This document shows, piece after piece, positions 1-64,000 of a stretch of DNA of 64,000 nt (positions are counted from its first letter, which is position 1; the number at the start of each line of letters is the position of its first letter). The position numbers were made by a program, and so were the translations under genes. The stretch covers positions 23,259 through 87,258 of the forward strand of contig DWWU01000019.1 in NCBI GenBank assembly GCA_019119555.1. The letters run 5' to 3'. The notes under the pieces were generated by a model. The model was not told where the DNA came from. It did no database searches and saw only the letters and a list, made by a program, of their open reading frames with translations. Source of the DNA: Candidatus Fusicatenibacter intestinigallinarum. GTDB taxonomy: Bacteria; Bacillota; Clostridia; Lachnospirales; Lachnospiraceae.

Positions 1-83
1 GCAGGAGATGGGACTTGAACCCACACGATCTTGCGACCACAGGCACCTGAAGCCTGCGCGTCTGCCAATTCCGCCACTCCTGC
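1..83 (-). tRNA. tRNA-Leu (anticodon CAG)
   Basis: Reverse complement GCAGGAGTGGCGGAATTGGCAGACGCGCAGGCTTCAGGTGCCTG...GGGTTCAAGTCCCATCTCCTGC; class II tRNA with variable arm; anticodon loop TTCAGGT. Confidence 0.93.
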
Positions 84-189
84 GTATTCAATTTTTATTT
101 GCTTACCGGCTGTGCCGCTCAACAAAATGTATGATACCAGCAATTACCTTAAAAGTCAACACCTTTTTTCAGATTTTTGAAAAAAATTG

Positions 190-412
190 TAAAAGTTCGA
201 TCAGGTCTGTGCATTTACTGCACAGACCGTATGAAAGCATAGTGCCTGTGAGCATCCGGCCCATCGCGAAGCGATTTTCAATGGCCGGACGCTGTAACAG
301 TTCAGCTGGCTGAACTGTTGCGAAAAATTGTAAAAGTTCAGCCAGATCCGAATTTTTCCTGCACAGAACCCGGAAACACATGGCATCTGCGGGCATCCGG
401 ATCTCCTTAAAA
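190..412. repeat. Modular palindromic intergenic repeat (modules C+B+A) followed by a degenerate second copy
   Basis: CAGGTCTGTGCATTTACTGCACAGACC / GCATCCGGCCCATCGCGAAGCGATTTTCAATGGCCGGAC / GTAACAGTTCAGCTGGCTGAACTGTTGC; 325-412 resembles a decayed copy (TTCAGCCAGATCCGAATTTTTCCTGCACAGAACC...CTGCGGGCATCCGG). Confidence 0.85.
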
Positions 413-510
413 TAAATTGCTTCTTCTGAAAATATAGGGTATACTGAAAAGAAGAACATATGCAACATCCTGGGAACCGGCGCCGACGTCTCACTCGCTC
501 ACAGGACTTT

Positions 511-538
511 GTGCAACAGTTCAACTGGAAGAACTGTT
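511..538. repeat. Module A palindrome (GCAACAGTTCAACTGGAAGAACTGTTAC)
   Basis: Near-perfect inverted repeat matching other module A copies. Confidence 0.75.
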
Positions 539-598
539 ACGACTCTGTCGAAAAATAAAAGAAAAAGGTTGAAATGAAATAGGGTCTGTGATAAAATT

Positions 599-736
599 TT
601 GAAGATTAGTATAGATTTTCCGCCCGGCGCAGACCGTAAAGAAGCAATTCTGCAGTTTGCAGAGACGATGGCTGTTTCGCCAGGAGAGAGAGAAGTACTC
701 ATACAAAGAGAAAAAGAAAGGAAAACGGTGGAATGA
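599..736 (+). CDS. Possible small ORF (TTG start) coupled to carA: LKISIDFPPGADRKEAILQFAETMAVSPGEREVLIQREKERKTVE
   Basis: Open frame whose TGA overlaps the carA start (GAATGATGA); weak SD; could be a remnant. Confidence 0.3.
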   Translation: MKISIDFPPGADRKEAILQFAETMAVSPGEREVLIQREKERKTVE

Positions 737-1809
737 TGAAAGCTTTTCTAATATTGGAAGATGGACACGTCTTTACAGGAACCAGTATTGGTTCGCAGAA
801 GGAAATTATCAGCGAAATCGTATTTAATACGTCCATGACCGGATATCTGGAAGTACTCACGGACCCCTCCTATGCGGGACAGGCGGTCTGCATGACCTAT
901 CCGCTCATTGGTAATTATGGAATCTGTTATGAGGATCAGGAGTCCCTTCGTCCGTGGCCGGACGGTTATATTGTAAGGGAACTGTCAAGAATGCCCAGTA
1001 ACTTCCGTTCTCAGGATACGATTCAGAATTTCCTGAAAAGATTCGACATTCCAGGGATCGCCGGAATTGATACCAGAGCTTTAACGAAGATTCTTCGCGA
1101 AAAAGGCACCATGAACGGTATGATTACCACCAATGAAAATTATAATCTCGATGAAATCATTCCAAAGTTAAAAGCATATAATACCGGAAAAGTTGTTGAA
1201 AAAGTCACCTGCAGTGAGAAACATGTGCTGAAGGGAGACGGTTATAAAGTTGCCCTCCTGGATCTCGGCGCGAAGAATAATATCGCCCATTCACTGAATG
1301 AGAGAGGCTGTCAGGTAACGATTTATCCGGCGCTGACCAGCGCGGAAGAGATTCTTGCGGATCAGCCGGACGGAATCATGCTTTCCAACGGTCCTGGAGA
1401 TCCAAAGGAATGTACCTCTGTGATTGAAGAAATCAAAAAGCTGTATCAGTCCGATGTGCCGATTTTTGCGATCTGCCTGGGACATCAGCTGATGGCTCTG
1501 GCCAACGGCGCGGATACTCATAAGATGAAATACGGACACCGGGGAGGAAATCATCCGGTCAAGGATCTTGAGACCGGACGTGTCTATATTTCTTCTCAGA
1601 ACCACGGCTATGTCGTAGATACGGACAATCTGGATCCGAAGGTTGCCGTGCCTGCGTTTATCAATGTCAACGACGGTACCAATGAGGGACTGAAGTACAC
1701 AGGGAAAAATATCTTTACTGTGCAGTTCCATCCGGAGGCGTGCCCTGGACCACAGGATTCCGGATACCTGTTTGACCGTTTCTTACAGATGATGGGAGGT
1801 AATCAGTAA
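733..1809 (+). CDS. carA: Carbamoyl-phosphate synthase small subunit
   Basis: MMKAFLILEDGHVFTGTSIG..., class I glutamine amidotransferase motif FAICLGHQL; abuts carB. Confidence 0.97.
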   Translation: MMKAFLILEDGHVFTGTSIGSQKEIISEIVFNTSMTGYLEVLTDPSYAGQAVCMTYPLIGNYGICYEDQESLRPWPDGYIVRELSRMPSNFRSQDTIQNFLKRFDIPGIAGIDTRALTKILREKGTMNGMITTNENYNLDEIIPKLKAYNTGKVVEKVTCSEKHVLKGDGYKVALLDLGAKNNIAHSLNERGCQVTIYPALTSAEEILADQPDGIMLSNGPGDPKECTSVIEEIKKLYQSDVPIFAICLGHQLMALANGADTHKMKYGHRGGNHPVKDLETGRVYISSQNHGYVVDTDNLDPKVAVPAFINVNDGTNEGLKYTGKNIFTVQFHPEACPGPQDSGYLFDRFLQMMGGNQ

Positions 1810-4800
1810 TGCCAAAGAATCCTGATATTAAAAAAGTATTGGTGATTGGTTCCGGGCCGATTGTCATCGGACAGGCTGCGGAGTTTGACTATGCGGGAAC
1901 CCAGGCCTGCCGCGCCCTGAAGGAAGAGGGAATCGAGGTTGTTCTTCTGAACTCCAACCCTGCGACGATTATGACAGACAAGGATATTGCGGATCGTGTC
2001 TATATTGAGCCCCTGACGGTTGAGGTTGTGGAGCAGCTGATCATCAAGGAGCAGCCGGACAGTGTTCTGCCGACTCTGGGAGGCCAGGCAGGACTGAACC
2101 TGGCGATGGAGCTGGAGGAGTGCGGATTCCTTCGCGAGCACAATGTGCGCCTGATCGGCACCACGTCCCAGACCATCAAGAAAGCTGAGGATCGCCAGGA
2201 GTTCAAGGATACCATGGAGAAAATCGGCGAGCCTGTGGCTGCGTCCATGGTAGTACATGATGTGGAGACCGGCGTCGCATTCACAAACAGCATCGGCTAT
2301 CCGGTGGTTCTGCGCCCTGCCTACACACTGGGCGGAAGCGGCGGCGGAATCGCCTATGACGAGGAACAGCTGATCGAGATTCTCTCCAACGGTCTGCGTC
2401 TTTCCCGTGTGGGAGAGGTTCTGGTGGAACGCTGCATCGCCGGATGGAAGGAAATCGAGTACGAGGTGATGCGCGACAGTGCGGGAAACTGCATCACTGT
2501 ATGTAATATGGAAAATATCGACCCGGTAGGCGTTCACACCGGCGACAGTATCGTTGTGGCTCCGTCCCAGACGCTGGGCGACAAAGAGTACCAGATGCTG
2601 CGTACTTCCGCGCTGAATATCATCAACGAACTGGGAATCACCGGAGGCTGCAACGTGCAGTATGCGCTGAATCCGGAGAGTTTTGAGTACTGTGTCATTG
2701 AGGTAAACCCCCGTGTCAGCCGTTCTTCCGCGCTGGCGTCCAAGGCAACCGGATATCCGATTGCAAAGGTGTCTGCAAAGATTGCTCTGGGTTATACGCT
2801 GGATGAAATTCCCAATGCGATTACCGGAAAAACCTATGCGAGCTTCGAGCCGATGCTGGACTACTGCGTCGTGAAGCTTCCGCGTCTGCCGTTCGACAAA
2901 TTTATCAGTGCAAAGCGTACGCTGACCACACAGATGAAGGCGACCGGCGAGGTTATGAGCATCTGCAACAACTTCGAGGGCGCGCTGATGAAAGCGATCC
3001 GTTCTCTGGAGCAGCATGTGGATTCTCTGATGTCCTATGATTTCACAGGACTGACGGAGGAAGAGCTGGTCAAAGAACTGGCGATCGTTGACGATATGAG
3101 AATCTGGAGAATTGCCGAGGCAGTTCGCCGCGGCATCTCTTATGAGCAGATTCACGGAATCACAAAGATTGACGTATGGTTCATTGATAAGATTGCGATT
3201 CTGGTGGAGATGGAGCAGGATCTGAAGACGAAGGAACTGACGGAGGATCTGCTGCGCGAGGCGAAACGTATGGAGTTCCCGGATTACGTGATCGCTGATC
3301 TGACCGGGAAAACGGAAGAAGAAGTGAAGGCGCTGCGCAAAGAGTACGGAATCGTGGCGGCCTATAAGATGGTAGATACCTGTGCCGCTGAGTTTGAGGC
3401 GGCGACCCCGTATTACTATTCTGTATACGGCGGAGAAAATGAAGCGGTGGAAACCCATGACAAAAAGAAGGTTCTTGTTCTGGGTTCCGGACCGATCCGT
3501 ATCGGACAGGGAATCGAATTCGACTTCTGTTCGGTTCACTGTACCTGGGCGTTCAGAAAAGCAGGATACGAGACCGTTATCATCAACAATAACCCGGAGA
3601 CCGTCAGCACCGACTTTGACATTGCAGATAAGCTGTATTTCGAGCCGCTGACTCCGGAAGATGTGGAAAATGTTGTAAATATTGAGAAGCCGGACGGAGC
3701 GGTGGTGCAGTTCGGCGGACAGACTGCGATCAAACTGACGCAGGCGCTGATTAAGATGGGCGTTCCGATTCTTGGAACCTCCGCGGAAAATGTGGACGCT
3801 GCGGAGGACCGTGAGCTCTTCGATGAGATTCTGGAGAAATGTGAGATCCCGCGTCCGGCAGGCCACACGGTGTTTACTGCCGAAGAGGCGAAGAAGGCTG
3901 CCAACGAGCTGGGATATCCGGTTCTGGTGCGTCCGTCCTACGTTCTCGGAGGACAGGGCATGCAGATTGCCATCAGCGACGAGGATATCGATGAGTTCAT
4001 CGGAATCATCAACCGGATCGCTCAGGAACATCCGATCCTTGTGGATAAGTATCTGCAGGGCAAGGAGATTGAGGTCGATGCAGTGTGCGACGGCACCGAT
4101 ATTCTGATCCCCGGAATCATGGAGCATATCGAGCGCGCGGGCGTTCACTCCGGAGACAGTATTTCCGTATATCCGGCCCAGTCCATCAGCCAGGCAGCCA
4201 AGGAGACGATTGTTGAATATACGAGAAGACTTGCAAAATCTCTGCATGTCATCGGTATGATCAATATCCAGTTTATCGTGTGCGGCGAGGAGGTTTATGT
4301 CATTGAGGTAAATCCGCGTTCCTCCAGAACGGTTCCGTACATCAGCAAGGTGACAGGAATCCCGATCGTGCCGCTTGCGACACAGGTGATTCTTGGAAAA
4401 ACGATCCGCGAGATGGGATATGAGCCGGGCCTGCAGAAGGAAGCGGATTATATCGCGATCAAGATGCCGGTATTCTCCTTCGAGAAGATCCGCGGCGCAG
4501 ATATCACTCTGGGACCGGAGATGAAGTCGACCGGGGAGTGCCTGGGAATCGCGAAAACCTTCAATGAGGCGCTGTACAAAGCGTTCCTGGGAGCAGGCAT
4601 CAATCTGCCGAAGCATAAGAATATGATCATTACCGTCAAGGATGAGGATAAACAGGACATCATTCCGATCGCACAGCGGTTCCAGAAACTGGGATACCGG
4701 ATTTATGCCACCAGAAGCACGGCGAAGGTTCTGCAGGAAAACGGCGTGGATGCAATCCGCACCAACAAGCTGGAACAGCCGTCCCCGAATCTGATGGATC

Positions 4801-5015
4801 TGATCCTCGGCCACAAGATTGATCTCGTCATCGATACCCCGTCCCAGGGCATCGAGCACGCGAAAGACGGATTTATTATCCGGCGAAATGCCATTGAAAC
4901 CGGCGTCAATGTTCTGACTTCTCTGGACACGGCAACCGCACTGGTAACCAGTCTGGAAAATACGGATGTGAAGAAGCTGACGCTGATTGACATCGCAACC
5001 ATTGATAAACGATAA
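1809..5015 (+). CDS. carB: Carbamoyl-phosphate synthase large subunit
   Basis: 1068 aa, duplicated ATP-grasp halves (VLVIGSGPIVIGQAAEFDYAGTQA / VLVLGSGPIRIGQGIEFDFCSVH). Confidence 0.98.
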   Translation: MPKNPDIKKVLVIGSGPIVIGQAAEFDYAGTQACRALKEEGIEVVLLNSNPATIMTDKDIADRVYIEPLTVEVVEQLIIKEQPDSVLPTLGGQAGLNLAMELEECGFLREHNVRLIGTTSQTIKKAEDRQEFKDTMEKIGEPVAASMVVHDVETGVAFTNSIGYPVVLRPAYTLGGSGGGIAYDEEQLIEILSNGLRLSRVGEVLVERCIAGWKEIEYEVMRDSAGNCITVCNMENIDPVGVHTGDSIVVAPSQTLGDKEYQMLRTSALNIINELGITGGCNVQYALNPESFEYCVIEVNPRVSRSSALASKATGYPIAKVSAKIALGYTLDEIPNAITGKTYASFEPMLDYCVVKLPRLPFDKFISAKRTLTTQMKATGEVMSICNNFEGALMKAIRSLEQHVDSLMSYDFTGLTEEELVKELAIVDDMRIWRIAEAVRRGISYEQIHGITKIDVWFIDKIAILVEMEQDLKTKELTEDLLREAKRMEFPDYVIADLTGKTEEEVKALRKEYGIVAAYKMVDTCAAEFEAATPYYYSVYGGENEAVETHDKKKVLVLGSGPIRIGQGIEFDFCSVHCTWAFRKAGYETVIINNNPETVSTDFDIADKLYFEPLTPEDVENVVNIEKPDGAVVQFGGQTAIKLTQALIKMGVPILGTSAENVDAAEDRELFDEILEKCEIPRPAGHTVFTAEEAKKAANELGYPVLVRPSYVLGGQGMQIAISDEDIDEFIGIINRIAQEHPILVDKYLQGKEIEVDAVCDGTDILIPGIMEHIERAGVHSGDSISVYPAQSISQAAKETIVEYTRRLAKSLHVIGMINIQFIVCGEEVYVIEVNPRSSRTVPYISKVTGIPIVPLATQVILGKTIREMGYEPGLQKEADYIAIKMPVFSFEKIRGADITLGPEMKSTGECLGIAKTFNEALYKAFLGAGINLPKHKNMIITVKDEDKQDIIPIAQRFQKLGYRIYATRSTAKVLQENGVDAIRTNKLEQPSPNLMDLILGHKIDLVIDTPSQGIEHAKDGFIIRRNAIETGVNVLTSLDTATALVTSLENTDVKKLTLIDIATIDKR

Positions 5016-5025
5016 GAGAAACGGG

Positions 5026-5121
5026 TCCTCTGAAAAACCATCGGCAGCCGTTTCTGCAGTCTGCGCATTTTCCGCGCAGACTGCATGAAAACGCGTCGGG
5101 GTTTTTCAGAGGAATTTTTTT
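5026..5121 (+). terminator. Long nested-hairpin terminator of carB containing a repeat-like cassette
   Basis: TCCTCTGAAAAACC...GGTTTTTCAGAGGA plus T-run, enclosing GCAGTCTGCGCATTTTCCGCGCAGACTGCATGAAAACGC. Confidence 0.8.
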
Positions 5122-5150
5122 CGCTGCAGTTCGGCTGCTTCTGTACATTT

Positions 5151-5178
5151 GCAACCGTTCAGTCGGCGGAACGGTTAC
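5151..5178. repeat. Module A palindrome variant
   Basis: GCAACCGTTCAGTCGGCGGAACGGTTAC. Confidence 0.75.
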
Positions 5179-5279
5179 TTTTTCTTGTATTTTTTAAAAA
5201 GATATGGTAAGTTTTTATTGGCGCATGAATAAAATAAGAAAAATGTAAAGAGAACAAGTGAGAAACGAGGTATGAGAAG

Positions 5280-6188
5280 ATGGATTTGATCGAATGGCTG
5301 AAAGTCGTTTTACTTGGAATTGTGGAAGGAATTACAGAATGGCTCCCGATCAGCAGCACCGGACATATGATTCTGGTGGATGAAATCTTTCCGCTGAACG
5401 TGGATGCAGATTTTATGAATGTATTTGAAGTGGTTATTCAGCTGGGGGCAATTCTGGCGGTGGTTGTGATTTATTTCTGGGATCTGTGGCCGTTTCACAC
5501 AAAGGCAAAGAGAAAAGAGAAGAGTTATTTTGCCCATCCCAGCGACGTTCCCGTACTTGCGAAATTCCAGAACTTTGCGGACAATTATTTTTATATGAAC
5601 AAAATCGTAATGTGGCTGAAAATTGCGGTTTCCTGTCTGCCTGCAGCGGTCATCGGACTTGCGTTCAACGACTGGATCGAAGCGCATCTGATGAACTATG
5701 TGATTGTGGCCCTGATGCTGATCCTTTACGGCGTCCTTTTTATTGTGATTGAGAATTACAACAAAACGAGGAAGCCGAAGATACATAAAATCCGTGAGAT
5801 TGACTGGAAGACGGCGCTTCTTATCGGCGTATTCCAGCTGCTGTCCATTGTTCCGGGCACTTCCCGCTCAGGAGCTACAATCATAGGAGGAATTCTGCTG
5901 GGAACTTCCCGCGAACTGGCGGCGGAGTACACGTTTTTCCTGGCGATCCCGGTCATGTTCGGCGCCAGTCTTCTGAAAATCGTGAGCCATGGCTTTTCGT
6001 TTACAGGAGTCGAGGTGGCGGTTCTTCTGGTTGGAATGGCAGTGGCTTTTGTGGTTTCCGTCTTTGCAATCAAGTTTTTGATGAAATATATTAAAAAGCA
6101 CGATTTTAAAGTGTTCGGATGGTATCGTATCGCTCTCGGCGTGGTGGTACTGCTGTATTTCGGCGTTCGGACGATGCTTGCATCATGA
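5280..6188 (+). CDS. uppP: Undecaprenyl-diphosphatase (BacA/UppP family)
   Basis: [20 protein letters not shown] and [17 protein letters not shown] motifs. Confidence 0.95.
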
Positions 6189-6231
6189 CGGAACCCGATC
6201 AGAAAACATAGTTCAGATACACCCTGACCCG

Positions 6232-6297
6232 ATCCGGGGCGCTCTGGCCGGCAGATTCGAAAGCTTCTGCCGGCCAGAGCGCCCCGGATTTTTCTGA
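6232..6297 (+). terminator. Rho-independent terminator
   Basis: ATCCGGGGCGCTCTGGCCGGCAGA...TCTGCCGGCCAGAGCGCCCCGGAT followed by TTTTCTG. Confidence 0.85.
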
Positions 6298-6456
6298 CTC
6301 CATACTCGGACCATAGATTTTCTGCGCGGATCGGGTGTGATCAATGGCATTATGGCCTTGAGTTATCAGGAAAATGCAAAAAGATATTGTAAGAAATGCA
6401 CATGATCTGATATAATAGGAGCAGTTGATTGTAAGAAATGACAGGAGGATGTTGCT

Positions 6457-7707
6457 ATGAAAAAAAAGAGAAATATTATCGTGGGACAGTCCGGCGGACC
6501 GACATCAGTGATCAATTCTTCTCTGGCCGGCGTTTATAAAAATGCGAAAGAACGTGGGTTTCACAAAGTCTATGGCATGCTCCACGGAATCCAGGGCCTT
6601 CTGGATGAGAAATATGTAGATCTTTCCACTCAAATCCACTCGGAACTTGACATCGAGCTTCTGAAACGGACGCCGTCCGCTTTCCTCGGCTCCTGCCGTT
6701 ATAAACTGCCGGAGATCCATGAGAACCGCGAAATTTTCGAGAAGATTTTCGAGATTCTCAACCGCCTGGAAATCGAGGCATTTATTTATATCGGCGGAAA
6801 CGACTCGATGGATACCATTAAAAAGCTGAGCGATTACGGTATCCTGACCGGACAGCCGCAGAAATTTCTCGGCGTGCCGAAGACGATCGACAACGACCTG
6901 GCTTTGACGGATCACACGCCCGGGTTCGGAAGTGCGGCCAAATATATCGGCGCATCCACAAAAGAGGTTATCCGTGACGCGCTGGGGCTGACCTATAACA
7001 AACCGATGATCACGATCATTGAGGTCATGGGACGGAATGCCGGCTGGCTGACAGGAGCCACCGCTCTGGCAAAGACGGAAGAATGCGAGGGACCGGATCT
7101 GATTTATCTTCCGGAGGTACCCTTCGATATTGATAAATTCCTGAAAAAAGTCAAAGATCTGCTGAAAAAGAAAAATTCCATTGTAATTTCTGTGTCTGAG
7201 GGAATCAGGCTGGCGGACGGAAGATATGTCTGCGAGCTTTCCGGAGGCGGCGATTACGTAGACGCATTCGGACATAAACAGCTGCAGGGCACGGCGGCAT
7301 ATCTGGCAAACTTCCTGGCGGCGGAGATCGGATGTAAGACAAGAAGCGTGGAGTTTTCCACTCTGCAGAGAAGCGCGTCTCATATTGCGTCCCGTGTGGA
7401 TATCGACGAGGCGTTTATGGTAGGCGGCGCTGCCGTGAAAGCAGCGGACGAGGGGGATACCGGAAAGATGGTGGTGATTGACCGGATCGCAGATGACCCG
7501 TATATGAGTTCTGCAGGAATCTACGACGTTCACCGGATCGCCAATGAAGAAAAACTGGTTCCGAGAGAATGGATGAACCGGGAGGCTGATTACGTGACTA
7601 AGGATTTCGTGGATTATGTGAAGCCGCTGATCCAGGGAGACTACCAGCCGATCATGGTAAACGGCCTTCCAAGACACCTGGTATTGGACACAAAGCACAA
7701 GAAATAA
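6457..7707 (+). CDS. Diphosphate-type 6-phosphofructokinase
   Basis: IVGQSGGPTSVINSS, GGNDSMDT, PKTIDNDL (Lys instead of Gly typical of PPi-dependent enzymes). Confidence 0.88.
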   Translation: MKKKRNIIVGQSGGPTSVINSSLAGVYKNAKERGFHKVYGMLHGIQGLLDEKYVDLSTQIHSELDIELLKRTPSAFLGSCRYKLPEIHENREIFEKIFEILNRLEIEAFIYIGGNDSMDTIKKLSDYGILTGQPQKFLGVPKTIDNDLALTDHTPGFGSAAKYIGASTKEVIRDALGLTYNKPMITIIEVMGRNAGWLTGATALAKTEECEGPDLIYLPEVPFDIDKFLKKVKDLLKKKNSIVISVSEGIRLADGRYVCELSGGGDYVDAFGHKQLQGTAAYLANFLAAEIGCKTRSVEFSTLQRSASHIASRVDIDEAFMVGGAAVKAADEGDTGKMVVIDRIADDPYMSSAGIYDVHRIANEEKLVPREWMNREADYVTKDFVDYVKPLIQGDYQPIMVNGLPRHLVLDTKHKK

Positions 7708-7730
7708 TTAAAAAATTGGTACATTTTTTG

Positions 7731-7758
7731 TTGACTAAAGTCGTTCTTATGGTACAAT
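7731..7758 (+). promoter_or_regulatory. Predicted sigma-A promoter for ppdK (long leader)
   Basis: TTGACT-N16-TACAAT, about 340 nt upstream of the ppdK ATG. Confidence 0.65.
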
Positions 7759-8104
7759 AAATGTGTGCGCAATCAGGGCTGACGGCAGCGCCGGCTCTGA
7801 AGTATGCCGGGAAATTTCCCGCCGCCGGGAAGTGTGCTCAGCGGAAGGTAATTTTTCGACATTGAGCGGACTGCCGCGGTCAGATATGGGAGCAGAATGG
7901 CAGAATGTTCCCGGCAGAATACCGGATCGCGGAAGTACATAAAAAGGGCAGAGGGGCTACCTCCCCTGTTGTCCGGGCAGAGAATTCCTTCCCGTTCAAC
8001 TGCCGGAATCTCTTTCCGGTGCTGTGCGTTGCGGCGCAGTATGGGCAGAGCAAAAGAGGGAATACTCTACTATAATCAAATCATATTTAGGAGGAAAAGT
8101 AACA

Positions 8105-10729
8105 ATGGCAAAATGGGTTTACTTATTCAATGAAGGTAACGCAAACATGAGAAACCTTCTTGGTGGTAAAGGTGCCAACCTGGCAGAGATGACAAATCTT
8201 GGCATGCCGATTCCGCAGGGCTTCACCGTTACGACAGAGGCCTGCACCAACTATTATGAAAGCGGAAAGAAAATTTCTGAAGAAATTCAGGGACAGATTT
8301 TCGAGGCAATGACATGGCTGGAGCAGGAAAACGGCAAGAAATTCGGAGATACCGAGAATCCTCTTCTGGTATCTGTACGTTCCGGAGCAAGAGCATCTAT
8401 GCCTGGTATGATGGATACTATCCTGAACCTGGGTCTGAATGACGTATCCGTAGAAGGCTTCGCAAAGAAGACTGGAAATCCGAGATTCGCATACGACTCC
8501 TACAGAAGATTTATTCAGATGTTCTCAGACGTTGTTATGGAAGTTCCGAAGTCCTTCTTCGAGAAAATCATCGACGAAGTAAAGGAAGCAAAAGGCGTTC
8601 GGTACGATACGGAGCTGACTACAGACGATCTGAAAGAACTGGTTAAGAGATTTAAAGCTGTTTATTCTGAAAATATGAACGGCGCTGAATTCCCGCAGGA
8701 TCCGAAGGAACAGCTGATGGAGGCTGTAAAAGCTGTATTCCGTTCCTGGGACAACCCCCGTGCGATCGTTTATCGTCGTATGAACGATATCCCGGGCGAC
8801 TGGGGAACCGCTGTAAACGTACAGACCATGGTATTCGGAAACATGGGAGATACTTCCGGAACAGGCGTTGCGTTCACCCGTAACCCGTCCACCGGAGAGA
8901 AAGGTATCTTCGGCGAGTACCTGATCAATGCACAGGGCGAGGACGTTGTTGCAGGCGTTCGTACTCCGCAGCCGATCACAAAACTGGCTGAGGATCTTCC
9001 GCAGTGCTACAAACAGTTCATGAGCCTGGCTATGAAACTGGAGAATCATTACCGTGACATGCAGGATATGGAGTTCACCATTCAGGAAGGAAAACTGTTC
9101 TTCCTGCAGACACGTAACGGAAAGAGAACCGCTCCGGCTGCAATCCAGATCGCCTGCGACCTGGTAGACGAGGGAATGATCACTCCGGAAGAGGCTGTAT
9201 GCCGTATCGATGCGAAATCCCTGGATCAGCTGCTGCATCCGACCTTCGATGCAGACGCTCTGAAAGCAGGAGAGGTAATCGGTTCCGCTCTGCCGGCATC
9301 TCCGGGAGCAGGAGCTGGTAAAGTATACTTCAACGCAGAAGATGCAAAGGCTGCTCATGAGAAAGGTGAGAGAGTTATCCTGGTTCGTCTTGAGACTTCT
9401 CCGGAAGATATCGAAGGAATGCACGCATCAGAAGGTATCCTGACCGTTCGCGGTGGTATGACTTCTCATGCAGCTGTTGTTGCCCGCGGTATGGGAACCT
9501 GCTGCGTATCCGGATGCGGCGAGATCAAGATCGACGAGGAAGCAAAATACTTTGAACTTGGCGGATATACCTTCCATGAGGGAGATTACATCTCTCTGGA
9601 CGGCTCTACAGGTAAGATCTACAAAGGCGACATCAAGACCGTTGAGGCTTCTGTAGGCGGAAACTTCGGACGTATCATGCGCTGGGCGGATCAGTTCCGT
9701 AAACTGCAGGTTCGTACCAATGCGGATACGCCGGCAGATACCGAGAACGCAGTAAAACTGGGCGCAGAGGGAATCGGTCTTTGCCGTACTGAGCATATGT
9801 TCTTCGATCCGGAGCGTATTCCGAAGATCCGTAAGATGATCCTTTCCGACACAGTAGAAGAGAGAGAAAAAGCTCTGAACGAGCTGATTCCTTATCAGAA
9901 AGACGATTTCAAGGCTATGTACAAAGCTCTGAAAGGCCGTCCGATGACTGTACGTTATCTGGATCCGCCGCTGCATGAGTTCGTTCCGACAGATCCGGAA
10001 GATATCAAGGCTCTGGCTGAAGATATGGGTCTGACACCGGAAGAAGTACAGGCAAGATGTGACGAACTGCATGAGTTCAACCCGATGATGGGTCATCGTG
10101 GATGCCGTCTGGCAGTTACCTATCCGGAAATCGCAAAGATGCAGACAAGAGCAATCATCGAGGCTGCGATCGAAGTGAAAGATGAGATGGGATACGACAT
10201 TGTTCCGGAAATCATGATCCCGCTGGTAGGCGAGAAGAAAGAGCTGAAATTCGTCAAAGACGTTGTCGTAGCTACCGCAGAGGAAGTTATGAAGGAAAAA
10301 GGCGAGTACATCAATTACCATGTTGGTACTATGATCGAGATTCCGCGTGCTGCACTGACCGCTGATCAGATCGCAGAGGAAGCTGAGTTCTTCTCCTTCG
10401 GAACCAACGACCTGACTCAGATGACCTTCGGATTCTCCCGTGACGACGCTGGTAAATTCCTGGGCTCCTACTATGAGAACAAGATTTACGAGTCTGATCC
10501 GTTCGCAAAACTGGATCAGGAAGGTGTCGGCCAGCTGGTTAAGATGGCAGCTGAGAAGGGCCGCAAGACCAACCCGAACCTGAAGATGGGAATCTGTGGA
10601 GAGCACGGCGGAGATCCGTCTTCCGTAGAGTTCTGCCACAAGGTAGGCCTGAACTATGTATCCTGCTCGCCGTTCCGCGTGCCGATCGCACGTCTGGCTG
10701 CTGCGCAGGCTGCACTGAACAATAAATAA
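8105..10729 (+). CDS. ppdK: Pyruvate, phosphate dikinase
   Basis: MAKWVYLFNEGNANMRNLLGGKGANLAEM..., GGMTSHAAVVARGMG; SD aggaggaaaag places the start at 8105 within ORF 8024-10729. Confidence 0.97.
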   Translation: MAKWVYLFNEGNANMRNLLGGKGANLAEMTNLGMPIPQGFTVTTEACTNYYESGKKISEEIQGQIFEAMTWLEQENGKKFGDTENPLLVSVRSGARASMPGMMDTILNLGLNDVSVEGFAKKTGNPRFAYDSYRRFIQMFSDVVMEVPKSFFEKIIDEVKEAKGVRYDTELTTDDLKELVKRFKAVYSENMNGAEFPQDPKEQLMEAVKAVFRSWDNPRAIVYRRMNDIPGDWGTAVNVQTMVFGNMGDTSGTGVAFTRNPSTGEKGIFGEYLINAQGEDVVAGVRTPQPITKLAEDLPQCYKQFMSLAMKLENHYRDMQDMEFTIQEGKLFFLQTRNGKRTAPAAIQIACDLVDEGMITPEEAVCRIDAKSLDQLLHPTFDADALKAGEVIGSALPASPGAGAGKVYFNAEDAKAAHEKGERVILVRLETSPEDIEGMHASEGILTVRGGMTSHAAVVARGMGTCCVSGCGEIKIDEEAKYFELGGYTFHEGDYISLDGSTGKIYKGDIKTVEASVGGNFGRIMRWADQFRKLQVRTNADTPADTENAVKLGAEGIGLCRTEHMFFDPERIPKIRKMILSDTVEEREKALNELIPYQKDDFKAMYKALKGRPMTVRYLDPPLHEFVPTDPEDIKALAEDMGLTPEEVQARCDELHEFNPMMGHRGCRLAVTYPEIAKMQTRAIIEAAIEVKDEMGYDIVPEIMIPLVGEKKELKFVKDVVVATAEEVMKEKGEYINYHVGTMIEIPRAALTADQIAEEAEFFSFGTNDLTQMTFGFSRDDAGKFLGSYYENKIYESDPFAKLDQEGVGQLVKMAAEKGRKTNPNLKMGICGEHGGDPSSVEFCHKVGLNYVSCSPFRVPIARLAAAQAALNNK

Positions 10730-10782
10730 TCAGTGAAGAAAACTGTATCATAAGGCATATATCATATATGTCGGATGGTCTT

Positions 10783-10822
10783 ACAGCGCCCTGTTCTTTG
10801 GAACAGGGCGCTGTGTGTTTTA
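10783..10822 (+). terminator. Rho-independent terminator downstream of ppdK
   Basis: ACAGCGCCCTGTTC-TTTG-GAACAGGGCGCTGT then TGTTTTAT. Confidence 0.8.
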
Positions 10823-10839
10823 TATAACAGGAAACCAGG

Positions 10840-12171
10840 TCAGGGCGTCAGCCGGTGAATGTCCCGCGGGAACAGGGACGCTCTGCGCACATTGTCCTGC
10901 TCCAGCAGACGGCTGGTCAGACGCTCCAGACCGAGCCCAAGTCCGCCGTGGGGCGGCATTCCATAGCGGTGAATCATCAGATAACTCTGAAAATGCTCCG
11001 GGTTCATATTCCTTCGGAGCATTTTTTCCAGCTGCTCCTGATAGCTGTGAATCCGCTGCCCTCCGGTGGTAATCTCCATTCCGCGGAACAGCAGGTCAAA
11101 GCTCAGCGTCTCCTCCGGATGTTCCGGATCGTCCATTGCGTAGAAAGGACGTTTTGCCGACGGATAATGGGTGACAAAAACAAATTCACTGCCGGTTTTC
11201 TTCTGAATCAGACGGCAGAGCTGCTTTTCTTCCTCCGGACTAAAATCCATACAGTCAGACTGCGTCTTTTCTCCGTGCACCATGTTTTTCGCCTCCCGGA
11301 ATTTTATACAGGGGATTTCCTCGATTTCGGGGATCCTGACGCCAAGCAGGGAGACGGCGTCGGGACATTGTTCCTTTACCGCAGCCATGGCTTCTCTCAG
11401 CATTCCTGTCTCCATCTCCATCAGATCCCGGAAGCTGTCGATAAATCCCATTTCAAAATCCACACCGGTATATTCGTTCAGATGGCGAGAGGTGTCGTGT
11501 TTTTCCGCCCGGAAGACGGGGCCGATCTCAAAGACCCGCTCAAATACGCCGACCATCATCTGTTTATAAAACTGGGGACTCTGCGCGAGGCAGGCCTCCC
11601 GGCCGAAATAGTCCAGATGAAAAATATTGGCTCCGCCTTCGGCTCCTTCTGCGACGATTTTCGGGGTGTGAATCTCTGTGAAGTGATGGGCTTTCAGAAA
11701 ACGGCGCATACCATCTGCGAGCGCTTCCTGGATTTTGAAAATGGCGGCTTCCCTCTGATTGCGGAGGGTGATCGGCCGGTAATTCAGCAGAGTTTCCAGA
11801 GAAGTGTCCACAGTTCGCTGGCTGATGACCACCGGGCTGTGTTCCTCAGGGGAGGAGAGGACTTTGACATTCAGAAGGACCAGGTCAAAGCCACTTCGGG
11901 AACGTTCTTCTTTCCGGACGTCAACAGTTGCTCTGATACAGCATTCCTCGGTCAGCGCGTCAAGGGAAAACTGTGCCTCTGACGGGGAATATACGCATTG
12001 AACCATCTGCCCTCCGCTCCTGAGAAGGACGAAGGCAAAACCTCTCATCTTCCGGATTCTGGAGACAGAACCGTGAATGACGGCGGTCTGTCCGATCCGG
12101 TTTTTCAGATCCCACACCTGTACGGCGTTTTCCGCCGGATGATTTGTCTGTACTGCTTTGATTGTTTTCAT
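10840..12171 (-). CDS. aspS: Aspartate-tRNA ligase, archaeal/non-discriminating type
   Basis: FTEIHTPKIVAEGAEGGANIFHLDYFGREACLAQSPQFYKQMM, VFEIGPVFRAEKHDTSRHLNEYTGVDFE, GGLGLGLERL; ATG at 12171 preceded by aaaggagattcca. Confidence 0.9.
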   Translation of the reverse strand: MKTIKAVQTNHPAENAVQVWDLKNRIGQTAVIHGSVSRIRKMRGFAFVLLRSGGQMVQCVYSPSEAQFSLDALTEECCIRATVDVRKEERSRSGFDLVLLNVKVLSSPEEHSPVVISQRTVDTSLETLLNYRPITLRNQREAAIFKIQEALADGMRRFLKAHHFTEIHTPKIVAEGAEGGANIFHLDYFGREACLAQSPQFYKQMMVGVFERVFEIGPVFRAEKHDTSRHLNEYTGVDFEMGFIDSFRDLMEMETGMLREAMAAVKEQCPDAVSLLGVRIPEIEEIPCIKFREAKNMVHGEKTQSDCMDFSPEEEKQLCRLIQKKTGSEFVFVTHYPSAKRPFYAMDDPEHPEETLSFDLLFRGMEITTGGQRIHSYQEQLEKMLRRNMNPEHFQSYLMIHRYGMPPHGGLGLGLERLTSRLLEQDNVRRASLFPRDIHRLTP

Positions 12172-12422
12172 TGGAATCTCCTTTCGCGTTTTCATCTTTC
12201 AGTCTTGCAGTTTCTTTGTATCCTCTTTTCCATATTGTCTGCCGGTTCCGGCAGGCTTCTATGTGTCTCTCACAGTATCACAACCTTTCCGAAGACTGTG
12301 CGGCGCCTGCCGGAGCGGTGAGGCAAACGGTCTGAATGTTCACAGCGGGGGAGATTCCTCGGAGATCGCCGAATGGAAAGCCTTCAGGAGAATTCGGGAA
12401 AGAAGATCCGGAATCTCTGCAG

Positions 12423-12467
12423 AAAAAACAGAGCCGCACAGTATAAATTTTTTCCTGTGCGACTCTG
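12423..12467 (-). terminator. Rho-independent terminator in the AspRS leader (attenuator)
   Basis: Minus strand CAGAGTCGCACAG-GAAAAAATTTATA-CTGTGCGGCTCTG-TTTTTTCT. Confidence 0.85.
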
Positions 12468-12535
12468 CTTTTCCGGGGACTCAGAGCTTTTCCCTGAAAG
12501 ACTCCCGGGGCTTTCGGTCATTTCCTTTTCGTCCA

Positions 12536-12586
12536 CACAGGCACAACCACAAGAAGCGCTTGTACCTGTGAAAAGATACAAGCGCT
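12536..12586 (-). promoter_or_regulatory. Mutually exclusive leader hairpins (1:2 and 2:3) between leader peptide and terminator
   Basis: AGCGCTTGTA/TACAAGCGCT (12555-12586) competes with CACAGGTACAA/TTGTGCCTGTG (12536-12570). Confidence 0.7.
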
Positions 12587-12635
12587 ATCTATCGTCGTCC
12601 CTGTTGGTTTTCCGTAAGGAAATCATCTGACACAT
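12585..12635 (-). CDS. Putative attenuator leader peptide MCQMISLRKTNRDDDR*
   Basis: AGGAGG SD 8 nt upstream of ATG; AAC codon then GAC GAC GAT just before stop; upstream of AspRS gene. Confidence 0.75.
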   Translation of the reverse strand: MCQMISLRKTNRDDDR

Positions 12636-12655
12636 AAACAACACCTCCTGAATTA

Positions 12656-12690
12656 TGGTAAGGATACCACCGAAAATAAAGATTGTCAAT
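12656..12690 (-). promoter_or_regulatory. Predicted promoter of the AspRS leader
   Basis: Minus strand TTGACA-N17 (atctttattttcggtgg)-TATCCT. Confidence 0.7.
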
Positions 12691-12704
12691 AAAAGATTCT
12701 GAAA

Positions 12705-12748
12705 ATGGTATCCGGCCATTGAAAATCGTTCCGCGATGGTTCGGATCC
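12705..12748. repeat. Degenerate module B repeat
   Basis: GGTATCCGGCCATTGAAAATCGTTCCGCGATGGTTCGGATCC. Confidence 0.6.
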
Positions 12749-12904
12749 TGCGGATCTTTTGTTCTGCTTTCCCCTGTATTGTAATTTGCGGGTAAACTGT
12801 GTATAATGAAAAAAGATACTGCTGAAAGAGCGGAGAATATCTGCCGGACAGAACGTTACAGTGGTTCTTTTCGGAAGCTTATACAAAAAACAGGAGGTAT
12901 GCAA

Positions 12905-14428
12905 GTGAGAGGTGTAGAGACGAGAATTCAGGGAATCCGCCATTCAATTTTTACGGAAATTGCCCGTATGGCTTATGAGACAGACGGATACGTCGGAAAG
13001 AGGATCGAGGAACTTCCCTATGAGATTATCCCCGGTGAAATCGGGAACTTTCGAAACGACGTGTTCCTGGAACGCGCGATTGTAGGAGAGCGTCTCCGGC
13101 TGGCAATGGGACTGCCGTGCCGCGGCGCGGGGGAACATGCGCCGCTGTCGGACAATATTGAGCTTGCGGATCAGGCGGAAACCTACTATACGCCGCCTCT
13201 GATCAATGTAATCAAATTTGCCTGCAACGCCTGCGCGGAGAAGAGAGTATTTGTGACAGACGGCTGCCAGGGCTGCCTGGCGCATCCCTGTGTGGAGGTC
13301 TGTCCGAAGCATGCCGTAACCCTTGATCGTTACAATGGCCGTTCCTATATTGATCAGGAAAAATGTATCAAGTGCGGAAAATGCGCGGAGGTATGCAGCT
13401 ATCATGCGATCATCGTCCAGGAACGTCCCTGTGCGGCCGCATGCGGAATGGATGCAATCCACTCCGATGAAAACGGAAAGGCGGATATCGACTATGACCG
13501 CTGTGTGTCCTGCGGCCAGTGTCTGGTGAACTGTCCGTTTGGCGCGATTTCGGATAAGTCTCAGATTTTCCAGGTAATCCGCGCGATCCGTTCCGGTGAA
13601 CGTGTCTATGCGGCGCTGGCGCCGGCGTTCGTCGGCCAGTTCGGTCCCAAGGTTACGCCCGGAAAACTCCGTGCAGCGATGAGGGAGCTGGGATTTGCCG
13701 ACGTCTTTGAGGTGGCGATCGGCGCAGACCTCTGTGCGGCTCAGGAAGCGGAAGATTTTGTGGAGGAAGTTCCGGAGCATCTGCCGTTTATGGCGACCTC
13801 CTGCTGTCCGGCGTGGTCTTCCATGGCCAAAAAGCTTTTCCCGGATTATGCAAACTGCATCTCCATGGCGCTGACACCGATGACTCTGACGGCGCGTCTG
13901 ATCAAGCGGCATAATCCGAATGCAAAAGTGGTGTTTATCGGCCCCTGTGCGGCGAAGAAACTGGAAGCAATGCGTGAGGACGTCCGCAGTGAGGTGGATT
14001 TCGTCCTGACCTTTGAGGAAATGACAGGAATTTTCGACGCCCGTCAGCTGGACCTGGAAAACATTGAAGAAGATCCTGACGGCGTCAACGACGCGTCTGT
14101 GGACGGACGGAACTTCGCGGTTGCCGGAGGCGTCGCGAAATCGGTGGAAGATGTGATTCATGAGAAATATCCGGACCGGGAGATTAAAATTGCCAATGCG
14201 GAAGGACTCCGGGAATGCCGGAAGCTGCTGACCATGGCCAAAGCGGGCAAATATAACGGGTATCTTCTGGAAGGTATGGCCTGTCCGGGCGGATGTGTTG
14301 CAGGAGCCGGAACCATGCAGCCGATTAAGAAATCCCAGACTGCGGTGAACAAATACGCGGCCCAGGCAAAACATAAGATTTCCAGCCAGACAGAATACGT
14401 CAAAGAGCTGGACAAACTGGTAGACTGA
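12905..14428 (+). CDS. [FeFe] hydrogenase with N-terminal ferredoxin-like 4Fe-4S domains (group B-like)
   Basis: CxxCxxC ferredoxin motifs, ATSCCPAWSSMAKKLFP, GPCAAKKLEA, EGMACPGGCVAGAG; probable GTG start 7 nt after AGGAGG. Confidence 0.88.
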   Translation: MRGVETRIQGIRHSIFTEIARMAYETDGYVGKRIEELPYEIIPGEIGNFRNDVFLERAIVGERLRLAMGLPCRGAGEHAPLSDNIELADQAETYYTPPLINVIKFACNACAEKRVFVTDGCQGCLAHPCVEVCPKHAVTLDRYNGRSYIDQEKCIKCGKCAEVCSYHAIIVQERPCAAACGMDAIHSDENGKADIDYDRCVSCGQCLVNCPFGAISDKSQIFQVIRAIRSGERVYAALAPAFVGQFGPKVTPGKLRAAMRELGFADVFEVAIGADLCAAQEAEDFVEEVPEHLPFMATSCCPAWSSMAKKLFPDYANCISMALTPMTLTARLIKRHNPNAKVVFIGPCAAKKLEAMREDVRSEVDFVLTFEEMTGIFDARQLDLENIEEDPDGVNDASVDGRNFAVAGGVAKSVEDVIHEKYPDREIKIANAEGLRECRKLLTMAKAGKYNGYLLEGMACPGGCVAGAGTMQPIKKSQTAVNKYAAQAKHKISSQTEYVKELDKLVD

Positions 14429-14436
14429 CAGAGAAT

Positions 14437-14490
14437 GACCGTTCTTTCATACGGTCTGTGCAGTGAATGCACAGACCTGGCTGAACGGAA
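14437..14490. repeat. Module C hairpin cassette (reverse orientation)
   Basis: GACCGTTCTTTCATACGGTCTGTGCAGTGAATGCACAGACCTGGCTGAACGG. Confidence 0.75.
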
Positions 14491-14523
14491 ACTGACAGAG
14501 AACAACAGGAGGTTAAGAGGAAA

Positions 14524-15657
14524 ATGAAAAAAGGCGGAAAAACAGGACGGAGACTGGCGGCGGTTCTGCTGGCGGTTCTGCTGGCGTTGTCTGCGCTGAC
14601 AGGCTGCTCCGGCGGCGCGGGAGCGTCTTCGGGTTCTTCGGCGGAAAAGGAAAGTGAGGCAGATTCTGTTTCTGCCTCAGAAACACAGGCGGACAGCGAA
14701 GCGCAGGAGGCAGAGGATGCGGCAGGCGACAGCACGGCGCAGCCGGTGGACGTCCGTATTGCGGCGCTGAAAGGCCCGACGGCCATGGGTATGGTCAAGT
14801 TTATGGACGATGTGGATCAGCAGGTTGTCACGGATGAGAACTATACTTTCAGCATTGTCGCCTCGCCGGACGAGGTGACGCCGCAGATCGTCCAGGGCAG
14901 TCTGGATATCGCGGCAGTGCCGGCCAATCTTGCGAGCATCCTGTACAATAACACAGACGGTGCGGTTCAGGTTCTGACTGTGAACACACTGGGTGTTCTG
15001 TACATTGTAGAGAACGGCGACACGGTTCATTCTGTTTCGGATCTGGCGGGAAAAACCATCTATGCCAGCGGAAAGGGATCCACTCCGGAATATGCGCTGA
15101 ATTATGTTCTGGAGCAGAACGGCCTCGTCCCCGGAACGGACGTGACGATTGAGTGGAAGAGCGAGCATTCGGAATGTGTGGCGGCGATCACGGCAGATGC
15201 TACAGGAATCGCAATGCTGCCCCAGCCGTTTGTGACAACCGCTCAGGCACAGAACGAATCTCTTCGCGTTGCCCTTGACCTTACCGAGGAGTGGGAGAAG
15301 GTACAGGGAGACGACGCCGGGGCAGGCACGATGATTACCGGCGCGACGATCGCCCGCACGGAATTTGTGCAGGAGCATCCGGAGGCGGTGGAAAACTTCC
15401 TGAAGCATTATCAGGAATCTGTGGAATACGTCAACGCCAACACGGAGGAAGCGGCAAAGCTGGTGGGCGCTTATGATATCGTCACGGAAGAGGTGGCGAA
15501 GACGGCGCTGCCTGAGTGCAATATTGTGTATCTTGCAGGGGATGAGATGAAAGAGAAGCTTTCCGGTTATCTGTCGGTTCTCAACGAACAGAATCCGGAA
15601 TCCATAGGAGGTACGCTGCCGGGAGATGACTTCTACTACACGCAGGAAACGGAATAA
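14524..15657 (+). CDS. ABC transporter substrate-binding lipoprotein (NMT1/THI5 or SsuA-like)
   Basis: Lipobox ALTGCSGG; periplasmic-binding architecture; followed by permease and ATPase. Confidence 0.85.
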   Translation: MKKGGKTGRRLAAVLLAVLLALSALTGCSGGAGASSGSSAEKESEADSVSASETQADSEAQEAEDAAGDSTAQPVDVRIAALKGPTAMGMVKFMDDVDQQVVTDENYTFSIVASPDEVTPQIVQGSLDIAAVPANLASILYNNTDGAVQVLTVNTLGVLYIVENGDTVHSVSDLAGKTIYASGKGSTPEYALNYVLEQNGLVPGTDVTIEWKSEHSECVAAITADATGIAMLPQPFVTTAQAQNESLRVALDLTEEWEKVQGDDAGAGTMITGATIARTEFVQEHPEAVENFLKHYQESVEYVNANTEEAAKLVGAYDIVTEEVAKTALPECNIVYLAGDEMKEKLSGYLSVLNEQNPESIGGTLPGDDFYYTQETE

Positions 15658-16393
15658 AATAAAACTATGGGCTGTGGCTGCCTGGCTGATGATCTGGCAG
15701 CTGGTCAGCATGTGGATCGGACAGGAGATACTTCTGGTATCTCCTGCCGTTGTTTTTTTACGCCTTCTGGAACTGCTTCCCACCGGGGAATTCTGGCGCA
15801 GTGTGATGTTCTCTGTGATACGGATTACCGGAGGATTTCTGCTGGCAGCGGCGGCGGGAGTGACTGCGGCCGGATTTGCGGTAAAATTCCGGCGGGCGGA
15901 GGAGTTTCTGCGTCCCTTTGTTCTTACCATCAAGGCGATACCGGTGGCTTCTTTTGTGATTCTCGTGCTGATCTGGGTGCCGTCAAGGAACCTGTCGGTA
16001 GTGATCTCTTTTCTGATGGTGTTTCCCATTCTCTATACCAACGTGCTGGACGGAGAAAAGCAGATGGACAGAAGCCTGCTGGAGATGGCGCAGGTGTTTG
16101 AACTTTCCCGGCCGGTGAGGCTTCGGTATCTGTATCTTCCGCAGATTCTGCCATATTTCCGGACGGGATGTTCGGTGGCTCTGGGCCTCTGCTGGAAAGC
16201 GGGGGTTGCCGCCGAGGTGATCGGGATCCCGGACCAGTCGATCGGGGAACAGCTGTATCAGGCGAAGGTGTATCTGAATACGCCGGATCTTTTTGCGTGG
16301 ACGATTGTGATCGTGATGCTCAGCGTCTTGTTTGAACGGCTGTTTCTGCGGTTGATCGACGGTGTGGTGAAATATCTGGAAAGGATGAGATGA
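15626..16393 (+). CDS. ABC transporter permease (SsuC-like)
   Basis: Multi-TM protein with motif FVILVLIWVPSRNLSVVISFLMVFPILYTNVLDG and EVIGIPDQSIGEQLYQAK. Confidence 0.85.
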   Translation: MTSTTRRKRNKIKLWAVAAWLMIWQLVSMWIGQEILLVSPAVVFLRLLELLPTGEFWRSVMFSVIRITGGFLLAAAAGVTAAGFAVKFRRAEEFLRPFVLTIKAIPVASFVILVLIWVPSRNLSVVISFLMVFPILYTNVLDGEKQMDRSLLEMAQVFELSRPVRLRYLYLPQILPYFRTGCSVALGLCWKAGVAAEVIGIPDQSIGEQLYQAKVYLNTPDLFAWTIVIVMLSVLFERLFLRLIDGVVKYLERMR

Positions 16394-16397
16394 CAGG

Positions 16398-17117
16398 ATG
16401 GCACAGAAGCAGAGACAGATACAGGAACAAAGACAGACGGTAAGCTTCGCAGAGCAGGCGGCTGCGTCCTTCCTTACGGGGAACATGGAAAACGGCCGGG
16501 AAATTCAGATCAGGCATCTCTCAAAGGCCTATGGAAGTCATGTGGTGTTCCGGGATTTCTCCCTTTCGATTCCGATGAGAACGACCACCTGTCTCATGGC
16601 ACCGTCCGGAGCGGGCAAAACGACCCTTCTCCGGATTCTGATGGGTTTGGAGACGGCGGACGGCGGAACGGTCACAGGGATGGAGCATAAGAAACTCAGC
16701 GCTGTGTTTCAGGAGCCAAGGTTGTGCGAGAATCTCAGCGCCTTTGCCAACATCCGGATGGTCCGGAAGACGAAGCTTTGGGAAAAGGACAGAGAGGGCC
16801 GGGAGGAGATCAGCCGCGGAATGGAAGCGCTGGGACTTGGCGGCTGTGAACGTCAGCCGGTGCGGGAAATGTCCGGCGGGATGCGTCAGAGAGTAGCCCT
16901 GCTCCGGGCGCTGTACGCCAGATGGGAGATCCTGTTTCTGGACGAACCATTTCAGGGCCTGGATCCGGAGAGCAGGGACCGGACCATGGAATATACCCGG
17001 GAACACTGCAGGGGAAAGACCGTGATTCTGGTGACCCACAGCCGGGAGGAAGCAGAGCGGATGGGAAAGGTGCTCCGGATCCGTCCGCTCCAGCCTCAGA
17101 ATACCGGGAATCCGTGA
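16398..17117 (+). CDS. ABC transporter ATP-binding protein (SsuB-like)
   Basis: Walker A APSGAGKTTLL, signature MSGGMRQRVALLRAL, Walker B ILFLDEPFQGLD; start may be internal near 16485. Confidence 0.88.
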   Translation: MAQKQRQIQEQRQTVSFAEQAAASFLTGNMENGREIQIRHLSKAYGSHVVFRDFSLSIPMRTTTCLMAPSGAGKTTLLRILMGLETADGGTVTGMEHKKLSAVFQEPRLCENLSAFANIRMVRKTKLWEKDREGREEISRGMEALGLGGCERQPVREMSGGMRQRVALLRALYARWEILFLDEPFQGLDPESRDRTMEYTREHCRGKTVILVTHSREEAERMGKVLRIRPLQPQNTGNP

Positions 17118-17917
17118 AGCTTCCGGAATTCCAGCGGCGTGTAGCCGGTAGCAGAGCGGAAGACGCTGATGAAATGGCTGGAATCCTGGAAACCGACCCG
17201 GTGTGCGATGTGCTGAACTTCTGTCTCCGGCTCGGTCAGAAGAAGCTCTTTGGCTTTCGAAATGCGAAGGTTCTGCAGATAAGTGTAGACGGAGCAGCCG
17301 AGAAATCGCTGAAACAGGCGGGACAGGTACTGAGGAGTCACATAGACCAGAGACGACAGCTCGGGAACTGTCAGCGGTTGGTTGTAATCTGTTTCGATTT
17401 TTTGTATCACAGGGAGCACATATTTCTGGTACTGGGGATGTTCCGCCGGATTGTGACTTTGCCGGCCGCAGGAAAAGCGCAGCAGAAATTCATAGCACTC
17501 TGCGGACAGGGAGAGAGCGTCCAGACGGTGGGATTCATGGGCGGCGACTGTCCGGTTGACGAACCTGCGGAAGGGACGGCTGTCGGCGGAGGAGATCAGC
17601 GTAAAAGGCGCCTTGTTTACAATTTTCGGTATGTCGGCAGACAGTGTGCCGGTGAAGGTGGCGAAGGAGGTAAGCCATATTTCCCCGTCTCTTCTGTAGG
17701 AATGGGGCGTATCCGGCGAAATCAGGATCCCTTCGTTGGCTTTCAGGGAGAGGGATCTGCCGCAGATTTCAACGGTGCCGCAGCCCTGTTCCGTCTGGAG
17801 CCAGTGGTAGAGCGGGTACCCGCCGGGGCGCCGGACCGGTTCCTGATTCCAGTGGTTTCCGACGCTTTCCAGTGTCAGGGGAAGATTGAATGGGGACAGG
17901 CCAAAGTAAATGGGCAT
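17096..17917 (-). CDS. AraC-family transcriptional regulator
   Basis: C-terminal HTH ISKAKELLLTEPETEVQHIAHRVGFQDSSHFISVFRSATGYTPLEFRK; SD ggaggtgtttt before 17917; convergent 22-bp overlap with the ABC ATPase. Confidence 0.9.
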   Translation of the reverse strand: MPIYFGLSPFNLPLTLESVGNHWNQEPVRRPGGYPLYHWLQTEQGCGTVEICGRSLSLKANEGILISPDTPHSYRRDGEIWLTSFATFTGTLSADIPKIVNKAPFTLISSADSRPFRRFVNRTVAAHESHRLDALSLSAECYEFLLRFSCGRQSHNPAEHPQYQKYVLPVIQKIETDYNQPLTVPELSSLVYVTPQYLSRLFQRFLGCSVYTYLQNLRISKAKELLLTEPETEVQHIAHRVGFQDSSHFISVFRSATGYTPLEFRKLHGFPVF

Positions 17918-18020
17918 AAAACACCTCCGTGAATCCATGAGTTTCAGAATCTTATATGAATGAGTTTAACATATTATACTTTCTTCTGTCCATTCCTTTA
18001 TAATGAAGATCAGGATGATA

Positions 18021-18050
18021 TGTAACAGTTCAGACAGCTGAACTGTAACG
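18021..18050. repeat. Module A palindrome
   Basis: TGTAACAGTTCAGACAGCTGAACTGTAACG. Confidence 0.8.
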
Positions 18051-18079
18051 ATGATATTGCAGAAGGAGGAAAAGCAAAG

Positions 18080-20098
18080 ATGAAGAAACCGTTTAAGAGA
18101 ATTCTGTACGGAGGGGATTATAATCCGAATCAGTGGCCGAAGGAAATCTGGCAGGAGGATATGAGGATGTTCCGTGACGCCCATATCAACAGCGCGACCA
18201 TCAACGTGTTTTCCTGGGCGAAGCTTCAGCCTTCCGAGGAGACCTACGATTTTGAGGAACTGGATGAGATCGTGAAAATGCTTGAGAAGGAAGGATACGA
18301 TATCGTGATGGCTACCTCCACAGCCGCTCTTCCGGCATGGATGGTAAAACGTTATCCGGAGGTTGCCCGCACCGATTATGAAGGACGCCATCACAAGTTC
18401 GGCCAGAGACACAACGCCTGCCCGAACAGCCCGGTCTATCAGAAGTACGCTGCGGCGCTGACCGAACAGCTGGCAAAACGGTACGGAAAGACCGGAAAAG
18501 TTGCCTGCTGGCATGTAAACAACGAATACGGCGGCGAATGCTACTGTGAGAACTGTGAGAAGGCATTCCGTGTCTGGCTGAGAAAGAAATATGGGACCAT
18601 TGAGGAAGTGAACAAAGCGTGGAACATGGAATTCTGGGGCCATACCCTTTATGACTGGGACGAGATTGTGCTGCCCAACGCACTCGGCGAGGGAATCGGT
18701 CCGGACAAGACCGCGTTTGCCGGAATTTCCATCGACTACCGGCGGTTTAACTCCGACAGTATCCTGGAGAATTTCAAAATGGAACGGGATATCATCCGCC
18801 GTTACGATCCGGAGACGCCGGTAACCACCAATCTGATGGGCACCTATCCGGGGCTGGACTATTTCAAGTGGGCGAAGGAGATGGACGTCGTTTCCTGGGA
18901 CAATTATCCCAGCTATGATACGCCGTGGAGCCAGACGGCCATGTGCCATGACCTGATGCGCGGGCTGAAAAATGAGCCGTTTATGCTGATGGAGCAGACC
19001 CCAAGCCAGCAGAACTGGCAGCCTTACAATTCCCTGAAGAAACCGGGGCAGATGCGTGCGCAGAGTTACCAGACCATGGCACACGGAGCGGATACGATTC
19101 AGTTTTTCCAGCTGCGCCGTTCGGTGGGAGCATGTGAGAAATTCCACGGTGCGGTGATCGCCCACGCGGGAACGGAAAATACAAGAGTTTTCCGGGAGGT
19201 TGCCGCTCTGGGCGAAGAACTGGAACGTCTGGGAGAGACGGTGATCGGCTCCATGCCGGATGCGAAAATCGGCGTGATTTTTGACTGGGACAATTACTGG
19301 GCGCTGGAATATACCAGCGGACCGAACCGCGATCTGAAATATGTGGATCAGATTCACCAGTATTACAGCAGTCTGTACCGCAAAAACTACTCTGTGGATA
19401 TGATTCCCGTGGATGCGGATTTCAGCCGCTACCGTGTGATCATCGCGCCGGTTCTCTATATGGTGAAGGAAGGAATGGCAGAGGCTCTGGAACGCTTTGT
19501 GGCACAGGGAGGCATTCTGCTGACTACCTTTATGAGCGGAATCGTCGGACAGTCCGACAACGTACATCTGGGCGGCTATCCCGGACCGCTCCGCAAAATG
19601 GCCGGCGTATGGGTGGAAGAGATCGACGCTCTGGCGCCGGAACAGACCAATTCCATCCGGTTCAGCGACGGAACCGTGGGAACCTGCCGTCTGCTGTGCG
19701 ATCTGATGCACCTGGAGGGAGCGGAAGCCCTGGCGGAATATACCAGCAATTTCTATGCGGGAATGCCGGCGGTTACCAGAAATGCCTTCGGAAAGGGAGC
19801 CGTATACTACGTTGGGGCAAATCTGGATCAGGCGTCTCTGGACAAGGTAATGTCCGCCCTTCTGGCGGAATCCGGCACAGCGCCGACGGTGAAAGAACCA
19901 ACGGATCTGGAAGTAACCGTCCGTGAGACAGAGACTGAAAAGATTACCTTCCTGATCAACTTCCAGCCGGATACCCTGCCGCTGCCGGCAGGGTTTGCCG
20001 GAAAAACAGATCTTCTGTCCGGTAAGCTTCTGGAAACGGAAACTGCCCTTGCGCCCTACGATGTGATCCTCGTGGCGGAGCCAAAGGAAAAACAATGA
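18080..20098 (+). CDS. Beta-galactosidase, GH42 family
   Basis: GGDYNPNQWPKEIWQEDMRMF, HVNNEYGGECYCENC, VVSWDNYPSYDTPWSQTA. Confidence 0.93.
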   Translation: MKKPFKRILYGGDYNPNQWPKEIWQEDMRMFRDAHINSATINVFSWAKLQPSEETYDFEELDEIVKMLEKEGYDIVMATSTAALPAWMVKRYPEVARTDYEGRHHKFGQRHNACPNSPVYQKYAAALTEQLAKRYGKTGKVACWHVNNEYGGECYCENCEKAFRVWLRKKYGTIEEVNKAWNMEFWGHTLYDWDEIVLPNALGEGIGPDKTAFAGISIDYRRFNSDSILENFKMERDIIRRYDPETPVTTNLMGTYPGLDYFKWAKEMDVVSWDNYPSYDTPWSQTAMCHDLMRGLKNEPFMLMEQTPSQQNWQPYNSLKKPGQMRAQSYQTMAHGADTIQFFQLRRSVGACEKFHGAVIAHAGTENTRVFREVAALGEELERLGETVIGSMPDAKIGVIFDWDNYWALEYTSGPNRDLKYVDQIHQYYSSLYRKNYSVDMIPVDADFSRYRVIIAPVLYMVKEGMAEALERFVAQGGILLTTFMSGIVGQSDNVHLGGYPGPLRKMAGVWVEEIDALAPEQTNSIRFSDGTVGTCRLLCDLMHLEGAEALAEYTSNFYAGMPAVTRNAFGKGAVYYVGANLDQASLDKVMSALLAESGTAPTVKEPTDLEVTVRETETEKITFLINFQPDTLPLPAGFAGKTDLLSGKLLETETALAPYDVILVAEPKEKQ

Positions 20099-20158
20099 AA
20101 GAGAAGAAAAGAATCGGGCAGTCAGGGATGAAAACAATAAAATAATGCAACTGTAACG

Positions 20159-20214
20159 GACGCCTCACGGGCACATGCGTATTTTGCAGTGCCTGTGAGG
20201 CGTCCGTTTTTTCG
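20159..20214 (+). terminator. Rho-independent terminator
   Basis: GGACGCCTCACGGGCAC...GTGCCTGTGAGGCGTCC followed by GTTTTTT. Confidence 0.85.
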
Positions 20215-20223
20215 ATCGGGTTC

Positions 20224-20835
20224 TTAAATTGCGTTCAGAAAGTTCAGAGAGCCCGGCGGATTTCCGGTTCCCTTTTCCAGAAGCGTCACCAGTCCTGCAA
20301 TGGTGTCACGGATTTCGTCGCGGGGGGATTCTGTCAGAGAATTGTCCATTTTCACCGCCAGAACGATCAGCACAATTTCCGCCAGCGCTTCCGGCCGGTC
20401 AAAATGAATGGTGCCCTCGGCGATTCCCTGACGGATAATCTCCGCCAGCACAGGTTTCAGCTCCTGAATGATATGACTGATATATTTCTGATGGAGAAAC
20501 GCTTTTTCCGAGGAACCTGCGGCGGATTGTGTCTCAGATTTCAGGAATTCTGTGGAAATATTGCGGCAGGCCTGAAAAATCATCGCCATTCTTGTAAACG
20601 GGGAGATGTTCTGCTGTCCGGCGAGGTTTTTTGCCGTTTCCAGAGGCTTTTCATAGCTCCGCGCAACCAGAGCTTCCAGAATTGCCTCCTTGGATGAAAA
20701 ATAATAATAAATACTTCCTTTTCCGATGCCGGCTTCCTGAGCAATTTCGCTGACCGAGATGGTCTGCAGATTTTTATTCTCCAGAAGAGTTTGCAGTGCG
20801 TCCAGGATCCTTTCGTATTTGTCTTGTCTTGGCAT
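20224..20835 (-). CDS. TetR-family transcriptional regulator
   Basis: KYERILDALQTLLENKNLQTISVSEIAQEAGIGKGSIYYYFSSKEAILEALV. Confidence 0.92.
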   Translation of the reverse strand: MPRQDKYERILDALQTLLENKNLQTISVSEIAQEAGIGKGSIYYYFSSKEAILEALVARSYEKPLETAKNLAGQQNISPFTRMAMIFQACRNISTEFLKSETQSAAGSSEKAFLHQKYISHIIQELKPVLAEIIRQGIAEGTIHFDRPEALAEIVLIVLAVKMDNSLTESPRDEIRDTIAGLVTLLEKGTGNPPGSLNFLNAI

Positions 20836-21002
20836 GTTTTTTCCCTCTTTTGTCTTTGGCTGTCTGTAGAGGAACGCGTGGTATGCGCTCCGGATTTTCA
20901 GGCAATTATCATTTAGTATATCACAGTCCGCAGCGCTCCGACAACGGGAAAAACGTACAGAAATCGCTCCGGGTTTTTGGAATTTTTCTTACGGCTTCAC
21001 TA

Positions 21003-21065
21003 TTGACCGTTGGTCGAAAAAATGGTACTGTAACAAAAGAAACAGTTGACTGATGGTCGAAAAAG
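21003..21065 (+). promoter_or_regulatory. Promoter with duplicated operator-like element TTGACYGWTGGTCGAAAAA
   Basis: TTGACCGTTGGTCGAAAAA (21003) and TTGACTGATGGTCGAAAAA (21047); TTGACC-N17-TACTGT promoter overlaps the first copy. Confidence 0.6.
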
Positions 21066-21073
21066 GAGGAAAT

Positions 21074-21406
21074 ATGACGTACGCAGAGATGTTTTCAAAG
21101 GTAAAGGGAATGTTTATGGAGGCGGACGTAAGCGATATAAACGAGCACCTGGCATTTCAGTTCAATATAACCGGTGAAGCGGAGGGGATCTTTTATGCGG
21201 AAGTAAAGGACGGCCGACTTTCTGTGGAACCTTATGAGTACTATGACAGGGACGCGATCTTTACCTGCACCGCGGATACCCTGATGAAAATTGCAGAGGG
21301 GAAAAAGGATCCGATCCTGGCGTTTACCCTGGGACAGCTGAAGGTGGAAGGAAATATTGACAAAGCGTTGAAATTAAAGACTCTGATTGACAGCAAAAAG
21401 GGATGA
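21074..21406 (+). CDS. SCP2 sterol-binding domain protein
   Basis: FNITGEAEGIFYAEVKDGRLSVEPYEYYDRDAIFTCTADTLMKIAEGKKDPILAFTLGQLKVEGNIDKALKLKTLI. Confidence 0.82.
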   Translation: MTYAEMFSKVKGMFMEADVSDINEHLAFQFNITGEAEGIFYAEVKDGRLSVEPYEYYDRDAIFTCTADTLMKIAEGKKDPILAFTLGQLKVEGNIDKALKLKTLIDSKKG

Positions 21407-21413
21407 GGATGGA

Positions 21414-22370
21414 ATGAAACATTTACTGAGAGGAGCGGCGGCGTTTCTGGGCGCATGTACGGTGGCGGAGCTCGGCGCGTCCTTCTATTTTTACAGGCGC
21501 ACGATGAAGCGTTCCAAGGTAAAGACGGAGCGCACGATGAAGATGTCGGGCACGGACTGGTCCAAATACATGCCGATGATGAAAGAAAAGAAAGAACAGA
21601 TGATGTCCTGGCCAAGGGAGGATGTCTGGATCACCTCTGGGGACGGACTGAAGCTTCACGGCACTTATTTTGCCGGGGAGAGGACAGACCGGGCGGTGAT
21701 CTGCTTTCACGGTTACACCAGCGAGGGAATGAGTGATTATATCGGATTGTCCGGCTATTATCTCAGCCGGGGATACCGGATGCTTCTGGTGGATGAGCGC
21801 GCCCACGGAAAAAGCGAAGGAGAGTATGTGGGCTTTGGCTGCAAGGATCGCCTGGACGCTCTGCGGTGGATCGACTGGATGATCCGCAAGGTGGAGAGAG
21901 AGGAACATATGCCGGTGCAGATTCTTCTCCACGGAACTTCCATGGGAGCTTCGACGGTGCTGATGGCCAGCGGCCTGCGCCTTCCCGATCAGGTAAAGGG
22001 AATCATCTCCGACTGTGCGTTTACCTCTCCGAAAGAAGTGTTTACCCATGTGCTGCATTCCATGTACCATCTGCCGGCGTTTCCCATGCTGAACATAGCG
22101 GATTTCGTCAACCGGAAAAAAGCCGGATATGGCCTGGATGAGTGCAATGCGGCCAGGGAGGTGCGCAAGGCGAAGGTTCCCGCGCTGCTGATTCACGGGA
22201 GCCGGGATACCTTTGTGCCCTGTTCCATGTGTGAGGAGATCTACAGAAACTATGCAGGACCGAAGCGGAAGCTTATCGTTTCCGGCGCAGGCCATGCGGA
22301 GAGCTATTACAAAGATCCGGAGGCCTACGAGGCGGCTCTGGACGAATTTACTGGAGGAATCATAAAATGA
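21414..22370 (+). CDS. Alpha/beta hydrolase with N-terminal hydrophobic segment
   Basis: CFHGYTSEGMSDYIGLSGYYLSRGYRMLLVDERAHGKSEGEYVGFG; nucleophile elbow LHGTSMGAST; HGSRDTFVP; GAGHAESY. Confidence 0.9.
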   Translation: MKHLLRGAAAFLGACTVAELGASFYFYRRTMKRSKVKTERTMKMSGTDWSKYMPMMKEKKEQMMSWPREDVWITSGDGLKLHGTYFAGERTDRAVICFHGYTSEGMSDYIGLSGYYLSRGYRMLLVDERAHGKSEGEYVGFGCKDRLDALRWIDWMIRKVEREEHMPVQILLHGTSMGASTVLMASGLRLPDQVKGIISDCAFTSPKEVFTHVLHSMYHLPAFPMLNIADFVNRKKAGYGLDECNAAREVRKAKVPALLIHGSRDTFVPCSMCEEIYRNYAGPKRKLIVSGAGHAESYYKDPEAYEAALDEFTGGIIK

Positions 22371-23770
22371 TGAGAAAAAGAAAAGGTCATCCGGTTTATC
22401 CGCTGACGGCGGCTCAGAAATTTCATTTTTTCTATCAGGACACCTGTCCGAAAAAAGAAGTGCTCAATATAGGAACCAGTCTGACGATCGAGACGGAGAT
22501 CGACTGGGAGGTACTTCGTCAGTCCATTTACAAGGCATATGAGCGCTGTGAATCCATGAGGGTGCGTTTTGCGAAGGACAAGGAAGGCACCTGGTACCAG
22601 TATGTGGTCGACAAAGAGGAGCGAGATATTGAATTTGTGGATTTTTCCGGTCAGACCATGGAGGAAGCAGAAAAGACCATGCAGGAGTGGACGACCGTGC
22701 CGTTTCCGCCGGTGGATTCTCCGATGAACCGGATTGTCATGATCCATATGCCCGACGGATTTAACGGCATTTATTTTCTGGGCGATCACCGTCTGGTGGA
22801 TGCGCAGTCTTTGATCTGTTTCCTGAAGGACATCATCGAACTGTACTGCAATGCAAAGTACGAGGGCGTTCCCTATCCGAAAGACATGGCTTCCTACATA
22901 GAGCAGCTGCAGAAGGATCTGGAGTATGAGAAGAATTCCAAAGCGCAGCAGAAAGACAGAGAGTTCTTCGAGAAGCTGATCGAGGAGTCGGAACCGATTT
23001 ATAACGGAATCCGCGGGCCGCAGAAACTGGAGGCGGCGAGAGAACAGTTCGGGGATCCCACGCTGCGGGCAGCCTTTGACGTTTCTGATTCGGTGGATTC
23101 CGCGCTGGATATCTTCCATCTGGAGGCGGAGCCTACGAGACGTCTGATGGAATTCTGCGAGAAATATCATGTGTCCCTTGTATGTCTGCTGATGATGGGC
23201 CTGCGCACCTATTTCCAGAAGATGAACGGAAACGAGGATGTGAGCATTCATACGACCATTGCCAGAAGGGCGACTCTGAAGGAAAAGAAGAGCGGCGGAA
23301 CAAGGATTCATTCGTTCCCGTTCCGGACGATTTTCCCGGAAAGCATGACGTTTCTGGAGGGCGTCTATAAGATCAGGGATAAGCAGAATGAGATGTTCCG
23401 CCATGCCAACTACAATCCTGTGGAATATTTTATACACCGGGCAAAGACGTATCCTCATCCGCAGGGGCTGACGTATGAACCCATGTCGTTGACGTATCAG
23501 CCAATGACGCTCCAGGAAAAAGGCCTGGATCAGCTGGGAGATATCCGCTACAAGACGAAATGGTATCCGAACGGAGCCACGACCCAGGGCATGTATCTGA
23601 CTGTCATGCACCGTCCGGAGGACAACGGCCTCGACTTTAACTTTGAGCATCAGGTGAAGGCGGTTTCCAGGGAGGATCTGGAGTATCTTTATTATTATCT
23701 CTGCAAGATCATGTTCAAGGGCGTGGAAAATCCGGATCTGACGATCGGGGATATTATCCGGCTGGTATAA
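22367..23770 (+). CDS. Stand-alone condensation-domain-like acyltransferase
   Basis: 467 aa; N-terminal YPLTAAQKFHFF, GDHRLVDAQSL at the position of HHxxxDG; overlaps the hydrolase and lies upstream of ACP and ligase. Confidence 0.72.
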   Translation: MMRKRKGHPVYPLTAAQKFHFFYQDTCPKKEVLNIGTSLTIETEIDWEVLRQSIYKAYERCESMRVRFAKDKEGTWYQYVVDKEERDIEFVDFSGQTMEEAEKTMQEWTTVPFPPVDSPMNRIVMIHMPDGFNGIYFLGDHRLVDAQSLICFLKDIIELYCNAKYEGVPYPKDMASYIEQLQKDLEYEKNSKAQQKDREFFEKLIEESEPIYNGIRGPQKLEAAREQFGDPTLRAAFDVSDSVDSALDIFHLEAEPTRRLMEFCEKYHVSLVCLLMMGLRTYFQKMNGNEDVSIHTTIARRATLKEKKSGGTRIHSFPFRTIFPESMTFLEGVYKIRDKQNEMFRHANYNPVEYFIHRAKTYPHPQGLTYEPMSLTYQPMTLQEKGLDQLGDIRYKTKWYPNGATTQGMYLTVMHRPEDNGLDFNFEHQVKAVSREDLEYLYYYLCKIMFKGVENPDLTIGDIIRLV

Positions 23771-23804
23771 GGGGCAGGAAGCAGAAGCGCTGAAAGGAGA
23801 AAAA

Positions 23805-24032
23805 ATGTTTGAAAAACTGGTGGAAATAATCTGTAACTATGTGGAGGTGGAGCCGGAGCAGGTGAAACCGGAATCCAGATTCATGGAGGACCTGGGATTT
23901 ACATCCTTTGACTTTATGAGTATGCTCGGTGAAATCGAGGACGAATTTGAGATCGAGATCGATGAAACGCAGGCGGCAAATATCCGTACGGTGCAGGAAG
24001 CCGTCGACTATCTGGAAACACTGACGGCTTAA
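23805..24032 (+). CDS. Acyl/peptidyl carrier protein
   Basis: ESRFMEDLGFTSFDFMSMLGEIEDEFEIEIDE; Ser for phosphopantetheine in GFTSFD. Confidence 0.88.
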   Translation: MFEKLVEIICNYVEVEPEQVKPESRFMEDLGFTSFDFMSMLGEIEDEFEIEIDETQAANIRTVQEAVDYLETLTA

Positions 24033-24047
24033 ATGAGGAGGAAGAAC

Positions 24048-25556
24048 ATGGTCTGCAGTACAATTCGAGAGATTCTGGTACATTCCCAGGAGTTGTTCGG
24101 GGATGAGGACGCGGTGCGCTATAAAACAGGACCGAAGAAGACGGAGTCGAAGAGCTACTCACAGCTTCGGGAGGACAGCGAAAGTTTTTCCCGGGCTGTC
24201 TGCGCACTGGGGGAACAGGGCAGCCATCTGGCGGTGATCGGAAATACGTCCTATCACTGGCTGACGGCTTATCTTGGAATCGTAAACGCAAAGAGCGTGG
24301 CGGTTCCGCTGGATGTTTCTCTGCCGGCGGAAGAGCTGTGCGAGCTGATGGACAGGGCCGACGTTACCGCTCTGGTGCTGGATGAATGCCGCAAGGATGT
24401 GGCGGAGACAGCACGCAGCCGCTGCCCGAAGCTGAAGCATCTGATTTCCATGCAGAAAGAGGCGCATGGAGACGGCTGGCTGTCGATGGAGCAGCTGCTC
24501 AGGGAAAACGCCGGAGTATTTGACGAGGAACCGGAACCAGATCAGCTGTGTACGATCATGTTTACTTCGGGAACAACGGGAAAGAGCAAGGGCGTGATGC
24601 TGACGCATCGGAACCTTGCGGAGAACGCCACCTGTCTGGATATGAAGATTCCGGCGAGAACCGTGATCCTGTCTGTGCTCCCGATTCATCACGCATACTG
24701 TCTGAGCATGGATATCCTGAAAGGGCTGTCCCTGGGCAGTGTGATCTGTATCAACGATTCCCTGATGCGGGTGGCGAAAAATATCAAACTGTTTCAGCCG
24801 AACATGATTCTGATGGTGCCGCTGATGATAGAAACCTTTGCCAAAAAGCTGGAGGAGGTGTCGATGCTTCCGGCAGCGATCGTAAGGTCCCAGGTTTTCG
24901 GAAAGCAGTTCCACACGATCTGCAGCGGCGGCGCATATCTGGATCCGGCGTATATTGATCTGTTTGAGCGTTATGGAATCACAATTCTGCAGGGCTACGG
25001 AATGACCGAATGTTCACCGGTGATCAGCACCACGGTAAGCTGGAACATCCGGAAGGAGTCCGTCGGGCAGCTTTTGCCGAACTGCGAGGCAAAGGTCGTG
25101 GATCACGAACTCTGGGTGCGCGGAAGCAGCGTGATGCAGGGATACTATAAAATGCCGGAGGAGACGGCGGAAACCCTCACCGACGGCTGGCTGCACACCG
25201 GAGATCTGGGTTATGTGGACGAGGAAGGCTTCGTCTATCTGACCGGAAGAAAGAAAAACCTGATTATCACAAAGAACGGAGAAAATGTCTCTCCGGAGGA
25301 ACTGGAAAACCGTCTCAGCCAGGAACGGCTGGTGCAGGAAGTACTGGTGCGGGAAAGCCAGGGTGTGATTGAGGCGGAGATTTATCCGGATTATGAGTAT
25401 GCGAAAAAGAAGCATATCCATGAGATCCGGGAAAAGCTGCAGCAGATTATCGACGATTACAACCAGACCGCGCCGGTTTACAAGCGAATCTACAGCCTGA
25501 AGGTGCGTGAGACCGAATTTGAAAAAACGACATCCAGAAAAATCAAGAGATTCTGA
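24048..25556 (+). CDS. AMP-dependent acyl ligase/adenylation enzyme
   Basis: TIMFTSGTTGKSKGVMLTHRNL, QGYGMTECSPV, GWLHTGDLGYVDEEGFVYLTGRKKNLIITKNGENVSPEELE; SD aggaggaagaac before 24048. Confidence 0.92.
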   Translation: MVCSTIREILVHSQELFGDEDAVRYKTGPKKTESKSYSQLREDSESFSRAVCALGEQGSHLAVIGNTSYHWLTAYLGIVNAKSVAVPLDVSLPAEELCELMDRADVTALVLDECRKDVAETARSRCPKLKHLISMQKEAHGDGWLSMEQLLRENAGVFDEEPEPDQLCTIMFTSGTTGKSKGVMLTHRNLAENATCLDMKIPARTVILSVLPIHHAYCLSMDILKGLSLGSVICINDSLMRVAKNIKLFQPNMILMVPLMIETFAKKLEEVSMLPAAIVRSQVFGKQFHTICSGGAYLDPAYIDLFERYGITILQGYGMTECSPVISTTVSWNIRKESVGQLLPNCEAKVVDHELWVRGSSVMQGYYKMPEETAETLTDGWLHTGDLGYVDEEGFVYLTGRKKNLIITKNGENVSPEELENRLSQERLVQEVLVRESQGVIEAEIYPDYEYAKKKHIHEIREKLQQIIDDYNQTAPVYKRIYSLKVRETEFEKTTSRKIKRF

Positions 25557-25577
25557 ACCGTTATTGGTTATGGAAAA

Positions 25578-25666
25578 ACAGACAAAAAAGAAAGAAAAGG
25601 CGGGCGAAAGCGGTCCCGGCGGCGCAGGAGATGCGCCGCGGACGGCTTTTGCCCGCCTTTGTCTGT
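25578..25666. terminator. Long hairpin terminator
   Basis: CAGACAAA...AAGGCGGGCGAAAGC...GCTTTTGCCCGCCTTTGTCTG. Confidence 0.7.
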
Positions 25667-25831
25667 ACCGTTCGGACCCGGGCTTTCTTGCCGCCGTCTG
25701 TCTGAAAATCCATTGAAATGGTATGGAAAACATGGTACCATCTCAGTAAGAAGGTCTGAGGCAGCCGTTCCACAGGCGGACGGCTGCAGTCTGACGAAGA
25801 ACGAACGGACAGAAAGAAAGAAGGGGGAACA

Positions 25832-27859
25832 GTGATGAAGGAAAGTACCGGGAAACTGCTCCATGGCGGAGATTACAATCCGGAGCAATGGCTGGATCAT
25901 CCGAAGATTCTGGAGAAGGATACAGAGCGTTTTAAGGAGGCGGGAATCAATACCGTTTCTCTGGGAATTTTTTCCTGGGCGTTTCTGGAACCGGAGGAGG
26001 GAGTCTATCGGTTTGACTGGATGGAGAAAATCATCAATCATTTGTATGAGAACGGCATTTCCGTAATACTCGCGACGCCGTCCGGTGCCAGACCCCGGTG
26101 GCTGGCAGAGAAATATCCGGAGGTGCTGCGGGTCAACAGCCGCAGGGAGAGGGAACTGTTCGGGAGAAGGCATAATCACTGCCTGACCTCACCGGTTTAC
26201 CGGGAAAAAGTGTATCAGATCGATTATCAACTGTCCCGGCGGTTCGGAAGACATCCAGCGGTCCGCATGTGGCATATTTCCAATGAATACGGCGGAGAAT
26301 GCCATTGTCCGCTGTGTCAGGAAGCGTTTCGGGGATGGATCAGAAAACGGTATCAGACAACAGAACGCCTGAACAGCCGCTGGTGTACTGCTTTCTGGAG
26401 CCATGTGTATACGGATTTTTCTCAGGTGGAAAGTCCGTCGCCTCTGGGGGAAGACTCGATCCAGGCGCTGGATCTGGACTGGAAGCGCTTTGTTACGGAG
26501 CAGACTGTTGATTTTATGAGACAGGAAATCTGCGCAGTCAGGGACGGCGGTTCGGATCTGCCGGTGACCACCAATCTGATGTATGATTTTGAGGGACTGG
26601 ATTATGCCAGAATGGCGCCGGAGCTGGACGTGATATCCTGGGACAATTATCCTACCTGGCACAAGGCGGACGACTGGACCATTGCGCTGGACGCCTGCAT
26701 GCAGCATGATCTGATGAGAAGTCTGAAAAGACAGCCTTTCCTGCTGATAGAATCCTGTCCCGGCGCGACGAACTGGCAGAGCGTCAGCCATCTGCCCGCT
26801 CCGGGGATTCACAAAGCCGCAGGGCTGATGGCTGTCGCCCACGGCTCCGACAGCGTGATGTATTTTCAGCTCCGCCAGAGCCGCGGGTCTGAGGAAAAAT
26901 TCCATGGCGCGGTGATTGACCATTACGGAGGAAACGATACGCGGATGTTCCGGGAGGTCTGCGATACCGGAGAGACTCTGGAAAAACTGGGAGAACTGGC
27001 AGGAACAGAAACCAGAGCCAGGGCGGCCGTCGTCTACGACACGGAAAACAAATGGGCAATCAAAGGCTCCAAAGGGCCGCGAAATAAAAATATGTATTAT
27101 AAAGAGACGGTTTTCAAGTCCTACCGCGCGCTGCGGGAACAGGGCGTGGACGTGGATGTGATCAATGAGACACAGGATCTGACGCCTTACCGGTTTGTGG
27201 CAGCGCCGATGGTCTACCTGTTCCGGGAGGGCTTTGAGCGGAAGCTGCGGGAGTATGTGGAACAGGGAGGAACCCTGTTTGCCACCTACTGGTCCGGTGT
27301 TGTGGACGAAAACGACCGCTGCTATCTGGGCGGTACGCCCCATGGGCTGATGGATGTGTTCGGACTGCGTGCAGAAGAGATCGACGGTCTTTATGACGGA
27401 GAGACCAACGGGATCGTGCCTGCCGACGGAACGACGTCCGGCGCAGCAGGCGGCAGATATTCCTGTGCACATCTGTGCGAGCTGGTGAAGCCGACGACCG
27501 CTGAGACGCTGATGGTATATGAAAACCATTTCTATGGGGGAATGCCGGCGCTTCTGAAGAATCGTTACGGAAAAGGCACGGTTTATTATCTGTGTGCGGA
27601 TGCAGAGCAGCGTCTGTACGATAGCTTCTACCCGGAAATCCTGAGAGAGGCGGGAGTCAGGCCTTTGCTGGAAGACATGAGGATTCCGAAGGGACTGTCC
27701 GTGACGAGCAGAGAAAACGAAACATACCGCTATCTGATTCTGCAGAATTTCTCTGGGGAGGAACAGAACGTTCTCTGCCCTGCAGGCGAGAAGATTCTCG
27801 GCGGAGAAGGAAACAGAATCTCACCGCTGGAAACATGGGTGTTCCGGCAGAAAAAATGA
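25832..27859 (+). CDS. Beta-galactosidase, GH42 family (second paralog)
   Basis: GGDYNPEQWLDHPKILEKDTERFKEAGINTVSLGIFSWAFLEPEEG, HISNEYGGECHCPLC, VISWDNYPTW. Confidence 0.92.
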   Translation: MMKESTGKLLHGGDYNPEQWLDHPKILEKDTERFKEAGINTVSLGIFSWAFLEPEEGVYRFDWMEKIINHLYENGISVILATPSGARPRWLAEKYPEVLRVNSRRERELFGRRHNHCLTSPVYREKVYQIDYQLSRRFGRHPAVRMWHISNEYGGECHCPLCQEAFRGWIRKRYQTTERLNSRWCTAFWSHVYTDFSQVESPSPLGEDSIQALDLDWKRFVTEQTVDFMRQEICAVRDGGSDLPVTTNLMYDFEGLDYARMAPELDVISWDNYPTWHKADDWTIALDACMQHDLMRSLKRQPFLLIESCPGATNWQSVSHLPAPGIHKAAGLMAVAHGSDSVMYFQLRQSRGSEEKFHGAVIDHYGGNDTRMFREVCDTGETLEKLGELAGTETRARAAVVYDTENKWAIKGSKGPRNKNMYYKETVFKSYRALREQGVDVDVINETQDLTPYRFVAAPMVYLFREGFERKLREYVEQGGTLFATYWSGVVDENDRCYLGGTPHGLMDVFGLRAEEIDGLYDGETNGIVPADGTTSGAAGGRYSCAHLCELVKPTTAETLMVYENHFYGGMPALLKNRYGKGTVYYLCADAEQRLYDSFYPEILREAGVRPLLEDMRIPKGLSVTSRENETYRYLILQNFSGEEQNVLCPAGEKILGGEGNRISPLETWVFRQKK

Positions 27860-27954
27860 GGTGGCCGTTCGTCAGACGGAACAGTTACAAAACTGAGAAG
27901 AAATATTTTCCGGGAAATCTGCCCGGAGGAAAGGGATTTCAGGGAGGGATTGCT

Positions 27955-28734
27955 ATGATCGCAGGAATACAGGTTTCCAGTTTCAGACCGGTGCTGACCA
28001 CGGAGGAGCAGGTGCGCGCCGCGTTCCGGAAGATGAGAGAGATGGGATGCGATACGGTGCAGCTGCAGTGGATTGATTTTTCCATTGCGCCGAAGACGAT
28101 CGTGGAGGCGATGGAGGCGGAAGGAATCCGCTCTGTGTCTACCCAGGATTTTTATCAGACGGTCCGGGAGCGCAAAGAGTATTTTATTCGTCTGAATCAG
28201 CTGTGCAGAAGCGAATGGGTCTGTGTCAGCGGGATTCCGGAATCGTATCTCAGCCCGGAAGGCCTGAAGGCATACACGGGGGAGCTTACGGAGTTTATTC
28301 ATGAGCTGGAGGAATACGGACTGAAACTATGTTTTCATCCCAGAGCATCTGATTTCCGGCCGGTCGGGCAGAAGGATCCGGTGGAATATCTGATGGAACA
28401 CCTGCCGGAATCGGCAGCGCTGTGCCTGGATCTCTACCACGTTGGCCACGCGGGACTGTCCATGGAGGAAACCATCGAAAAGTACCGCGGGAAAATCTGT
28501 ATGGTACATTTCAAAGATTTCCGGAAAGACGGGGAAGAAGAACGTCTGACGCCTGTGGGGCAGGGGGATACGGACTGGTCCGGCACCCTGCGCGCCTGCG
28601 CGGAGACAAAGGTGCCCTATGGATTCGTGGAGCAGGAACGGTGGGACCGGGATCCTTTCGTCTGCCTGAAGGAAAGTTTTGACTGGCTGAGAGAAAGACT
28701 GGAGGAACCGCGCTGCGAAGCGGAACGGTTCTGA
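27955..28734 (+). CDS. Sugar phosphate isomerase/epimerase (xylose isomerase-like TIM barrel)
   Basis: GLKLCFHPRASDF, LCLDLYHVGHAG, ICMVHFKDFR; real start at ATG 27955. Confidence 0.8.
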   Translation: MIAGIQVSSFRPVLTTEEQVRAAFRKMREMGCDTVQLQWIDFSIAPKTIVEAMEAEGIRSVSTQDFYQTVRERKEYFIRLNQLCRSEWVCVSGIPESYLSPEGLKAYTGELTEFIHELEEYGLKLCFHPRASDFRPVGQKDPVEYLMEHLPESAALCLDLYHVGHAGLSMEETIEKYRGKICMVHFKDFRKDGEEERLTPVGQGDTDWSGTLRACAETKVPYGFVEQERWDRDPFVCLKESFDWLRERLEEPRCEAERF

Positions 28735-28765
28735 CCGGAAGAATCTGAAAGGAATGGATGGAAAA

Positions 28766-29176
28766 ATGACAATCGCAGAAGTGAGCAAAAAGTATGATAT
28801 CTCGCCGGATACGCTCCGGTATTATGAACGGATCGGCCTGATCCCGCCGGTGCCGCGGAATAAGAGCGGGATCAGGAATTATGATGAGGAATCCTGCGGG
28901 TGGATCGAACTGATGAAATGTATGCGCAGCGCCGGCGTTCAGATTGAAGCGCTGATCGAGTATGTGTCGCTCTTTTATCAGGGGGATGAGACGCTGGATG
29001 CCCGGAAGGAAATTCTGATTGAGCAGAGAAACCAGCTGATCGAAAAGAGAGATCAGATACAGCAGTCCATTGCACGTCTCGATCAGAAGATTGAGAAGTA
29101 TGAGAAGGGGCTGATGAAGGCGGAGAAACGTCTGGAACAGCTCCGAAAGGAAAAAGAGGAAAAGAAGACAGGGTGA
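28766..29176 (+). CDS. MerR-family transcriptional regulator
   Basis: MTIAEVSKKYDISPDTLRYYERIGLIPPVPRNKSGIRNY plus C-terminal coiled coil. Confidence 0.9.
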   Translation: MTIAEVSKKYDISPDTLRYYERIGLIPPVPRNKSGIRNYDEESCGWIELMKCMRSAGVQIEALIEYVSLFYQGDETLDARKEILIEQRNQLIEKRDQIQQSIARLDQKIEKYEKGLMKAEKRLEQLRKEKEEKKTG

Positions 29177-29179
29177 AAA

Positions 29180-29243
29180 AAGAGATCCCCGCAGGAATCC
29201 GGGAGCCTGAGCGGCTTTCGCTGATTCCTGCGGGGATTTTTCC
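29180..29243. terminator. Bidirectional terminator
   Basis: AGATCCCCGCAGGAATC...GATTCCTGCGGGGATTTTT. Confidence 0.8.
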
Positions 29244-29270
29244 GGGAAATCGGAATTCCCGGAAGTTACG

Positions 29271-29930
29271 TCAGTCATATACAGAATCCTGTTCCCATTT
29301 CAGAAATTCTCCGGTGTCTGCGCTGATTTCGAACTCGTACTCCGTGTTGTTGTAAATGATTTTTCCTTCGTAAATCAGGCGGCCGTCGTCTCTGTCAAGT
29401 TTGATGCGGATATCGCTGTCGGAAGCTCCATCCACTCTGGCAAGGGCTGAGGCTCTGGCGTCTGCCTCAGAAACTGCTGTCTGCGTGTTGGGATCCACGT
29501 AATCTTCATCGATTTCGTAATCCGTTTTCAGAATCTGTCCGTCGTCTGCTTTGATATCGTATTCATACTCTTTTCCTCCGACACCGAAGTCGACCTCATA
29601 AACGGAGATGCCGTCGTCGTAATCTTTCTTTACATTCAGGTATGTCAGATCTGCTTCCTGCACCTGCGCATGGTCAAGCGCGATCTGTTTTGCCTCTTCT
29701 TCCGTGATACCTGTGGTTTCGCCGGTCTGTGTCGATGAGGTCTGGGAAGGAACGTCCGGAGTGACGATCGCGGAGGCGGAAAGAGTATTCTGACCGGAGG
29801 TGCTTGTGGTCCCTGACTGTGTGACGGTGGTCCCGGATGTGGAGGACTGTGAGGGGGACGTTCCGCATGCGGTTACGGAAAGCGCCAGGATAGCTGCTGC
29901 TGCGAGGGATACTAATAATTTTTTCTTCAT
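29271..29930 (-). CDS. PepSY-domain lipoprotein
   Basis: Lipobox LSVTACGT; repeated PepSY elements (ITEEEAKQIALDHA...VSEADARASALARV...GKIIYNNTEYEFEISADTGEFLKWE). Confidence 0.85.
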   Translation of the reverse strand: MKKKLLVSLAAAAILALSVTACGTSPSQSSTSGTTVTQSGTTSTSGQNTLSASAIVTPDVPSQTSSTQTGETTGITEEEAKQIALDHAQVQEADLTYLNVKKDYDDGISVYEVDFGVGGKEYEYDIKADDGQILKTDYEIDEDYVDPNTQTAVSEADARASALARVDGASDSDIRIKLDRDDGRLIYEGKIIYNNTEYEFEISADTGEFLKWEQDSVYD

Positions 29931-29985
29931 AATCAATCTCTCCTTTTCTATGGAATCTTTGTTATTCTGTTCTTTCTTTGTCTTT

Positions 29986-30018
29986 ATCATACGGGAGAAA
30001 GATTAAAGGAAGATTAAA
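29986..30018 (-). promoter_or_regulatory. OmpR-type direct repeat plus -10 upstream of the PepSY lipoprotein
   Basis: Minus strand TTTAATC-ttcc-TTTAATC (11-bp period) followed by TATGAT. Confidence 0.55.
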
Positions 30019-30086
30019 ACAAGCAGTTTTTTTGAAAAATGTTTCTCCACGGGGAGAGACAGGATAATTTCCGCTTTTCCCCGCAT

Positions 30087-30220
30087 AAAAAAGGAGGGCC
30101 GGGGCGTGGGCCCCGGCAGTTATGAAAAAGAAAAAATGTTATATAAAATGGTGTAATGGCTATTGAGTAACAACAGCAGCAACTTTCTGTTGTCCTCTTT
30201 CTGTTTACAAATTCAGTATA
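30087..30220 (-). ncRNA. Candidate small RNA, copy 1 (alternative: plus-strand peptide MKKKKCYIKWCNGY at 30122-30166)
   Basis: Minus strand ACATTC-N17-TATACT promoter block (30215-30243), 8-bp GC hairpin 30098-30117, CCTCC then TTTTTT. Confidence 0.4.
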
Positions 30221-30308
30221 TATGGAAAATATGTTCAGAATGTGTCCGAATACTGAAGGTTTTGTGAAGAAAAAGTGACCATTCTGCCGCAACATTCCGC
30301 CGTAACAT

Positions 30309-30476
30309 GGAGGTGCCGGAGTCTGGTGGGACTCCGGCATTTGTGAAAAAGAAAGTGATGTATGTAAAGGAAATAACTTGGGTGGGAACAGCAATTCAGG
30401 AAATCATCAAATATGTGCCGGTCTGATGTCCGGCTGAACAACTATCTGCCGTTCCTCTGTTGATATCTACAGTATA
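30309..30476 (-). ncRNA. Candidate small RNA, copy 2 (alternative: plus-strand peptide MKKKVMYVKEITWVGTAIQEIIKYVPV at 30343-30426)
   Basis: Same promoter block (30471-30499), 10-bp hairpin 30314-30339, CCTCC; no T-run. Confidence 0.3.
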
Positions 30477-30542
30477 GACAGAAAATGTGTTCAGAATGTG
30501 TCGGAAGGATAAAGGATTTCTGAAGAGTAAATGAAAAATTAT

Positions 30543-30570
30543 GTAACAGTTCAGCGGGCTGAACTGTCAC
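30543..30570. repeat. Module A palindrome
   Basis: GTAACAGTTCAGCGGGCTGAACTGTCAC. Confidence 0.8.
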
Positions 30571-30624
30571 AAAATTATGAAAGCCTGCCGCCTGTCCGAG
30601 GTTTCCGTTCTGCTGCCGGCGGGT

Positions 30625-32016
30625 TTACTCTGTGCCGGAGACCTCAGGTCCGGAGGAATCGGGCGGCTGTGTCAGCGGCAGCCGGAGTGTGAACTCGGTT
30701 CCGATGCCTTCCAGGCTTTGCACCTGGATATCGCCGTGGTGGGCGCGGACGATCCAGCGAACCAGCGGCAGCCCGAGTCCGGCGCCCTGGCGGCTGTCGG
30801 AGCGGGAGGGATCTGCCTGGTAAAAGCGCTCCCAGATATGAGGGAGATGCTCCTTCGAGATTCCGATTCCATTGTCTTTGACTGAAATGTTGGCGTATTC
30901 TCCGTCGACAGTCATCGTTACTTCGGTCCATCCGTGTTCCCGCCCATAGCGGATCGCATTGGTCAGGAGATTCTCGAACAGGCGGATCATCATGGTCTCA
31001 TCGGCGGTCAGGAGAACGTCGGGAGCAAGGCTGGAACGAAGCTCAATCTGCTTTTCGGCGGCGCTTTCCTGCAGCTCCTCAAGAATAATGCCCAGCAGCT
31101 CGGTGAGATTTACCTGTTCAAAATGGAGCGGCTGGCGGTTCTGATCAGAGCGGGAGAGAAGGAGCAGCTGGGAGTTCATCTTGGCCATACCGTTTGCCCT
31201 GGCCTGTATGATTTCCAGTTCCTGACGAATTTCCTCCGGGAGATTCTTTTGGTCCAGCAGATATTCACAGTGAGACAGAATTACCGCCACAGGCGTGCGC
31301 AGCTCATGAGACACATCGGAGGTGAATTGCCGCTCCCTCTGGAACGCGTTCTCCAGACTGGAAAGCATCTGATTGAAGCATTCCGCCAGCCGGCGAAATT
31401 CGTCTCTGCCGCGGGGCAGAGGAATCCTCTTGGAAAGATCAGAACCTTCCTGAATCTCCTGGACGGTTCTGATCATTGTGTTGACCGGACGCAGGGTTCT
31501 GCCGATAAACAGGTATCCGAAGACGGCGGCGAGAATCACCAGCGCAGGGAGAATGACCAGGGAGGACCGGAGCAGAATCTGCATACTCTGTTCTGCGTCT
31601 GTGACGGACAGGATGCCTCTCACGAACAGAGAGCCGTATCCGTCAATGGTGTGAACGGCGTCGAAGACGTACCATCGGGTACTGCCGTCGTTGATCGTCT
31701 GGAGGTTTCCGTCCTGGAAGGCAGGACGGGCGGAAAACGAGTAGGGCAGCCGCCCGTAGATAAATTTCCCGCTGGAATTGTAGACGGACATATAGATACC
31801 GTTGTCCACATCCATCAGGTTGGAATCGATGAACAGTTCCTGGCCGTTCCAGGAGATATCTTCCAGACTGTCATAGACGCGATTTTTTATCTGCTGCTGG
31901 ACAGAGGAGAGAAGTTCGCTGCTGCTGATCGACAGAAGAATCGCCACAAGAAGGCTGACCAGCAGCGTCATGAAGCATGCATACAACAGGTTTAATTTCC
32001 ATTTGACAGAACGCAA
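30625..32016 (-). CDS. Sensor histidine kinase
   Basis: HAMP; VSHELRTPVAVILSHCEYLL; NLLTNAIRYG; DNGIGISKEHLPHIWERFYQ; GAGLGLPLVRWI. Confidence 0.95.
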   Translation of the reverse strand: MRSVKWKLNLLYACFMTLLVSLLVAILLSISSSELLSSVQQQIKNRVYDSLEDISWNGQELFIDSNLMDVDNGIYMSVYNSSGKFIYGRLPYSFSARPAFQDGNLQTINDGSTRWYVFDAVHTIDGYGSLFVRGILSVTDAEQSMQILLRSSLVILPALVILAAVFGYLFIGRTLRPVNTMIRTVQEIQEGSDLSKRIPLPRGRDEFRRLAECFNQMLSSLENAFQRERQFTSDVSHELRTPVAVILSHCEYLLDQKNLPEEIRQELEIIQARANGMAKMNSQLLLLSRSDQNRQPLHFEQVNLTELLGIILEELQESAAEKQIELRSSLAPDVLLTADETMMIRLFENLLTNAIRYGREHGWTEVTMTVDGEYANISVKDNGIGISKEHLPHIWERFYQADPSRSDSRQGAGLGLPLVRWIVRAHHGDIQVQSLEGIGTEFTLRLPLTQPPDSSGPEVSGTE

Positions 32017-32017
32017 A

Positions 32018-32692
32018 CTACACCTCCGCTTTCAGAACGTATCCGGCTCCGCGCACGGTGTGGATCAGTTTCGGCTCGAAATTCTGGTCCAGCTTTTTCC
32101 GGAGATAACGGATATAGACGTCGACGACGTTGGAGCCGCCGTAATAATCATAGTTCCAGATATGCTGTTCGATTTTTTCTCTGGACAGCACGATCCCCTG
32201 ATTCAGAATCAGATAGCGCAGGACGGCGAATTCCTTGCTGGACAGGGAGATTTCCGTGTCGCCGCGAAATACCCGGTGGGAATCCAGGTAGACGGTTAGG
32301 TTCGCGGCGCGGCAGACATTGTCGCTGGCTGAGGTGTGCTTTCTGAGCATGACGCGGATACGCGCCAGCAGTTCCTCAAAGGCAAACGGTTTCACCAGAT
32401 AGTCGTCCGCGCCGGCGTCCAGTCCGACCACACGGTCTTCAATGGTGTCGCGGGCCGTCAGAAGAAGCACGGGAACCCGGTTCCCGCCTGTGCGCAGCTC
32501 CCGGAGGACGGACAGACCGTCCTTTTTCGGCATCATGATATCAAGGATTACGGCGTCGTATTCCGCCATTTCCAGACAGGCCAGCGCTTCTTCCCCGTCC
32601 AGACATGCATCGACACTGTAAGAGTTTTCTTCCAGCCGCTTTTTCAGCAGACGGTTCAGATCTTTTTCATTTTCCGCAATTAAAATTCTCAT
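32018..32692 (-). CDS. OmpR/PhoB-family response regulator
   Basis: MRILIAENEKDLNRLLKKRLEENSY..., DIMMPKKDGL, winged-helix C-terminus; start at 32692. Confidence 0.95.
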   Translation of the reverse strand: MRILIAENEKDLNRLLKKRLEENSYSVDACLDGEEALACLEMAEYDAVILDIMMPKKDGLSVLRELRTGGNRVPVLLLTARDTIEDRVVGLDAGADDYLVKPFAFEELLARIRVMLRKHTSASDNVCRAANLTVYLDSHRVFRGDTEISLSSKEFAVLRYLILNQGIVLSREKIEQHIWNYDYYGGSNVVDVYIRYLRKKLDQNFEPKLIHTVRGAGYVLKAEV

Positions 32693-32744
32693 AAGAAATC
32701 CCTTCTTTCTGCAATCGATCAGCCGGCTGAGCGGTTCCGGCTGA

Positions 32745-33668
32745 TTACATCCCCCGCTCCTTTGCCCAGCGGCTGATCTTCCGGTAAGCGGGAAGCTCCA
32801 GCCCGTATTCGTCGGCCAGACGGACGATCCGGTGTACCAGTCCGTCCATTTCGCTGGGACCGCCGTGCTGTACATCCCGCTGCATGGAGGTTGTGGAGTC
32901 GTCGTCCAGCCCTTCGAGAATCTTCAGGTTTCGCTCACCGAGATCTTCTTCGAACGTAATTCCCATGGCGTGTCCCAGCGTTTCGATTTCGTGAACCAGC
33001 TCGAGGAAAAGGTCCTGTGCTTCCCCTGGATGCTTGAAGGCGCCTCCGGTCTGATCCAGATAAATGCCTGCTGCTCCGATGGGAGAAACATAGCTGAATT
33101 TTGTCAGGGCTTCTTTCTGTATCTCATCGGTGAAGGCGGCGTCAATGCCTGCTTCACGAAGGTCACGCTCCACCTGGACGGCCAGCGATTCCAGGCGGCG
33201 CGCCTGTCCTTTGCGGTATCCGAAAAATACCCGGAAAATCGGGCTGGGCTGAACGACAATGCCCGGCGTTTCGATCATACTGTAGATATAGATACAGCCG
33301 TCCAGGATGACCGGACCCGGACAGGATGCTTCCAGAATGCCGCCCGTGCCGAAGACGTTGAGAATCGGGATCACCAGCGTGTTTTCCGAGGCGGTGCGGC
33401 GGATAAACGGAATCACCTCCTCCAGAGAATAGAATTTTACGCAGACAAAGATTACGTCCGGAGAATCGGAGTATTCCTCCATCGTACAGGCCTTTACGGA
33501 ACGGATCTGCCGCTCGCCAAGGCTGCAGCTTTTCAGAATCAGACCGTTTCTGCGGATTTCATCCAGATGTCTGTTTCGGGCGATCAGCGTTACATCGTGC
33601 CCCTGTTCCGCGAGAAAACCTCCCAGACATCCTCCTGTTCCGCCTGCGCCAACCACAACATATTTCAT
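32745..33668 (-). CDS. 2-dehydropantoate 2-reductase family protein
   Basis: MKYVVVGAGGTGGCLGGFLAEQGHDVTLIARNRHLDEIRRNGL; ApbA C-terminal features. Confidence 0.9.
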   Translation of the reverse strand: MKYVVVGAGGTGGCLGGFLAEQGHDVTLIARNRHLDEIRRNGLILKSCSLGERQIRSVKACTMEEYSDSPDVIFVCVKFYSLEEVIPFIRRTASENTLVIPILNVFGTGGILEASCPGPVILDGCIYIYSMIETPGIVVQPSPIFRVFFGYRKGQARRLESLAVQVERDLREAGIDAAFTDEIQKEALTKFSYVSPIGAAGIYLDQTGGAFKHPGEAQDLFLELVHEIETLGHAMGITFEEDLGERNLKILEGLDDDSTTSMQRDVQHGGPSEMDGLVHRIVRLADEYGLELPAYRKISRWAKERGM

Positions 33669-33767
33669 AACTGATATCCTCCTGAGTTTTCTTAAAAGTC
33701 ATAGTTTCATTATACCGTTCTGCCCGGAGAACAACAAGCCCCAGCCGCGTATTTTCGAATGGAAGCT

Positions 33768-33900
33768 GTTACAGTTCAGCCAGGTCTGTGCATTTACTGC
33801 ACAGACCGTATGAAAACGCAGAGCCTGCGGGCATCCGGCCCATCGCGAAGCGATTTTCAATGGCCGGATGCAGTAACAGTTCAGCTGGCTGAACTGTTAC
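33768..33900. repeat. Complete modular palindromic repeat (C+B+A)
   Basis: GTTACAGTTCAGCCAGGTCTGTGCATTTACTGCACAGACCGTATGAAAACGCAGAGCCTGCGGGCATCCGGCCCATCGCGAAGCGATTTTCAATGGCCGGATGCAGTAACAGTTCAGCTGGCTGAACTGTTAC. Confidence 0.92.
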
Positions 33901-34003
33901 TGGAAGCTTGACTTGCAGTGGGAGTTATAAGATAATTATTGAGAACGGTCGGCAGGCTGTACCGTTACACATAATAAAAGGCACCAGAAAGGAATCCGCG
34001 AAA

Positions 34004-34240
34004 ATGAGACTGGAAAAAACGCAGAAGTATCTGAAAGAACATGATTATCCTTATCGCTATACGGAAGAGGATGGAATGGGGAGTATTGATTTTGAGCACC
34101 GCGGTCTGAAATACCATATCTGGGAGTTTCAGGATGGGGAGATCCGGGGTGTGGAGACGAATCTGAGAACCAGCGGACGGTCGGAAGACCTGACCGGGGA
34201 TTACGAAGAGGAGATGATTGAAATCCTGAAAACCTGGTGA
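34004..34240 (+). CDS. Conserved-looking small hypothetical protein
   Basis: MRLEKTQKYLKEHDYPYRYTEEDGMGSIDFEHRGLKYHIWEFQDGEIRGVETN...; 78 aa. Confidence 0.65.
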   Translation: MRLEKTQKYLKEHDYPYRYTEEDGMGSIDFEHRGLKYHIWEFQDGEIRGVETNLRTSGRSEDLTGDYEEEMIEILKTW

Positions 34241-34412
34241 GATGCTTCCGGGGGAGAAAGAAAGGATAGGAACCGGGTATTCGGAGTGTTCCGGGACCCG
34301 GTGAGGAATGGCGGAAATTGCCGCAAAAATTTTATTTTCAAAAAAATTTAAAAAATTTAAAAAAGTACTTGCATTTTTGCTCGGGATCGTGTATTATAAC
34401 ACATGTCGATAC

Positions 34413-34484
34413 GGTCAATTGGTCAAGCGGTTAAGACGCCGCCCTCTCACGGCGGAAACAGGGGTTCGATTCCCCTATTGACTG
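34413..34484 (+). tRNA. tRNA-Glu (anticodon CTC)
   Basis: GGTCAATTGGTCAAGCGGTTAAGACGCCGCCCTCTCACGGCGGAAACAGGGGTTCGATTCCCCTATTGACTG. Confidence 0.93.
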
Positions 34485-34490
34485 TTGGAA

Positions 34491-34519
34491 AGACGCCTGA
34501 AAGTCAGGCGTCTTTTTTG
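34491..34519 (+). terminator. Terminator after tRNA-Glu
   Basis: AGACGCCTGAAAGTCAGGCGTCTTTTTT. Confidence 0.85.
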
Positions 34520-34634
34520 TATAACAGGAAACTGCGTTCCCTGTTATATAAAAACGCTCCGCGGGATGCGCACTCGCGCGAAATCTGTCGCTAAAGCGAC
34601 CGCGCTCGGCGCGAGAGTTCCGCGAGCGGAACTC
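34520..34634. repeat. Type D repeat (TATAACAGG hairpin plus GC-rich tail)
   Basis: TATAACAGGAAACTGCGTTCCCTGTTATATAAAAACGCTCCGCGGGATGCGCACTCGCGCG...GTCGCTAAAGCGACCGCGCTCGGC; second copy at 44634. Confidence 0.8.
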
Positions 34635-34698
34635 TTTGTTCTGCAACAGGAAAATAAAATCAAGGCACCTTGACATTTTGGGAAAATTGTGCTAATTT

Positions 34699-34762
34699 AT
34701 AAAAAGAACAGCGTGTAGCGATGAGCGTAAAACCAGCTCATTTCTGCACGCTGTTCTTTTTT
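34699..34762 (+). terminator. Hairpin terminator
   Basis: AAAAGAACAGCGTG...CACGCTGTTCTTTTTTT. Confidence 0.7.
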
Positions 34763-34981
34763 TGGAGAAAATTCCGGATTTCTCTGAAAAAAAGGAACTC
34801 CGTGCGGAAGAGGCGCCGGTACATGCGGGATCCCGTGCCGGTGCACTGTGCAGGAAATTCATAGCAATTCAGTTGACTGAGCTGCTACGGAAATCCGCAG
34901 GCAGAGTCGGTTGGAGCCTGCCGGGATCTTTTTTCCTGCGGTCTTTGGCAGGCTCTGATGATTTGGAATCAGGAGGTAAAG

Positions 34982-36413
34982 ATGTTGGAAGAGAAAGCAA
35001 ATAATTTTCTTGCAACCGAAAAGATCGGGAGACTGATGCGAAAGTACTCTGTACCATGTATTCTTTCACTGGTGGTGGCAGCTCTTTACAACATTGTGGA
35101 CCAGATCTTTATTGCAAATGCAGATTACCTGGGCTCGTACGGCAACGCAGCCAATACGGTCGTGTTTCCTCTTACGGTCGTAGCGCTGTCGATCGCGGTC
35201 ATGATCGGAGACGGCTGCTGCGCCTTTGTGAGTATCAGCCTCGGAGCAGGAAAAAAAAGAAGACGCACATCGCAGCATCGGAAACGCCATTGTACTGTGT
35301 ATCATCTGCAGTATTATTCTGACTGCGGTTTATCTGATTTTCATGGAACCGCTGCTGACGATGTTCGGCGGAAAGGTCAATGAGGAAACCTATCAGTGCG
35401 CGAGAGAATACTTTTTCTGGATAGCCCTCGGCGTTCCTTTCTATATGTTCGGCCAGGCGGTCAATCCGATCATACGATCGGACGGAAGCCCGGGATTTGC
35501 CATGTTTGCCACTGTCGTCGGCGCTGTCGCCAATATTATTCTGGATCCGATCTTTATTTTTCCGATGCGGATGGGCATGATGGGAGCGGCGGTTGCGACC
35601 GTAATCGGACAGATTCTTACGGCGGTTCTTTCTGTCTGGTATCTGGTTCATATGAAGGCGGTAAAGCTGGAAAAGGGAAGTTTCGGACTCTGGGGAAAAC
35701 TGATGAAACGATTCCTGGCTCTGGGAATCACAAGCTTTCTGTCTCAGATTTCTCTGGTTATTTCCATGGCGGCAGTGCAGAATATGTGTACCAGATATGG
35801 CGCGCTGGATGAGATTTTCGGTCAGGCGGAATATACGCAGATTCCTCTGGCGGTTCTCGGAATTGTCATGAAGTTTTTCCAGATCGCGATCTCGATCGCA
35901 GTGGGCATGGCGGCAGGATGTATTCCTGTTGTCGGATACAACATCGGAGCGGGACGAAAAGACAGGGCAAGACAGCTTTTTACCTATCTGCTTTTCACGG
36001 AGGCTGCCGTGGGTGCGGCTGCAACGATTATCGTGGAATTCTTCCCGGCTCAGCTGATCGGCATTTTCGGCGCGGGCAACGAAAGCGTATATTACACGGA
36101 ATTTGCGGTGAAGAGTTTCCGGATCTATCTGTGCATGATGATTCTTGCAATGGTAAACAAAGGAACCTTTATCTATCTGCAGGCCCTGGGCAAAGCAGTG
36201 GCTTCCGCAGTGATTTCGCTGGCGCGTGAAATCGTTTTTGGTGTGGCTTTGCCGATCATTCTTCCGATATTCTTCGGGCTGGACGGAGTTCTGTATTCCT
36301 TCCCGGCCGCAGATATTATCACATTTGTCATTGCGGCTTTCATGATCCGGTGGACATATAAACAGCTGAGCAACGGCCTGTGCGAAGGAGGAAAATCAGA
36401 AAAACAGCAGTAA
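34982..36413 (+). pseudogene. MATE-family efflux transporter, frameshifted at an A8 tract
   Basis: ORFs 34958-35383 and 35343-36413 are two halves of one MATE protein; frame changes at GGAAAAAAAAGAAGAC (35251-35258). Confidence 0.85.
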
Positions 36414-36417
36414 ATTT

Positions 36418-36468
36418 CTGCGGAAGCCTGATCGGAGGATCTGATCCGATCAGGCTTCCGCATTTTTA
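36418..36468 (+). terminator. Rho-independent terminator
   Basis: CTGCGGAAGCCTGATCGGA...TCCGATCAGGCTTCCGCATTTTT. Confidence 0.85.
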
Positions 36469-36592
36469 TCCGGCCGTTTGCCGCAGGGCAGCCGCCGCAG
36501 AGTTGCATCTGCTCCGCCATGAAAAATCGTCTCGCGATGGGCCAGATGTCCACAGACTCTGTTTTTCCGGCTCTGTTTGTGGTAGAATAATA

Positions 36593-36621
36593 GTTACAGT
36601 TCAGCGGGCTGAACTGTTATG
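36593..36621. repeat. Module A palindrome
   Basis: GTTACAGTTCAGCGGGCTGAACTGTTATG. Confidence 0.8.
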
Positions 36622-36753
36622 AATAATAGAAGTTTCTGAAAAGACAGATGAGAACGGCTGGCGCGGCGCGTACATCGGGGAGGAGAAAAGTCTGGAAGTA
36701 AACTTCCGAATCAACTCTGATGACAAAGCCGATGCGTCAGGAGGGAGGAAAGA

Positions 36754-37707
36754 ATGAATATCATTGATTTTCACTGTGATACGCTTACAATGCTGAAACC
36801 GGAAGAAGAGAGTTTTGAGAAAAACAGCCATATGGTGGATCTGGAGCGCCTGGAACAGGCGGGGGTTCGGGTGCAGTGCTGCGCGGCGTTTGTGCCCACC
36901 GGCATGTTTCCGCCGGAGGTGAGAGACCAGAAGAGTATGGAAGCGTTTCTGAGAGTTCAGAAAGTGTGGAAGTCGGTTATCAGCCGGTATCCGGATCGCC
37001 TGCTGCCGGTGCGGAGTTCGGAGGAGATGGAGCGATGTTTCCGGGAGAAAAAGACAGGACTTTTGCTGACTATCGAGGACGGGGGCGTCTGCGGGCAGGA
37101 TCTTTCCAATGTGCAGAAGGTTTTTGATCTGGGGGTGCGTCTGATCACTCTGACCTGGAATTATGAAAATGCATTTGGAATTCCCAACGGAAATGAGGGC
37201 GGTCTGAAACCGCTGGGAATTGAGGCGGTGGAGGAGATGAATCGTCTTGGTATTCTTGTGGATGTCTCCCATTTGTCCGACGATGGTTTCTGGGATGTGC
37301 AAAAGCACAGCAAACGGCCGTTCCTGGCCTCCCATTCCAATGCCCGTGCGGTTACCGACCATCAGAGAAACCTTACGGACGATATGATCCGTGCGGTCGC
37401 GCAGGCCGGCGGTGTGATCGGCCTGAACTTTGCGCCTGCGTTTCTGGGCGGAGAGGAGGAAAGCCGTGTCAGCGATATGGTGCGCCATGTTCTGCATATC
37501 CGGGAAAAGGGAGGCGCGGAGGTTCTGGCGCTGGGCAGTGATTTTGACGGGATCAGAGGAAAGCTGGAGATCGATGGCCCGGACAAGTTTGAACTTCTTT
37601 GGGAAGCGCTCTGCAGAGCGGGGCTTTCCGAAACGGAGCTGGAAGGCATGTGGCACGGAAACGGGGAGCGGCTTCTGGCGGACGTTCTTCCCGGCAGTTG
37701 TGTGTGA
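36754..37707 (+). CDS. Dipeptidase (peptidase M19/renal dipeptidase family)
   Basis: IIDFHCDTLTML, LVDVSHLSDDGFWDV, PFLASHSNARAVTDHQRNLTDDMIRA, ALGSDFDGI. Confidence 0.93.
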   Translation: MNIIDFHCDTLTMLKPEEESFEKNSHMVDLERLEQAGVRVQCCAAFVPTGMFPPEVRDQKSMEAFLRVQKVWKSVISRYPDRLLPVRSSEEMERCFREKKTGLLLTIEDGGVCGQDLSNVQKVFDLGVRLITLTWNYENAFGIPNGNEGGLKPLGIEAVEEMNRLGILVDVSHLSDDGFWDVQKHSKRPFLASHSNARAVTDHQRNLTDDMIRAVAQAGGVIGLNFAPAFLGGEEESRVSDMVRHVLHIREKGGAEVLALGSDFDGIRGKLEIDGPDKFELLWEALCRAGLSETELEGMWHGNGERLLADVLPGSCV

Positions 37708-37808
37708 GAGACCGTCCGGTCAGCCGAAGGGCTGTGTGTATGAATTTACAGATTCCGGAAAGAATATCCCAAAGATTCAGACAGACGCCGGGAAAAGGAG
37801 GAAAACAG

Positions 37809-39302
37809 ATGCTGGAGAAAATCGATCTGACGAAAAAACTGGAGAAAGAGGAATATGAAAAACGGATGAACGAGCTGGAGCCGAGGCTGGGAAGACTCCA
37901 GAGAGAGTGCCGGGAGCGAAAACTTCCGGTGATGATTGTCTTTGAAGGCTATGGCGCGTCGGGAAAGGGCGCGCAGATCGCCGCTCTGATCCATGCGCTG
38001 GATCCGAGAGGATTTACGGTATTTCCGGTCAAGAATGAGACGGAGGAGGAGAGGATGCATCCTTACCTGTGGCGTTTCTGGACAAAGATTCCGGAGGGGG
38101 GAAGGATCGCTCTGTATGACAGCAGCTGGTACCGGAGGGTTCTGAACGACCGTTTTGATCAGAAAATCGGTGAGACGAAGGTTATGGAAGCGTTTGATTC
38201 CATTCTTGCGTTTGAACGTCAGCTGACCGACGGAGGAATCATCCTGCTGAAATTCTTTCTGGATATTGACAAGAAGGAACAGAAGAAACGGTTTAAAAAG
38301 CTTCTGGAATCGGAGGACACGGCCTGGAGGGTCAGCCGCCAGGATCTGAAGCGAAACGAAGAGTTCGAACGTTATCAGAAAATGAACGAGGAAATGATCC
38401 TCAGAACGGATACGGATTATGCTCCATGGAATATTATCGAAGCGGTAGACCGCAGATTTGCTACGGTAAAAATCTATACGCTTGTGGCGGAAGCCCTGGA
38501 GCTTGCGCTGCAGAAAGCGGAAGCCCCGGGGAAGGAGGCAATTCCGGCGCCGCCCCACACACCTGCCGATGCAGAACTGCAGGAATCCACGCTTTCCAAG
38601 GTGGATCTTACGCTGTCCATGGACAGGGAGACATACAAAAGGAAGCTGAAGAAGCTTCAGGACAGGATGGAGGAACTGCACGGAAAGCTGTACCGGAAAC
38701 GGATTCCGGTTGTGATTGGGTTTGAGGGCTGGGACGCCGGAGGAAAAGGAGGCGCCATCAAACGGCTGACGGAAAAGATGGATCCGAGAGGCTATGTCGT
38801 AAACCCGACGGCGTCGCCGAACGACATTGAGCGGGCGCATCATTATCTGTGGCGGTTCTGGAAAGCCATGCCGAAGGCCGGCCACATCGCGGTATTTGAC
38901 CGTACCTGGTACGGGAGGGTCATGGTCGAGCGGATCGAGGGCTTCTGCACAACGGAGGAGTGGCAGCGCGCTTACCGGGAGATCAACGAGATGGAACGTG
39001 ATCTTGCCAGAGACGGTGCCGTGGTGCTGAAATTCTGGATGCAGATCGACAAAGACGAACAGGCCCGCCGCTTCAAGGCGCGCCAGGAAAATCCGGACAA
39101 GCAGTGGAAAATTACCGACGAAGACTGGCGCAACCGGGAAAAATGGGATCAGTATGAGGAAGCGGTCAATGAGATGCTGATACGGACTTCCACCTCCTAC
39201 GCCCCGTGGATCATCGTGGAGGGCAACTGCAAATATTATGCCCGGATCAAAGTCCTGCAGACCGTCGTGGATGCTCTGGAGGAACGGCTGAAAGAGAAAT
39301 AA
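37809..39302 (+). CDS. Polyphosphate:AMP phosphotransferase-like, tandem PPK2 domains
   Basis: Two PPK2 cores: VMIVFEGYGASGKGAQIAAL...SSWYRRVLNDR and VVIGFEGWDAGGKGGAIKRL...RTWYGRVMVER. Confidence 0.9.
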   Translation: MLEKIDLTKKLEKEEYEKRMNELEPRLGRLQRECRERKLPVMIVFEGYGASGKGAQIAALIHALDPRGFTVFPVKNETEEERMHPYLWRFWTKIPEGGRIALYDSSWYRRVLNDRFDQKIGETKVMEAFDSILAFERQLTDGGIILLKFFLDIDKKEQKKRFKKLLESEDTAWRVSRQDLKRNEEFERYQKMNEEMILRTDTDYAPWNIIEAVDRRFATVKIYTLVAEALELALQKAEAPGKEAIPAPPHTPADAELQESTLSKVDLTLSMDRETYKRKLKKLQDRMEELHGKLYRKRIPVVIGFEGWDAGGKGGAIKRLTEKMDPRGYVVNPTASPNDIERAHHYLWRFWKAMPKAGHIAVFDRTWYGRVMVERIEGFCTTEEWQRAYREINEMERDLARDGAVVLKFWMQIDKDEQARRFKARQENPDKQWKITDEDWRNREKWDQYEEAVNEMLIRTSTSYAPWIIVEGNCKYYARIKVLQTVVDALEERLKEK

Positions 39303-39303
39303 C

Positions 39304-39331
39304 GTAACAGTTCAGCCAGCTGAACTGTTAC
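39304..39331. repeat. Module A palindrome (canonical)
   Basis: GTAACAGTTCAGCCAGCTGAACTGTTAC. Confidence 0.85.
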
Positions 39332-39358
39332 AGAATAACAGAACAGAAGAGGAACCAA

Positions 39359-40504
39359 ATGGAACTGACTATCCCACATTATTACCGGCGCTTCCGCTGT
39401 ATCGCGTCGGAATGTCCCGACACCTGCTGCGCAGGCTGGGAAATCGTAATCGACGACAGGACGTTGAACAGATACCGGAAAATCAGAGGTCCGTTCGGAA
39501 AACGCGTCCGGGCCTCCATTGACTGGAAAAAGAAAATATTCCGTCAGAAGGACAGGCGATGCGCGTTTCTGAACAGAGACAATCTCTGTGATCTCTGCCT
39601 GGAACAGGGAAGCGAAAGCCTGTGCAGAACCTGTCGTCTCTACCCGAGACATATCGAAGAGTTTGAGGACTGCAGGGAACTTTCGCTTTCCCTGTCCTGT
39701 ATGGCGGCGGCAAGAATCATTCTCGGCACGGATGAAAAAGTACGCTTTCTGCACAGAGAAGTTTCCACCAGCCATGAGGAAGATTATAAATCCTTCGATT
39801 ACTTCCTGTTTACCAATCTGCTGGATGTGCGCGATACGCTGTTCGGGATCCTTCAGAACAGAACCGTCGATGCAGGCACGAGAAGCTGCATGGCGCTCTC
39901 GCTGGCGCATGATTTCCAGGGGCGGATCTCGGGGCGGCGCCTGGGGGAAACCCAGGAACTGCTGGAACGTTACCGGAATCCGGGGGCGGCCGGCCGCTTC
40001 CGGAACGATATGGACCAGTATCGGAGCGGATTCAGGAGAGAGACTGCGCTCAGAGTTTTCTGCCTTCTGAAGGAGATGGAGGTGCTCCAGAAAGACTGGC
40101 CGGAGGAGTTATGGAATGCCCGCCGTATTCTTTACGGACGGAAAGAATCCTCCTACCGTGAGCTGAAAGCAGAATGGAGACAGAACTGCCGGGACAACGG
40201 CGTTGATCTGGAAAACCTGCGGGAACAGCTGATGGTCTATTATACTTATACTTATTTTGCGGGCGCTGTCTATGACGCCCGGGCTTACGGTAAGCTGAAG
40301 CTTGCCGCCGCTCTTTCCTTTCTGACGGAGGAACTCACCGCCGCCCGATGGAAGTATCTGAAGAAACCAATGACTCTGGATCTGTTTCAGTGGACGGCCC
40401 ACCGCCTGTCCAAGGAAATTGAGCATTCCGACCGGAATCTCACCCGTCTGGAATCTCTCCTCACTCCTGTCGGGCTGACAGAGCTTTTCGGTCTGCTGCT
40501 GTAA
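39359..40504 (+). CDS. FliB-family (flagellin lysine-N-methylase-like) Cys-rich protein
   Basis: YYRRFRCIASECPDTCCAGWEIVID...CAFLNRDNLCDLCLEQGSESLCRTCRLYPRH. Confidence 0.82.
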   Translation: MELTIPHYYRRFRCIASECPDTCCAGWEIVIDDRTLNRYRKIRGPFGKRVRASIDWKKKIFRQKDRRCAFLNRDNLCDLCLEQGSESLCRTCRLYPRHIEEFEDCRELSLSLSCMAAARIILGTDEKVRFLHREVSTSHEEDYKSFDYFLFTNLLDVRDTLFGILQNRTVDAGTRSCMALSLAHDFQGRISGRRLGETQELLERYRNPGAAGRFRNDMDQYRSGFRRETALRVFCLLKEMEVLQKDWPEELWNARRILYGRKESSYRELKAEWRQNCRDNGVDLENLREQLMVYYTYTYFAGAVYDARAYGKLKLAAALSFLTEELTAARWKYLKKPMTLDLFQWTAHRLSKEIEHSDRNLTRLESLLTPVGLTELFGLLL

Positions 40505-40637
40505 AGCCTGATTCCGTATGCCTGCCGAGAGGTCTGGATGCGACGGAAAAACACTTTTGGAATTGCAGAAAAAGTGGTATGATATAGTTAGTATAAACCA
40601 ATCATGGAGACATGCTCTGATGAAAGGAGGTATCATA

Positions 40638-41438
40638 ATGAAATTTGATATGCACTGTCATACCAAAGAAGGTTCCATGGATGGAAAGGTCATGATAGAA
40701 GAATATATCTGCGCACTGAAGAAAAAAGGATTCGGCGGGATGCTGGTCTCGGACCATAATTCCTACGATGGCTACAGGGAATGGAAAAAGTCGATCAAAG
40801 GCAAGGCGCATCAGGATTTTATTGTTCTGAAAGGCGTGGAATATGATACCTGCGACTGCGGCCATATTCTGGTTATCATGCCGTTCGGGGTGAAGCTGAA
40901 GATTCTTGAACTCCGGGGGCTTCCGGCTTCTCTGCTGATTAAGATCGTACATGCCTACGGCGGAATTCTCGGACCGGCACATCCTTACGGTGAAAAGTTT
41001 ATGAGTATGATCACAACTACGATGCGGAAAGAAAAGTATAAGGAAAAGATTACAGCTCTGATGCCGCAGTTTGATTTCGTTGAGATTTACAACGCCTGCG
41101 AGAATGAGGAGACCAATGCGAAAGCAAGAAAGCTGGCGGAGGAATACGGCAAACCGGGCTTCGGCGGAAGCGATGCACACCGGCTGGACTGCATCGGAAT
41201 GGCCTACAGCGAATTTCCGGATACAGTGCGCAGCGAGGATGATCTGATCGCATTTGTGAAGACCTGTCCGACCATTGAATGCGGCGGTACTCATTATGAG
41301 AGGACCACAAAAGGAAAGATCGGAAAACTGAACGAGGTCGTTGTGGATTCTTTCTATGTCTATAATAAGATGGCCAACGGATGGCGGGGAAGAAAACGCC
41401 GCCGGGAGCTGGAACAGATTATTGAAAATAAATTATAA
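40638..41438 (+). CDS. PHP-domain metallohydrolase
   Basis: MKFDMHCHTKEGSMDGKV, LVSDHNSYDGY, GPAHPYG, GGSDAHRLDCIG. Confidence 0.88.
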   Translation: MKFDMHCHTKEGSMDGKVMIEEYICALKKKGFGGMLVSDHNSYDGYREWKKSIKGKAHQDFIVLKGVEYDTCDCGHILVIMPFGVKLKILELRGLPASLLIKIVHAYGGILGPAHPYGEKFMSMITTTMRKEKYKEKITALMPQFDFVEIYNACENEETNAKARKLAEEYGKPGFGGSDAHRLDCIGMAYSEFPDTVRSEDDLIAFVKTCPTIECGGTHYERTTKGKIGKLNEVVVDSFYVYNKMANGWRGRKRRRELEQIIENKL

Positions 41439-41471
41439 TGGCTACCTGAACGGTTACGGAGGTTTTTCTTT

Positions 41472-42680
41472 ATGGCAGCAGTTTTTCTTGCCCCGTTTTA
41501 TCTGCTCTGCAATGCATATATTGTTTACTGGATGATTCGCTGGCTTCGTGCCGCAGTGCCTGTGCTGGGAGCAGGAGCGGGGCTGATCCCTGTTCTGGCG
41601 GTCTACTGCTTTCTGATGTTCTCTCTTCTGACCAGTTTTCTTGTCCGAAGTTATCCGGCAAAGCGTTATCTGAAAAAAATCAGCGATCAGTGGCTGGGGA
41701 GCTTTGCATATATCCTGGGAATTACCCTTTTCCTGGATCTGGCTCACAGAGTTTTTGAAAGGACCTGGCTGGCGGACACCAGGCTGTATTCCAGAGGCGG
41801 GATGGCGTTCTGCGGAACGGCTGCCGCTGTGGGAATGGCCGCGGTGGTGATTTACGGGATCCGCCATGCGAAAAAAATTACTCTGACCCGCTACCAGGTG
41901 GCGATTCCGAAAAAGTATGCCGCAGAGGGAAAGAAAAAGCTGAATATTGTGCTGCTGGCGGATCTCCATCTGGGAAGCAGCGTCGGAAAAAAACAGGTGG
42001 AACAGATGGCGGAGCTGGTTCGCGGCTGTGATCCGGATCTGGTGGTGATTGCGGGAGATCTGTTCGACAATGACTTCTCGTCTATTGATGATCCGGAAGG
42101 GATCGCGCGGCTGCTGGCAGGTATGGAGAGCCGCCTGGGAACCTGGGCATGCTGGGGAAATCATGATATCAATGAGAGAATTCTGGCGGGCTTCACCTTT
42201 CCGGCGCCCGGCGGCGTGCATGTGGATCCCCGGTTTGACAGTTTTCTCCGCCAGGCCAGGATTCATATGATGAATGACGAGATCCGGCTGATGGATGGAA
42301 GTTTTTATCTCGCCGGGCGGAAGGATCCCCAGAGAATTGAGAAAACAGGGGAATCCCGCATGGAACCGGCGGAGCTTCTGCAGGAGGCGGATAAGACGCT
42401 GCCGGTCATTGTGATCGACCATCAGCCAAAACAGCTGAAGGAGCTGGCGGCGGCAGGCGCGGATCTGGATCTGTCCGGGCATACGCATAACGGACAGGTG
42501 TTTCCGGGAAATCTGTTCCTGCGGCTGATGTGGAAGAATCCCTGCGGCGTCAGAAAAATCGGACCGATGTACAGTGTTGTGACTTCCGGCGCCGGATTCT
42601 GGGGTCCCGGTCTGAGAATCGGCACGGACAATGAAGTCGTTCTTCTGGAAGTGGATTTCGGTAACAGTTCAGCCAGCTGA
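41472..42680 (+). CDS. Membrane-anchored metallophosphoesterase (YkuE-like)
   Basis: VLLADLHLGSS, VVIAGDLFDND, CWGNHDIN, DLDLSGHTHNGQVFPG; stop codon lies in a repeat. Confidence 0.9.
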   Translation: MAAVFLAPFYLLCNAYIVYWMIRWLRAAVPVLGAGAGLIPVLAVYCFLMFSLLTSFLVRSYPAKRYLKKISDQWLGSFAYILGITLFLDLAHRVFERTWLADTRLYSRGGMAFCGTAAAVGMAAVVIYGIRHAKKITLTRYQVAIPKKYAAEGKKKLNIVLLADLHLGSSVGKKQVEQMAELVRGCDPDLVVIAGDLFDNDFSSIDDPEGIARLLAGMESRLGTWACWGNHDINERILAGFTFPAPGGVHVDPRFDSFLRQARIHMMNDEIRLMDGSFYLAGRKDPQRIEKTGESRMEPAELLQEADKTLPVIVIDHQPKQLKELAAAGADLDLSGHTHNGQVFPGNLFLRLMWKNPCGVRKIGPMYSVVTSGAGFWGPGLRIGTDNEVVLLEVDFGNSSAS

Positions 42681-42750
42681 ACTGTTATGGCATCCGGCCA
42701 TTGAAAATCGCTTCGCGATGGGCCGGATGCCCACAGGCACTATGCCTGTA
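42661..42750. repeat. Modular repeat A+B plus flank (reverse orientation relative to 190-335)
   Basis: GTAACAGTTCAGCCAGCTGAACTGTTATGGCATCCGGCCATTGAAAATCGCTTCGCGATGGGCCGGATGCCCACAGGCACTATGCC. Confidence 0.92.
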
Positions 42751-42759
42751 AAAAAATGC

Positions 42760-42789
42760 TTGACATGTGTATAGTTTCTGTGGTATATT
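42760..42789 (+). promoter_or_regulatory. Promoter of rpsF operon
   Basis: TTGACA-N18-TATATT. Confidence 0.7.
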
Positions 42790-42880
42790 TGATCGCTGTG
42801 AGACAAACTCACAGATCCTTGTTTCCTGCTGTGTCGGAAGACAGAGACAGGGAGCCAAAAGACCATAAGGAGGAAACAGC

Positions 42881-43168
42881 ATGAACAAGTATGAATTAGC
42901 GCTGGTTGTGAACGCCAAGCTGGAAGACGAGGAAAGAGCAGCAGTTGTTGAGAAAGCAAAAGGCTACATTACCCGTTACAACGGCGTGATCACAGAAGTG
43001 GAAGAATGGGGTAAGAAAAGACTGGCTTACGAAATTCAGCACATGCGCGAAGGCTTCTACTATTTTATTCAGTTTGAAGCAGACAGCACCTGTCCGGCAG
43101 AAGTCGAGAGACATATGCGTATTATGGATAATGTGCTGAGATATCTGGTTGTCCGCAAGGAAGCCTGA
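42881..43168 (+). CDS. rpsF: 30S ribosomal protein S6
   Basis: MNKYELALVVNAKLEDEERAAVVEKAKGYITRYNGVITEVEEWGKKRLAYEI. Confidence 0.96.
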   Translation: MNKYELALVVNAKLEDEERAAVVEKAKGYITRYNGVITEVEEWGKKRLAYEIQHMREGFYYFIQFEADSTCPAEVERHMRIMDNVLRYLVVRKEA

Positions 43169-43214
43169 ATCAGAGAAACGTGCAGATTGAGTAAAATAGA
43201 AGGAGGAAAAGCAA

Positions 43215-43472
43215 ATGGCTTTTAATAAGAGTGAAAGACCGGAAGGCGCTGCAAGAAGACGTCCGGGCAGAAGAAGAAAAGTATGTGTTTTCTGCGGAAA
43301 AGACAACGTAATCGATTACAAAGATGCGAATAAGCTGAAAAAATATGTTTCCGAGCGGGGAAAAATTCTTCCGAGAAGAGTGACAGGAACCTGTGCGAAA
43401 CATCAGAGAGCGATCACTGTTGCGGTAAAGAGAGCGCGTCACATGGCAATTATGCCGTATGTGGACGACTGA
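43215..43472 (+). CDS. rpsR: 30S ribosomal protein S18
   Basis: [64 protein letters not shown]. Confidence 0.97.
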
Positions 43473-43488
43473 TCCGCAGAGATAGAAA

Positions 43489-43530
43489 GGGTATCCGGAA
43501 AACCATAAAGGGCCGGATGCCCTTTTTTCA
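43489..43530 (+). terminator. Terminator after rpsR
   Basis: GGGTATCCGG...CCGGATGCCCTTTTTT. Confidence 0.75.
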
Positions 43531-43650
43531 TATGACAGGAAATTGTGTTCCCTGTTATATGAAAACGCAGAGCCTGCGGGCATCCAGCCCATCGCGAAGC
43601 GATTTTTAATTCTCGGATACCGTAACAGTTCAGCCGGCTGAACTGTTACG
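43531..43650. repeat. Chimeric repeat: type D hairpin joined to B and A modules
   Basis: TATGACAGGAAATTGTGTTCCCTGTTATATGAAAACGCAGAGCCTGCGGGCATCCAGCCCATCGCGAAGCGATTTTTAATTCTCGGATACCGTAACAGTTCAGCCGGCTGAACTGTTACG. Confidence 0.88.
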
Positions 43651-43802
43651 TCTGCAGCGGCGGGCGACAAAAAGTACTTGTACCGCCGGAGAAAACGAGG
43701 TATACTCATAGAAGCGTGCAGCTGTACCGCGTATACCGCGGGGAGAAATGTCCGGTATTTCCGGTGCAGTACCGCAATATAATAGGATAATGAGGTAGGA
43801 TC

Positions 43803-44453
43803 ATGAAACTGTATGATATCACCAGAGAACTCTTCTCTACGGCGGTATATCCGGGCGACCCTGTTCCGACGGCGGAGCCTGTGAATGAAATACAAAAGGG
43901 AGATGCTTTTAATCTCACAAGGATTACTCTGGGAACACACAGTGGGACGCATATGGATGCGCCCTGGCACTACATTCCGGAAGGAAAGACGATTGAGGCT
44001 GTGACGCTGGAACAGACGATCGGTCCCTGCCATGTGGTGTCAATGGAAGGAAAGCTTACCAGAGAGATCCTGGAACACACAGTTCCGGAAGACTGTGAAC
44101 GTCTGCTGATTCACGGGGAAATTGAGCTCACCAGCGAAGGCGCCGGCTATCTGGCAGGGAGAAATCTTCAGCTTCTGGGAGTGGAGGGAATGACCGTGGG
44201 CAGCGAGGAGACCACCGATCAGGTGCACCGCACCCTTCTGGAGACGGGTATGGTTATCCTGGAAAATCTGGACATGTCAAAGCCTGCTCCGGGCCGGTAT
44301 GTACTTGTCGCCGCGCCTCTGCGGATGAAGGGAATGGACGGAAGTCCTGTCCGTGCGGTTCTGATGGAAGGAGAGAATCTGCAGCTGACGCCGAAATGCG
44401 AGTCCGCGGCAGAATCCGGCAGCGGCCGCAAACTCGTTCTGTTTGATCTGTGA
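43803..44453 (+). CDS. Cyclase family protein (kynurenine formamidase-like)
   Basis: YDITRELFSTAVYPGDPVP, LGTHSGTHMDAPWHYIPEGKTIE. Confidence 0.9.
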   Translation: MKLYDITRELFSTAVYPGDPVPTAEPVNEIQKGDAFNLTRITLGTHSGTHMDAPWHYIPEGKTIEAVTLEQTIGPCHVVSMEGKLTREILEHTVPEDCERLLIHGEIELTSEGAGYLAGRNLQLLGVEGMTVGSEETTDQVHRTLLETGMVILENLDMSKPAPGRYVLVAAPLRMKGMDGSPVRAVLMEGENLQLTPKCESAAESGSGRKLVLFDL

Positions 44454-44573
44454 GAGGTTTCCGTATGCAGCCTGAACGATCCGGCCGTATTTCCGGAACA
44501 CAGACGGGTTAACAGAAAAAATAAGAAAACAGTTCTGAGCACAGAACCGACAGAAACAAAAGACTGAATCACG

Positions 44574-44633
44574 CAGCTTTGCTGGGGTGTTATCTGATAC
44601 ACGGATACATTCCGGCGGAGCTGCGTTTTTTTC
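44574..44633 (+). terminator. Terminator
   Basis: CACGCAGCTTTGCTGG...TCCGGCGGAGCTGCGTTTTTTTC. Confidence 0.65.
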
Positions 44634-44731
44634 TATCACAGGAAACGGTGTTCCCTGTGATAGAAAAACGCTCCGCGGGATGCGCGCTTGCGCGAAGCAG
44701 AAGTATGTCGCTGAGGCGACCGCGCTCGACC
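44634..44731. repeat. Type D repeat, second copy
   Basis: TATCACAGGAAACGGTGTTCCCTGTGATAGAAAAACGCTCCGCGGGATGCGCGCTTGCGCG...GTCGCTGAGGCGACCGCGCTCGAC. Confidence 0.8.
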
Positions 44732-44769
44732 TGTAATAAAACAAAAAATAAAAAATATATAAAAAGTAG

Positions 44770-44821
44770 TTGACAAAGGAGTTAGTAACTGCTAACATAA
44801 ATGCAGTTAGAAAATACTAAC
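44770..44821 (+). promoter_or_regulatory. feo promoter with two GTTAG-N6-CTAAC operators
   Basis: TTGACA-N17-TAACAT; GTTAGTAACTGCTAAC (44781-44796, overlaps -10) and GTTAGAAAATACTAAC (44806-44821). Confidence 0.8.
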
Positions 44822-44878
44822 TAAAAACTGGGAAAAAAGACACAGAAGCGAAAGGGTGCCGGAAAGGAGTGAGAGAAG

Positions 44879-45088
44879 ATGCCTTTGACAATGGCAAAAG
44901 CCGGAGAAATCAATTACATAAAAAAAGTTGGAGGTAACGAAGAGACCAAACGCCATCTGGAAACCCTTGGATTTGTGGTCGGAGGACAGGTGACGGTGAT
45001 CTCCAGTCTGAATGGAAATCTGATCGTCAATGTCAAAGATTCCCGTGTGGCAATCAGCAAGGAAATGGCGAATAAGATTATGATTTAA
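44879..45088 (+). CDS. feoA: FeoA domain protein (first)
   Basis: MPLTMAKAGEINYIKKVGGNEETKRHLETLGFVVGGQVTVISSLNGNLIVNVKDSRVAISKEMANKIMI. Confidence 0.92.
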   Translation: MPLTMAKAGEINYIKKVGGNEETKRHLETLGFVVGGQVTVISSLNGNLIVNVKDSRVAISKEMANKIMI

Positions 45089-45102
45089 GGAGGGGACAGA
45101 AA

Positions 45103-45324
45103 TTGAAGACCTTACGGGATATTCCGGTCGGCAGCACGGCCCGTGTGAAAAAGCTTCACGGTGAAGGCGCGTTGAAACGCCGGATTATGGATATGGGCAT
45201 TACCAAAGGCAGTGAGATTTATGTCCGCAAAGTTGCTCCGCTCGGCGATCCGGTGGAAGTGACGATTCGCGGATATGAGCTTTCTCTGAGAAAAAATGAT
45301 GCAGACTGTATTGAAATGGAGTAA
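45103..45324 (+). CDS. feoA: FeoA domain protein (second)
   Basis: MKTLRDIPVGSTARVKKLHGEGALKRRIMDMGITKGSEIYVRKVAPLGDPVEVTIRGYELSLRKNDADCI. Confidence 0.93.
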   Translation: MKTLRDIPVGSTARVKKLHGEGALKRRIMDMGITKGSEIYVRKVAPLGDPVEVTIRGYELSLRKNDADCIEME

Positions 45325-45343
45325 GAAAAAGAGGTAAATTGTT

Positions 45344-47527
45344 ATGGCGATTAAAATTGCGTTGGCAGGAAATCCGAACTGCGGTAAGACTACGATGTTT
45401 AACGCTCTGACAGGCGCAAACCAGTATGTCGGAAACTGGCCGGGCGTTACTGTGGAAAAGAAAGAAGGAAGATGGAAAGGGCAGAAGGATGTGGTCATCA
45501 CAGACCTTCCTGGTATTTATTCCCTCTCTCCCTATACGCTGGAAGAAGTTGTGAGCCGGGATTACCTGATGAAGGATCGCCCGGAGGCGGTGCTGAATCT
45601 GGTGGATGCGACGAATATCGAGAGAAACCTGTATCTGACCACGCAGGTGCTGGAACTTGGAATTCCGGTTGTGATCGCGCTGAATATGGCGGATCTTATG
45701 GATAAGAACGGAATCAAGATTGACGTCAAGGGACTGGAAAAAGCGCTGGGATGCACGATTGTCAAAACCTCCGCGCTGAAAGGCACAGGCGTGCAGGAGG
45801 CGGTAAAGGCTGCGGTGGCAGAGGCTTCCAAAAAGAAAACCGTTCAGGCAAAACCGTGCTTTTCCGCAAAAGTGGAAGCGGCAGTCAGCGCTGTCGAAGA
45901 AGTTCTTCCCGCCGGTATTCTGCAGGAGCAGAGACGCTGGTATGCGATCAAAGTTCTGGAACGGGACAGCAAGGTTCTTGAAGAACTGAAGCTTCCGGCA
46001 TCCGCAAAGAGCAAGGCAGACGCTGTGATTGCAGATCTGGAAAAAGAGATGGACGACGATACGGAATCTATCATCACCAACGAGAGATACGAGTATATCA
46101 CATCGCTGATTTCGAAATATGTAAAGAAACCGAAAGAGAAGATGAGCACATCCGACAAGATCGACCGGATTGTGACAAACCGTGTGCTCGGTATTCCGAT
46201 TTTCCTGGTGGTGATGTATGTTGTCTACGCGATTGCCGTGACAACTCTCGGCACCTATGTGACCGACTGGACCAACGATGTGTTCGTTGTGGCGATCCAG
46301 GATGCAGTGACCAGCGGACTGAAAGCAATCGGTGCGGCGGCGTTCCTGACAGATCTGATTGTAAACGGTATTATCGGCGGTCTCGGTGCAGTGCTTGGAT
46401 TTGTTCCTCAGATGGCGATTCTGTTTCTGCTGCTGTCTATTCTGGAAGACTGCGGCTATATGGTGCGGATCGCGTTCGTCATGGACCGTGTGTTCCGTAA
46501 ATTCGGTCTTTCCGGAAAGAGCTTTATTCCGCTGCTGATTTCTTCCGGATGCGGCATTCCCGGAATTATGGCTTCCAAGACCATTGAAAATGACAACGAC
46601 AGACGTCTCACTATTATGACGGCTACGTTTATCCCCTGTGGAGCAAAACTGCCGGTCATCGCACTGATGGGCGGCGTAATCGGCGCAAAGATTACCGGAT
46701 TCCCGGCAGGCGCGCTGACTTTCATCATGTATGTGATCGGAATTGCTGCAGTTCTCGTCTCAGCGATCATCCTGAAAAAGACGAAACCGTTCCACGGCGA
46801 AGCGGCTCCGTTTGTTATGGAGCTTCCGGCATATCATATTCCGCAGGTTAAGACAGTTCTTCTCCATGTGTGGGAGAGACTGAAAGGCTTTATCATCAAA
46901 GCAGGTACGATTCTGCTGCTCGCCTGCATCGTTATGTGGTTCCTGGGCGGCTACGGATTTACCGACGGTGGATTCGGAGCGGTGGAGGATTCCGCAGACA
47001 GCCTTCTGGCAGCAGTCGGCGGTGCGATCGCAGTGATCTTTGCTCCTCTGGGATTCGGCGTGGGCGAACATGCATGGGCGTCCGTTGCGGCTTCCATTTC
47101 CGGATTCTCCGCGAAAGAGGCTATTGTAAGTACAATGGGTACCCTGGCGAATGTGGCCGGTGATGTGGAGGATGCAGGCACTGTGGCAGACGCGGTGGGA
47201 ACCTGGTTCCCGTCAGCAATCGCGGCGTTCAGCTTCCTTCTGTTCAACCTTCTGGATTCTCCGTGTCTGGCGGCGATTTCCACAATGGCGAAGGAGATGA
47301 ACGACAGAAAATGGTTCTGGTTTGCGATTCTCTTCCAGAATGTGTTCGCATACGTTGTAACATTCATGGTATATCAGATCGGTGCCGTTGCAACCGGCGC
47401 TGCAAGTTTCGGCGCAGGCACGGTGATTGCGATTGTCTTTGTGATTGCGTTCCTGTTCCTGCTGTTCCGGCCGGATCCTTATAAGGGACAGCAGTTTAAG
47501 ACCAAACGTTCGGTAGCCGGAGCGTAA
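45344..47527 (+). CDS. feoB: Ferrous iron transport protein B
   Basis: G domain ALAGNPNCGKTTMFNALTGANQYVGNWPGVTVEKKEG; multi-TM C-terminal region. Confidence 0.97.
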   Translation: MAIKIALAGNPNCGKTTMFNALTGANQYVGNWPGVTVEKKEGRWKGQKDVVITDLPGIYSLSPYTLEEVVSRDYLMKDRPEAVLNLVDATNIERNLYLTTQVLELGIPVVIALNMADLMDKNGIKIDVKGLEKALGCTIVKTSALKGTGVQEAVKAAVAEASKKKTVQAKPCFSAKVEAAVSAVEEVLPAGILQEQRRWYAIKVLERDSKVLEELKLPASAKSKADAVIADLEKEMDDDTESIITNERYEYITSLISKYVKKPKEKMSTSDKIDRIVTNRVLGIPIFLVVMYVVYAIAVTTLGTYVTDWTNDVFVVAIQDAVTSGLKAIGAAAFLTDLIVNGIIGGLGAVLGFVPQMAILFLLLSILEDCGYMVRIAFVMDRVFRKFGLSGKSFIPLLISSGCGIPGIMASKTIENDNDRRLTIMTATFIPCGAKLPVIALMGGVIGAKITGFPAGALTFIMYVIGIAAVLVSAIILKKTKPFHGEAAPFVMELPAYHIPQVKTVLLHVWERLKGFIIKAGTILLLACIVMWFLGGYGFTDGGFGAVEDSADSLLAAVGGAIAVIFAPLGFGVGEHAWASVAASISGFSAKEAIVSTMGTLANVAGDVEDAGTVADAVGTWFPSAIAAFSFLLFNLLDSPCLAAISTMAKEMNDRKWFWFAILFQNVFAYVVTFMVYQIGAVATGAASFGAGTVIAIVFVIAFLFLLFRPDPYKGQQFKTKRSVAGA

Positions 47528-47531
47528 ACCT

Positions 47532-47663
47532 ATGGGCGGAGCGGAATCGGTATCATCTATGGGCTTCATGATTCTGTTCCTGATCGTCCTGTACCTTGCC
47601 GGAGTAGGGATTTCTTCGCTGGTGCAGTTTTTGAAGAAAAAGTGGCAGGAACGAAAAAAATGA
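47532..47663 (+). CDS. Small single-TM protein between feoB and the Cys-rich protein
   Basis: MGGAESVSSMGFMILFLIVLYLAGVGISSLVQFLKKKWQERKK*, below the ORF-track size cut-off; starts 5 nt after feoB. Confidence 0.55.
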   Translation: MGGAESVSSMGFMILFLIVLYLAGVGISSLVQFLKKKWQERKK

Positions 47664-47688
47664 AGTATACTGTATCAAAGAGAGTATG

Positions 47689-47717
47689 GTGACAGTTCGG
47701 CTGGCTGAACTGTTACA
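47689..47717. repeat. Module A palindrome
   Basis: GTGACAGTTCGGCTGGCTGAACTGTTACA. Confidence 0.78.
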
Positions 47718-47779
47718 GAGCAGAAAATTCCTGCGGCTGAATGGTTGTCGGCCGCGGGAGACAGGAAAGAGGTGTGGTT

Positions 47780-47989
47780 ATGACTGCGGGGACAGTGGTT
47801 GTATCGATTCTGCTGATCTGTGTGGTGGCGCTTGCCATTCGCTCGATCGTCCGGCAGAAGAAGGCTGCAAAGGCCTGCGGCGGCTGCCAGGGCGGCTGTA
47901 TCGGGTGTACCGGCTGTCATTCGACCGCCGGCGGCCAGGAAAAGCAGCTGAAGCCGGAAAAGAGAGCGGGTAACCGTTCAGCCCGCTGA
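47780..47989 (+). CDS. FeoB-associated Cys-rich membrane protein
   Basis: MTAGTVVVSILLICVVALAIRSIVRQKKAAKACGGCQGGCIGCTGCHS; start likely at internal ATG 47780; stop codon in a repeat. Confidence 0.82.
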   Translation: MTAGTVVVSILLICVVALAIRSIVRQKKAAKACGGCQGGCIGCTGCHSTAGGQEKQLKPEKRAGNRSAR

Positions 47990-48040
47990 ACGGTTACGGC
48001 ATCCGGCCATTGAAAGTCGCTTCGCGATGGGCCGGATGCG
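47971..48040. repeat. Modular repeat A+B
   Basis: GTAACCGTTCAGCCCGCTGAACGGTTACGGCATCCGGCCATTGAAAGTCGCTTCGCGATGGGCCGGATGC. Confidence 0.9.
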
Positions 48041-48085
48041 AAAAACAGGATACCGACCAGGGTATCCTGATTTTTCACCCTGAGG

Positions 48086-48101
48086 GTTAGCTAGAACTAA
48101 C
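48086..48101 (+). promoter_or_regulatory. Third GTTAG-N6-CTAAC operator upstream of the DUF3793 operon
   Basis: GTTAGCTAGAACTAAC. Confidence 0.7.
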
Positions 48102-48120
48102 TTTTGAAAAGGAGGAACCT

Positions 48121-48681
48121 ATGTCGGAGGAAAGAATGAGAAAAGTATCCATGCAGATGATTTTTCACTGTGCGCCGACCTTTCAGCGGCTCAAGCCGTC
48201 CAGCCTGATCATGATTGACCCGGAAGATCTTGAAGTTCTGGAGCGTCAGACCGCACAGGCCGGTCTGAGCGGATGCAGGCTCTGCCGCGGAAATCAGAGA
48301 GATATGTGGCTGCTGTATCGGGAGGATGAACTGAAGAAGATCCTGGAAAAAGAAGTAAACCGCCGGTTTTTCCGCGCGATGGGATACCGTTCCTTTTCAC
48401 TGCCGGCAGTTCTGAATCAGATCCGGGTGAGGCTGGCCGCTCACCGGGACGGCGAGGGAGAATATCCCCATGAGCTGGGAATTCTGCTGGGATATCCGCT
48501 GGAGGATGTCCGGGGATTCATTCGCCATAAGGGAAAAAATTACCTTTATTCCGGATACTGGAAAGTATACGGCGATGTGGAAAAGGCGAGACAGCTTTTT
48601 CAGAGTTATGACAGGGCCAGAAAGCAGATGTTTCAATGGCTGGATGCAGCAGCCGCTCAGACGGCGGAAGGGGCGAGATAG
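48121..48681 (+). CDS. DUF3793-like protein
   Basis: MIFHCAPTFQRLKPSSLIMID...HELGILLGYPLEDVRGFIRHKGKNYLYSGYWKVYGD. Confidence 0.75.
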   Translation: MSEERMRKVSMQMIFHCAPTFQRLKPSSLIMIDPEDLEVLERQTAQAGLSGCRLCRGNQRDMWLLYREDELKKILEKEVNRRFFRAMGYRSFSLPAVLNQIRVRLAAHRDGEGEYPHELGILLGYPLEDVRGFIRHKGKNYLYSGYWKVYGDVEKARQLFQSYDRARKQMFQWLDAAAAQTAEGAR

Positions 48682-48724
48682 CCGGCGGAAGGATTACAGA
48701 TAAAAAATATAGGAGGATTTTAAC

Positions 48725-49156
48725 ATGAGCAAAATCAAAGTGGTATATTGGAGCAGCACAGGAAACACAGAGGCGATGGCGCAGGCGATCGCCAGAGGCA
48801 TTGAATCTGCCGGAGGACAGGCGGAACTTCTGGAAGCGGACGGCGTATCTGCTGACGATCTGAAAGATGACGCTGTGTTCGCTCTGGGCTGCCCGGCTAT
48901 GGGCGCTGAGGAACTGGAAGATTCTGTGGTGGAGCCGCTGGTGGCCGATCTGGAGGGGTCCGTTTCCGGAAAGAAGATCGCGCTGTTTGGCTCTTACGAC
49001 TGGGGAGACGGAGAGTGGATGCGCAGCTGGACCGAACGTATGGAAAAGGCCGGCGCTGAGATTGTCGGCGGGGAAGGCCTGATCTGCAACAATACGCCGG
49101 ACGGGGAAGGAATCGCCGAGTGTGAGAAGCTTGGCGTGAAGCTCGCGGAAGCATAA
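48725..49156 (+). CDS. Flavodoxin
   Basis: KVVYWSSTGNTEAMAQAIARGI...LGCPAMGAEELED...ALFGSYDWGDGEWMRSW. Confidence 0.95.
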   Translation: MSKIKVVYWSSTGNTEAMAQAIARGIESAGGQAELLEADGVSADDLKDDAVFALGCPAMGAEELEDSVVEPLVADLEGSVSGKKIALFGSYDWGDGEWMRSWTERMEKAGAEIVGGEGLICNNTPDGEGIAECEKLGVKLAEA

Positions 49157-49174
49157 AAAGAAAGGAGACTGCAA

Positions 49175-49465
49175 ATGAGCGTTGTGATTGTTGGCGGCCA
49201 TGACAGAATGGTGACGAAGTATAAGCAAATCTGTAAAAAGTATAACTGTAAGGCAAAAGTATTTACCCAGATGTCTGCAGATCTGAACAAACAGATCGGT
49301 TCTCCTGATTTACTGGTACTGTTTACCAATACCGTATCTCATAAGATGATCAAGACGGCAGTCGACGAGGCAAAGAAATGCGATACCGAGATTGTCAGAT
49401 GTCATACCAGCAGCGCGAACGCTCTGAACGAGATTCTTGAGAGACAGTGTGCAGTGATGTGCTGA
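49175..49465 (+). CDS. DUF2325-like protein
   Basis: MSVVIVGGHDRMVTKYKQICKKYNCKAKVFTQMSADLNKQIGSPDLLVLFTNTVSHKM. Confidence 0.85.
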   Translation: MSVVIVGGHDRMVTKYKQICKKYNCKAKVFTQMSADLNKQIGSPDLLVLFTNTVSHKMIKTAVDEAKKCDTEIVRCHTSSANALNEILERQCAVMC

Positions 49466-49510
49466 CATGTGCTGAAAAGGGGCTGCAGGGAGACGGCCCG
49501 TTCCGAAAAA

Positions 49511-49552
49511 GGGGCAGGTGGGATTCATGGGAATCCGCCTGCCCCTTTTTCG
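49511..49552. terminator. Convergent-gene terminator
   Basis: GGGGCAGGTGGGATTC-ATGG-GAATCCGCCTGCCCCTTTTT. Confidence 0.85.
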
Positions 49553-49602
49553 ATTGATGATTTCTGTTTTTGCTGAGGGACGGTCTCCGGGAAAGAACAG
49601 GA

Positions 49603-51636
49603 TTACCCGTTTTCCAGAAAGCGTTTTTCAAACTCGGAGACGGTGACGGGACTGGAATAATAGTATCCCTGCCCGTACTGACAGCCGGCTTCGCCGAGCC
49701 GGTTATGCTGATCACTGGTTTCCACCGCGCCGGCAGTGGAGACCGGTGTCCGGATCCGGCCGTTCTCGTATGGAGCCTGTTCCAGAGACACATGGGAGCC
49801 GGAGAGGTTGTCCCGGGTGGTGGAGACATAAAATCCGGCCTGCAGAAACTGCTCAAGAGCAGAGTTCAGGGGACGGCGGCCGGTCTGTCCGGTGATATCG
49901 CTCAGTTTCAGGCAGAGTAATTCAGGCGGCACGTTGTAAGTAGCGCACAGAGAACGGATTTTGCGGACAATGTCGTGTTCCAGCAGTGTGCGGGAAGAGA
50001 GATTGACTGTAATCCGTACGGGAGATTTTCCCTGATCGATCCACTTCCGAAGCAGCTGACAGACGGTTTCCAGAACAAAGAAGTCAATATGGCGGATCAG
50101 CCCCTCCGATTCGTACAGCGGAAGGAATTTTCCGGGCATGACAAGCGCGCCGGAGGGATCCTTCCGGCGTACCAGGGCTTCTGCTCCGGTGACCTTTCCG
50201 GTCTGAAGTTCCACCTTCGGCTGCAGATGAATCAGAAAACGCCCTTCGGAAATATCATTGAGAACCTGCCGGGACAGGCTGAAGGAATGATTGTATTCCC
50301 CGTGGATCGACTGCTTGTAGTAGGACTGTTTTTCCAGATACATTTGATTGTCGGCTTCGGTGATCAGAGCGGAGAGATTGTAAGGCGCGGTTTCCCAGAT
50401 ACTTCCAATAGACACATTGACCTGCGTATCGCTCTTTGCTGTCTGCCGCAGTGTTTCCGCCTGCTGAAGGAAAGTTTCCTCATCAATATCCGGACAGAAA
50501 GCGATGAATTCGTCGCCTCCGGTGCGGAAAACATAGGGCTGGAAGGAGAGGGCCAGCATATCCGCCGCTTTTTTGATCAGGTGGTCGCCGTATTTGTGCC
50601 CGTAGGTGTCGTTGGCGATTTTCAGACCGTTCAGATCCATATAAACGATGCCCAGAGAGGTCGGGGGACTGTCCTCCAGAATCTGGAGAAATTCCATATA
50701 CTTGTTGCGGTTGAACTGACCGGTCAGAAGATCAATATAGCTCATTTTTTCCAGCCGCGCAGTCATTTTCCGCTTCTGGATATCATTGGCGATAAAGTAA
50801 CTGACGGAGGTGAGCAGCGTCAGGTCCTCCGTGCCGGAGGACGGATTGTCCACGCCGATCAGTCCGGTGATGGCGCCGTTTTCCGTCAGCGGTACGGAGA
50901 TCAGACTTTCCGTTCTTAAATCCGCCAGTACTTTGCGAAGCGCTCCGGTGGGATCGGAGATGGGATCCGGCGGGCTGATACAGAAGCTGCCCTTTTCCCG
51001 GTAGGATTCCAGGCACAGGGAGATGGACGCAAGGGGAATCTGCTGCTGTTCCTGCTGCTTTTTTTCTGCGCCGGGCGCGCACCATTCGCAGGTGTTGCTG
51101 CAGGTGTCGTTTTCCGGAGAGAATTCGAAAATGCAGGCCCGCTCTCCGCCATAAAATTCGCCGATAATCTTCAGAAGCCCGAAGATGGCTGTCTGCATAT
51201 TTTCATTTTCGGAAAGTGTCTGGACGCAGCGCAGAAGCGTCTCCTCGCGGCTTAGTTTCCTGCTCAGCATCAGATGGAGATTTTCCGCTTCTGTGATATC
51301 GGAGGCGATTTCCAGCCGTGCCATCCGTCCGTCGGGGAGCCGCAGCTTTTTGTCTTTCAGAACAAACCAGCGGTTCAGCTTTCTGTTGTACCGCTTCCAG
51401 GTATAGAACGTGTGCTCGTTCAGCCGGGAACTGGTGCAGAAAGAACAGGGGGAATCCAAGCCCTGCAGTACTTCGTAGCAGGGCCGCCCCACATAGTCTT
51501 CTTCGTTGTCTCTGATGCCAAGAAGCCTGCGGCAGTACCGGTTCATATAGAGCAGCCGGAAGGTATCGGTTTCCGAGAGATAGACGGCGCTTTCCATTTC
51601 GTCCAGAATCATTTTTTCGTAAGCATTCCACTCCAA
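49603..51636 (-). CDS. PAS-GAF-GGDEF protein with C-terminal degenerate EAL domain
   Basis: YVFRTGGDEFIAFCPD intact; RFLIHLQPKVELQTGKVTGAEALVRRKD; later EAL motifs degraded (LCLKLSD, YVSTTRDNLSGSH). Confidence 0.88.
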   Translation of the reverse strand: MEWNAYEKMILDEMESAVYLSETDTFRLLYMNRYCRRLLGIRDNEEDYVGRPCYEVLQGLDSPCSFCTSSRLNEHTFYTWKRYNRKLNRWFVLKDKKLRLPDGRMARLEIASDITEAENLHLMLSRKLSREETLLRCVQTLSENENMQTAIFGLLKIIGEFYGGERACIFEFSPENDTCSNTCEWCAPGAEKKQQEQQQIPLASISLCLESYREKGSFCISPPDPISDPTGALRKVLADLRTESLISVPLTENGAITGLIGVDNPSSGTEDLTLLTSVSYFIANDIQKRKMTARLEKMSYIDLLTGQFNRNKYMEFLQILEDSPPTSLGIVYMDLNGLKIANDTYGHKYGDHLIKKAADMLALSFQPYVFRTGGDEFIAFCPDIDEETFLQQAETLRQTAKSDTQVNVSIGSIWETAPYNLSALITEADNQMYLEKQSYYKQSIHGEYNHSFSLSRQVLNDISEGRFLIHLQPKVELQTGKVTGAEALVRRKDPSGALVMPGKFLPLYESEGLIRHIDFFVLETVCQLLRKWIDQGKSPVRITVNLSSRTLLEHDIVRKIRSLCATYNVPPELLCLKLSDITGQTGRRPLNSALEQFLQAGFYVSTTRDNLSGSHVSLEQAPYENGRIRTPVSTAGAVETSDQHNRLGEAGCQYGQGYYYSSPVTVSEFEKRFLENG

Positions 51637-51662
51637 AATTATGCTTCCTCCTGGAAATAAAG

Positions 51663-51690
51663 GTTACAGCCCAGCTGCCTGAACTGCTGC
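51663..51690. repeat. Degenerate module A
   Basis: GTTACAGCCCAGCTGCCTGAACTGCTGC. Confidence 0.6.
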
Positions 51691-51764
51691 AAATAAAGAT
51701 ATCCTTATTATCCTTTCCCGCAGAGCTTTTGTCAATGCATAGAAAAATTTTTTCCATCAGATTG

Positions 51765-51806
51765 GTTACCGTTCAGCCAGCTGAACTGCAACTGCATCCG
51801 GCCCGG
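51765..51806. repeat. Module A plus truncated module B
   Basis: GTTACCGTTCAGCCAGCTGAACTGCAACTGCATCCGGCCCGG. Confidence 0.75.
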
Positions 51807-51809
51807 ATA

Positions 51810-52670
51810 TTATTCTCCGGTCAGATCCTTCAGGGAGCCGAAGGAATAGCCCATTTCTTCCCAGCGTGTCAGCAGTTCGTCGAGAATTTCCCCGTTGGTG
51901 CGGGAGGTGTTATGGAGCAGAACAATGGCGCCGGGATGGATTCTTCCGAGAAGCTTTTCAAAAGCCTCCTCGTGGGTGGGCTGTTCCTCCTGAAGCCAGT
52001 CGACATAGGCGAGGCTCCAGAAAAAGGTATGGTAGCCAAGTTCCTTTGCCATGCTCAGGTTTTCCGTACTGTAGACGCCTCTTGGCGGGCGGTAATAGCG
52101 GGGCATTTCCTCGCCGGTCACTTCTCTGTAAAGGTCCTCAACTTTTACAAGCTCTTCCCGGAAAGCGTCCAGGGAAGAAATCCCGGACATATCCGGGTGG
52201 CTGAAGGTATGATTTCCCACAATATGCCCCTGTGCCGTCATCTGCCGGATCAGATCCGGGTTGTCGCGGACGAAATTTCCGACGACAAAAAAGGCTGCGG
52301 GGGCATTATGTTTTTCCAGGGCCTCCAGAATCGCCGGAGTATTCCCGTTTTCATAGCCACAGTCGAAGGTCAGATACAGGATTTTTTCATCGGTATCCCG
52401 GAGAAAATAAGCATTGTATTTCTCCAGTTCCTCAATGGTGGCGTTTCCGGTGGGAGCTTTGCCCTCTTCGGAAAATCCCAGCCCCCAGTTTTCGCTGGCG
52501 GAAGGCGGCGAAGCTGCGGTTTCCAGGGCGGCGACTCCCCGTGCCAGCAGATGACCCGTCAGAAAAGCGGCGGAAAACAAAAGCAGCAGTTTCAGACAGG
52601 AGCGGGGCTTCAGAGGAGGAATACGGGAAAGAAGCTGTTTTCCGGCGGAGCGGATTTTTTCAACATACAT
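51810..52670 (-). CDS. Polysaccharide deacetylase (PdaA-like)
   Basis: YLTFDCGYENGNTPAILEALEKHNAPAAFFVVGNFV, GNHTFSHPDM, YYRPPRGVYS. Confidence 0.92.
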   Translation of the reverse strand: MYVEKIRSAGKQLLSRIPPLKPRSCLKLLLLFSAAFLTGHLLARGVAALETAASPPSASENWGLGFSEEGKAPTGNATIEELEKYNAYFLRDTDEKILYLTFDCGYENGNTPAILEALEKHNAPAAFFVVGNFVRDNPDLIRQMTAQGHIVGNHTFSHPDMSGISSLDAFREELVKVEDLYREVTGEEMPRYYRPPRGVYSTENLSMAKELGYHTFFWSLAYVDWLQEEQPTHEEAFEKLLGRIHPGAIVLLHNTSRTNGEILDELLTRWEEMGYSFGSLKDLTGE

Positions 52671-52881
52671 GAGATGGATTACCTGCGGAGTTCTCTTTGC
52701 CTTCAGTCTATGTGAAAGAGAGGATGTTTATGAACATCGCTTTGCGACGGGCCGCGAAGCGATGTATCAAAGGATAGATATGGTCTTCGGGAGGATTTTC
52801 TGGTACAATCGTAAAGATGGATACCGGCAGCGGAAATGCCGGAGACAAAGAGAAATCCGTACAGAAGGAGGAAAATTTGCC

Positions 52882-53796
52882 GTGGAGCGTTTGGAATTTT
52901 TGAAAAATCAGGGGATCCGTGAGGAGCTTCAGAGAGGAGTGGAGGAGTTCCGCCGTGCATACAGCGGGCAGCAGACAGAGCCGGACAGAGTGCAGAAGCC
53001 GGAGGTTCTTTTTTTCGGGCGGGAGATTCTGGAGATGGCCATTGCGGCTTTGCTGGAGGGGGAGAATCTGCTGCTCACAGGAGAGAAGGCAACGGGAAAA
53101 AATGTGCTGGCGGAGACCCTGGCGTGGATCTTTGAACGGCCGGCGTACACAGTTTCTTTTCATGTAAATATGGGGAGCGCGGAGCTGATCGGAACAGATA
53201 CGTTCCGGAATAATGAGGTGACACTCCGTGAGGGAAGCGTTTCGCGCTGCGCCAGAGCAGGAGGATTTGGGATTCTCGATGAGATCAATATGGCGAAGAA
53301 TGATGCGGTGAGCGTGCTCCATGCGATGCTGGATGACCGGAGGATCATCGATGTGCCGGGGTACGACAGAATCTTGCTGCATCCGGCGGCTCGCTTTATC
53401 GGGACGATGAATTACGGCTATGCGGGAACCAGAGAGCTGAACGAGGCTCTGGTTTCCCGTTTCCTGGTGATCGACATGCCGATGCAGAATGAGGAAACCC
53501 TGGGATATCTGATGGATACCATGTTTCCGGGTATGAAGAAAGAGGCGAAGAAAGCTTTTGTGGGTCTGTATCTGGATCTGCAGAAAAAAGCGGAGCAGGC
53601 GGAGATTTCCACGAAGGCGCTGGATCTGAGAGGACTGATCGGGGCGCTCCGGACGGTACGGGCAGGTCTGTCCCCGTGGCAGGCGGTGAAGATGGGGATT
53701 GTCAACAAGTGTTTTGATATCTATGAGCGCGAAATTGTCCAGGACGCGGCGATGACGAGAATTCCTCTTGACTGGTCGAAAGGAGACGTGTTCTGA
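52882..53796 (+). CDS. MoxR-like AAA+ ATPase
   Basis: ENLLLTGEKATGKNVLAETLAW, FGILDEINMAKNDAVSVLHAMLDDRR; GTG start after aaggaggaaaatttgcc. Confidence 0.88.
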   Translation: MERLEFLKNQGIREELQRGVEEFRRAYSGQQTEPDRVQKPEVLFFGREILEMAIAALLEGENLLLTGEKATGKNVLAETLAWIFERPAYTVSFHVNMGSAELIGTDTFRNNEVTLREGSVSRCARAGGFGILDEINMAKNDAVSVLHAMLDDRRIIDVPGYDRILLHPAARFIGTMNYGYAGTRELNEALVSRFLVIDMPMQNEETLGYLMDTMFPGMKKEAKKAFVGLYLDLQKKAEQAEISTKALDLRGLIGALRTVRAGLSPWQAVKMGIVNKCFDIYEREIVQDAAMTRIPLDWSKGDVF

Positions 53797-55592
53797 TGGA
53801 AAAAAGGAACAGCCCTGCGGAAGCGGATAACCGGCTGGAGACAGAAAACAGGATTCGGAATCTGGTCTGGACGGTAAGCGGGGATTACACGCTGAACGTA
53901 CGGCCGGATGTGGAACGGTTCCGAAGGGAGAAATATTGTGTGCTCTATGACTGTATCCGGCAGGGGGCTTTTGCCGCGTGGTTTGATCAGGAGGCGTACC
54001 AGCTGTATCTTGTAAAAAAGATTTACTGTCATGCAATGGAGGAGCCCCTGAAGATGATCGCCTCCCTGGTGACAGAGGCCGCGGTGAGCCGGCGCCTGCT
54101 GGAGGAGAGAAAAGGAGTGGCCGGCATCCGTCGGATGGCCTGTGAGGAACTGCTGGATCATGAATTTTCCGTGCTGTGTTCCAGTGCGCCGGGGCAGCTC
54201 AGGCTTGCATGGATCCGCAGCCTGGCAGATCCGGAATACCGGGCGGGAGGCAATACAGGGAAATGGCTGGAACTTCTGAAAACCGCGGAGACAGAGGAAG
54301 ATACCCAGGCGCTGATCCGGCTGACGGATATCCTTTATAACCAGATGATGGAGCCGGATTTTGAAAGAAAAAAGGGAACGCTGGAACAGGTTCTTGCCGT
54401 GACCGTGGAGGAACTGAAAGAATTTTCCTGGCAGGATTTTCTGTCGGAAGAGATGTATGAGGACGCGCTGGAAAGTTATCTGGAAAAGCTTTCCCTGGAT
54501 ATGCTTTCCATGCCCGAAGCAGGGGAAACGGAGCGGGAGGAAGAGGAGACAGAAGAAGACAAAGAGAATCCGAAGAAGAAAAAAATCATCGTTGTGGATG
54601 AGGAAGCGCTGGCAAAAATGCACAGTTATGTGGAGCTGAACTACGGAAAAACCTGGCTGACTCCCGCCCAGGAAAAACAGAAAAACAGGAAGCTCTGCCA
54701 GGGAATACATGAGGACTGCAGTCTGTATTATACGGAGGGAATTCTGAAACATCCGGTCAGGAAAAATTATCAGCTGGCATATGCGCAGAAGCAGAAGGAC
54801 AAAAATCTTCACGCCTATTATGACGCCCACAGGGAGGTAAAGCAGAATATCCGTCAGCTGACGGAGTCTCTGCGGAAAGCGCTGGTGCTTCGGGAAGACA
54901 TTCAGTATATTCCGTCAGACACCGGGGCAATTGTGCCTTCCTGGGTATGGAAGGCGGGGAGATGTCCCCACGGAACACTGTTTCTGAAGGAACAGAAAAA
55001 TGATTCAATGGAATTTGTTGTGGATGTGCTGATCGACGCCAGCGGTTCCCAGAGGGCAAGGCAGGCGCAGGTGGCGATGCAGGGATTTATTCTCAGTGAG
55101 ACGCTGAGCAATCTGGGCATTCCGTTTCGGGTGATGAGTTTCTGCACGTTCTGGGATTATACGATTCTCCACAGATTTCGGGATTATGAGGACGACAGAA
55201 AGAGCAACGCCAATCTCTTTGAGTATATGACTTCTTCCAACAACCGGGACGGCCTGGCGATCCGGGCGGCAGGGATGGACCTGATGGCGAGGGAAGAATC
55301 CCGGAAGCTGCTGATCGTGCTCAGCGACGGAAAACCTTACGACGTGCTGCTGAACCGGCCGGGCAGCAGAAATCCGGAGCCTTACCGCGGGGAGTATGCG
55401 GTGGAAGACACGGCGCGGGAGGTTCTGCGGCTGCGTCAGCAGGGAGCGGCGGTTCTGGGCGTGTTTGCAGGAGAAGAGAAGGAGCTTTCGGCGGAGCGGA
55501 AGATTTTCGGGAAAGATTTTGCGTATATCCGGGATATCAGGAATTTTGCCGGGACAGTGGGAAGATATCTGCTGCGTCAGATCGAGGAGTAA
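53796..55592 (+). CDS. VWA-domain protein (CobT/NorD-like)
   Basis: C-terminal FVVDVLIDASGSQRARQAQVAMQGFILSETLSNLGIPFRVMSF (MIDAS DxSxS); coupled to MoxR ATPase. Confidence 0.85.
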   Translation: MEKRNSPAEADNRLETENRIRNLVWTVSGDYTLNVRPDVERFRREKYCVLYDCIRQGAFAAWFDQEAYQLYLVKKIYCHAMEEPLKMIASLVTEAAVSRRLLEERKGVAGIRRMACEELLDHEFSVLCSSAPGQLRLAWIRSLADPEYRAGGNTGKWLELLKTAETEEDTQALIRLTDILYNQMMEPDFERKKGTLEQVLAVTVEELKEFSWQDFLSEEMYEDALESYLEKLSLDMLSMPEAGETEREEEETEEDKENPKKKKIIVVDEEALAKMHSYVELNYGKTWLTPAQEKQKNRKLCQGIHEDCSLYYTEGILKHPVRKNYQLAYAQKQKDKNLHAYYDAHREVKQNIRQLTESLRKALVLREDIQYIPSDTGAIVPSWVWKAGRCPHGTLFLKEQKNDSMEFVVDVLIDASGSQRARQAQVAMQGFILSETLSNLGIPFRVMSFCTFWDYTILHRFRDYEDDRKSNANLFEYMTSSNNRDGLAIRAAGMDLMAREESRKLLIVLSDGKPYDVLLNRPGSRNPEPYRGEYAVEDTAREVLRLRQQGAAVLGVFAGEEKELSAERKIFGKDFAYIRDIRNFAGTVGRYLLRQIEE

Positions 55593-55686
55593 GACATAAG
55601 AAATTCTTAAGAGTTTTCCCGGATTTTTTTAAGGGGAGCTGTGTATATTTTTCATAAGGCATCGGTCAGGGAAAGCCGTACAGGCG

Positions 55687-55785
55687 CAGCAGTTCAGCCA
55701 GCTGAACTGCTGCGGCATCCGGCCATTGAAAATCGCTTCGCGATGGGCCGGATGCCATGACCGTTCAGTCTGACAAACTGTTGCG
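55687..55785. repeat. Modular repeat A+B with flanking half-site
   Basis: GCAGCAGTTCAGCCAGCTGAACTGCTGCGGCATCCGGCCATTGAAAATCGCTTCGCGATGGGCCGGATGCCATGACCGTTCAGTCTGACAAACTGTTGC. Confidence 0.92.
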
Positions 55786-55799
55786 AGAGGAGGGATGAT

Positions 55800-56507
55800 A
55801 TGGAACAGGAGACGATCCTTGTGGTGGATGACAACCGGGAGATTGTTTTTTCCGTCAGTGAACTTCTGAGATATGAGAATTACCGTGTGGTGCAGGCCTA
55901 TAACGGGATGGAAGCGCTGGAAGTGCTGGAGCGGGAAAAAGTGGATCTGATTCTTCTGGATGTGATGATGCCCGGGCTGAATGGGCTGTCGGCGCTGATG
56001 AAACTGCGGGAGCGCTGGAAGATTCCCGTAATCATCCTGTCAGCGAAGACGGAGGAGAGTGATAAGGTATCCGGTCTGATGATGGGAGCGGACGATTATA
56101 TCAGCAAGCCGTTTCAGGCGGCGGAACTGATTGCCCGGGTCAGGGCACAGCTGAGGCGGTATCATGTCTGGGGCAGTCAGGCGCCAGAAGAGAATCAGGA
56201 TCTTCTGGTCAACGGAACGCTTGTGCTGGATAAAAAACAGAGAATTGCCGTCGTGGACGGGCGGGACGTGCGGCTCACCGCAAAAGAATACGGCATTCTG
56301 CTTCTGTTGATGGAACATCCGGGACAGGTATTTCCGGCAGAACAGATCTATGAGAGGGTGTGGAACGAGGAGGCGGATTATGCAGTGGAAAATACCGTCA
56401 TGGTTCATATCCGCCATATCCGGGAAAAGATCGAAATTGACGCAAAAAATCCGAGATATGTAAAGGTGGTGTGGGGAATTGGATACAAAATGGAACGATA
56501 TGATTAA
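55800..56507 (+). CDS. OmpR-family response regulator
   Basis: ILVVDDNREIVFSVSELLRYENY, LLDVMMPGLNGL, winged-helix output. Confidence 0.95.
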   Translation: MEQETILVVDDNREIVFSVSELLRYENYRVVQAYNGMEALEVLEREKVDLILLDVMMPGLNGLSALMKLRERWKIPVIILSAKTEESDKVSGLMMGADDYISKPFQAAELIARVRAQLRRYHVWGSQAPEENQDLLVNGTLVLDKKQRIAVVDGRDVRLTAKEYGILLLLMEHPGQVFPAEQIYERVWNEEADYAVENTVMVHIRHIREKIEIDAKNPRYVKVVWGIGYKMERYD

Positions 56508-57786
56508 AAAAATCGGCCGGGGAATTCAGCAGAAAACCTGGAACAAGGAAATTTTCCTGGCAATTCTGGTGATTGGCATGCTGGAATTCGCGCTGTTTGT
56601 CGGCCTGCTGAGAGGGTCTTATTCCACGGGAACCGTATGGATCGTGGGATTTTTTGCCAATCTTCTGCTGGCTCCGGCCGTTCTGGCCGGGACGCAGATT
56701 GTTCTGGAAAAATGGTTTCAGAAGCACGAAGCGGAGGGAAACAGGGATTTTGAAGCGTGGGAAGAACAGTGGACAAAAATACTGTGGATTGTGCGCGGAG
56801 TTTCAGCGGCATTTCTTGTGCTTGCGTTCTGCCTGTTTCTTATGCGAAATTCCGGAGACACTCCGCAGAGAGTATATAATTATGCGCCAAATTATCTGCT
56901 GTTTGCGACGATTTTTCTGCAGTACCGGCTTGTCAGATATCTGCTGGATCTTTCTCTGGCGGAACGTACGGAACAGTATATTGAGGAAATGAAGGAAAAC
57001 AGCCGGATGGAGATGGAGGAGGCGCTGAATAAAGCGGTGGAGATTGAACGGGAGAGCAGGGAAAAGGTGAGCAGAAGCGACAAGCTGCGCATGGACCTGA
57101 TTACCAACGTATCCCATGACCTGAAGACGCCTCTGACATCGCTGGTGGGATATCTGGAACTCCTGAAGAAGGAGGAGCTTGGAGATACTGCGAGAGACTA
57201 TCTGGAGGTGATTACCCGGCGGACCGACAAAATGAAGGAAATGATTGAGAGCCTTTTTTCTCTGGCGAAGGTCAGCAGCGGAAATGTGGAACTGATCCGG
57301 GAGAAAATATCCGTCAATCGTCTGATTGAGCAGATCTTCGCCGATATGGATGACCGGATCAGACAGTCCGGGCTGGAATATATCAGGCGTTTCTGTGAGG
57401 AAGATACCCAGATCGTTACCGATAACCGGTATATGTACCGGATCTGTCAGAACCTGATGGAAAATACGCTGAAATATTCCGCCGGGGGCACGAGGGTGTT
57501 CGTAAAAACATATGTGACTCCGGAGGATCAGGTGGGGCTGGAAATCACCAATACGGCAAATTATCTGATGGATTTCCGGAAGGAGGACATCGTGGAACGG
57601 TTTGTCAGGGGTGATTCTTCCAGAACCACAGAAGGAAACGGACTTGGCCTTGCCATTGTCAGCACATACGCGGGGGCGCTGGGCGGAGCGTTCGATCTTC
57701 AGATTGACTGCGACCAGTTCAAGGCAAAGCTTTTGTTTCCCCGGGGAGACGAAGAACCCGCATCCGGCAGCGGTTCCGCTGAATGA
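56500..57786 (+). CDS. Sensor histidine kinase
   Basis: VSHDLKTPLTSLVGYLELL, NLMENTLKYS, GNGLGLAIVSTYAGALGG; overlaps regulator gene; C-terminus lies in a repeat. Confidence 0.93.
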   Translation: MIKKIGRGIQQKTWNKEIFLAILVIGMLEFALFVGLLRGSYSTGTVWIVGFFANLLLAPAVLAGTQIVLEKWFQKHEAEGNRDFEAWEEQWTKILWIVRGVSAAFLVLAFCLFLMRNSGDTPQRVYNYAPNYLLFATIFLQYRLVRYLLDLSLAERTEQYIEEMKENSRMEMEEALNKAVEIERESREKVSRSDKLRMDLITNVSHDLKTPLTSLVGYLELLKKEELGDTARDYLEVITRRTDKMKEMIESLFSLAKVSSGNVELIREKISVNRLIEQIFADMDDRIRQSGLEYIRRFCEEDTQIVTDNRYMYRICQNLMENTLKYSAGGTRVFVKTYVTPEDQVGLEITNTANYLMDFRKEDIVERFVRGDSSRTTEGNGLGLAIVSTYAGALGGAFDLQIDCDQFKAKLLFPRGDEEPASGSGSAE

Positions 57787-57870
57787 ACTGCTGCGGAATG
57801 TTAGGGCGTCCGGCCAGTGAAAAGTTACAGGTCTGTGCAGTGAATGCACAGACCTGACTGAACTGTAACG
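57765..57870. repeat. Modular repeat (degenerate A, partial B, module C)
   Basis: GCAGCGGTTCCGCTGAATGAACTGCTGC...GCGTCCGGCCAGTGAAAAGTTACAGGTCTGTGCAGTGAATGCACAGACCTGACTGAACTGTAAC. Confidence 0.8.
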
Positions 57871-57897
57871 GTCTGTACATTTGCTGTTCAATTTCTG

Positions 57898-57926
57898 TTG
57901 ATTTTCGGCTGCAATTGTGGTAGACT
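57898..57926 (+). promoter_or_regulatory. Candidate promoter for the ABC-F leader
   Basis: TTGATT-N17-TAGACT. Confidence 0.5.
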
Positions 57927-58048
57927 GACTGCATCAACGGAACAAAGGAGTATCAAAGAGAACATGATGACAAAATAATCGTTTTTTCAGAAGACAACAG
58001 AGAACAGAGAGATTCGCGGCAGTTCAGAGTGACGGCTGCTACGGATTT

Positions 58049-58076
58049 GTAACCGTTCAGACGACTGAACGGTTAC
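58049..58076. repeat. Module A palindrome (perfect arms)
   Basis: GTAACCGTTCAGACGACTGAACGGTTAC. Confidence 0.85.
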
Positions 58077-58110
58077 GCGTATTCGCTATATCAGGCGCAG
58101 CTGTTTTCGC

Positions 58111-58161
58111 ATGCTTTTGAAAAAGGGTTTTCTGTCATCACAGCAGAGCAGAAAGCTTTGA
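58111..58161 (+). CDS. Candidate leader peptide MLLKKGFLSSQQSRKL* upstream of ABC-F
   Basis: Overlaps a segment (GAAAAAGGGTTTT) complementary to the downstream terminator 5' arm; weak SD. Confidence 0.35.
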   Translation: MLLKKGFLSSQQSRKL

Positions 58162-58249
58162 AGGCCCTCCGGCAGATTCCCGGACGTCAACCGGAGACCG
58201 GCGAACCGGAATGTATTTCTGTATCTGTGGGGATGTTCTTTTTGCACGG

Positions 58250-58289
58250 AAAACCGCTTTTTCGAAAGAAACGAAAAAGCGGTTTTTTT
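58250..58289 (+). terminator. Rho-independent terminator inside the ABC-F leader
   Basis: AAAACCGCTTTTTCG-AAAGAA-ACGAAAAAGCGGTTTTTTT. Confidence 0.8.
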
Positions 58290-58399
58290 GTGCGATACAC
58301 CCGGCAAGCACCCGCCGTGCCTGCACGGGCAGGTATTTGCCGGGTAACGGACAGGCAGCGTATGCTGGGAGCCGGCGCCTGTGACAGGAGGGATGTATG

Positions 58400-59950
58400 A
58401 TGTTTCAAGTACGGAATCTTACGATTACACACAAAAAGGATCTGAGAAATCTGATAGAAGATTTTTCGTTTGTCCTGCGGCCGGGAGATAAAACTGCGCT
58501 GATCGGGGAGGAGGGAAACGGAAAGTCTACGCTTCTGAAATTGCTCCATGATGAGCGGCTGGCGGAACCGTATGTCAGCTGGACCGGGCGGATCATCAGA
58601 AACGGGATGCGGAGCGGCTATCTGGCCCAGGAGCTGGGAGAAGATGTGGCAGAATGTCAGGTGTATGAATATTTTTCAGGGAATCCGCTTCTTTACGACT
58701 GGACGCCGGGGGAACTGGCAGGGCTGGGAAGAAATTTTGGCTTTTCCGCAGATTTCTTCTATTCGGATCAGAAGATTGCAACCTTATCCGGCGGAGAAAA
58801 GGTGAAGCTGCAGCTGGCCCGCGTGCTGATGGAACGGCCGGATTTTCTGCTTCTGGACGAGCCGTCCAACGATGTGGATCTGGAGACCCTGGGGTGGATG
58901 GAACAGTTTATCCGCCATACGGAGCTTCCGGTACTGTTTATCTCCCATGATGAATATCTGCTGGAACGGGCGGCAAATTCGGTGATCCATCTGGAGCAGA
59001 CCATGCGGAAGACCAGACCCCGCTGGACTGTGGCCCGTGTTCCATACCGGCAGTATATGGAAGAACGCTTTCACAGTCTCCAGAGACAGGAGGAACAGGC
59101 CCGGAATGAGAAACGGGAGTATGAAAAGCAGCAGGAGAAATTCCGGAAAATTCAGCAGTCTGTGGAATATCAGCAGGCAGCGATCAGCAGGCAGAATCCT
59201 TCCGGCGGACGGCTGCTGAAAAAGAAAATGCATGCGGTGAAGGCGCAGGAACGCCGTTTTGAAAAACAGTGGGAAAGCCGGACCGAAGCGCCGGACACGG
59301 AGGATGCGATTTATCTCCGGCTGGGGCGGCAGATTCCGATGCCCAGGGGAAAGGAGGTACTCCGCTATGATCTGGAATGTCTGACGGCGGGGGACCGGGT
59401 GCTGGCAAACCGGATACATCTGAGAATTCAGGGACCGGAAAAGGTGTGCATTATCGGAAAAAACGGCGTGGGAAAGACGACGCTGCTGAAAAAAATAGCG
59501 GAGGAGCTGCTGGAACGGAAAGATCTGCGCGCGGCATACATGCCGCAGAACTACGGAGAGCTGCTGCCGGGGGAGGCGACGCCTCTGGATTTTCTGCAAG
59601 TGAAAGGGGATAAGGAGGAGATGACGAGAATTCGCACATGGCTCGGCAGTATGAAATTTACCGCGGATGAGATGGAACATCCGATTCGGGAATTGTCCGG
59701 AGGGCAGAAAGCCAAGCTGTTTTTTATGAAAATGAGTCTGGAGGAGAACGATGTGCTGATTCTGGACGAGCCTACCCGGAATTTTTCTCCCATGTCCAAT
59801 CCGGTCATACGGAACATTCTGGCAAACTATCAGGGGGCCATCCTCTGCATTTCCCATGACCGGAAATTTATCGAAGAGGTGTGTACAAAAGTTTATCGTC
59901 TGACCGGGGACGGACTGCAGGAGGTGGAAAAGGAAAAACTCACGGAATGA
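58400..59950 (+). CDS. ABC-F family ATPase (ribosome-associated type)
   Basis: Two ABC cassettes (IGEEGNGKSTLLKLL/LSGGEKVKLQLARVLMERPDFLLLDEPSNDVD and IGKNGVGKTTLLKKI/LSGGQKAKLFFMKMSLEENDVLILDEPTRN), no TM. Confidence 0.92.
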   Translation: MFQVRNLTITHKKDLRNLIEDFSFVLRPGDKTALIGEEGNGKSTLLKLLHDERLAEPYVSWTGRIIRNGMRSGYLAQELGEDVAECQVYEYFSGNPLLYDWTPGELAGLGRNFGFSADFFYSDQKIATLSGGEKVKLQLARVLMERPDFLLLDEPSNDVDLETLGWMEQFIRHTELPVLFISHDEYLLERAANSVIHLEQTMRKTRPRWTVARVPYRQYMEERFHSLQRQEEQARNEKREYEKQQEKFRKIQQSVEYQQAAISRQNPSGGRLLKKKMHAVKAQERRFEKQWESRTEAPDTEDAIYLRLGRQIPMPRGKEVLRYDLECLTAGDRVLANRIHLRIQGPEKVCIIGKNGVGKTTLLKKIAEELLERKDLRAAYMPQNYGELLPGEATPLDFLQVKGDKEEMTRIRTWLGSMKFTADEMEHPIRELSGGQKAKLFFMKMSLEENDVLILDEPTRNFSPMSNPVIRNILANYQGAILCISHDRKFIEEVCTKVYRLTGDGLQEVEKEKLTE

Positions 59951-60099
59951 ATTTAAAAAATGTTTAACAAATTCAGTCAGAATATTTAGTTAGTTCTGTT
60001 ACTCTTTCCTTATCATGTGATACAAAATCAGGCAGGGATGATACTCCCGATTACGGGAAAATAAATATATAATAAAATTGGTGGGGTGTGATAAATCAT

Positions 60100-60630
60100 A
60101 TGATGCAGGAATTTGAAATCCTGGATTTTATCCAGAACAATCTGCGTACGCCTGTGGGCGATGCAGTGATGCCTCTGATTACCATGCTTGGAAACGGAGC
60201 CGCTCTGTGGATCGTTTTGGGATGCTGTCTGCTGGCACAGAAGAAACACAGGAAAACGGCGGCCGTTCTTTTTCTCGCGCTGGGAATAGAAACATTAATC
60301 TGCAACGTATATCTGAAAAACGCCGTTGCAGCGGCCAGACCCTGCGATCTGAATACGTCGGTGAAACTGTTGGTTTCGAAACCGCAGGATTATTCTTTCC
60401 CTTCCGGGCATACCGGAGCATCCTTTGCGGCGGTGACGGCTTTGCGTCTGGGGAAAGTGCGAAAATGGCATCTGGCGCTCCTTCCTGCCTGCCTGATTTC
60501 TTTTTCCAGATTATATCTGTACGTTCATTTCCCGTCGGATATTGCAGGCGGCATTCTGGTGGGAATTTGCAGCGGATTTCTGGCGTATGGATGTGTGTCG
60601 TTTTTGGCAAATCGACATATAATACCCTGA
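60100..60630 (+). CDS. PAP2-family phosphatase
   Basis: KNAVAAARPCDLN, SFPSGHTGASFAAV, SRLYLYVHFPSDIAGG. Confidence 0.92.
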   Translation: MMQEFEILDFIQNNLRTPVGDAVMPLITMLGNGAALWIVLGCCLLAQKKHRKTAAVLFLALGIETLICNVYLKNAVAAARPCDLNTSVKLLVSKPQDYSFPSGHTGASFAAVTALRLGKVRKWHLALLPACLISFSRLYLYVHFPSDIAGGILVGICSGFLAYGCVSFLANRHIIP

Positions 60631-60749
60631 AAGCTTTCGGCTTTACATTTTTGTCGGCAGATGGTATGCTAAACCTGAAGATGTCGAAGAGATCGGAGAA
60701 AAAAATCTGACCGGCTGCCGGCAGAGTATGGAAGAAGGGAAATAGAAAC

Positions 60750-61718
60750 ATGGCGGGAATCAAAGATGTGGCACGTCGTGCGGGAGTTGGGGTAGGAACG
60801 GTATCGAGGGCGCTGAACGGATCCGGCTACATTTCTGAAGAAACGAGGAAAAAGATACTGGAGGCTGCCAAAGCACTGGACTATCAGCCCAATGAGCTGG
60901 CGAAAAATCTGTCCAGGAATAAAACGGATTTCATTGGAATCATGATGCCAAATCTGGAACATCCGTTTTTTGCTTCGCTGCTGAAATATATGGAGCTGGA
61001 GCTTTACAGGTACGGATATAAGTGTATGGTGTGCAGTACCGATCAGATTGACCACAGGGAACAGGAATTTATCGATATGCTGAAACGGAATGTCATGGAC
61101 GGAATCATTGCCTGCGTGGATGCCCCCAATGAGGAGGCGCTGGAGATCGGACGGCCGGTTGTCTCTGTGGAGCGAAGGTGGGGGGAAGGAATTCCCATGG
61201 TGTATTCGGACCATGAAATGGGAGGAAGAATGGCGGCGGAGGCGCTGCTGAACGCAGGCTGCCGAAAGGTGCTCCATTTCTCCTCTCAGGGAAAGAATCC
61301 GCCGTTCGAAAAAAGACATACGGTTTTTCGGACATTGATGCGGGAGCATGGCGTCGAGGTGATCGAAGTGGAAGGGGAATGGAATCATATGGATTATGCC
61401 TATGACCGCGAAATCACGCGGAGATATATGCTCCGGCACCTGGAGGTGGACGGAGTTTTCGCGTCGGATGTGCAGGCCTTCGGCTGTATGGCGGCCGCTC
61501 TGGAGGCTGGAATACGGATCCCCGAGAAACTGAAGATTGTCGGATATGACGGAACGGAAATAACCAGGATGACATACCCGGCGCTGACCTGTGTCTGCCA
61601 GGATCTGCCGGGACTGGCAAAGGCAGGGGTTCAGACAATGGTGACGCTGCTGGAAGGAGAACCGTCCCCGGCGGATCAGGTGATTCCGGTCTCTCTGCAG
61701 ACGGGCGGAACGGTGTGA
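60750..61718 (+). CDS. LacI-family transcriptional regulator
   Basis: MAGIKDVARRAGVGVGTVSRALNGSGYISEETRKKILEAAKALDYQPNELAKNL. Confidence 0.96.
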   Translation: MAGIKDVARRAGVGVGTVSRALNGSGYISEETRKKILEAAKALDYQPNELAKNLSRNKTDFIGIMMPNLEHPFFASLLKYMELELYRYGYKCMVCSTDQIDHREQEFIDMLKRNVMDGIIACVDAPNEEALEIGRPVVSVERRWGEGIPMVYSDHEMGGRMAAEALLNAGCRKVLHFSSQGKNPPFEKRHTVFRTLMREHGVEVIEVEGEWNHMDYAYDREITRRYMLRHLEVDGVFASDVQAFGCMAAALEAGIRIPEKLKIVGYDGTEITRMTYPALTCVCQDLPGLAKAGVQTMVTLLEGEPSPADQVIPVSLQTGGTV

Positions 61719-61914
61719 TGAAGAATGAGGGAGAGAGTACGACGGTTCTTCAGCTTACAAACGCCGAGGTGGGAGAACAGAAGATCCTCAGTCTGGCGCT
61801 TGGACTGAATTGATGGCGCTGATTGGTAAAGATAACTAAAAACAAAAAATAGAATCTGTGCAGTTTTTTGATAGGTATATTTGCCAAATGTGAGCGAAAT
61901 GTGAATATTTTGTG

Positions 61915-61966
61915 AATAGTACACTAATTACGACAAATGAAATTGTAATTAGTGTACTATTTTTGT
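61915..61966. terminator. AT-rich 17-bp perfect inverted repeat followed by T-run
   Basis: AATAGTACACTAATTAC-N13-GTAATTAGTGTACTATTTTTG. Confidence 0.65.
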
Positions 61967-61985
61967 GCAAAAACACAATAAAATA

Positions 61986-62036
61986 TTGACATTATATAGT
62001 ATCTCGTCATATAATTGACGTATGGAACGGATTCCA
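61986..62036 (+). promoter_or_regulatory. Promoter plus operator-like palindrome for the sugar ABC operon
   Basis: TTGACA-N18-TATAAT then TGGAACGGATTCCA. Confidence 0.7.
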
Positions 62037-62079
62037 CATATAAAAAATCACGAAAAAGAAGAGGAAGGAAAGGGGTGTT

Positions 62080-63054
62080 TTGATGAAAAAAAGTGGAAAC
62101 CAGAAATCGAACGGAAAAGGAGAAGTCGCCCTGAAAAAGGGAAATGAGAAGTCAAAGCTGGTGAAAGCTCTGCACTGCTGGCAGCTGTACGTACTGCTGC
62201 TTCCGGCGCTGCTCTGGCTGGCTGTCTTTGCCTACTATCCGATGTACGGACTGATCATTGCTTTCAAAGATTTCAAGATCCGTGAAGGTATTCTCGCAAG
62301 TCCCTGGGCGGAGCCGCTGTTTAAGCATTTTATCGATTTCTTCAGCACCAGTATCGCAGTGAACGCAATCAAGAATACGATCATTCTGAGTCTGGAGACA
62401 TTGGTGATCGGATTCCCGATTCCGGTTATTTTTGCGCTGCTGCTGAACCAGATCCAGCGTACCGGGCTTCGGAAAACAATCCAGACAATTACCTATGCGC
62501 CGTACTTCATGTCAAACGTAGTTATCCTCAGTATTATTACGGTCATGTTTTCTGCCAACGGTGTTGTCAATAATGCCATTACAAATTTCGGGGGAAAAGA
62601 AGTCCTGTTCACAAGTGCTGCGGAATGGTTCCGGCCATTGTATATCGGTTCCGGCGTCTGGCAGACCATGGGATTTAACGCGATTATCTATATTGCCGCG
62701 CTGATCGGAATCAGCCCTGAGTATTATGAGGCGGCGATTATGGACGGCGCGTCAAGATTCAAACGTGTGCTGTACATCGATATCCCGATGATCATGCCGA
62801 CCGTTATCCTGATGCTGATCCTTCAGATCGGAAATATCATGAATGTCGGATACGAAAAGGCCTGGCTGATGCAGAATGGCCCGAACACGATCGTCAGTGA
62901 GCTGATCTCCACCTACGTATACAAGGTAGGTCTTCAGTCGGCACAGTACAGTTTCGCGACGGCGGTTGGCCTGTTCAACTCAGTGGTAAACTTTATTATC
63001 CTTGTAATTGCGAACTTCATTTCCAAGAAGACAAGCGATATCAGTATTTTCTGA
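62080..63054 (+). CDS. Carbohydrate ABC transporter permease (LplB-like)
   Basis: Multi-TM; EYYEAAIMDGASRFKRVLYIDIPMIMPT (EAA loop). Confidence 0.92.
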   Translation: MMKKSGNQKSNGKGEVALKKGNEKSKLVKALHCWQLYVLLLPALLWLAVFAYYPMYGLIIAFKDFKIREGILASPWAEPLFKHFIDFFSTSIAVNAIKNTIILSLETLVIGFPIPVIFALLLNQIQRTGLRKTIQTITYAPYFMSNVVILSIITVMFSANGVVNNAITNFGGKEVLFTSAAEWFRPLYIGSGVWQTMGFNAIIYIAALIGISPEYYEAAIMDGASRFKRVLYIDIPMIMPTVILMLILQIGNIMNVGYEKAWLMQNGPNTIVSELISTYVYKVGLQSAQYSFATAVGLFNSVVNFIILVIANFISKKTSDISIF

Positions 63055-63069
63055 CGGGAGGTGGAAGAT

Positions 63070-63966
63070 TTGGCTGGAAAGAAAAAAATGAAAATGAGCA
63101 AAGGCGACCGGATATTCACAATTATCAACGCAGTGATTATGATTCTTGTATGTATCGTGGTCCTTTATCCTCTGTATTATGTGCTTCTGGCGTCAGTGAC
63201 CGACCCGGTAGTCGTAAACTCCGGCAAACTGCTTCTCTATCCGGAAGCATGGTATACGGAAGGATACGTCACAACACTGGAATACGGTCCGCTCTGGACT
63301 GCGTATAAGAATACGATCGTATATACCGTAGTGGGAACCGTGGTTTCTCTGATCTGTACGATTCCGGCAGGCTATGCGCTTTCCCGTATGGATCTGGTGG
63401 GAAGAAAACCGATCATGTTCCTGTTTACATTTACGATGTTTTTCAGCGGCGGAATGATTCCCCTTTATCTGACCATTCAGCAGCTGCATATTTACAATAC
63501 AATCTGGGCGATGGTGCTTCCGGTAGCGGTTTCCGCCTACAACCTGATTGTATGCCGTTCCTTCTTCGATACGAGCGTACCCATTGAGCTGCTGGAGGCG
63601 GCAAAGATCGACGGATGTTCGGACTTCGGATTTTTCTTCAAGATCGCGATTCCGCTCTCCAAAACGATTATCGCCGTTATGACGCTCTTTTACGCGACCG
63701 CTATGTGGAACCAGTTCTTCAATGCGCTGATGTATCTGCAGGATTACGACAAGATGCCGCTGCAGGTTGTCCTTCGGGATCTGGTCCTGATGAATCAGGC
63801 AAATCAGATGGGCTCCAGCGGCGCCGAGATGGTAACGAGACAGAAGCTTGCGGAACAGCTGAAATACTGTATCGTAGTCGTGGCTGCGTTCCCGCTGCTT
63901 TGTATCTACCCGTTCCTTCAGAAATACTTTGCGAAGGGCGTTACCATCGGAGCAGTCAAAGGATAA
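63070..63966 (+). CDS. Carbohydrate ABC transporter permease (YtcP-like)
   Basis: ELLEAAKIDGCSDFGFFFKIAIPLSKTIIAVM; C-terminal QKYFAKGVTIGAVKG; probable TTG start after GGGAGG. Confidence 0.92.
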   Translation: MAGKKKMKMSKGDRIFTIINAVIMILVCIVVLYPLYYVLLASVTDPVVVNSGKLLLYPEAWYTEGYVTTLEYGPLWTAYKNTIVYTVVGTVVSLICTIPAGYALSRMDLVGRKPIMFLFTFTMFFSGGMIPLYLTIQQLHIYNTIWAMVLPVAVSAYNLIVCRSFFDTSVPIELLEAAKIDGCSDFGFFFKIAIPLSKTIIAVMTLFYATAMWNQFFNALMYLQDYDKMPLQVVLRDLVLMNQANQMGSSGAEMVTRQKLAEQLKYCIVVVAAFPLLCIYPFLQKYFAKGVTIGAVKG

Positions 63967-64000
63967 TAAAGCGTTTGGTATTTAATATTAATAATATTTA

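Follow-up and report, generated by a model that had tools for sequence, protein, structure and literature searches.

The archaeal-type aspartyl-tRNA synthetase (AspRS) gene, aspS, of Candidatus Fusicatenibacter intestinigallinarum is very probably under ribosome-mediated transcription attenuation that responds to charged tRNA-Asp, the controlled enzyme being a spare one. The gene lies in the 64,000-nucleotide stretch of DNA analysed here (the window), and the anatomy of its leader, together with the conservation, covariation and predicted switching described below, is drawn from sequence and computation. The Asp specificity, the lineage, the spare-enzyme setting and a six-segment RNA chain in which the sensing codons themselves form one segment are new here, and a search of open-licence papers found no description of Asp leader peptides.

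Anatomy of the aspS leader

The elements of the locus are collected in Table 1. A sequence-only reading of the same DNA had placed the promoter, Shine-Dalgarno (SD) sequence, leader ORF, competing stems and T6 terminator on the minus strand, and all were found at the coordinates that it gave. An inverted repeat (AGCGCTTGTA/TACAAGCGCT) lies 3' of the leader ORF and is followed by further complementary segments, the terminator and aspS. The locus has an ORF with its own SD, cognate codons clustered ahead of an AspRS gene, and mutually exclusive helices with an intrinsic terminator, as a leader-peptide attenuator should; that the position of the ribosome at these codons picks the fold was found by computation. 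The folding energy of the leader RNA (-98.9 kcal/mol) is far below the mean of shuffled sequences (-57.7 kcal/mol; z -10.3), and 0 of 200 shuffles folded as well. The window contains a single copy of the core motif against 0 expected, no Rfam family matched the window leader, and a promoter-like pair also precedes 52 of 70 homologous leaders.

Table 1. Features of the aspS locus in window coordinates
Feature	Positions	Strand	Basis
Promoter-like TTGACA-N17-TATCCT, TG before the -10	12661..12689	-	sequence
Shine-Dalgarno AGGAGG of the leader ORF	12644..12649	-	sequence
Leader ORF, 16 codons, MCQMISLRKTNRDDDR*	12585..12635	-	sequence and homologues
Sensor, three Asp codons GAC GAC GAT	12591..12599	-	codon tally in 70 leaders
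Segment 0 (AAYAGGGACGAC), leader codons ACAGG-G-ACGAC; partner is segment 3 in ribosome-free RNA	12594..12604	-	folding, pairing, covariation
Segment 1 (AGCGCUUGUA), beginning exactly 4 nt past the third Asp codon	12577..12586	-	alignment
Segment 2 (CACAGGUACAAGCGCU), partner of 1 or 3	12555..12570	-	alignment, covariation
Segment 3 (UUGUGCCUGUGUGG), partner of 0, 2 or 4	12533..12546	-	folding, covariation
Segment 4 (UCGCACAGG), pairing with 3 to form the antiterminator, within the terminator 5' arm	12454..12462	-	folding
Intrinsic terminator, hairpin 12469-12427 and T6 12428-12423	12423..12469	-	folding
Probable decayed second uORF, extended SD GGAAAGGUUGUGAU kept, frame lost	12259..12290	-	inferred by comparison with relatives
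aspS, archaeal-type (clade A) AspRS gene, 451 aa	10840..12195	-	profile scores

Conservation of the leader peptide

Homologous loci were taken from the best 80 AspRS homologues among 85,488 species genomes. One of these homologues, L017, belongs to Lachnoclostridium phytofermentans. Among the closest 62 (L006-L067), 59 have the leader, and at the three exceptions (L008, L054 and L061) the contig ends 470 nt or less upstream of the gene. Homologue loci and whole-genome matches together gave 70 distinct leaders with an in-frame peptide ending in DDD. The N-terminal part of this peptide varies freely and its C-terminal end reads NRDDD(R). The first Asp codon (D1) is GAC in 69 of 70 leaders, the second (D2) is GAC in 64 and the third (D3) is GAT in all 70, the Asp identity and part of this tally being pre-selected because the searches demanded DDD or GACGAYGAT-like words. 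The picture was unchanged in the first listing, where any Asp codons in any order were accepted. A covariance model that required no such words recovered one more leader, which has DED and comes from another family (f4; MIRLANFQMNRDEDRKRL*). Asp is therefore found without exception at D1 and D3, while D2 is replaced by Glu in one family.

When the leader frame is read, 64 of 70 leaders have an ATG with an SD from which translation could run unbroken to the Asp codons. Neither of the other two frames has one in any of the 70, one of these alternatives being handicapped by the TAG within AATAGG. The first Asp is preceded by 11-12 codons in 55 of the 64 leaders with an in-frame ATG and SD. Segment 1 lies 4 nt beyond the last Asp codon in all aligned leaders, and a 13-nt footprint counted from the first base of D1 ends precisely where segment 1 begins.

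The sensing codons as an RNA segment

Segment 3 (GUUGU-R-CCURU) is complementary to the leader codons AAYAGG-G-ACGAC. Segment 0, as we call this stretch of codons, mimics segment 2, and helix 0:3 encloses helix 1:2. Nine of the eleven facing positions of 0:3 are paired in 52-62 of 62 loci, and the outermost position (-6) in 9 of 62. D1 has its first G fixed by the Asp codon, and this base is unpaired in all 62. In a 40-sequence alignment, 95.2% of the cells of helices 0:3 and 1:2 are paired and nine pairs show two-sided changes, a result that 0 of 500 shuffles equalled, although such covariation counts are inflated by kinship among the leaders and, as segment 3 pairs also with segments 2 and 4, are partly common to the alternative helices. 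When the partner strand of these two helices is slid by 1-3 columns, pairing falls to 19-52%. Helix 2:3 is 97.3% paired, and helix 3:4 carries one mismatch in many relatives. The homologous leaders thus keep the Asp codons and the alternating stems, whose absence would have spoken against the sequence-only reading.

The pairing of segment 0 with segment 3 accounts for most of the constancy of the leader codons at the nucleotide level. The codon at the N position is AAY in 54 leaders, CAC in 11, CAT in one and others in four (n=70), and its third base tracks segment 3 (U-A 32, C-G 23, U-G 5, others 2); at the R position, AGG is found in 64 and GGG in four of 70. The Asn codon had been proposed to fit an enzyme that charges both tRNA-Asp and tRNA-Asn, but it is not conserved as Asn: because its shape is accounted for by pairing with segment 3, it lends no support to that idea. 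As a second conserved sensor it was ruled out, since His (12 of 70), Tyr, Thr and others occur at the same position.

Two further observations concern these helices. In one sub-group (L042, L045, L049, L050, L053 and L056), segment 2 contains CACGGC, segment 3 GCCGTG and segment 4 a CCATGG-like sequence, so that a whole helix has changed with matching segments and the switch is retained. All 70 leaders have GAU as D3 (12593-12591 in the window); the last two bases of this codon lie outside 0:3, so that pairing gives no explanation for their constancy, and this counts against the attenuator reading.

Predicted switching

To predict the fold chosen at each ribosome position, transcripts were cut ahead of the 3' arm of the terminator, the ribosome footprint was masked and the remainder was folded. 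With the A-site at the first Asp codon, 1:2 forms and so does 3:4, which appears in 53 of 53 loci (median 13.3 bp), while 2:3 forms in none. These 53 loci are those with a cleanly picked terminator; 17 of the 70 were omitted, mostly for lack of a clean terminator pick. With the ribosome at the stop codon, 2:3 forms in 52 of 53 loci (median 13.9 bp) and 3:4 falls. In ribosome-free RNA, 1:2 is accompanied by 0:3 in 49 of 53 loci and 3:4 appears in 15 of 53; the window RNA folds in this state as 0:3, 1:2 and the terminator. A stall map yields 3:4 only when the A-site lies in a stretch that begins about five codons upstream of the first Asp and ends one or two codons downstream of it; stalls ahead of this stretch resemble ribosome-free RNA and those beyond it resemble the stop. 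At the window locus (L001), masking everything upstream gives a clean switch, with 3:4 of 12.4 bp at D1 and 2:3 of 13.6 bp at the stop; when the footprint alone is masked, the switch is less sharp at the codons next to D1. All of these folds are thermodynamic, with assumed footprints, and do not represent kinetics.

From these folds we infer a leader that is translated, stalls ribosomes upon Asp starvation and terminates transcription in the cell, ahead of an enzyme that serves as a backup. With no ribosome on the leader, 1:2 would form and segment 0 would clamp segment 3, leaving the terminator (4:5) to form and the gene off; untranslated leader RNA is thus expected to terminate because segment 0 pairs with segment 3. 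A ribosome paused at the first Asp codons would cover segment 0 and leave segment 1 free, so that 1:2 could form, and segment 3 would then take segment 4 as the antiterminator and the gene would be on. Given the exact 4-nt gap, a ribosome at D1 would have its leading edge directly at segment 1. A ribosome that reaches the stop codon would cover segment 1, allowing 2:3, and segment 4 would be free for the terminator, turning the gene off. The sequence-only reading is supported as to the competing helices and the stall logic, and its prediction of an antiterminator upon an Asp stall and a terminator fold at the stop was reproduced computationally in all loci tested. However, it lacked segment 0 and would have left the untranslated RNA on.

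The regulated genes and their genomes

The product of the window aspS scores 541.6 bits against NF003483 (archaeal-type aspartate--tRNA(Asn) ligase; cut-off 353) and 373.3 against TIGR00458, which is barely over the cut-off of 368.4; the gene had been read as archaeal-type, and both scores agree. The source genome, which is 75.7% complete, contains two further AspRS genes, namely an archaeal-type paralogue ('clade B'; L002, on C4) and a bacterial-type gene (C37). The clade-B paralogue is 55% identical to the window AspRS and has a T-box upstream (L002 1097-1343, G000:C4; E 5e-15). The putative specifier of this T-box, taken by position in the Rfam alignment, reads AAC (Asn). Thus, with the attenuator at aspS and the T-box at its paralogue, one genome has two controls for two archaeal-type paralogues. 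T-boxes were also seen for the clade-B type at L093-L098 and L101; like that at L002, they fall under the Rfam gathering score yet have E values of 1e-12 to 1e-17.

A separate bacterial AspRS scored over the cut-off in 14 of 14 attenuator-bearing genomes checked, and the regulated gene is an extra copy. At least two bacterial-type AspRS genes or fragments were noted in G362 (C16, C57, C39, C69), G378 (C5, C15) and G039 (C38, C44). AspRS duplication appears to be common in this group of genomes.

The core motif was found in 12 of 397 Lachnospiraceae genomes, always ahead of an AspRS gene, of which 10 are archaeal-type (clade A) and two bacterial-type; a reversed-pattern control gave 0 matches in the same 397 genomes. 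The two bacterial-type genes (in G362 and G279) have leaders of their own, MRYWTYSFLNLNRDDDR* and MYRLKFAKLHRDDDIWRL*. As the switch stands ahead of two unrelated types of AspRS, it tracks function and not gene family. In 247 genomes of the order, the covariance model R1 found the element only in the source genome and in one other family (G039). A weak third match (G614; E 7e-4) covered the middle part only, beside a T-box-like GGGTGGCACCGC, and was taken as chance. No viral carriers of the motif were found. No neighbouring gene is conserved at the attenuator-AspRS loci, where at most four loci share one, and the neighbours give no hint of a drug.

A second upstream ORF in relatives

Between the terminator and the clade-A aspS, 54 loci among L006-L074, L084, L090, L121, L123 and L127-L129 have a second conserved uORF, about 60-400 nt upstream of aspS. 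Its SD is an extended one (GAAAGG-NN-GUGAUC) with complementarity to the 16S 3' end, and it encodes M-x-H-x-D-[DY]-[VA]-x-M-D. All 54 loci retain Asp 10 (GAT 48, GAC 6), and the codon of Asp 5 is GAC in 33 and GAT in 21. A hairpin with compensatory changes directly follows the AUG, and in some loci the stop of the uORF overlaps the aspS start. The second uORF may possibly provide an Asp-linked translational control.

Discussion

Other explanations of a conserved, translated leader have to be weighed against Asp sensing. If NRDDDR were an arrest peptide, it would stall the ribosome on another signal, such as a drug or metabolite, and the RNA switch would work unchanged; the strong conservation of the C-terminal residues speaks for this. 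However, the residues before DDD vary (N/H/Y and R/G), family f4 has DED, the N-terminal part is free, and the N and R positions are accounted for by RNA pairing. The regulated genes, moreover, are two unrelated AspRS types, as plain Asp sensing expects, and we consider nascent-peptide arrest very improbable. Leaders of the ermC type sense slow translation, and a general response of this kind, not specific to Asp, is somewhat easier to entertain but still unlikely: a stall at any codon in the stretch around the first Asp, about five codons upstream to one or two downstream, is predicted to switch the gene on, whereas the Asp codons are the sole amino-acid-level conservation in that stretch and all genes found encode AspRS.

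Control without a leader peptide, either by the synthetase binding its own leader or by a divergent T-box, is the least credible of these explanations, to the point of being hardly tenable. The paralogue in the same genome is under a T-box, and autoregulation of the thrS type is known for other synthetases. However, a T-box at the window locus was ruled out, since neither the window leader nor the homologous leaders gave a T-box match, which confirms the absence noted in the sequence-only reading; the conserved feature is instead a translated ORF, and two unrelated synthetases share the element. Sensing of charged tRNA-Asp by the leader ribosome is therefore the reading that we retain.

The classical attenuators are those of trp, his and pheST in enterobacteria. 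The aspS leader shares with them a leader ORF, tandem cognate codons, exclusive helices, an intrinsic terminator and codon-bearing RNA that pairs when untranslated, but it differs in its six-segment chain (0:3 enclosing 1:2, then 2:3, 3:4 and 4:5), in having 3:4 as the antiterminator and in sensing Asp. Synthetase genes of Firmicutes are regarded as T-box territory. The T-box (RF00230) also controls synthetase genes in these bacteria, including the clade-B paralogue, but it reads uncharged tRNA directly, without translation, and is absent at the window aspS.

Leader peptides are rare but known in Firmicutes, for example the leucine-rich attenuator peptide of S. aureus (PMC5794164). In bacilli, hisZ and a paralogue of hisS are both preceded by a His leader peptide (Naville and Gautheret, 2010; PMC2965389). 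Both cases have a leader peptide in place of a T-box and a duplicated synthetase in Firmicutes; the differences are that the codons are Asp here and His there, that the lineage is another, and that leader codons acting as segment 0 are not known from the His case. Similarly, trpRS1 of Streptomyces coelicolor encodes an auxiliary, indolmycin-resistant TrpRS under ribosome-mediated attenuation (Vecchione and Sello, 2010, as cited in PMC4787780). Both trpRS1 and, by prediction, aspS are auxiliary synthetase genes with ribosome-mediated transcription attenuation at cognate codons, but the amino acid is Asp and not Trp, the host belongs to the Clostridia and not the Actinobacteria, antibiotic resistance has been demonstrated for trpRS1 only, and the likeness concerns the type of control.

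The simplest reading of the regulated gene is a stand-alone spare AspRS, made when charged tRNA-Asp is short. One idea, by analogy with trpRS1, is that the spare enzyme might confer resistance to AspRS inhibitors, since diverse bacteria naturally produce microcin-C-like compounds, which inhibit AspRS (PMC9239234). We tentatively put forward a broader proposal, which we hold to be possible but doubtful: that a portable Asp-sensing cassette of Lachnospiraceae has been joined to at least two unrelated AspRS types as an inducible spare enzyme, probably against natural AspRS inhibitors (microcin-C-like Trojan-horse nucleotides), with the second Asp-containing uORF (MxHxD[DY][VA]xMD) adding a translational checkpoint in many relatives.

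In summary, a widespread and well-conserved Asp leader-peptide attenuator would operate in a genome where a T-box controls a paralogue, so that RNA control would follow what a gene does and not its ancestry. The prediction is that gut bacteria keep a second, inducible AspRS.

Follow-up and report, generated by a model that had tools for sequence, protein, structure and literature searches.

Tandem small RNA genes with an anti-start motif and an anti-SD motif on either side of a hairpin: a putative csRNA-like family of Lachnospiraceae under a promoter type shared with htrA-like genes

A pair of intergenic units in the window (the whole 64,000-nt stretch analysed, which belongs to the 2.5-Mb draft genome of a gut bacterium of the Lachnospiraceae) quite probably represents a tandemly duplicated gene for a trans-acting small RNA (sRNA), with two diverged copies, each expressed from its own activator-dependent promoter, induced together with htrA and blocking ribosome entry at target mRNAs. 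To our knowledge, hardly anything has been mapped of post-transcriptional regulation among the Clostridia that dominate the gut, and no sRNA work on Lachnospiraceae was found in the literature searched. An earlier note, made from the sequence letters, had described the locus as a tandem duplication, and every element that it listed was found at the position given there (Table 1). It had offered two readings, of which minus-strand sRNAs of 120–150 nt, csRNA-like, with an anti-SD CCUCC and under response-regulator control, is well supported by the comparative data. The pair is flanked by genes for a sensor kinase and a PepSY lipoprotein, and pair and genes alike are on the minus strand. The terminator half after the kinase gene (30530–30571) is a dispersed palindromic repeat with matches on many contigs of the genus.

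Table 1. Features of the sRNA locus and its neighbours (window coordinates)
Feature	Position	Strand	Details
GGAGG	30093–30097 and 30309–30313	+	sequence
GC hairpin, downstream copy	30098–30117		GCCGGGGC-GTGG-GCCCCGGC
GC hairpin, upstream copy	30314–30339		TGCCGGAGTC-N6-GACTCCGGCA
A6	30087–30092	+	T6 on the minus strand; end of downstream copy
Promoter, upstream copy	30470–30524	-	TTCAGA-N5-TTTATC-N5-GACACA-N5-AACACA, 11-bp register; 9 bp; -10 TATACT (30476–30471)
Promoter, downstream copy	30214–30268	-	TTCACA-N5-TTCAGT-N5-GACACA-N5-AACATA; 9 bp; TATACT (30220–30215)
Upstream sRNA (putative)	30309–30464	-	ca. 156 nt, with the 5' end placed according to the -10; 5' stem 30455–30446 with 30394–30385; linker; anti-start CUUUCUUUUUCAC (30355–30343); hairpin 30339–30314; CCUCC 30313–30309; no U run; R1 match holds by construction
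Downstream sRNA (putative)	30087–30208	-	ca. 122 nt, 5' end inferred; 5' hairpin around 30194–30169; invariant linker; anti-start CAUUUUUUCUUUUUCAU (30138–30122); hairpin 30117–30098; CCUCC 30097–30093; U6 30092–30087
Terminator-like hairpin 3' of kinase gene	30542–30571	-	separates the kinase operon from the sRNA promoters
Sensor kinase gene	30625–32016	-	neighbour, context
OmpR-family response regulator gene	32018–32692	-	neighbour, context
PepSY-domain lipoprotein gene	29271–29930	-	Pfam PF03413, E = 1.3e-19

Both copies recur at 82–83% identity in G002, G003 and G005, which with the window's own genome make four Fusicatenibacter-clade genomes. In the four-species alignment, each unit opens with the promoter block and closes with the hairpin-CCTCC(-T run) on the minus strand, and conservation extends from the promoter as far as the minus-strand T run. 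Within the downstream copy, 40 bases (30160–30121) are invariant, and only 0%–10% of the flank beyond 30080 is. Because conservation spans the promoter to the T run and the flank past 30080 is variable, it is only for the minus strand that a conserved promoter is present. This bears directly on the other reading of the earlier note, in which the plus strand would carry genes for two small MKKK peptides with SD and start codon bridged by the hairpin. The arrangement GGAGG-hairpin-ATG/GTG does occur on the plus strand, and MKKKKCYIKWCNG[YF] is kept in the downstream copy of the four species. However, the frames of 54 family members range from 5 to 59 aa and differ in sequence, the frame of the upstream copy is shifted within the clade, the plus-strand frames have nothing conserved upstream of them, and the conserved promoter lies at the far end and serves the opposite strand. 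The only common residues, MKKK, are imposed by the anti-start motif; the peptide reading was therefore rejected as very improbable. A chance repeat, or a dispersed repeat element of promoter-like composition, is hardly credible: although palindromic repeats adjoin the locus at 30530–30571, such an origin does not fit the covariation, the fixed promoter register and the recurrence across the family in unrelated gene neighbourhoods.

Both minus-strand RNAs were predicted to fold into a 5' hairpin, a long unpaired linker and a 3' hairpin, with z-scores against shuffles of -5.5 (downstream sRNA) and -3.7 (upstream sRNA). The linker, which lies between the 5' hairpin and the GC hairpin, reads CUUUCUUUUUCAY in both units, and the anti-start motif is the complement of (A/G)UGAAAAAG. 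Predicted unpaired probabilities averaged 0.79 for the anti-start motif and 0.69 for CCUCC, and 55% for the whole RNAs. The stem differences between the copies had been taken as compensated, and indeed, among nine sequences, both partners are altered in 3 of 10 pairs; in the 3' stem of 35 family members, 8 of 9 pairs do so, with a covariation score of 0.486 versus 0.165 ± 0.019 in shuffles. The 3' hairpin stands between anti-AUG and anti-SD in all family members, with a CAU-to-stem spacing of 1–7 nt (mostly 2–4). CCTCC directly follows the hairpin in both window copies, as previously described, and the family-wide gap from stem to anti-SD is 0–1 nt.

Intrinsic terminators do not usually have a CCUCC placed between stem and U run. 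The T6 end attributed to the first copy is present, and a U run occurs only in that copy (30087–30268); in each of the four species, the upstream copy reads CCUCCAU and lacks a full U tract. Because CCUCC is kept where the U run has been lost, we argue that the anti-SD is not merely a part of the terminator. The 3' end given for the upstream copy is tentative, and transcription may read into the second unit. Hairpin and U run are found together in most members of the family. A canonical member is about 80–90 nt long, with a small 5' hairpin (AAAGG..CCUUU, AAAGC..GCUUU or AAAAG..CUUUU), a linker in which CUUUUUCAU occurs once or twice, GCCGG..CCGGC, CCUCC and Us; the window copies are long-5'-hairpin versions of this form. 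In G002, a large insertion occupies the 5'-hairpin loop of the upstream copy, and the basal stem is kept.

In the predicted folds of the downstream copy, a 5' purine stretch can pair with the 3' CCUCC, which may mask the anti-SD. The 5' AGAGGA is complementary to the CCUCC tail of its own copy and of the other, so that sRNA–sRNA pairing is possible, and the RNAs might act chiefly on a protein or sponge another RNA, with the sequence resembling an anti-translation-start motif serving that end. We consider this improbable, since the strict order and spacing of anti-start and anti-SD fit mRNA translation starts better, as do the independent motifs of this kind in two other sRNA classes (B and C).

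A covariance search, suggested in the earlier note, recovered a widespread putative sRNA family. The first model comprised the 3' module alone, from nine sequences and with the promoter excluded; it matched 40 of 397 Lachnospiraceae genomes, and the same promoter register was found at 54–56 of the 58 matches retrieved. A model of promoter plus RNA matched 153 of 200 Lachnospiraceae genomes, often with 2–8 and up to 11 copies per genome. Outside the family, about eight genomes matched among 392 drawn from the class (roughly 366 of them other Clostridia), all at weak E-values from models whose E-values are rough. An exact pattern was present in 106 stretches of named genomes, all titled Lachnospiraceae, their genera, or broader Clostridia or Firmicutes bins. 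Against Rfam 15, no family reached the gathering score over the sRNAs, and nothing credible appeared at E ≤ 1. No published description of the family was found, with the large catalogue PMC8040213, whose unnamed RNA motifs from microbiomes could already include the structure, lying outside the comparison. Within Rfam 15 and the literature searched, the putative sRNA family is thus undescribed, and the earlier remark that neither reading matched a known family stands to the same extent.

Gene neighbours of 80 named loci were shared only within clades, and the RNAs are therefore taken to be trans-acting. In the window's own genome, a third and a fourth family copy lie on contigs C22 and C33, unlinked to the window pair. 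Tandem family pairs were also seen in two genomes of another genus (g29; L098:2787–3132 and L099:2104–2449), at a great distance from whatever is related to the contig of the window kinase.

The promoter block shared by the two window copies on the minus strand, reported earlier, was confirmed. Its direct repeats are present but had been described as 10-bp units; they are degenerate, four TTCACA-like hexamers in 11-bp register. Across about 54 family promoters, four such hexamers with 11-bp spacing end 9 bp above TATANT. A matrix of this promoter scored 52.9 at the upstream and 52.5 at the downstream copy, both of which belonged to its training set. When 448 kb of the own genome were scanned, each of the six top-scoring matrix sites belonged to an sRNA, and the reversed matrix gave nothing above 12. 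The own genome would carry at least six sRNA genes that combine one stress-type promoter with complementarity to ribosome-binding sites and start codons, judging from sequence. The strict four-hexamer pattern was too narrow; a pattern search returned about 78 sites in 20 genomes and none with the reversed pattern, and many of the outputs inspected are small RNAs.

Two other anti-ribosome-site sRNA classes carry the same box, with matrix scores of 25–49 and none in the training set. The second class contains GGATAGTTGATTAACCACTCACTATCTCCCCCCTCAT and GATAGTTGATTAACCACTCACTATC-TCCCCCCTCAT followed by a terminator (own genome L331:5820, plus strand; L153, L158, L167, L178, L180 and L361–L370); an exact-type pattern of it was found in 10 of 200 Lachnospiraceae genomes, sometimes in two copies. 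The third class ends in TTTTTTCATAATAGCC..GGCACTCCTCAT, also given as TTTTTTCATAATAGCC..GGC-ACTCCTCAT (own genome L339:7963, plus strand; L152, L160, L174, L181, L182 and L184). In G003 and G005, a Fur/PerR-like gene follows the third class downstream.

Among protein outputs, HtrA-like serine proteases stand out most clearly, assigned from sequence motifs without a profile search, with the box directly upstream of the gene in four genera (L169, L172, L176 and L179). Matrix scores of 31–42 were obtained at the htrA-like genes of G021, G370, G300 and G140, all outside the training set, and no two-component system adjoins htrA among the listed ORFs of the four genera. HtrA is the classic output of CiaRH, CssRS and LisRK, and a box shared with htrA is what a regulon of that type would show. 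Because htrA and multicopy anti-SD sRNAs are together under CiaRH/LisRK-type systems, the regulon would, by analogy, be an envelope-stress regulon. The likeness of TTCACA to PhoP/PhoB-type repeats had raised the idea of a Pho regulon, which was rejected: the box-driven genes are sRNAs and htrA, not pst, and the literature gave it no support.

OmpR-family activators typically use hexamer repeats with an 11-bp period whose end is about 10 bp away from the -10, and the promoter layout points to an OmpR-family response-regulator site replacing the -35. An obvious candidate is the adjacent two-component system, whose regulator would bind the hexamers and whose operon, or the PepSY gene, would receive feedback from the RNAs. 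In the own genome, G002 and G003, the tandem copies lie 3' of the kinase gene in one orientation, G005 has them nearby, and an OmpR-family regulator suits 11-bp repeats. Nevertheless, no full-length kinase relative was found in 11 of the 18 genomes searched (17 of the 18 bearing the sRNAs), including G001 of the same genus; the order response regulator–kinase–PepSY occurs without the sRNAs in G034, with a similar order in other genomes; and the unlinked sRNA copies of the own genome have the same promoter type. The adjacency is thus regarded as local to the clade. Even there the linkage loosens, since in G005 the kinase gene and the sRNA pair have about 1.3 kb of other sequence between them (L006, 667–1982). 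The link to this system implied in the earlier note is therefore weak; that the system owns the sRNAs is rather unlikely, and it is probably not their general regulator. Among the matches listed, the adjacent response regulator fell below every NCBIfam equivalog cut-off. A universal WalR-like system (L319) is a candidate regulator.

Translation starts are the sites at which the sRNAs would act. Many genes should match by complementarity to the SD alone. In a sample of 448 kb of the own genome (254 genes), the sRNA tails, comprising the anti-start and anti-SD parts, paired with translation starts better than shuffled tails, as the earlier note had proposed to examine (-7.9 versus -6.7 ± 0.4 and -10.9 versus -8.8 ± 0.5 kcal/mol). 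The best predicted targets of both copies fall in a cluster of signal-peptide proteins on contig C33 (L336:1500–4700), with AYFTTY/ALTYYS motifs that look TasA-like by eye and no TasA-type domain by Pfam. In two sister species, the predicted target site reads GAGGAGGG-N8-ATGAAAAAGAAAAAA, and its match to the downstream copy covers 15 nt and, in addition, the SD. Predicted secreted proteins made up 32% of the best targets versus 22% of the 254 genes, a small excess that is not significant.

Taken with the promoter type, these predictions suggest the following course. Under envelope stress, a response regulator would act at the four TTCACA-like hexamers of each copy's own promoter and induce the sRNAs together with htrA and the other sRNAs of the regulon. 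Each RNA would present a 5' hairpin, a single-stranded pyrimidine-rich linker with the anti-start end, a GC-rich 3' hairpin and the anti-SD CCUCC. On a target mRNA, the anti-SD part could then pair with the SD and the anti-start part with the start codon, while the 3' hairpin would loop out across from the SD–AUG spacer. Ribosome entry would be blocked, and translation initiation stopped, by several redundant sRNAs. Control by an envelope-stress response regulator, with several redundant sRNAs blocking translation initiation, is the most likely account. A wider version remains tentative, and we would not favour it at present: a family-wide regulon of gut Lachnospiraceae whose envelope-stress regulator yields mostly sRNAs, and in which the sRNA family described here clamps start codon and SD at once across the hairpin (a three-way junction) and brakes, as a class, mRNAs beginning with AUGAAAAAG, often for secreted or surface proteins such as the TasA-like cluster.

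The nearest known counterparts are the streptococcal csRNAs of the CiaRH system, several redundant short RNAs per genome expressed from response-regulator promoters, whose CiaR box (TTTAAG-N5-TTTAAG, with NTTAAG allowed as first hexamer) has an 11-bp period and lies about 10 nt above the -10; they form two stem-loops with anti-SD and anti-AUG in the unpaired sequence between them, and their loci are dispersed and sometimes tandem, as with csRNA1-1/1-2 of S. sanguinis (PMC3091779, PMC8186281). HtrA belongs to the CiaRH regulon, and in other Firmicutes its control lies with CiaRH, CssRS or LisRK (PMC12826053). The Lachnospiraceae sRNAs are likewise intergenic and multicopy, with a terminator in most members, an 11-bp promoter period, two stem-loops, anti-SD plus anti-AUG, and htrA in the regulon. 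Unlike the csRNAs, they have a TTCACA-like box of four hexamers (some single positions resemble TTTAAG), a 3' hairpin between anti-AUG and anti-SD, (A/G)UGAAAAAG as shared target motif, unrelated sequences and a host other than Streptococcus.

LhrC1–5 of Listeria monocytogenes are also multicopy and redundant; all depend on LisRK, which controls htrA as well, and their CU-rich motifs bind the SD region of a surface-protein mRNA, with UCCC motifs in loop A, the linker and the terminator loop (PMC4132741). In contrast to these three UCCC sites in loops and linker, the window copies have one CCUCC, after the 3' stem, and they differ in sequence, in promoter and in their single split anti-start/anti-SD. 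RsaE and FsrA represent the C-rich-motif (UCCC) anti-SD pairing logic of low-GC Gram-positives (PMC4132741), which the Lachnospiraceae sRNAs appear to share, whereas their C-rich motif lies 3' of a hairpin and is joined with an anti-start motif, and their promoter is unrelated. CssRS of B. subtilis provides two-component control of htrA in envelope/secretion stress, and in the part of the source available it is described without mention of an sRNA arm, unlike the regulon proposed here (PMC12826053).

If this account is true, an envelope-stress programme resembling that of the csRNAs operates in most Lachnospiraceae, Blautia, Fusicatenibacter and Eisenbergiella among them; it would produce largely sRNAs, together with HtrA, and apparently evolved apart from the streptococcal one. 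With the promoter matrix and the covariance model, the regulon and its targets would be directly searchable, and the hairpin-split anti-start/anti-SD layout would be a testable new pairing geometry. Among the weak matches in other Clostridia families, L325 and L326 carry CUUUUUCAUAAAUUYUUCCUC-type sequences, in which anti-start and anti-SD are contiguous with no hairpin between them; this contiguous layout outside Lachnospiraceae is possibly the ancestral one. Repeated TTCATA boxes were observed at L324 and L329.
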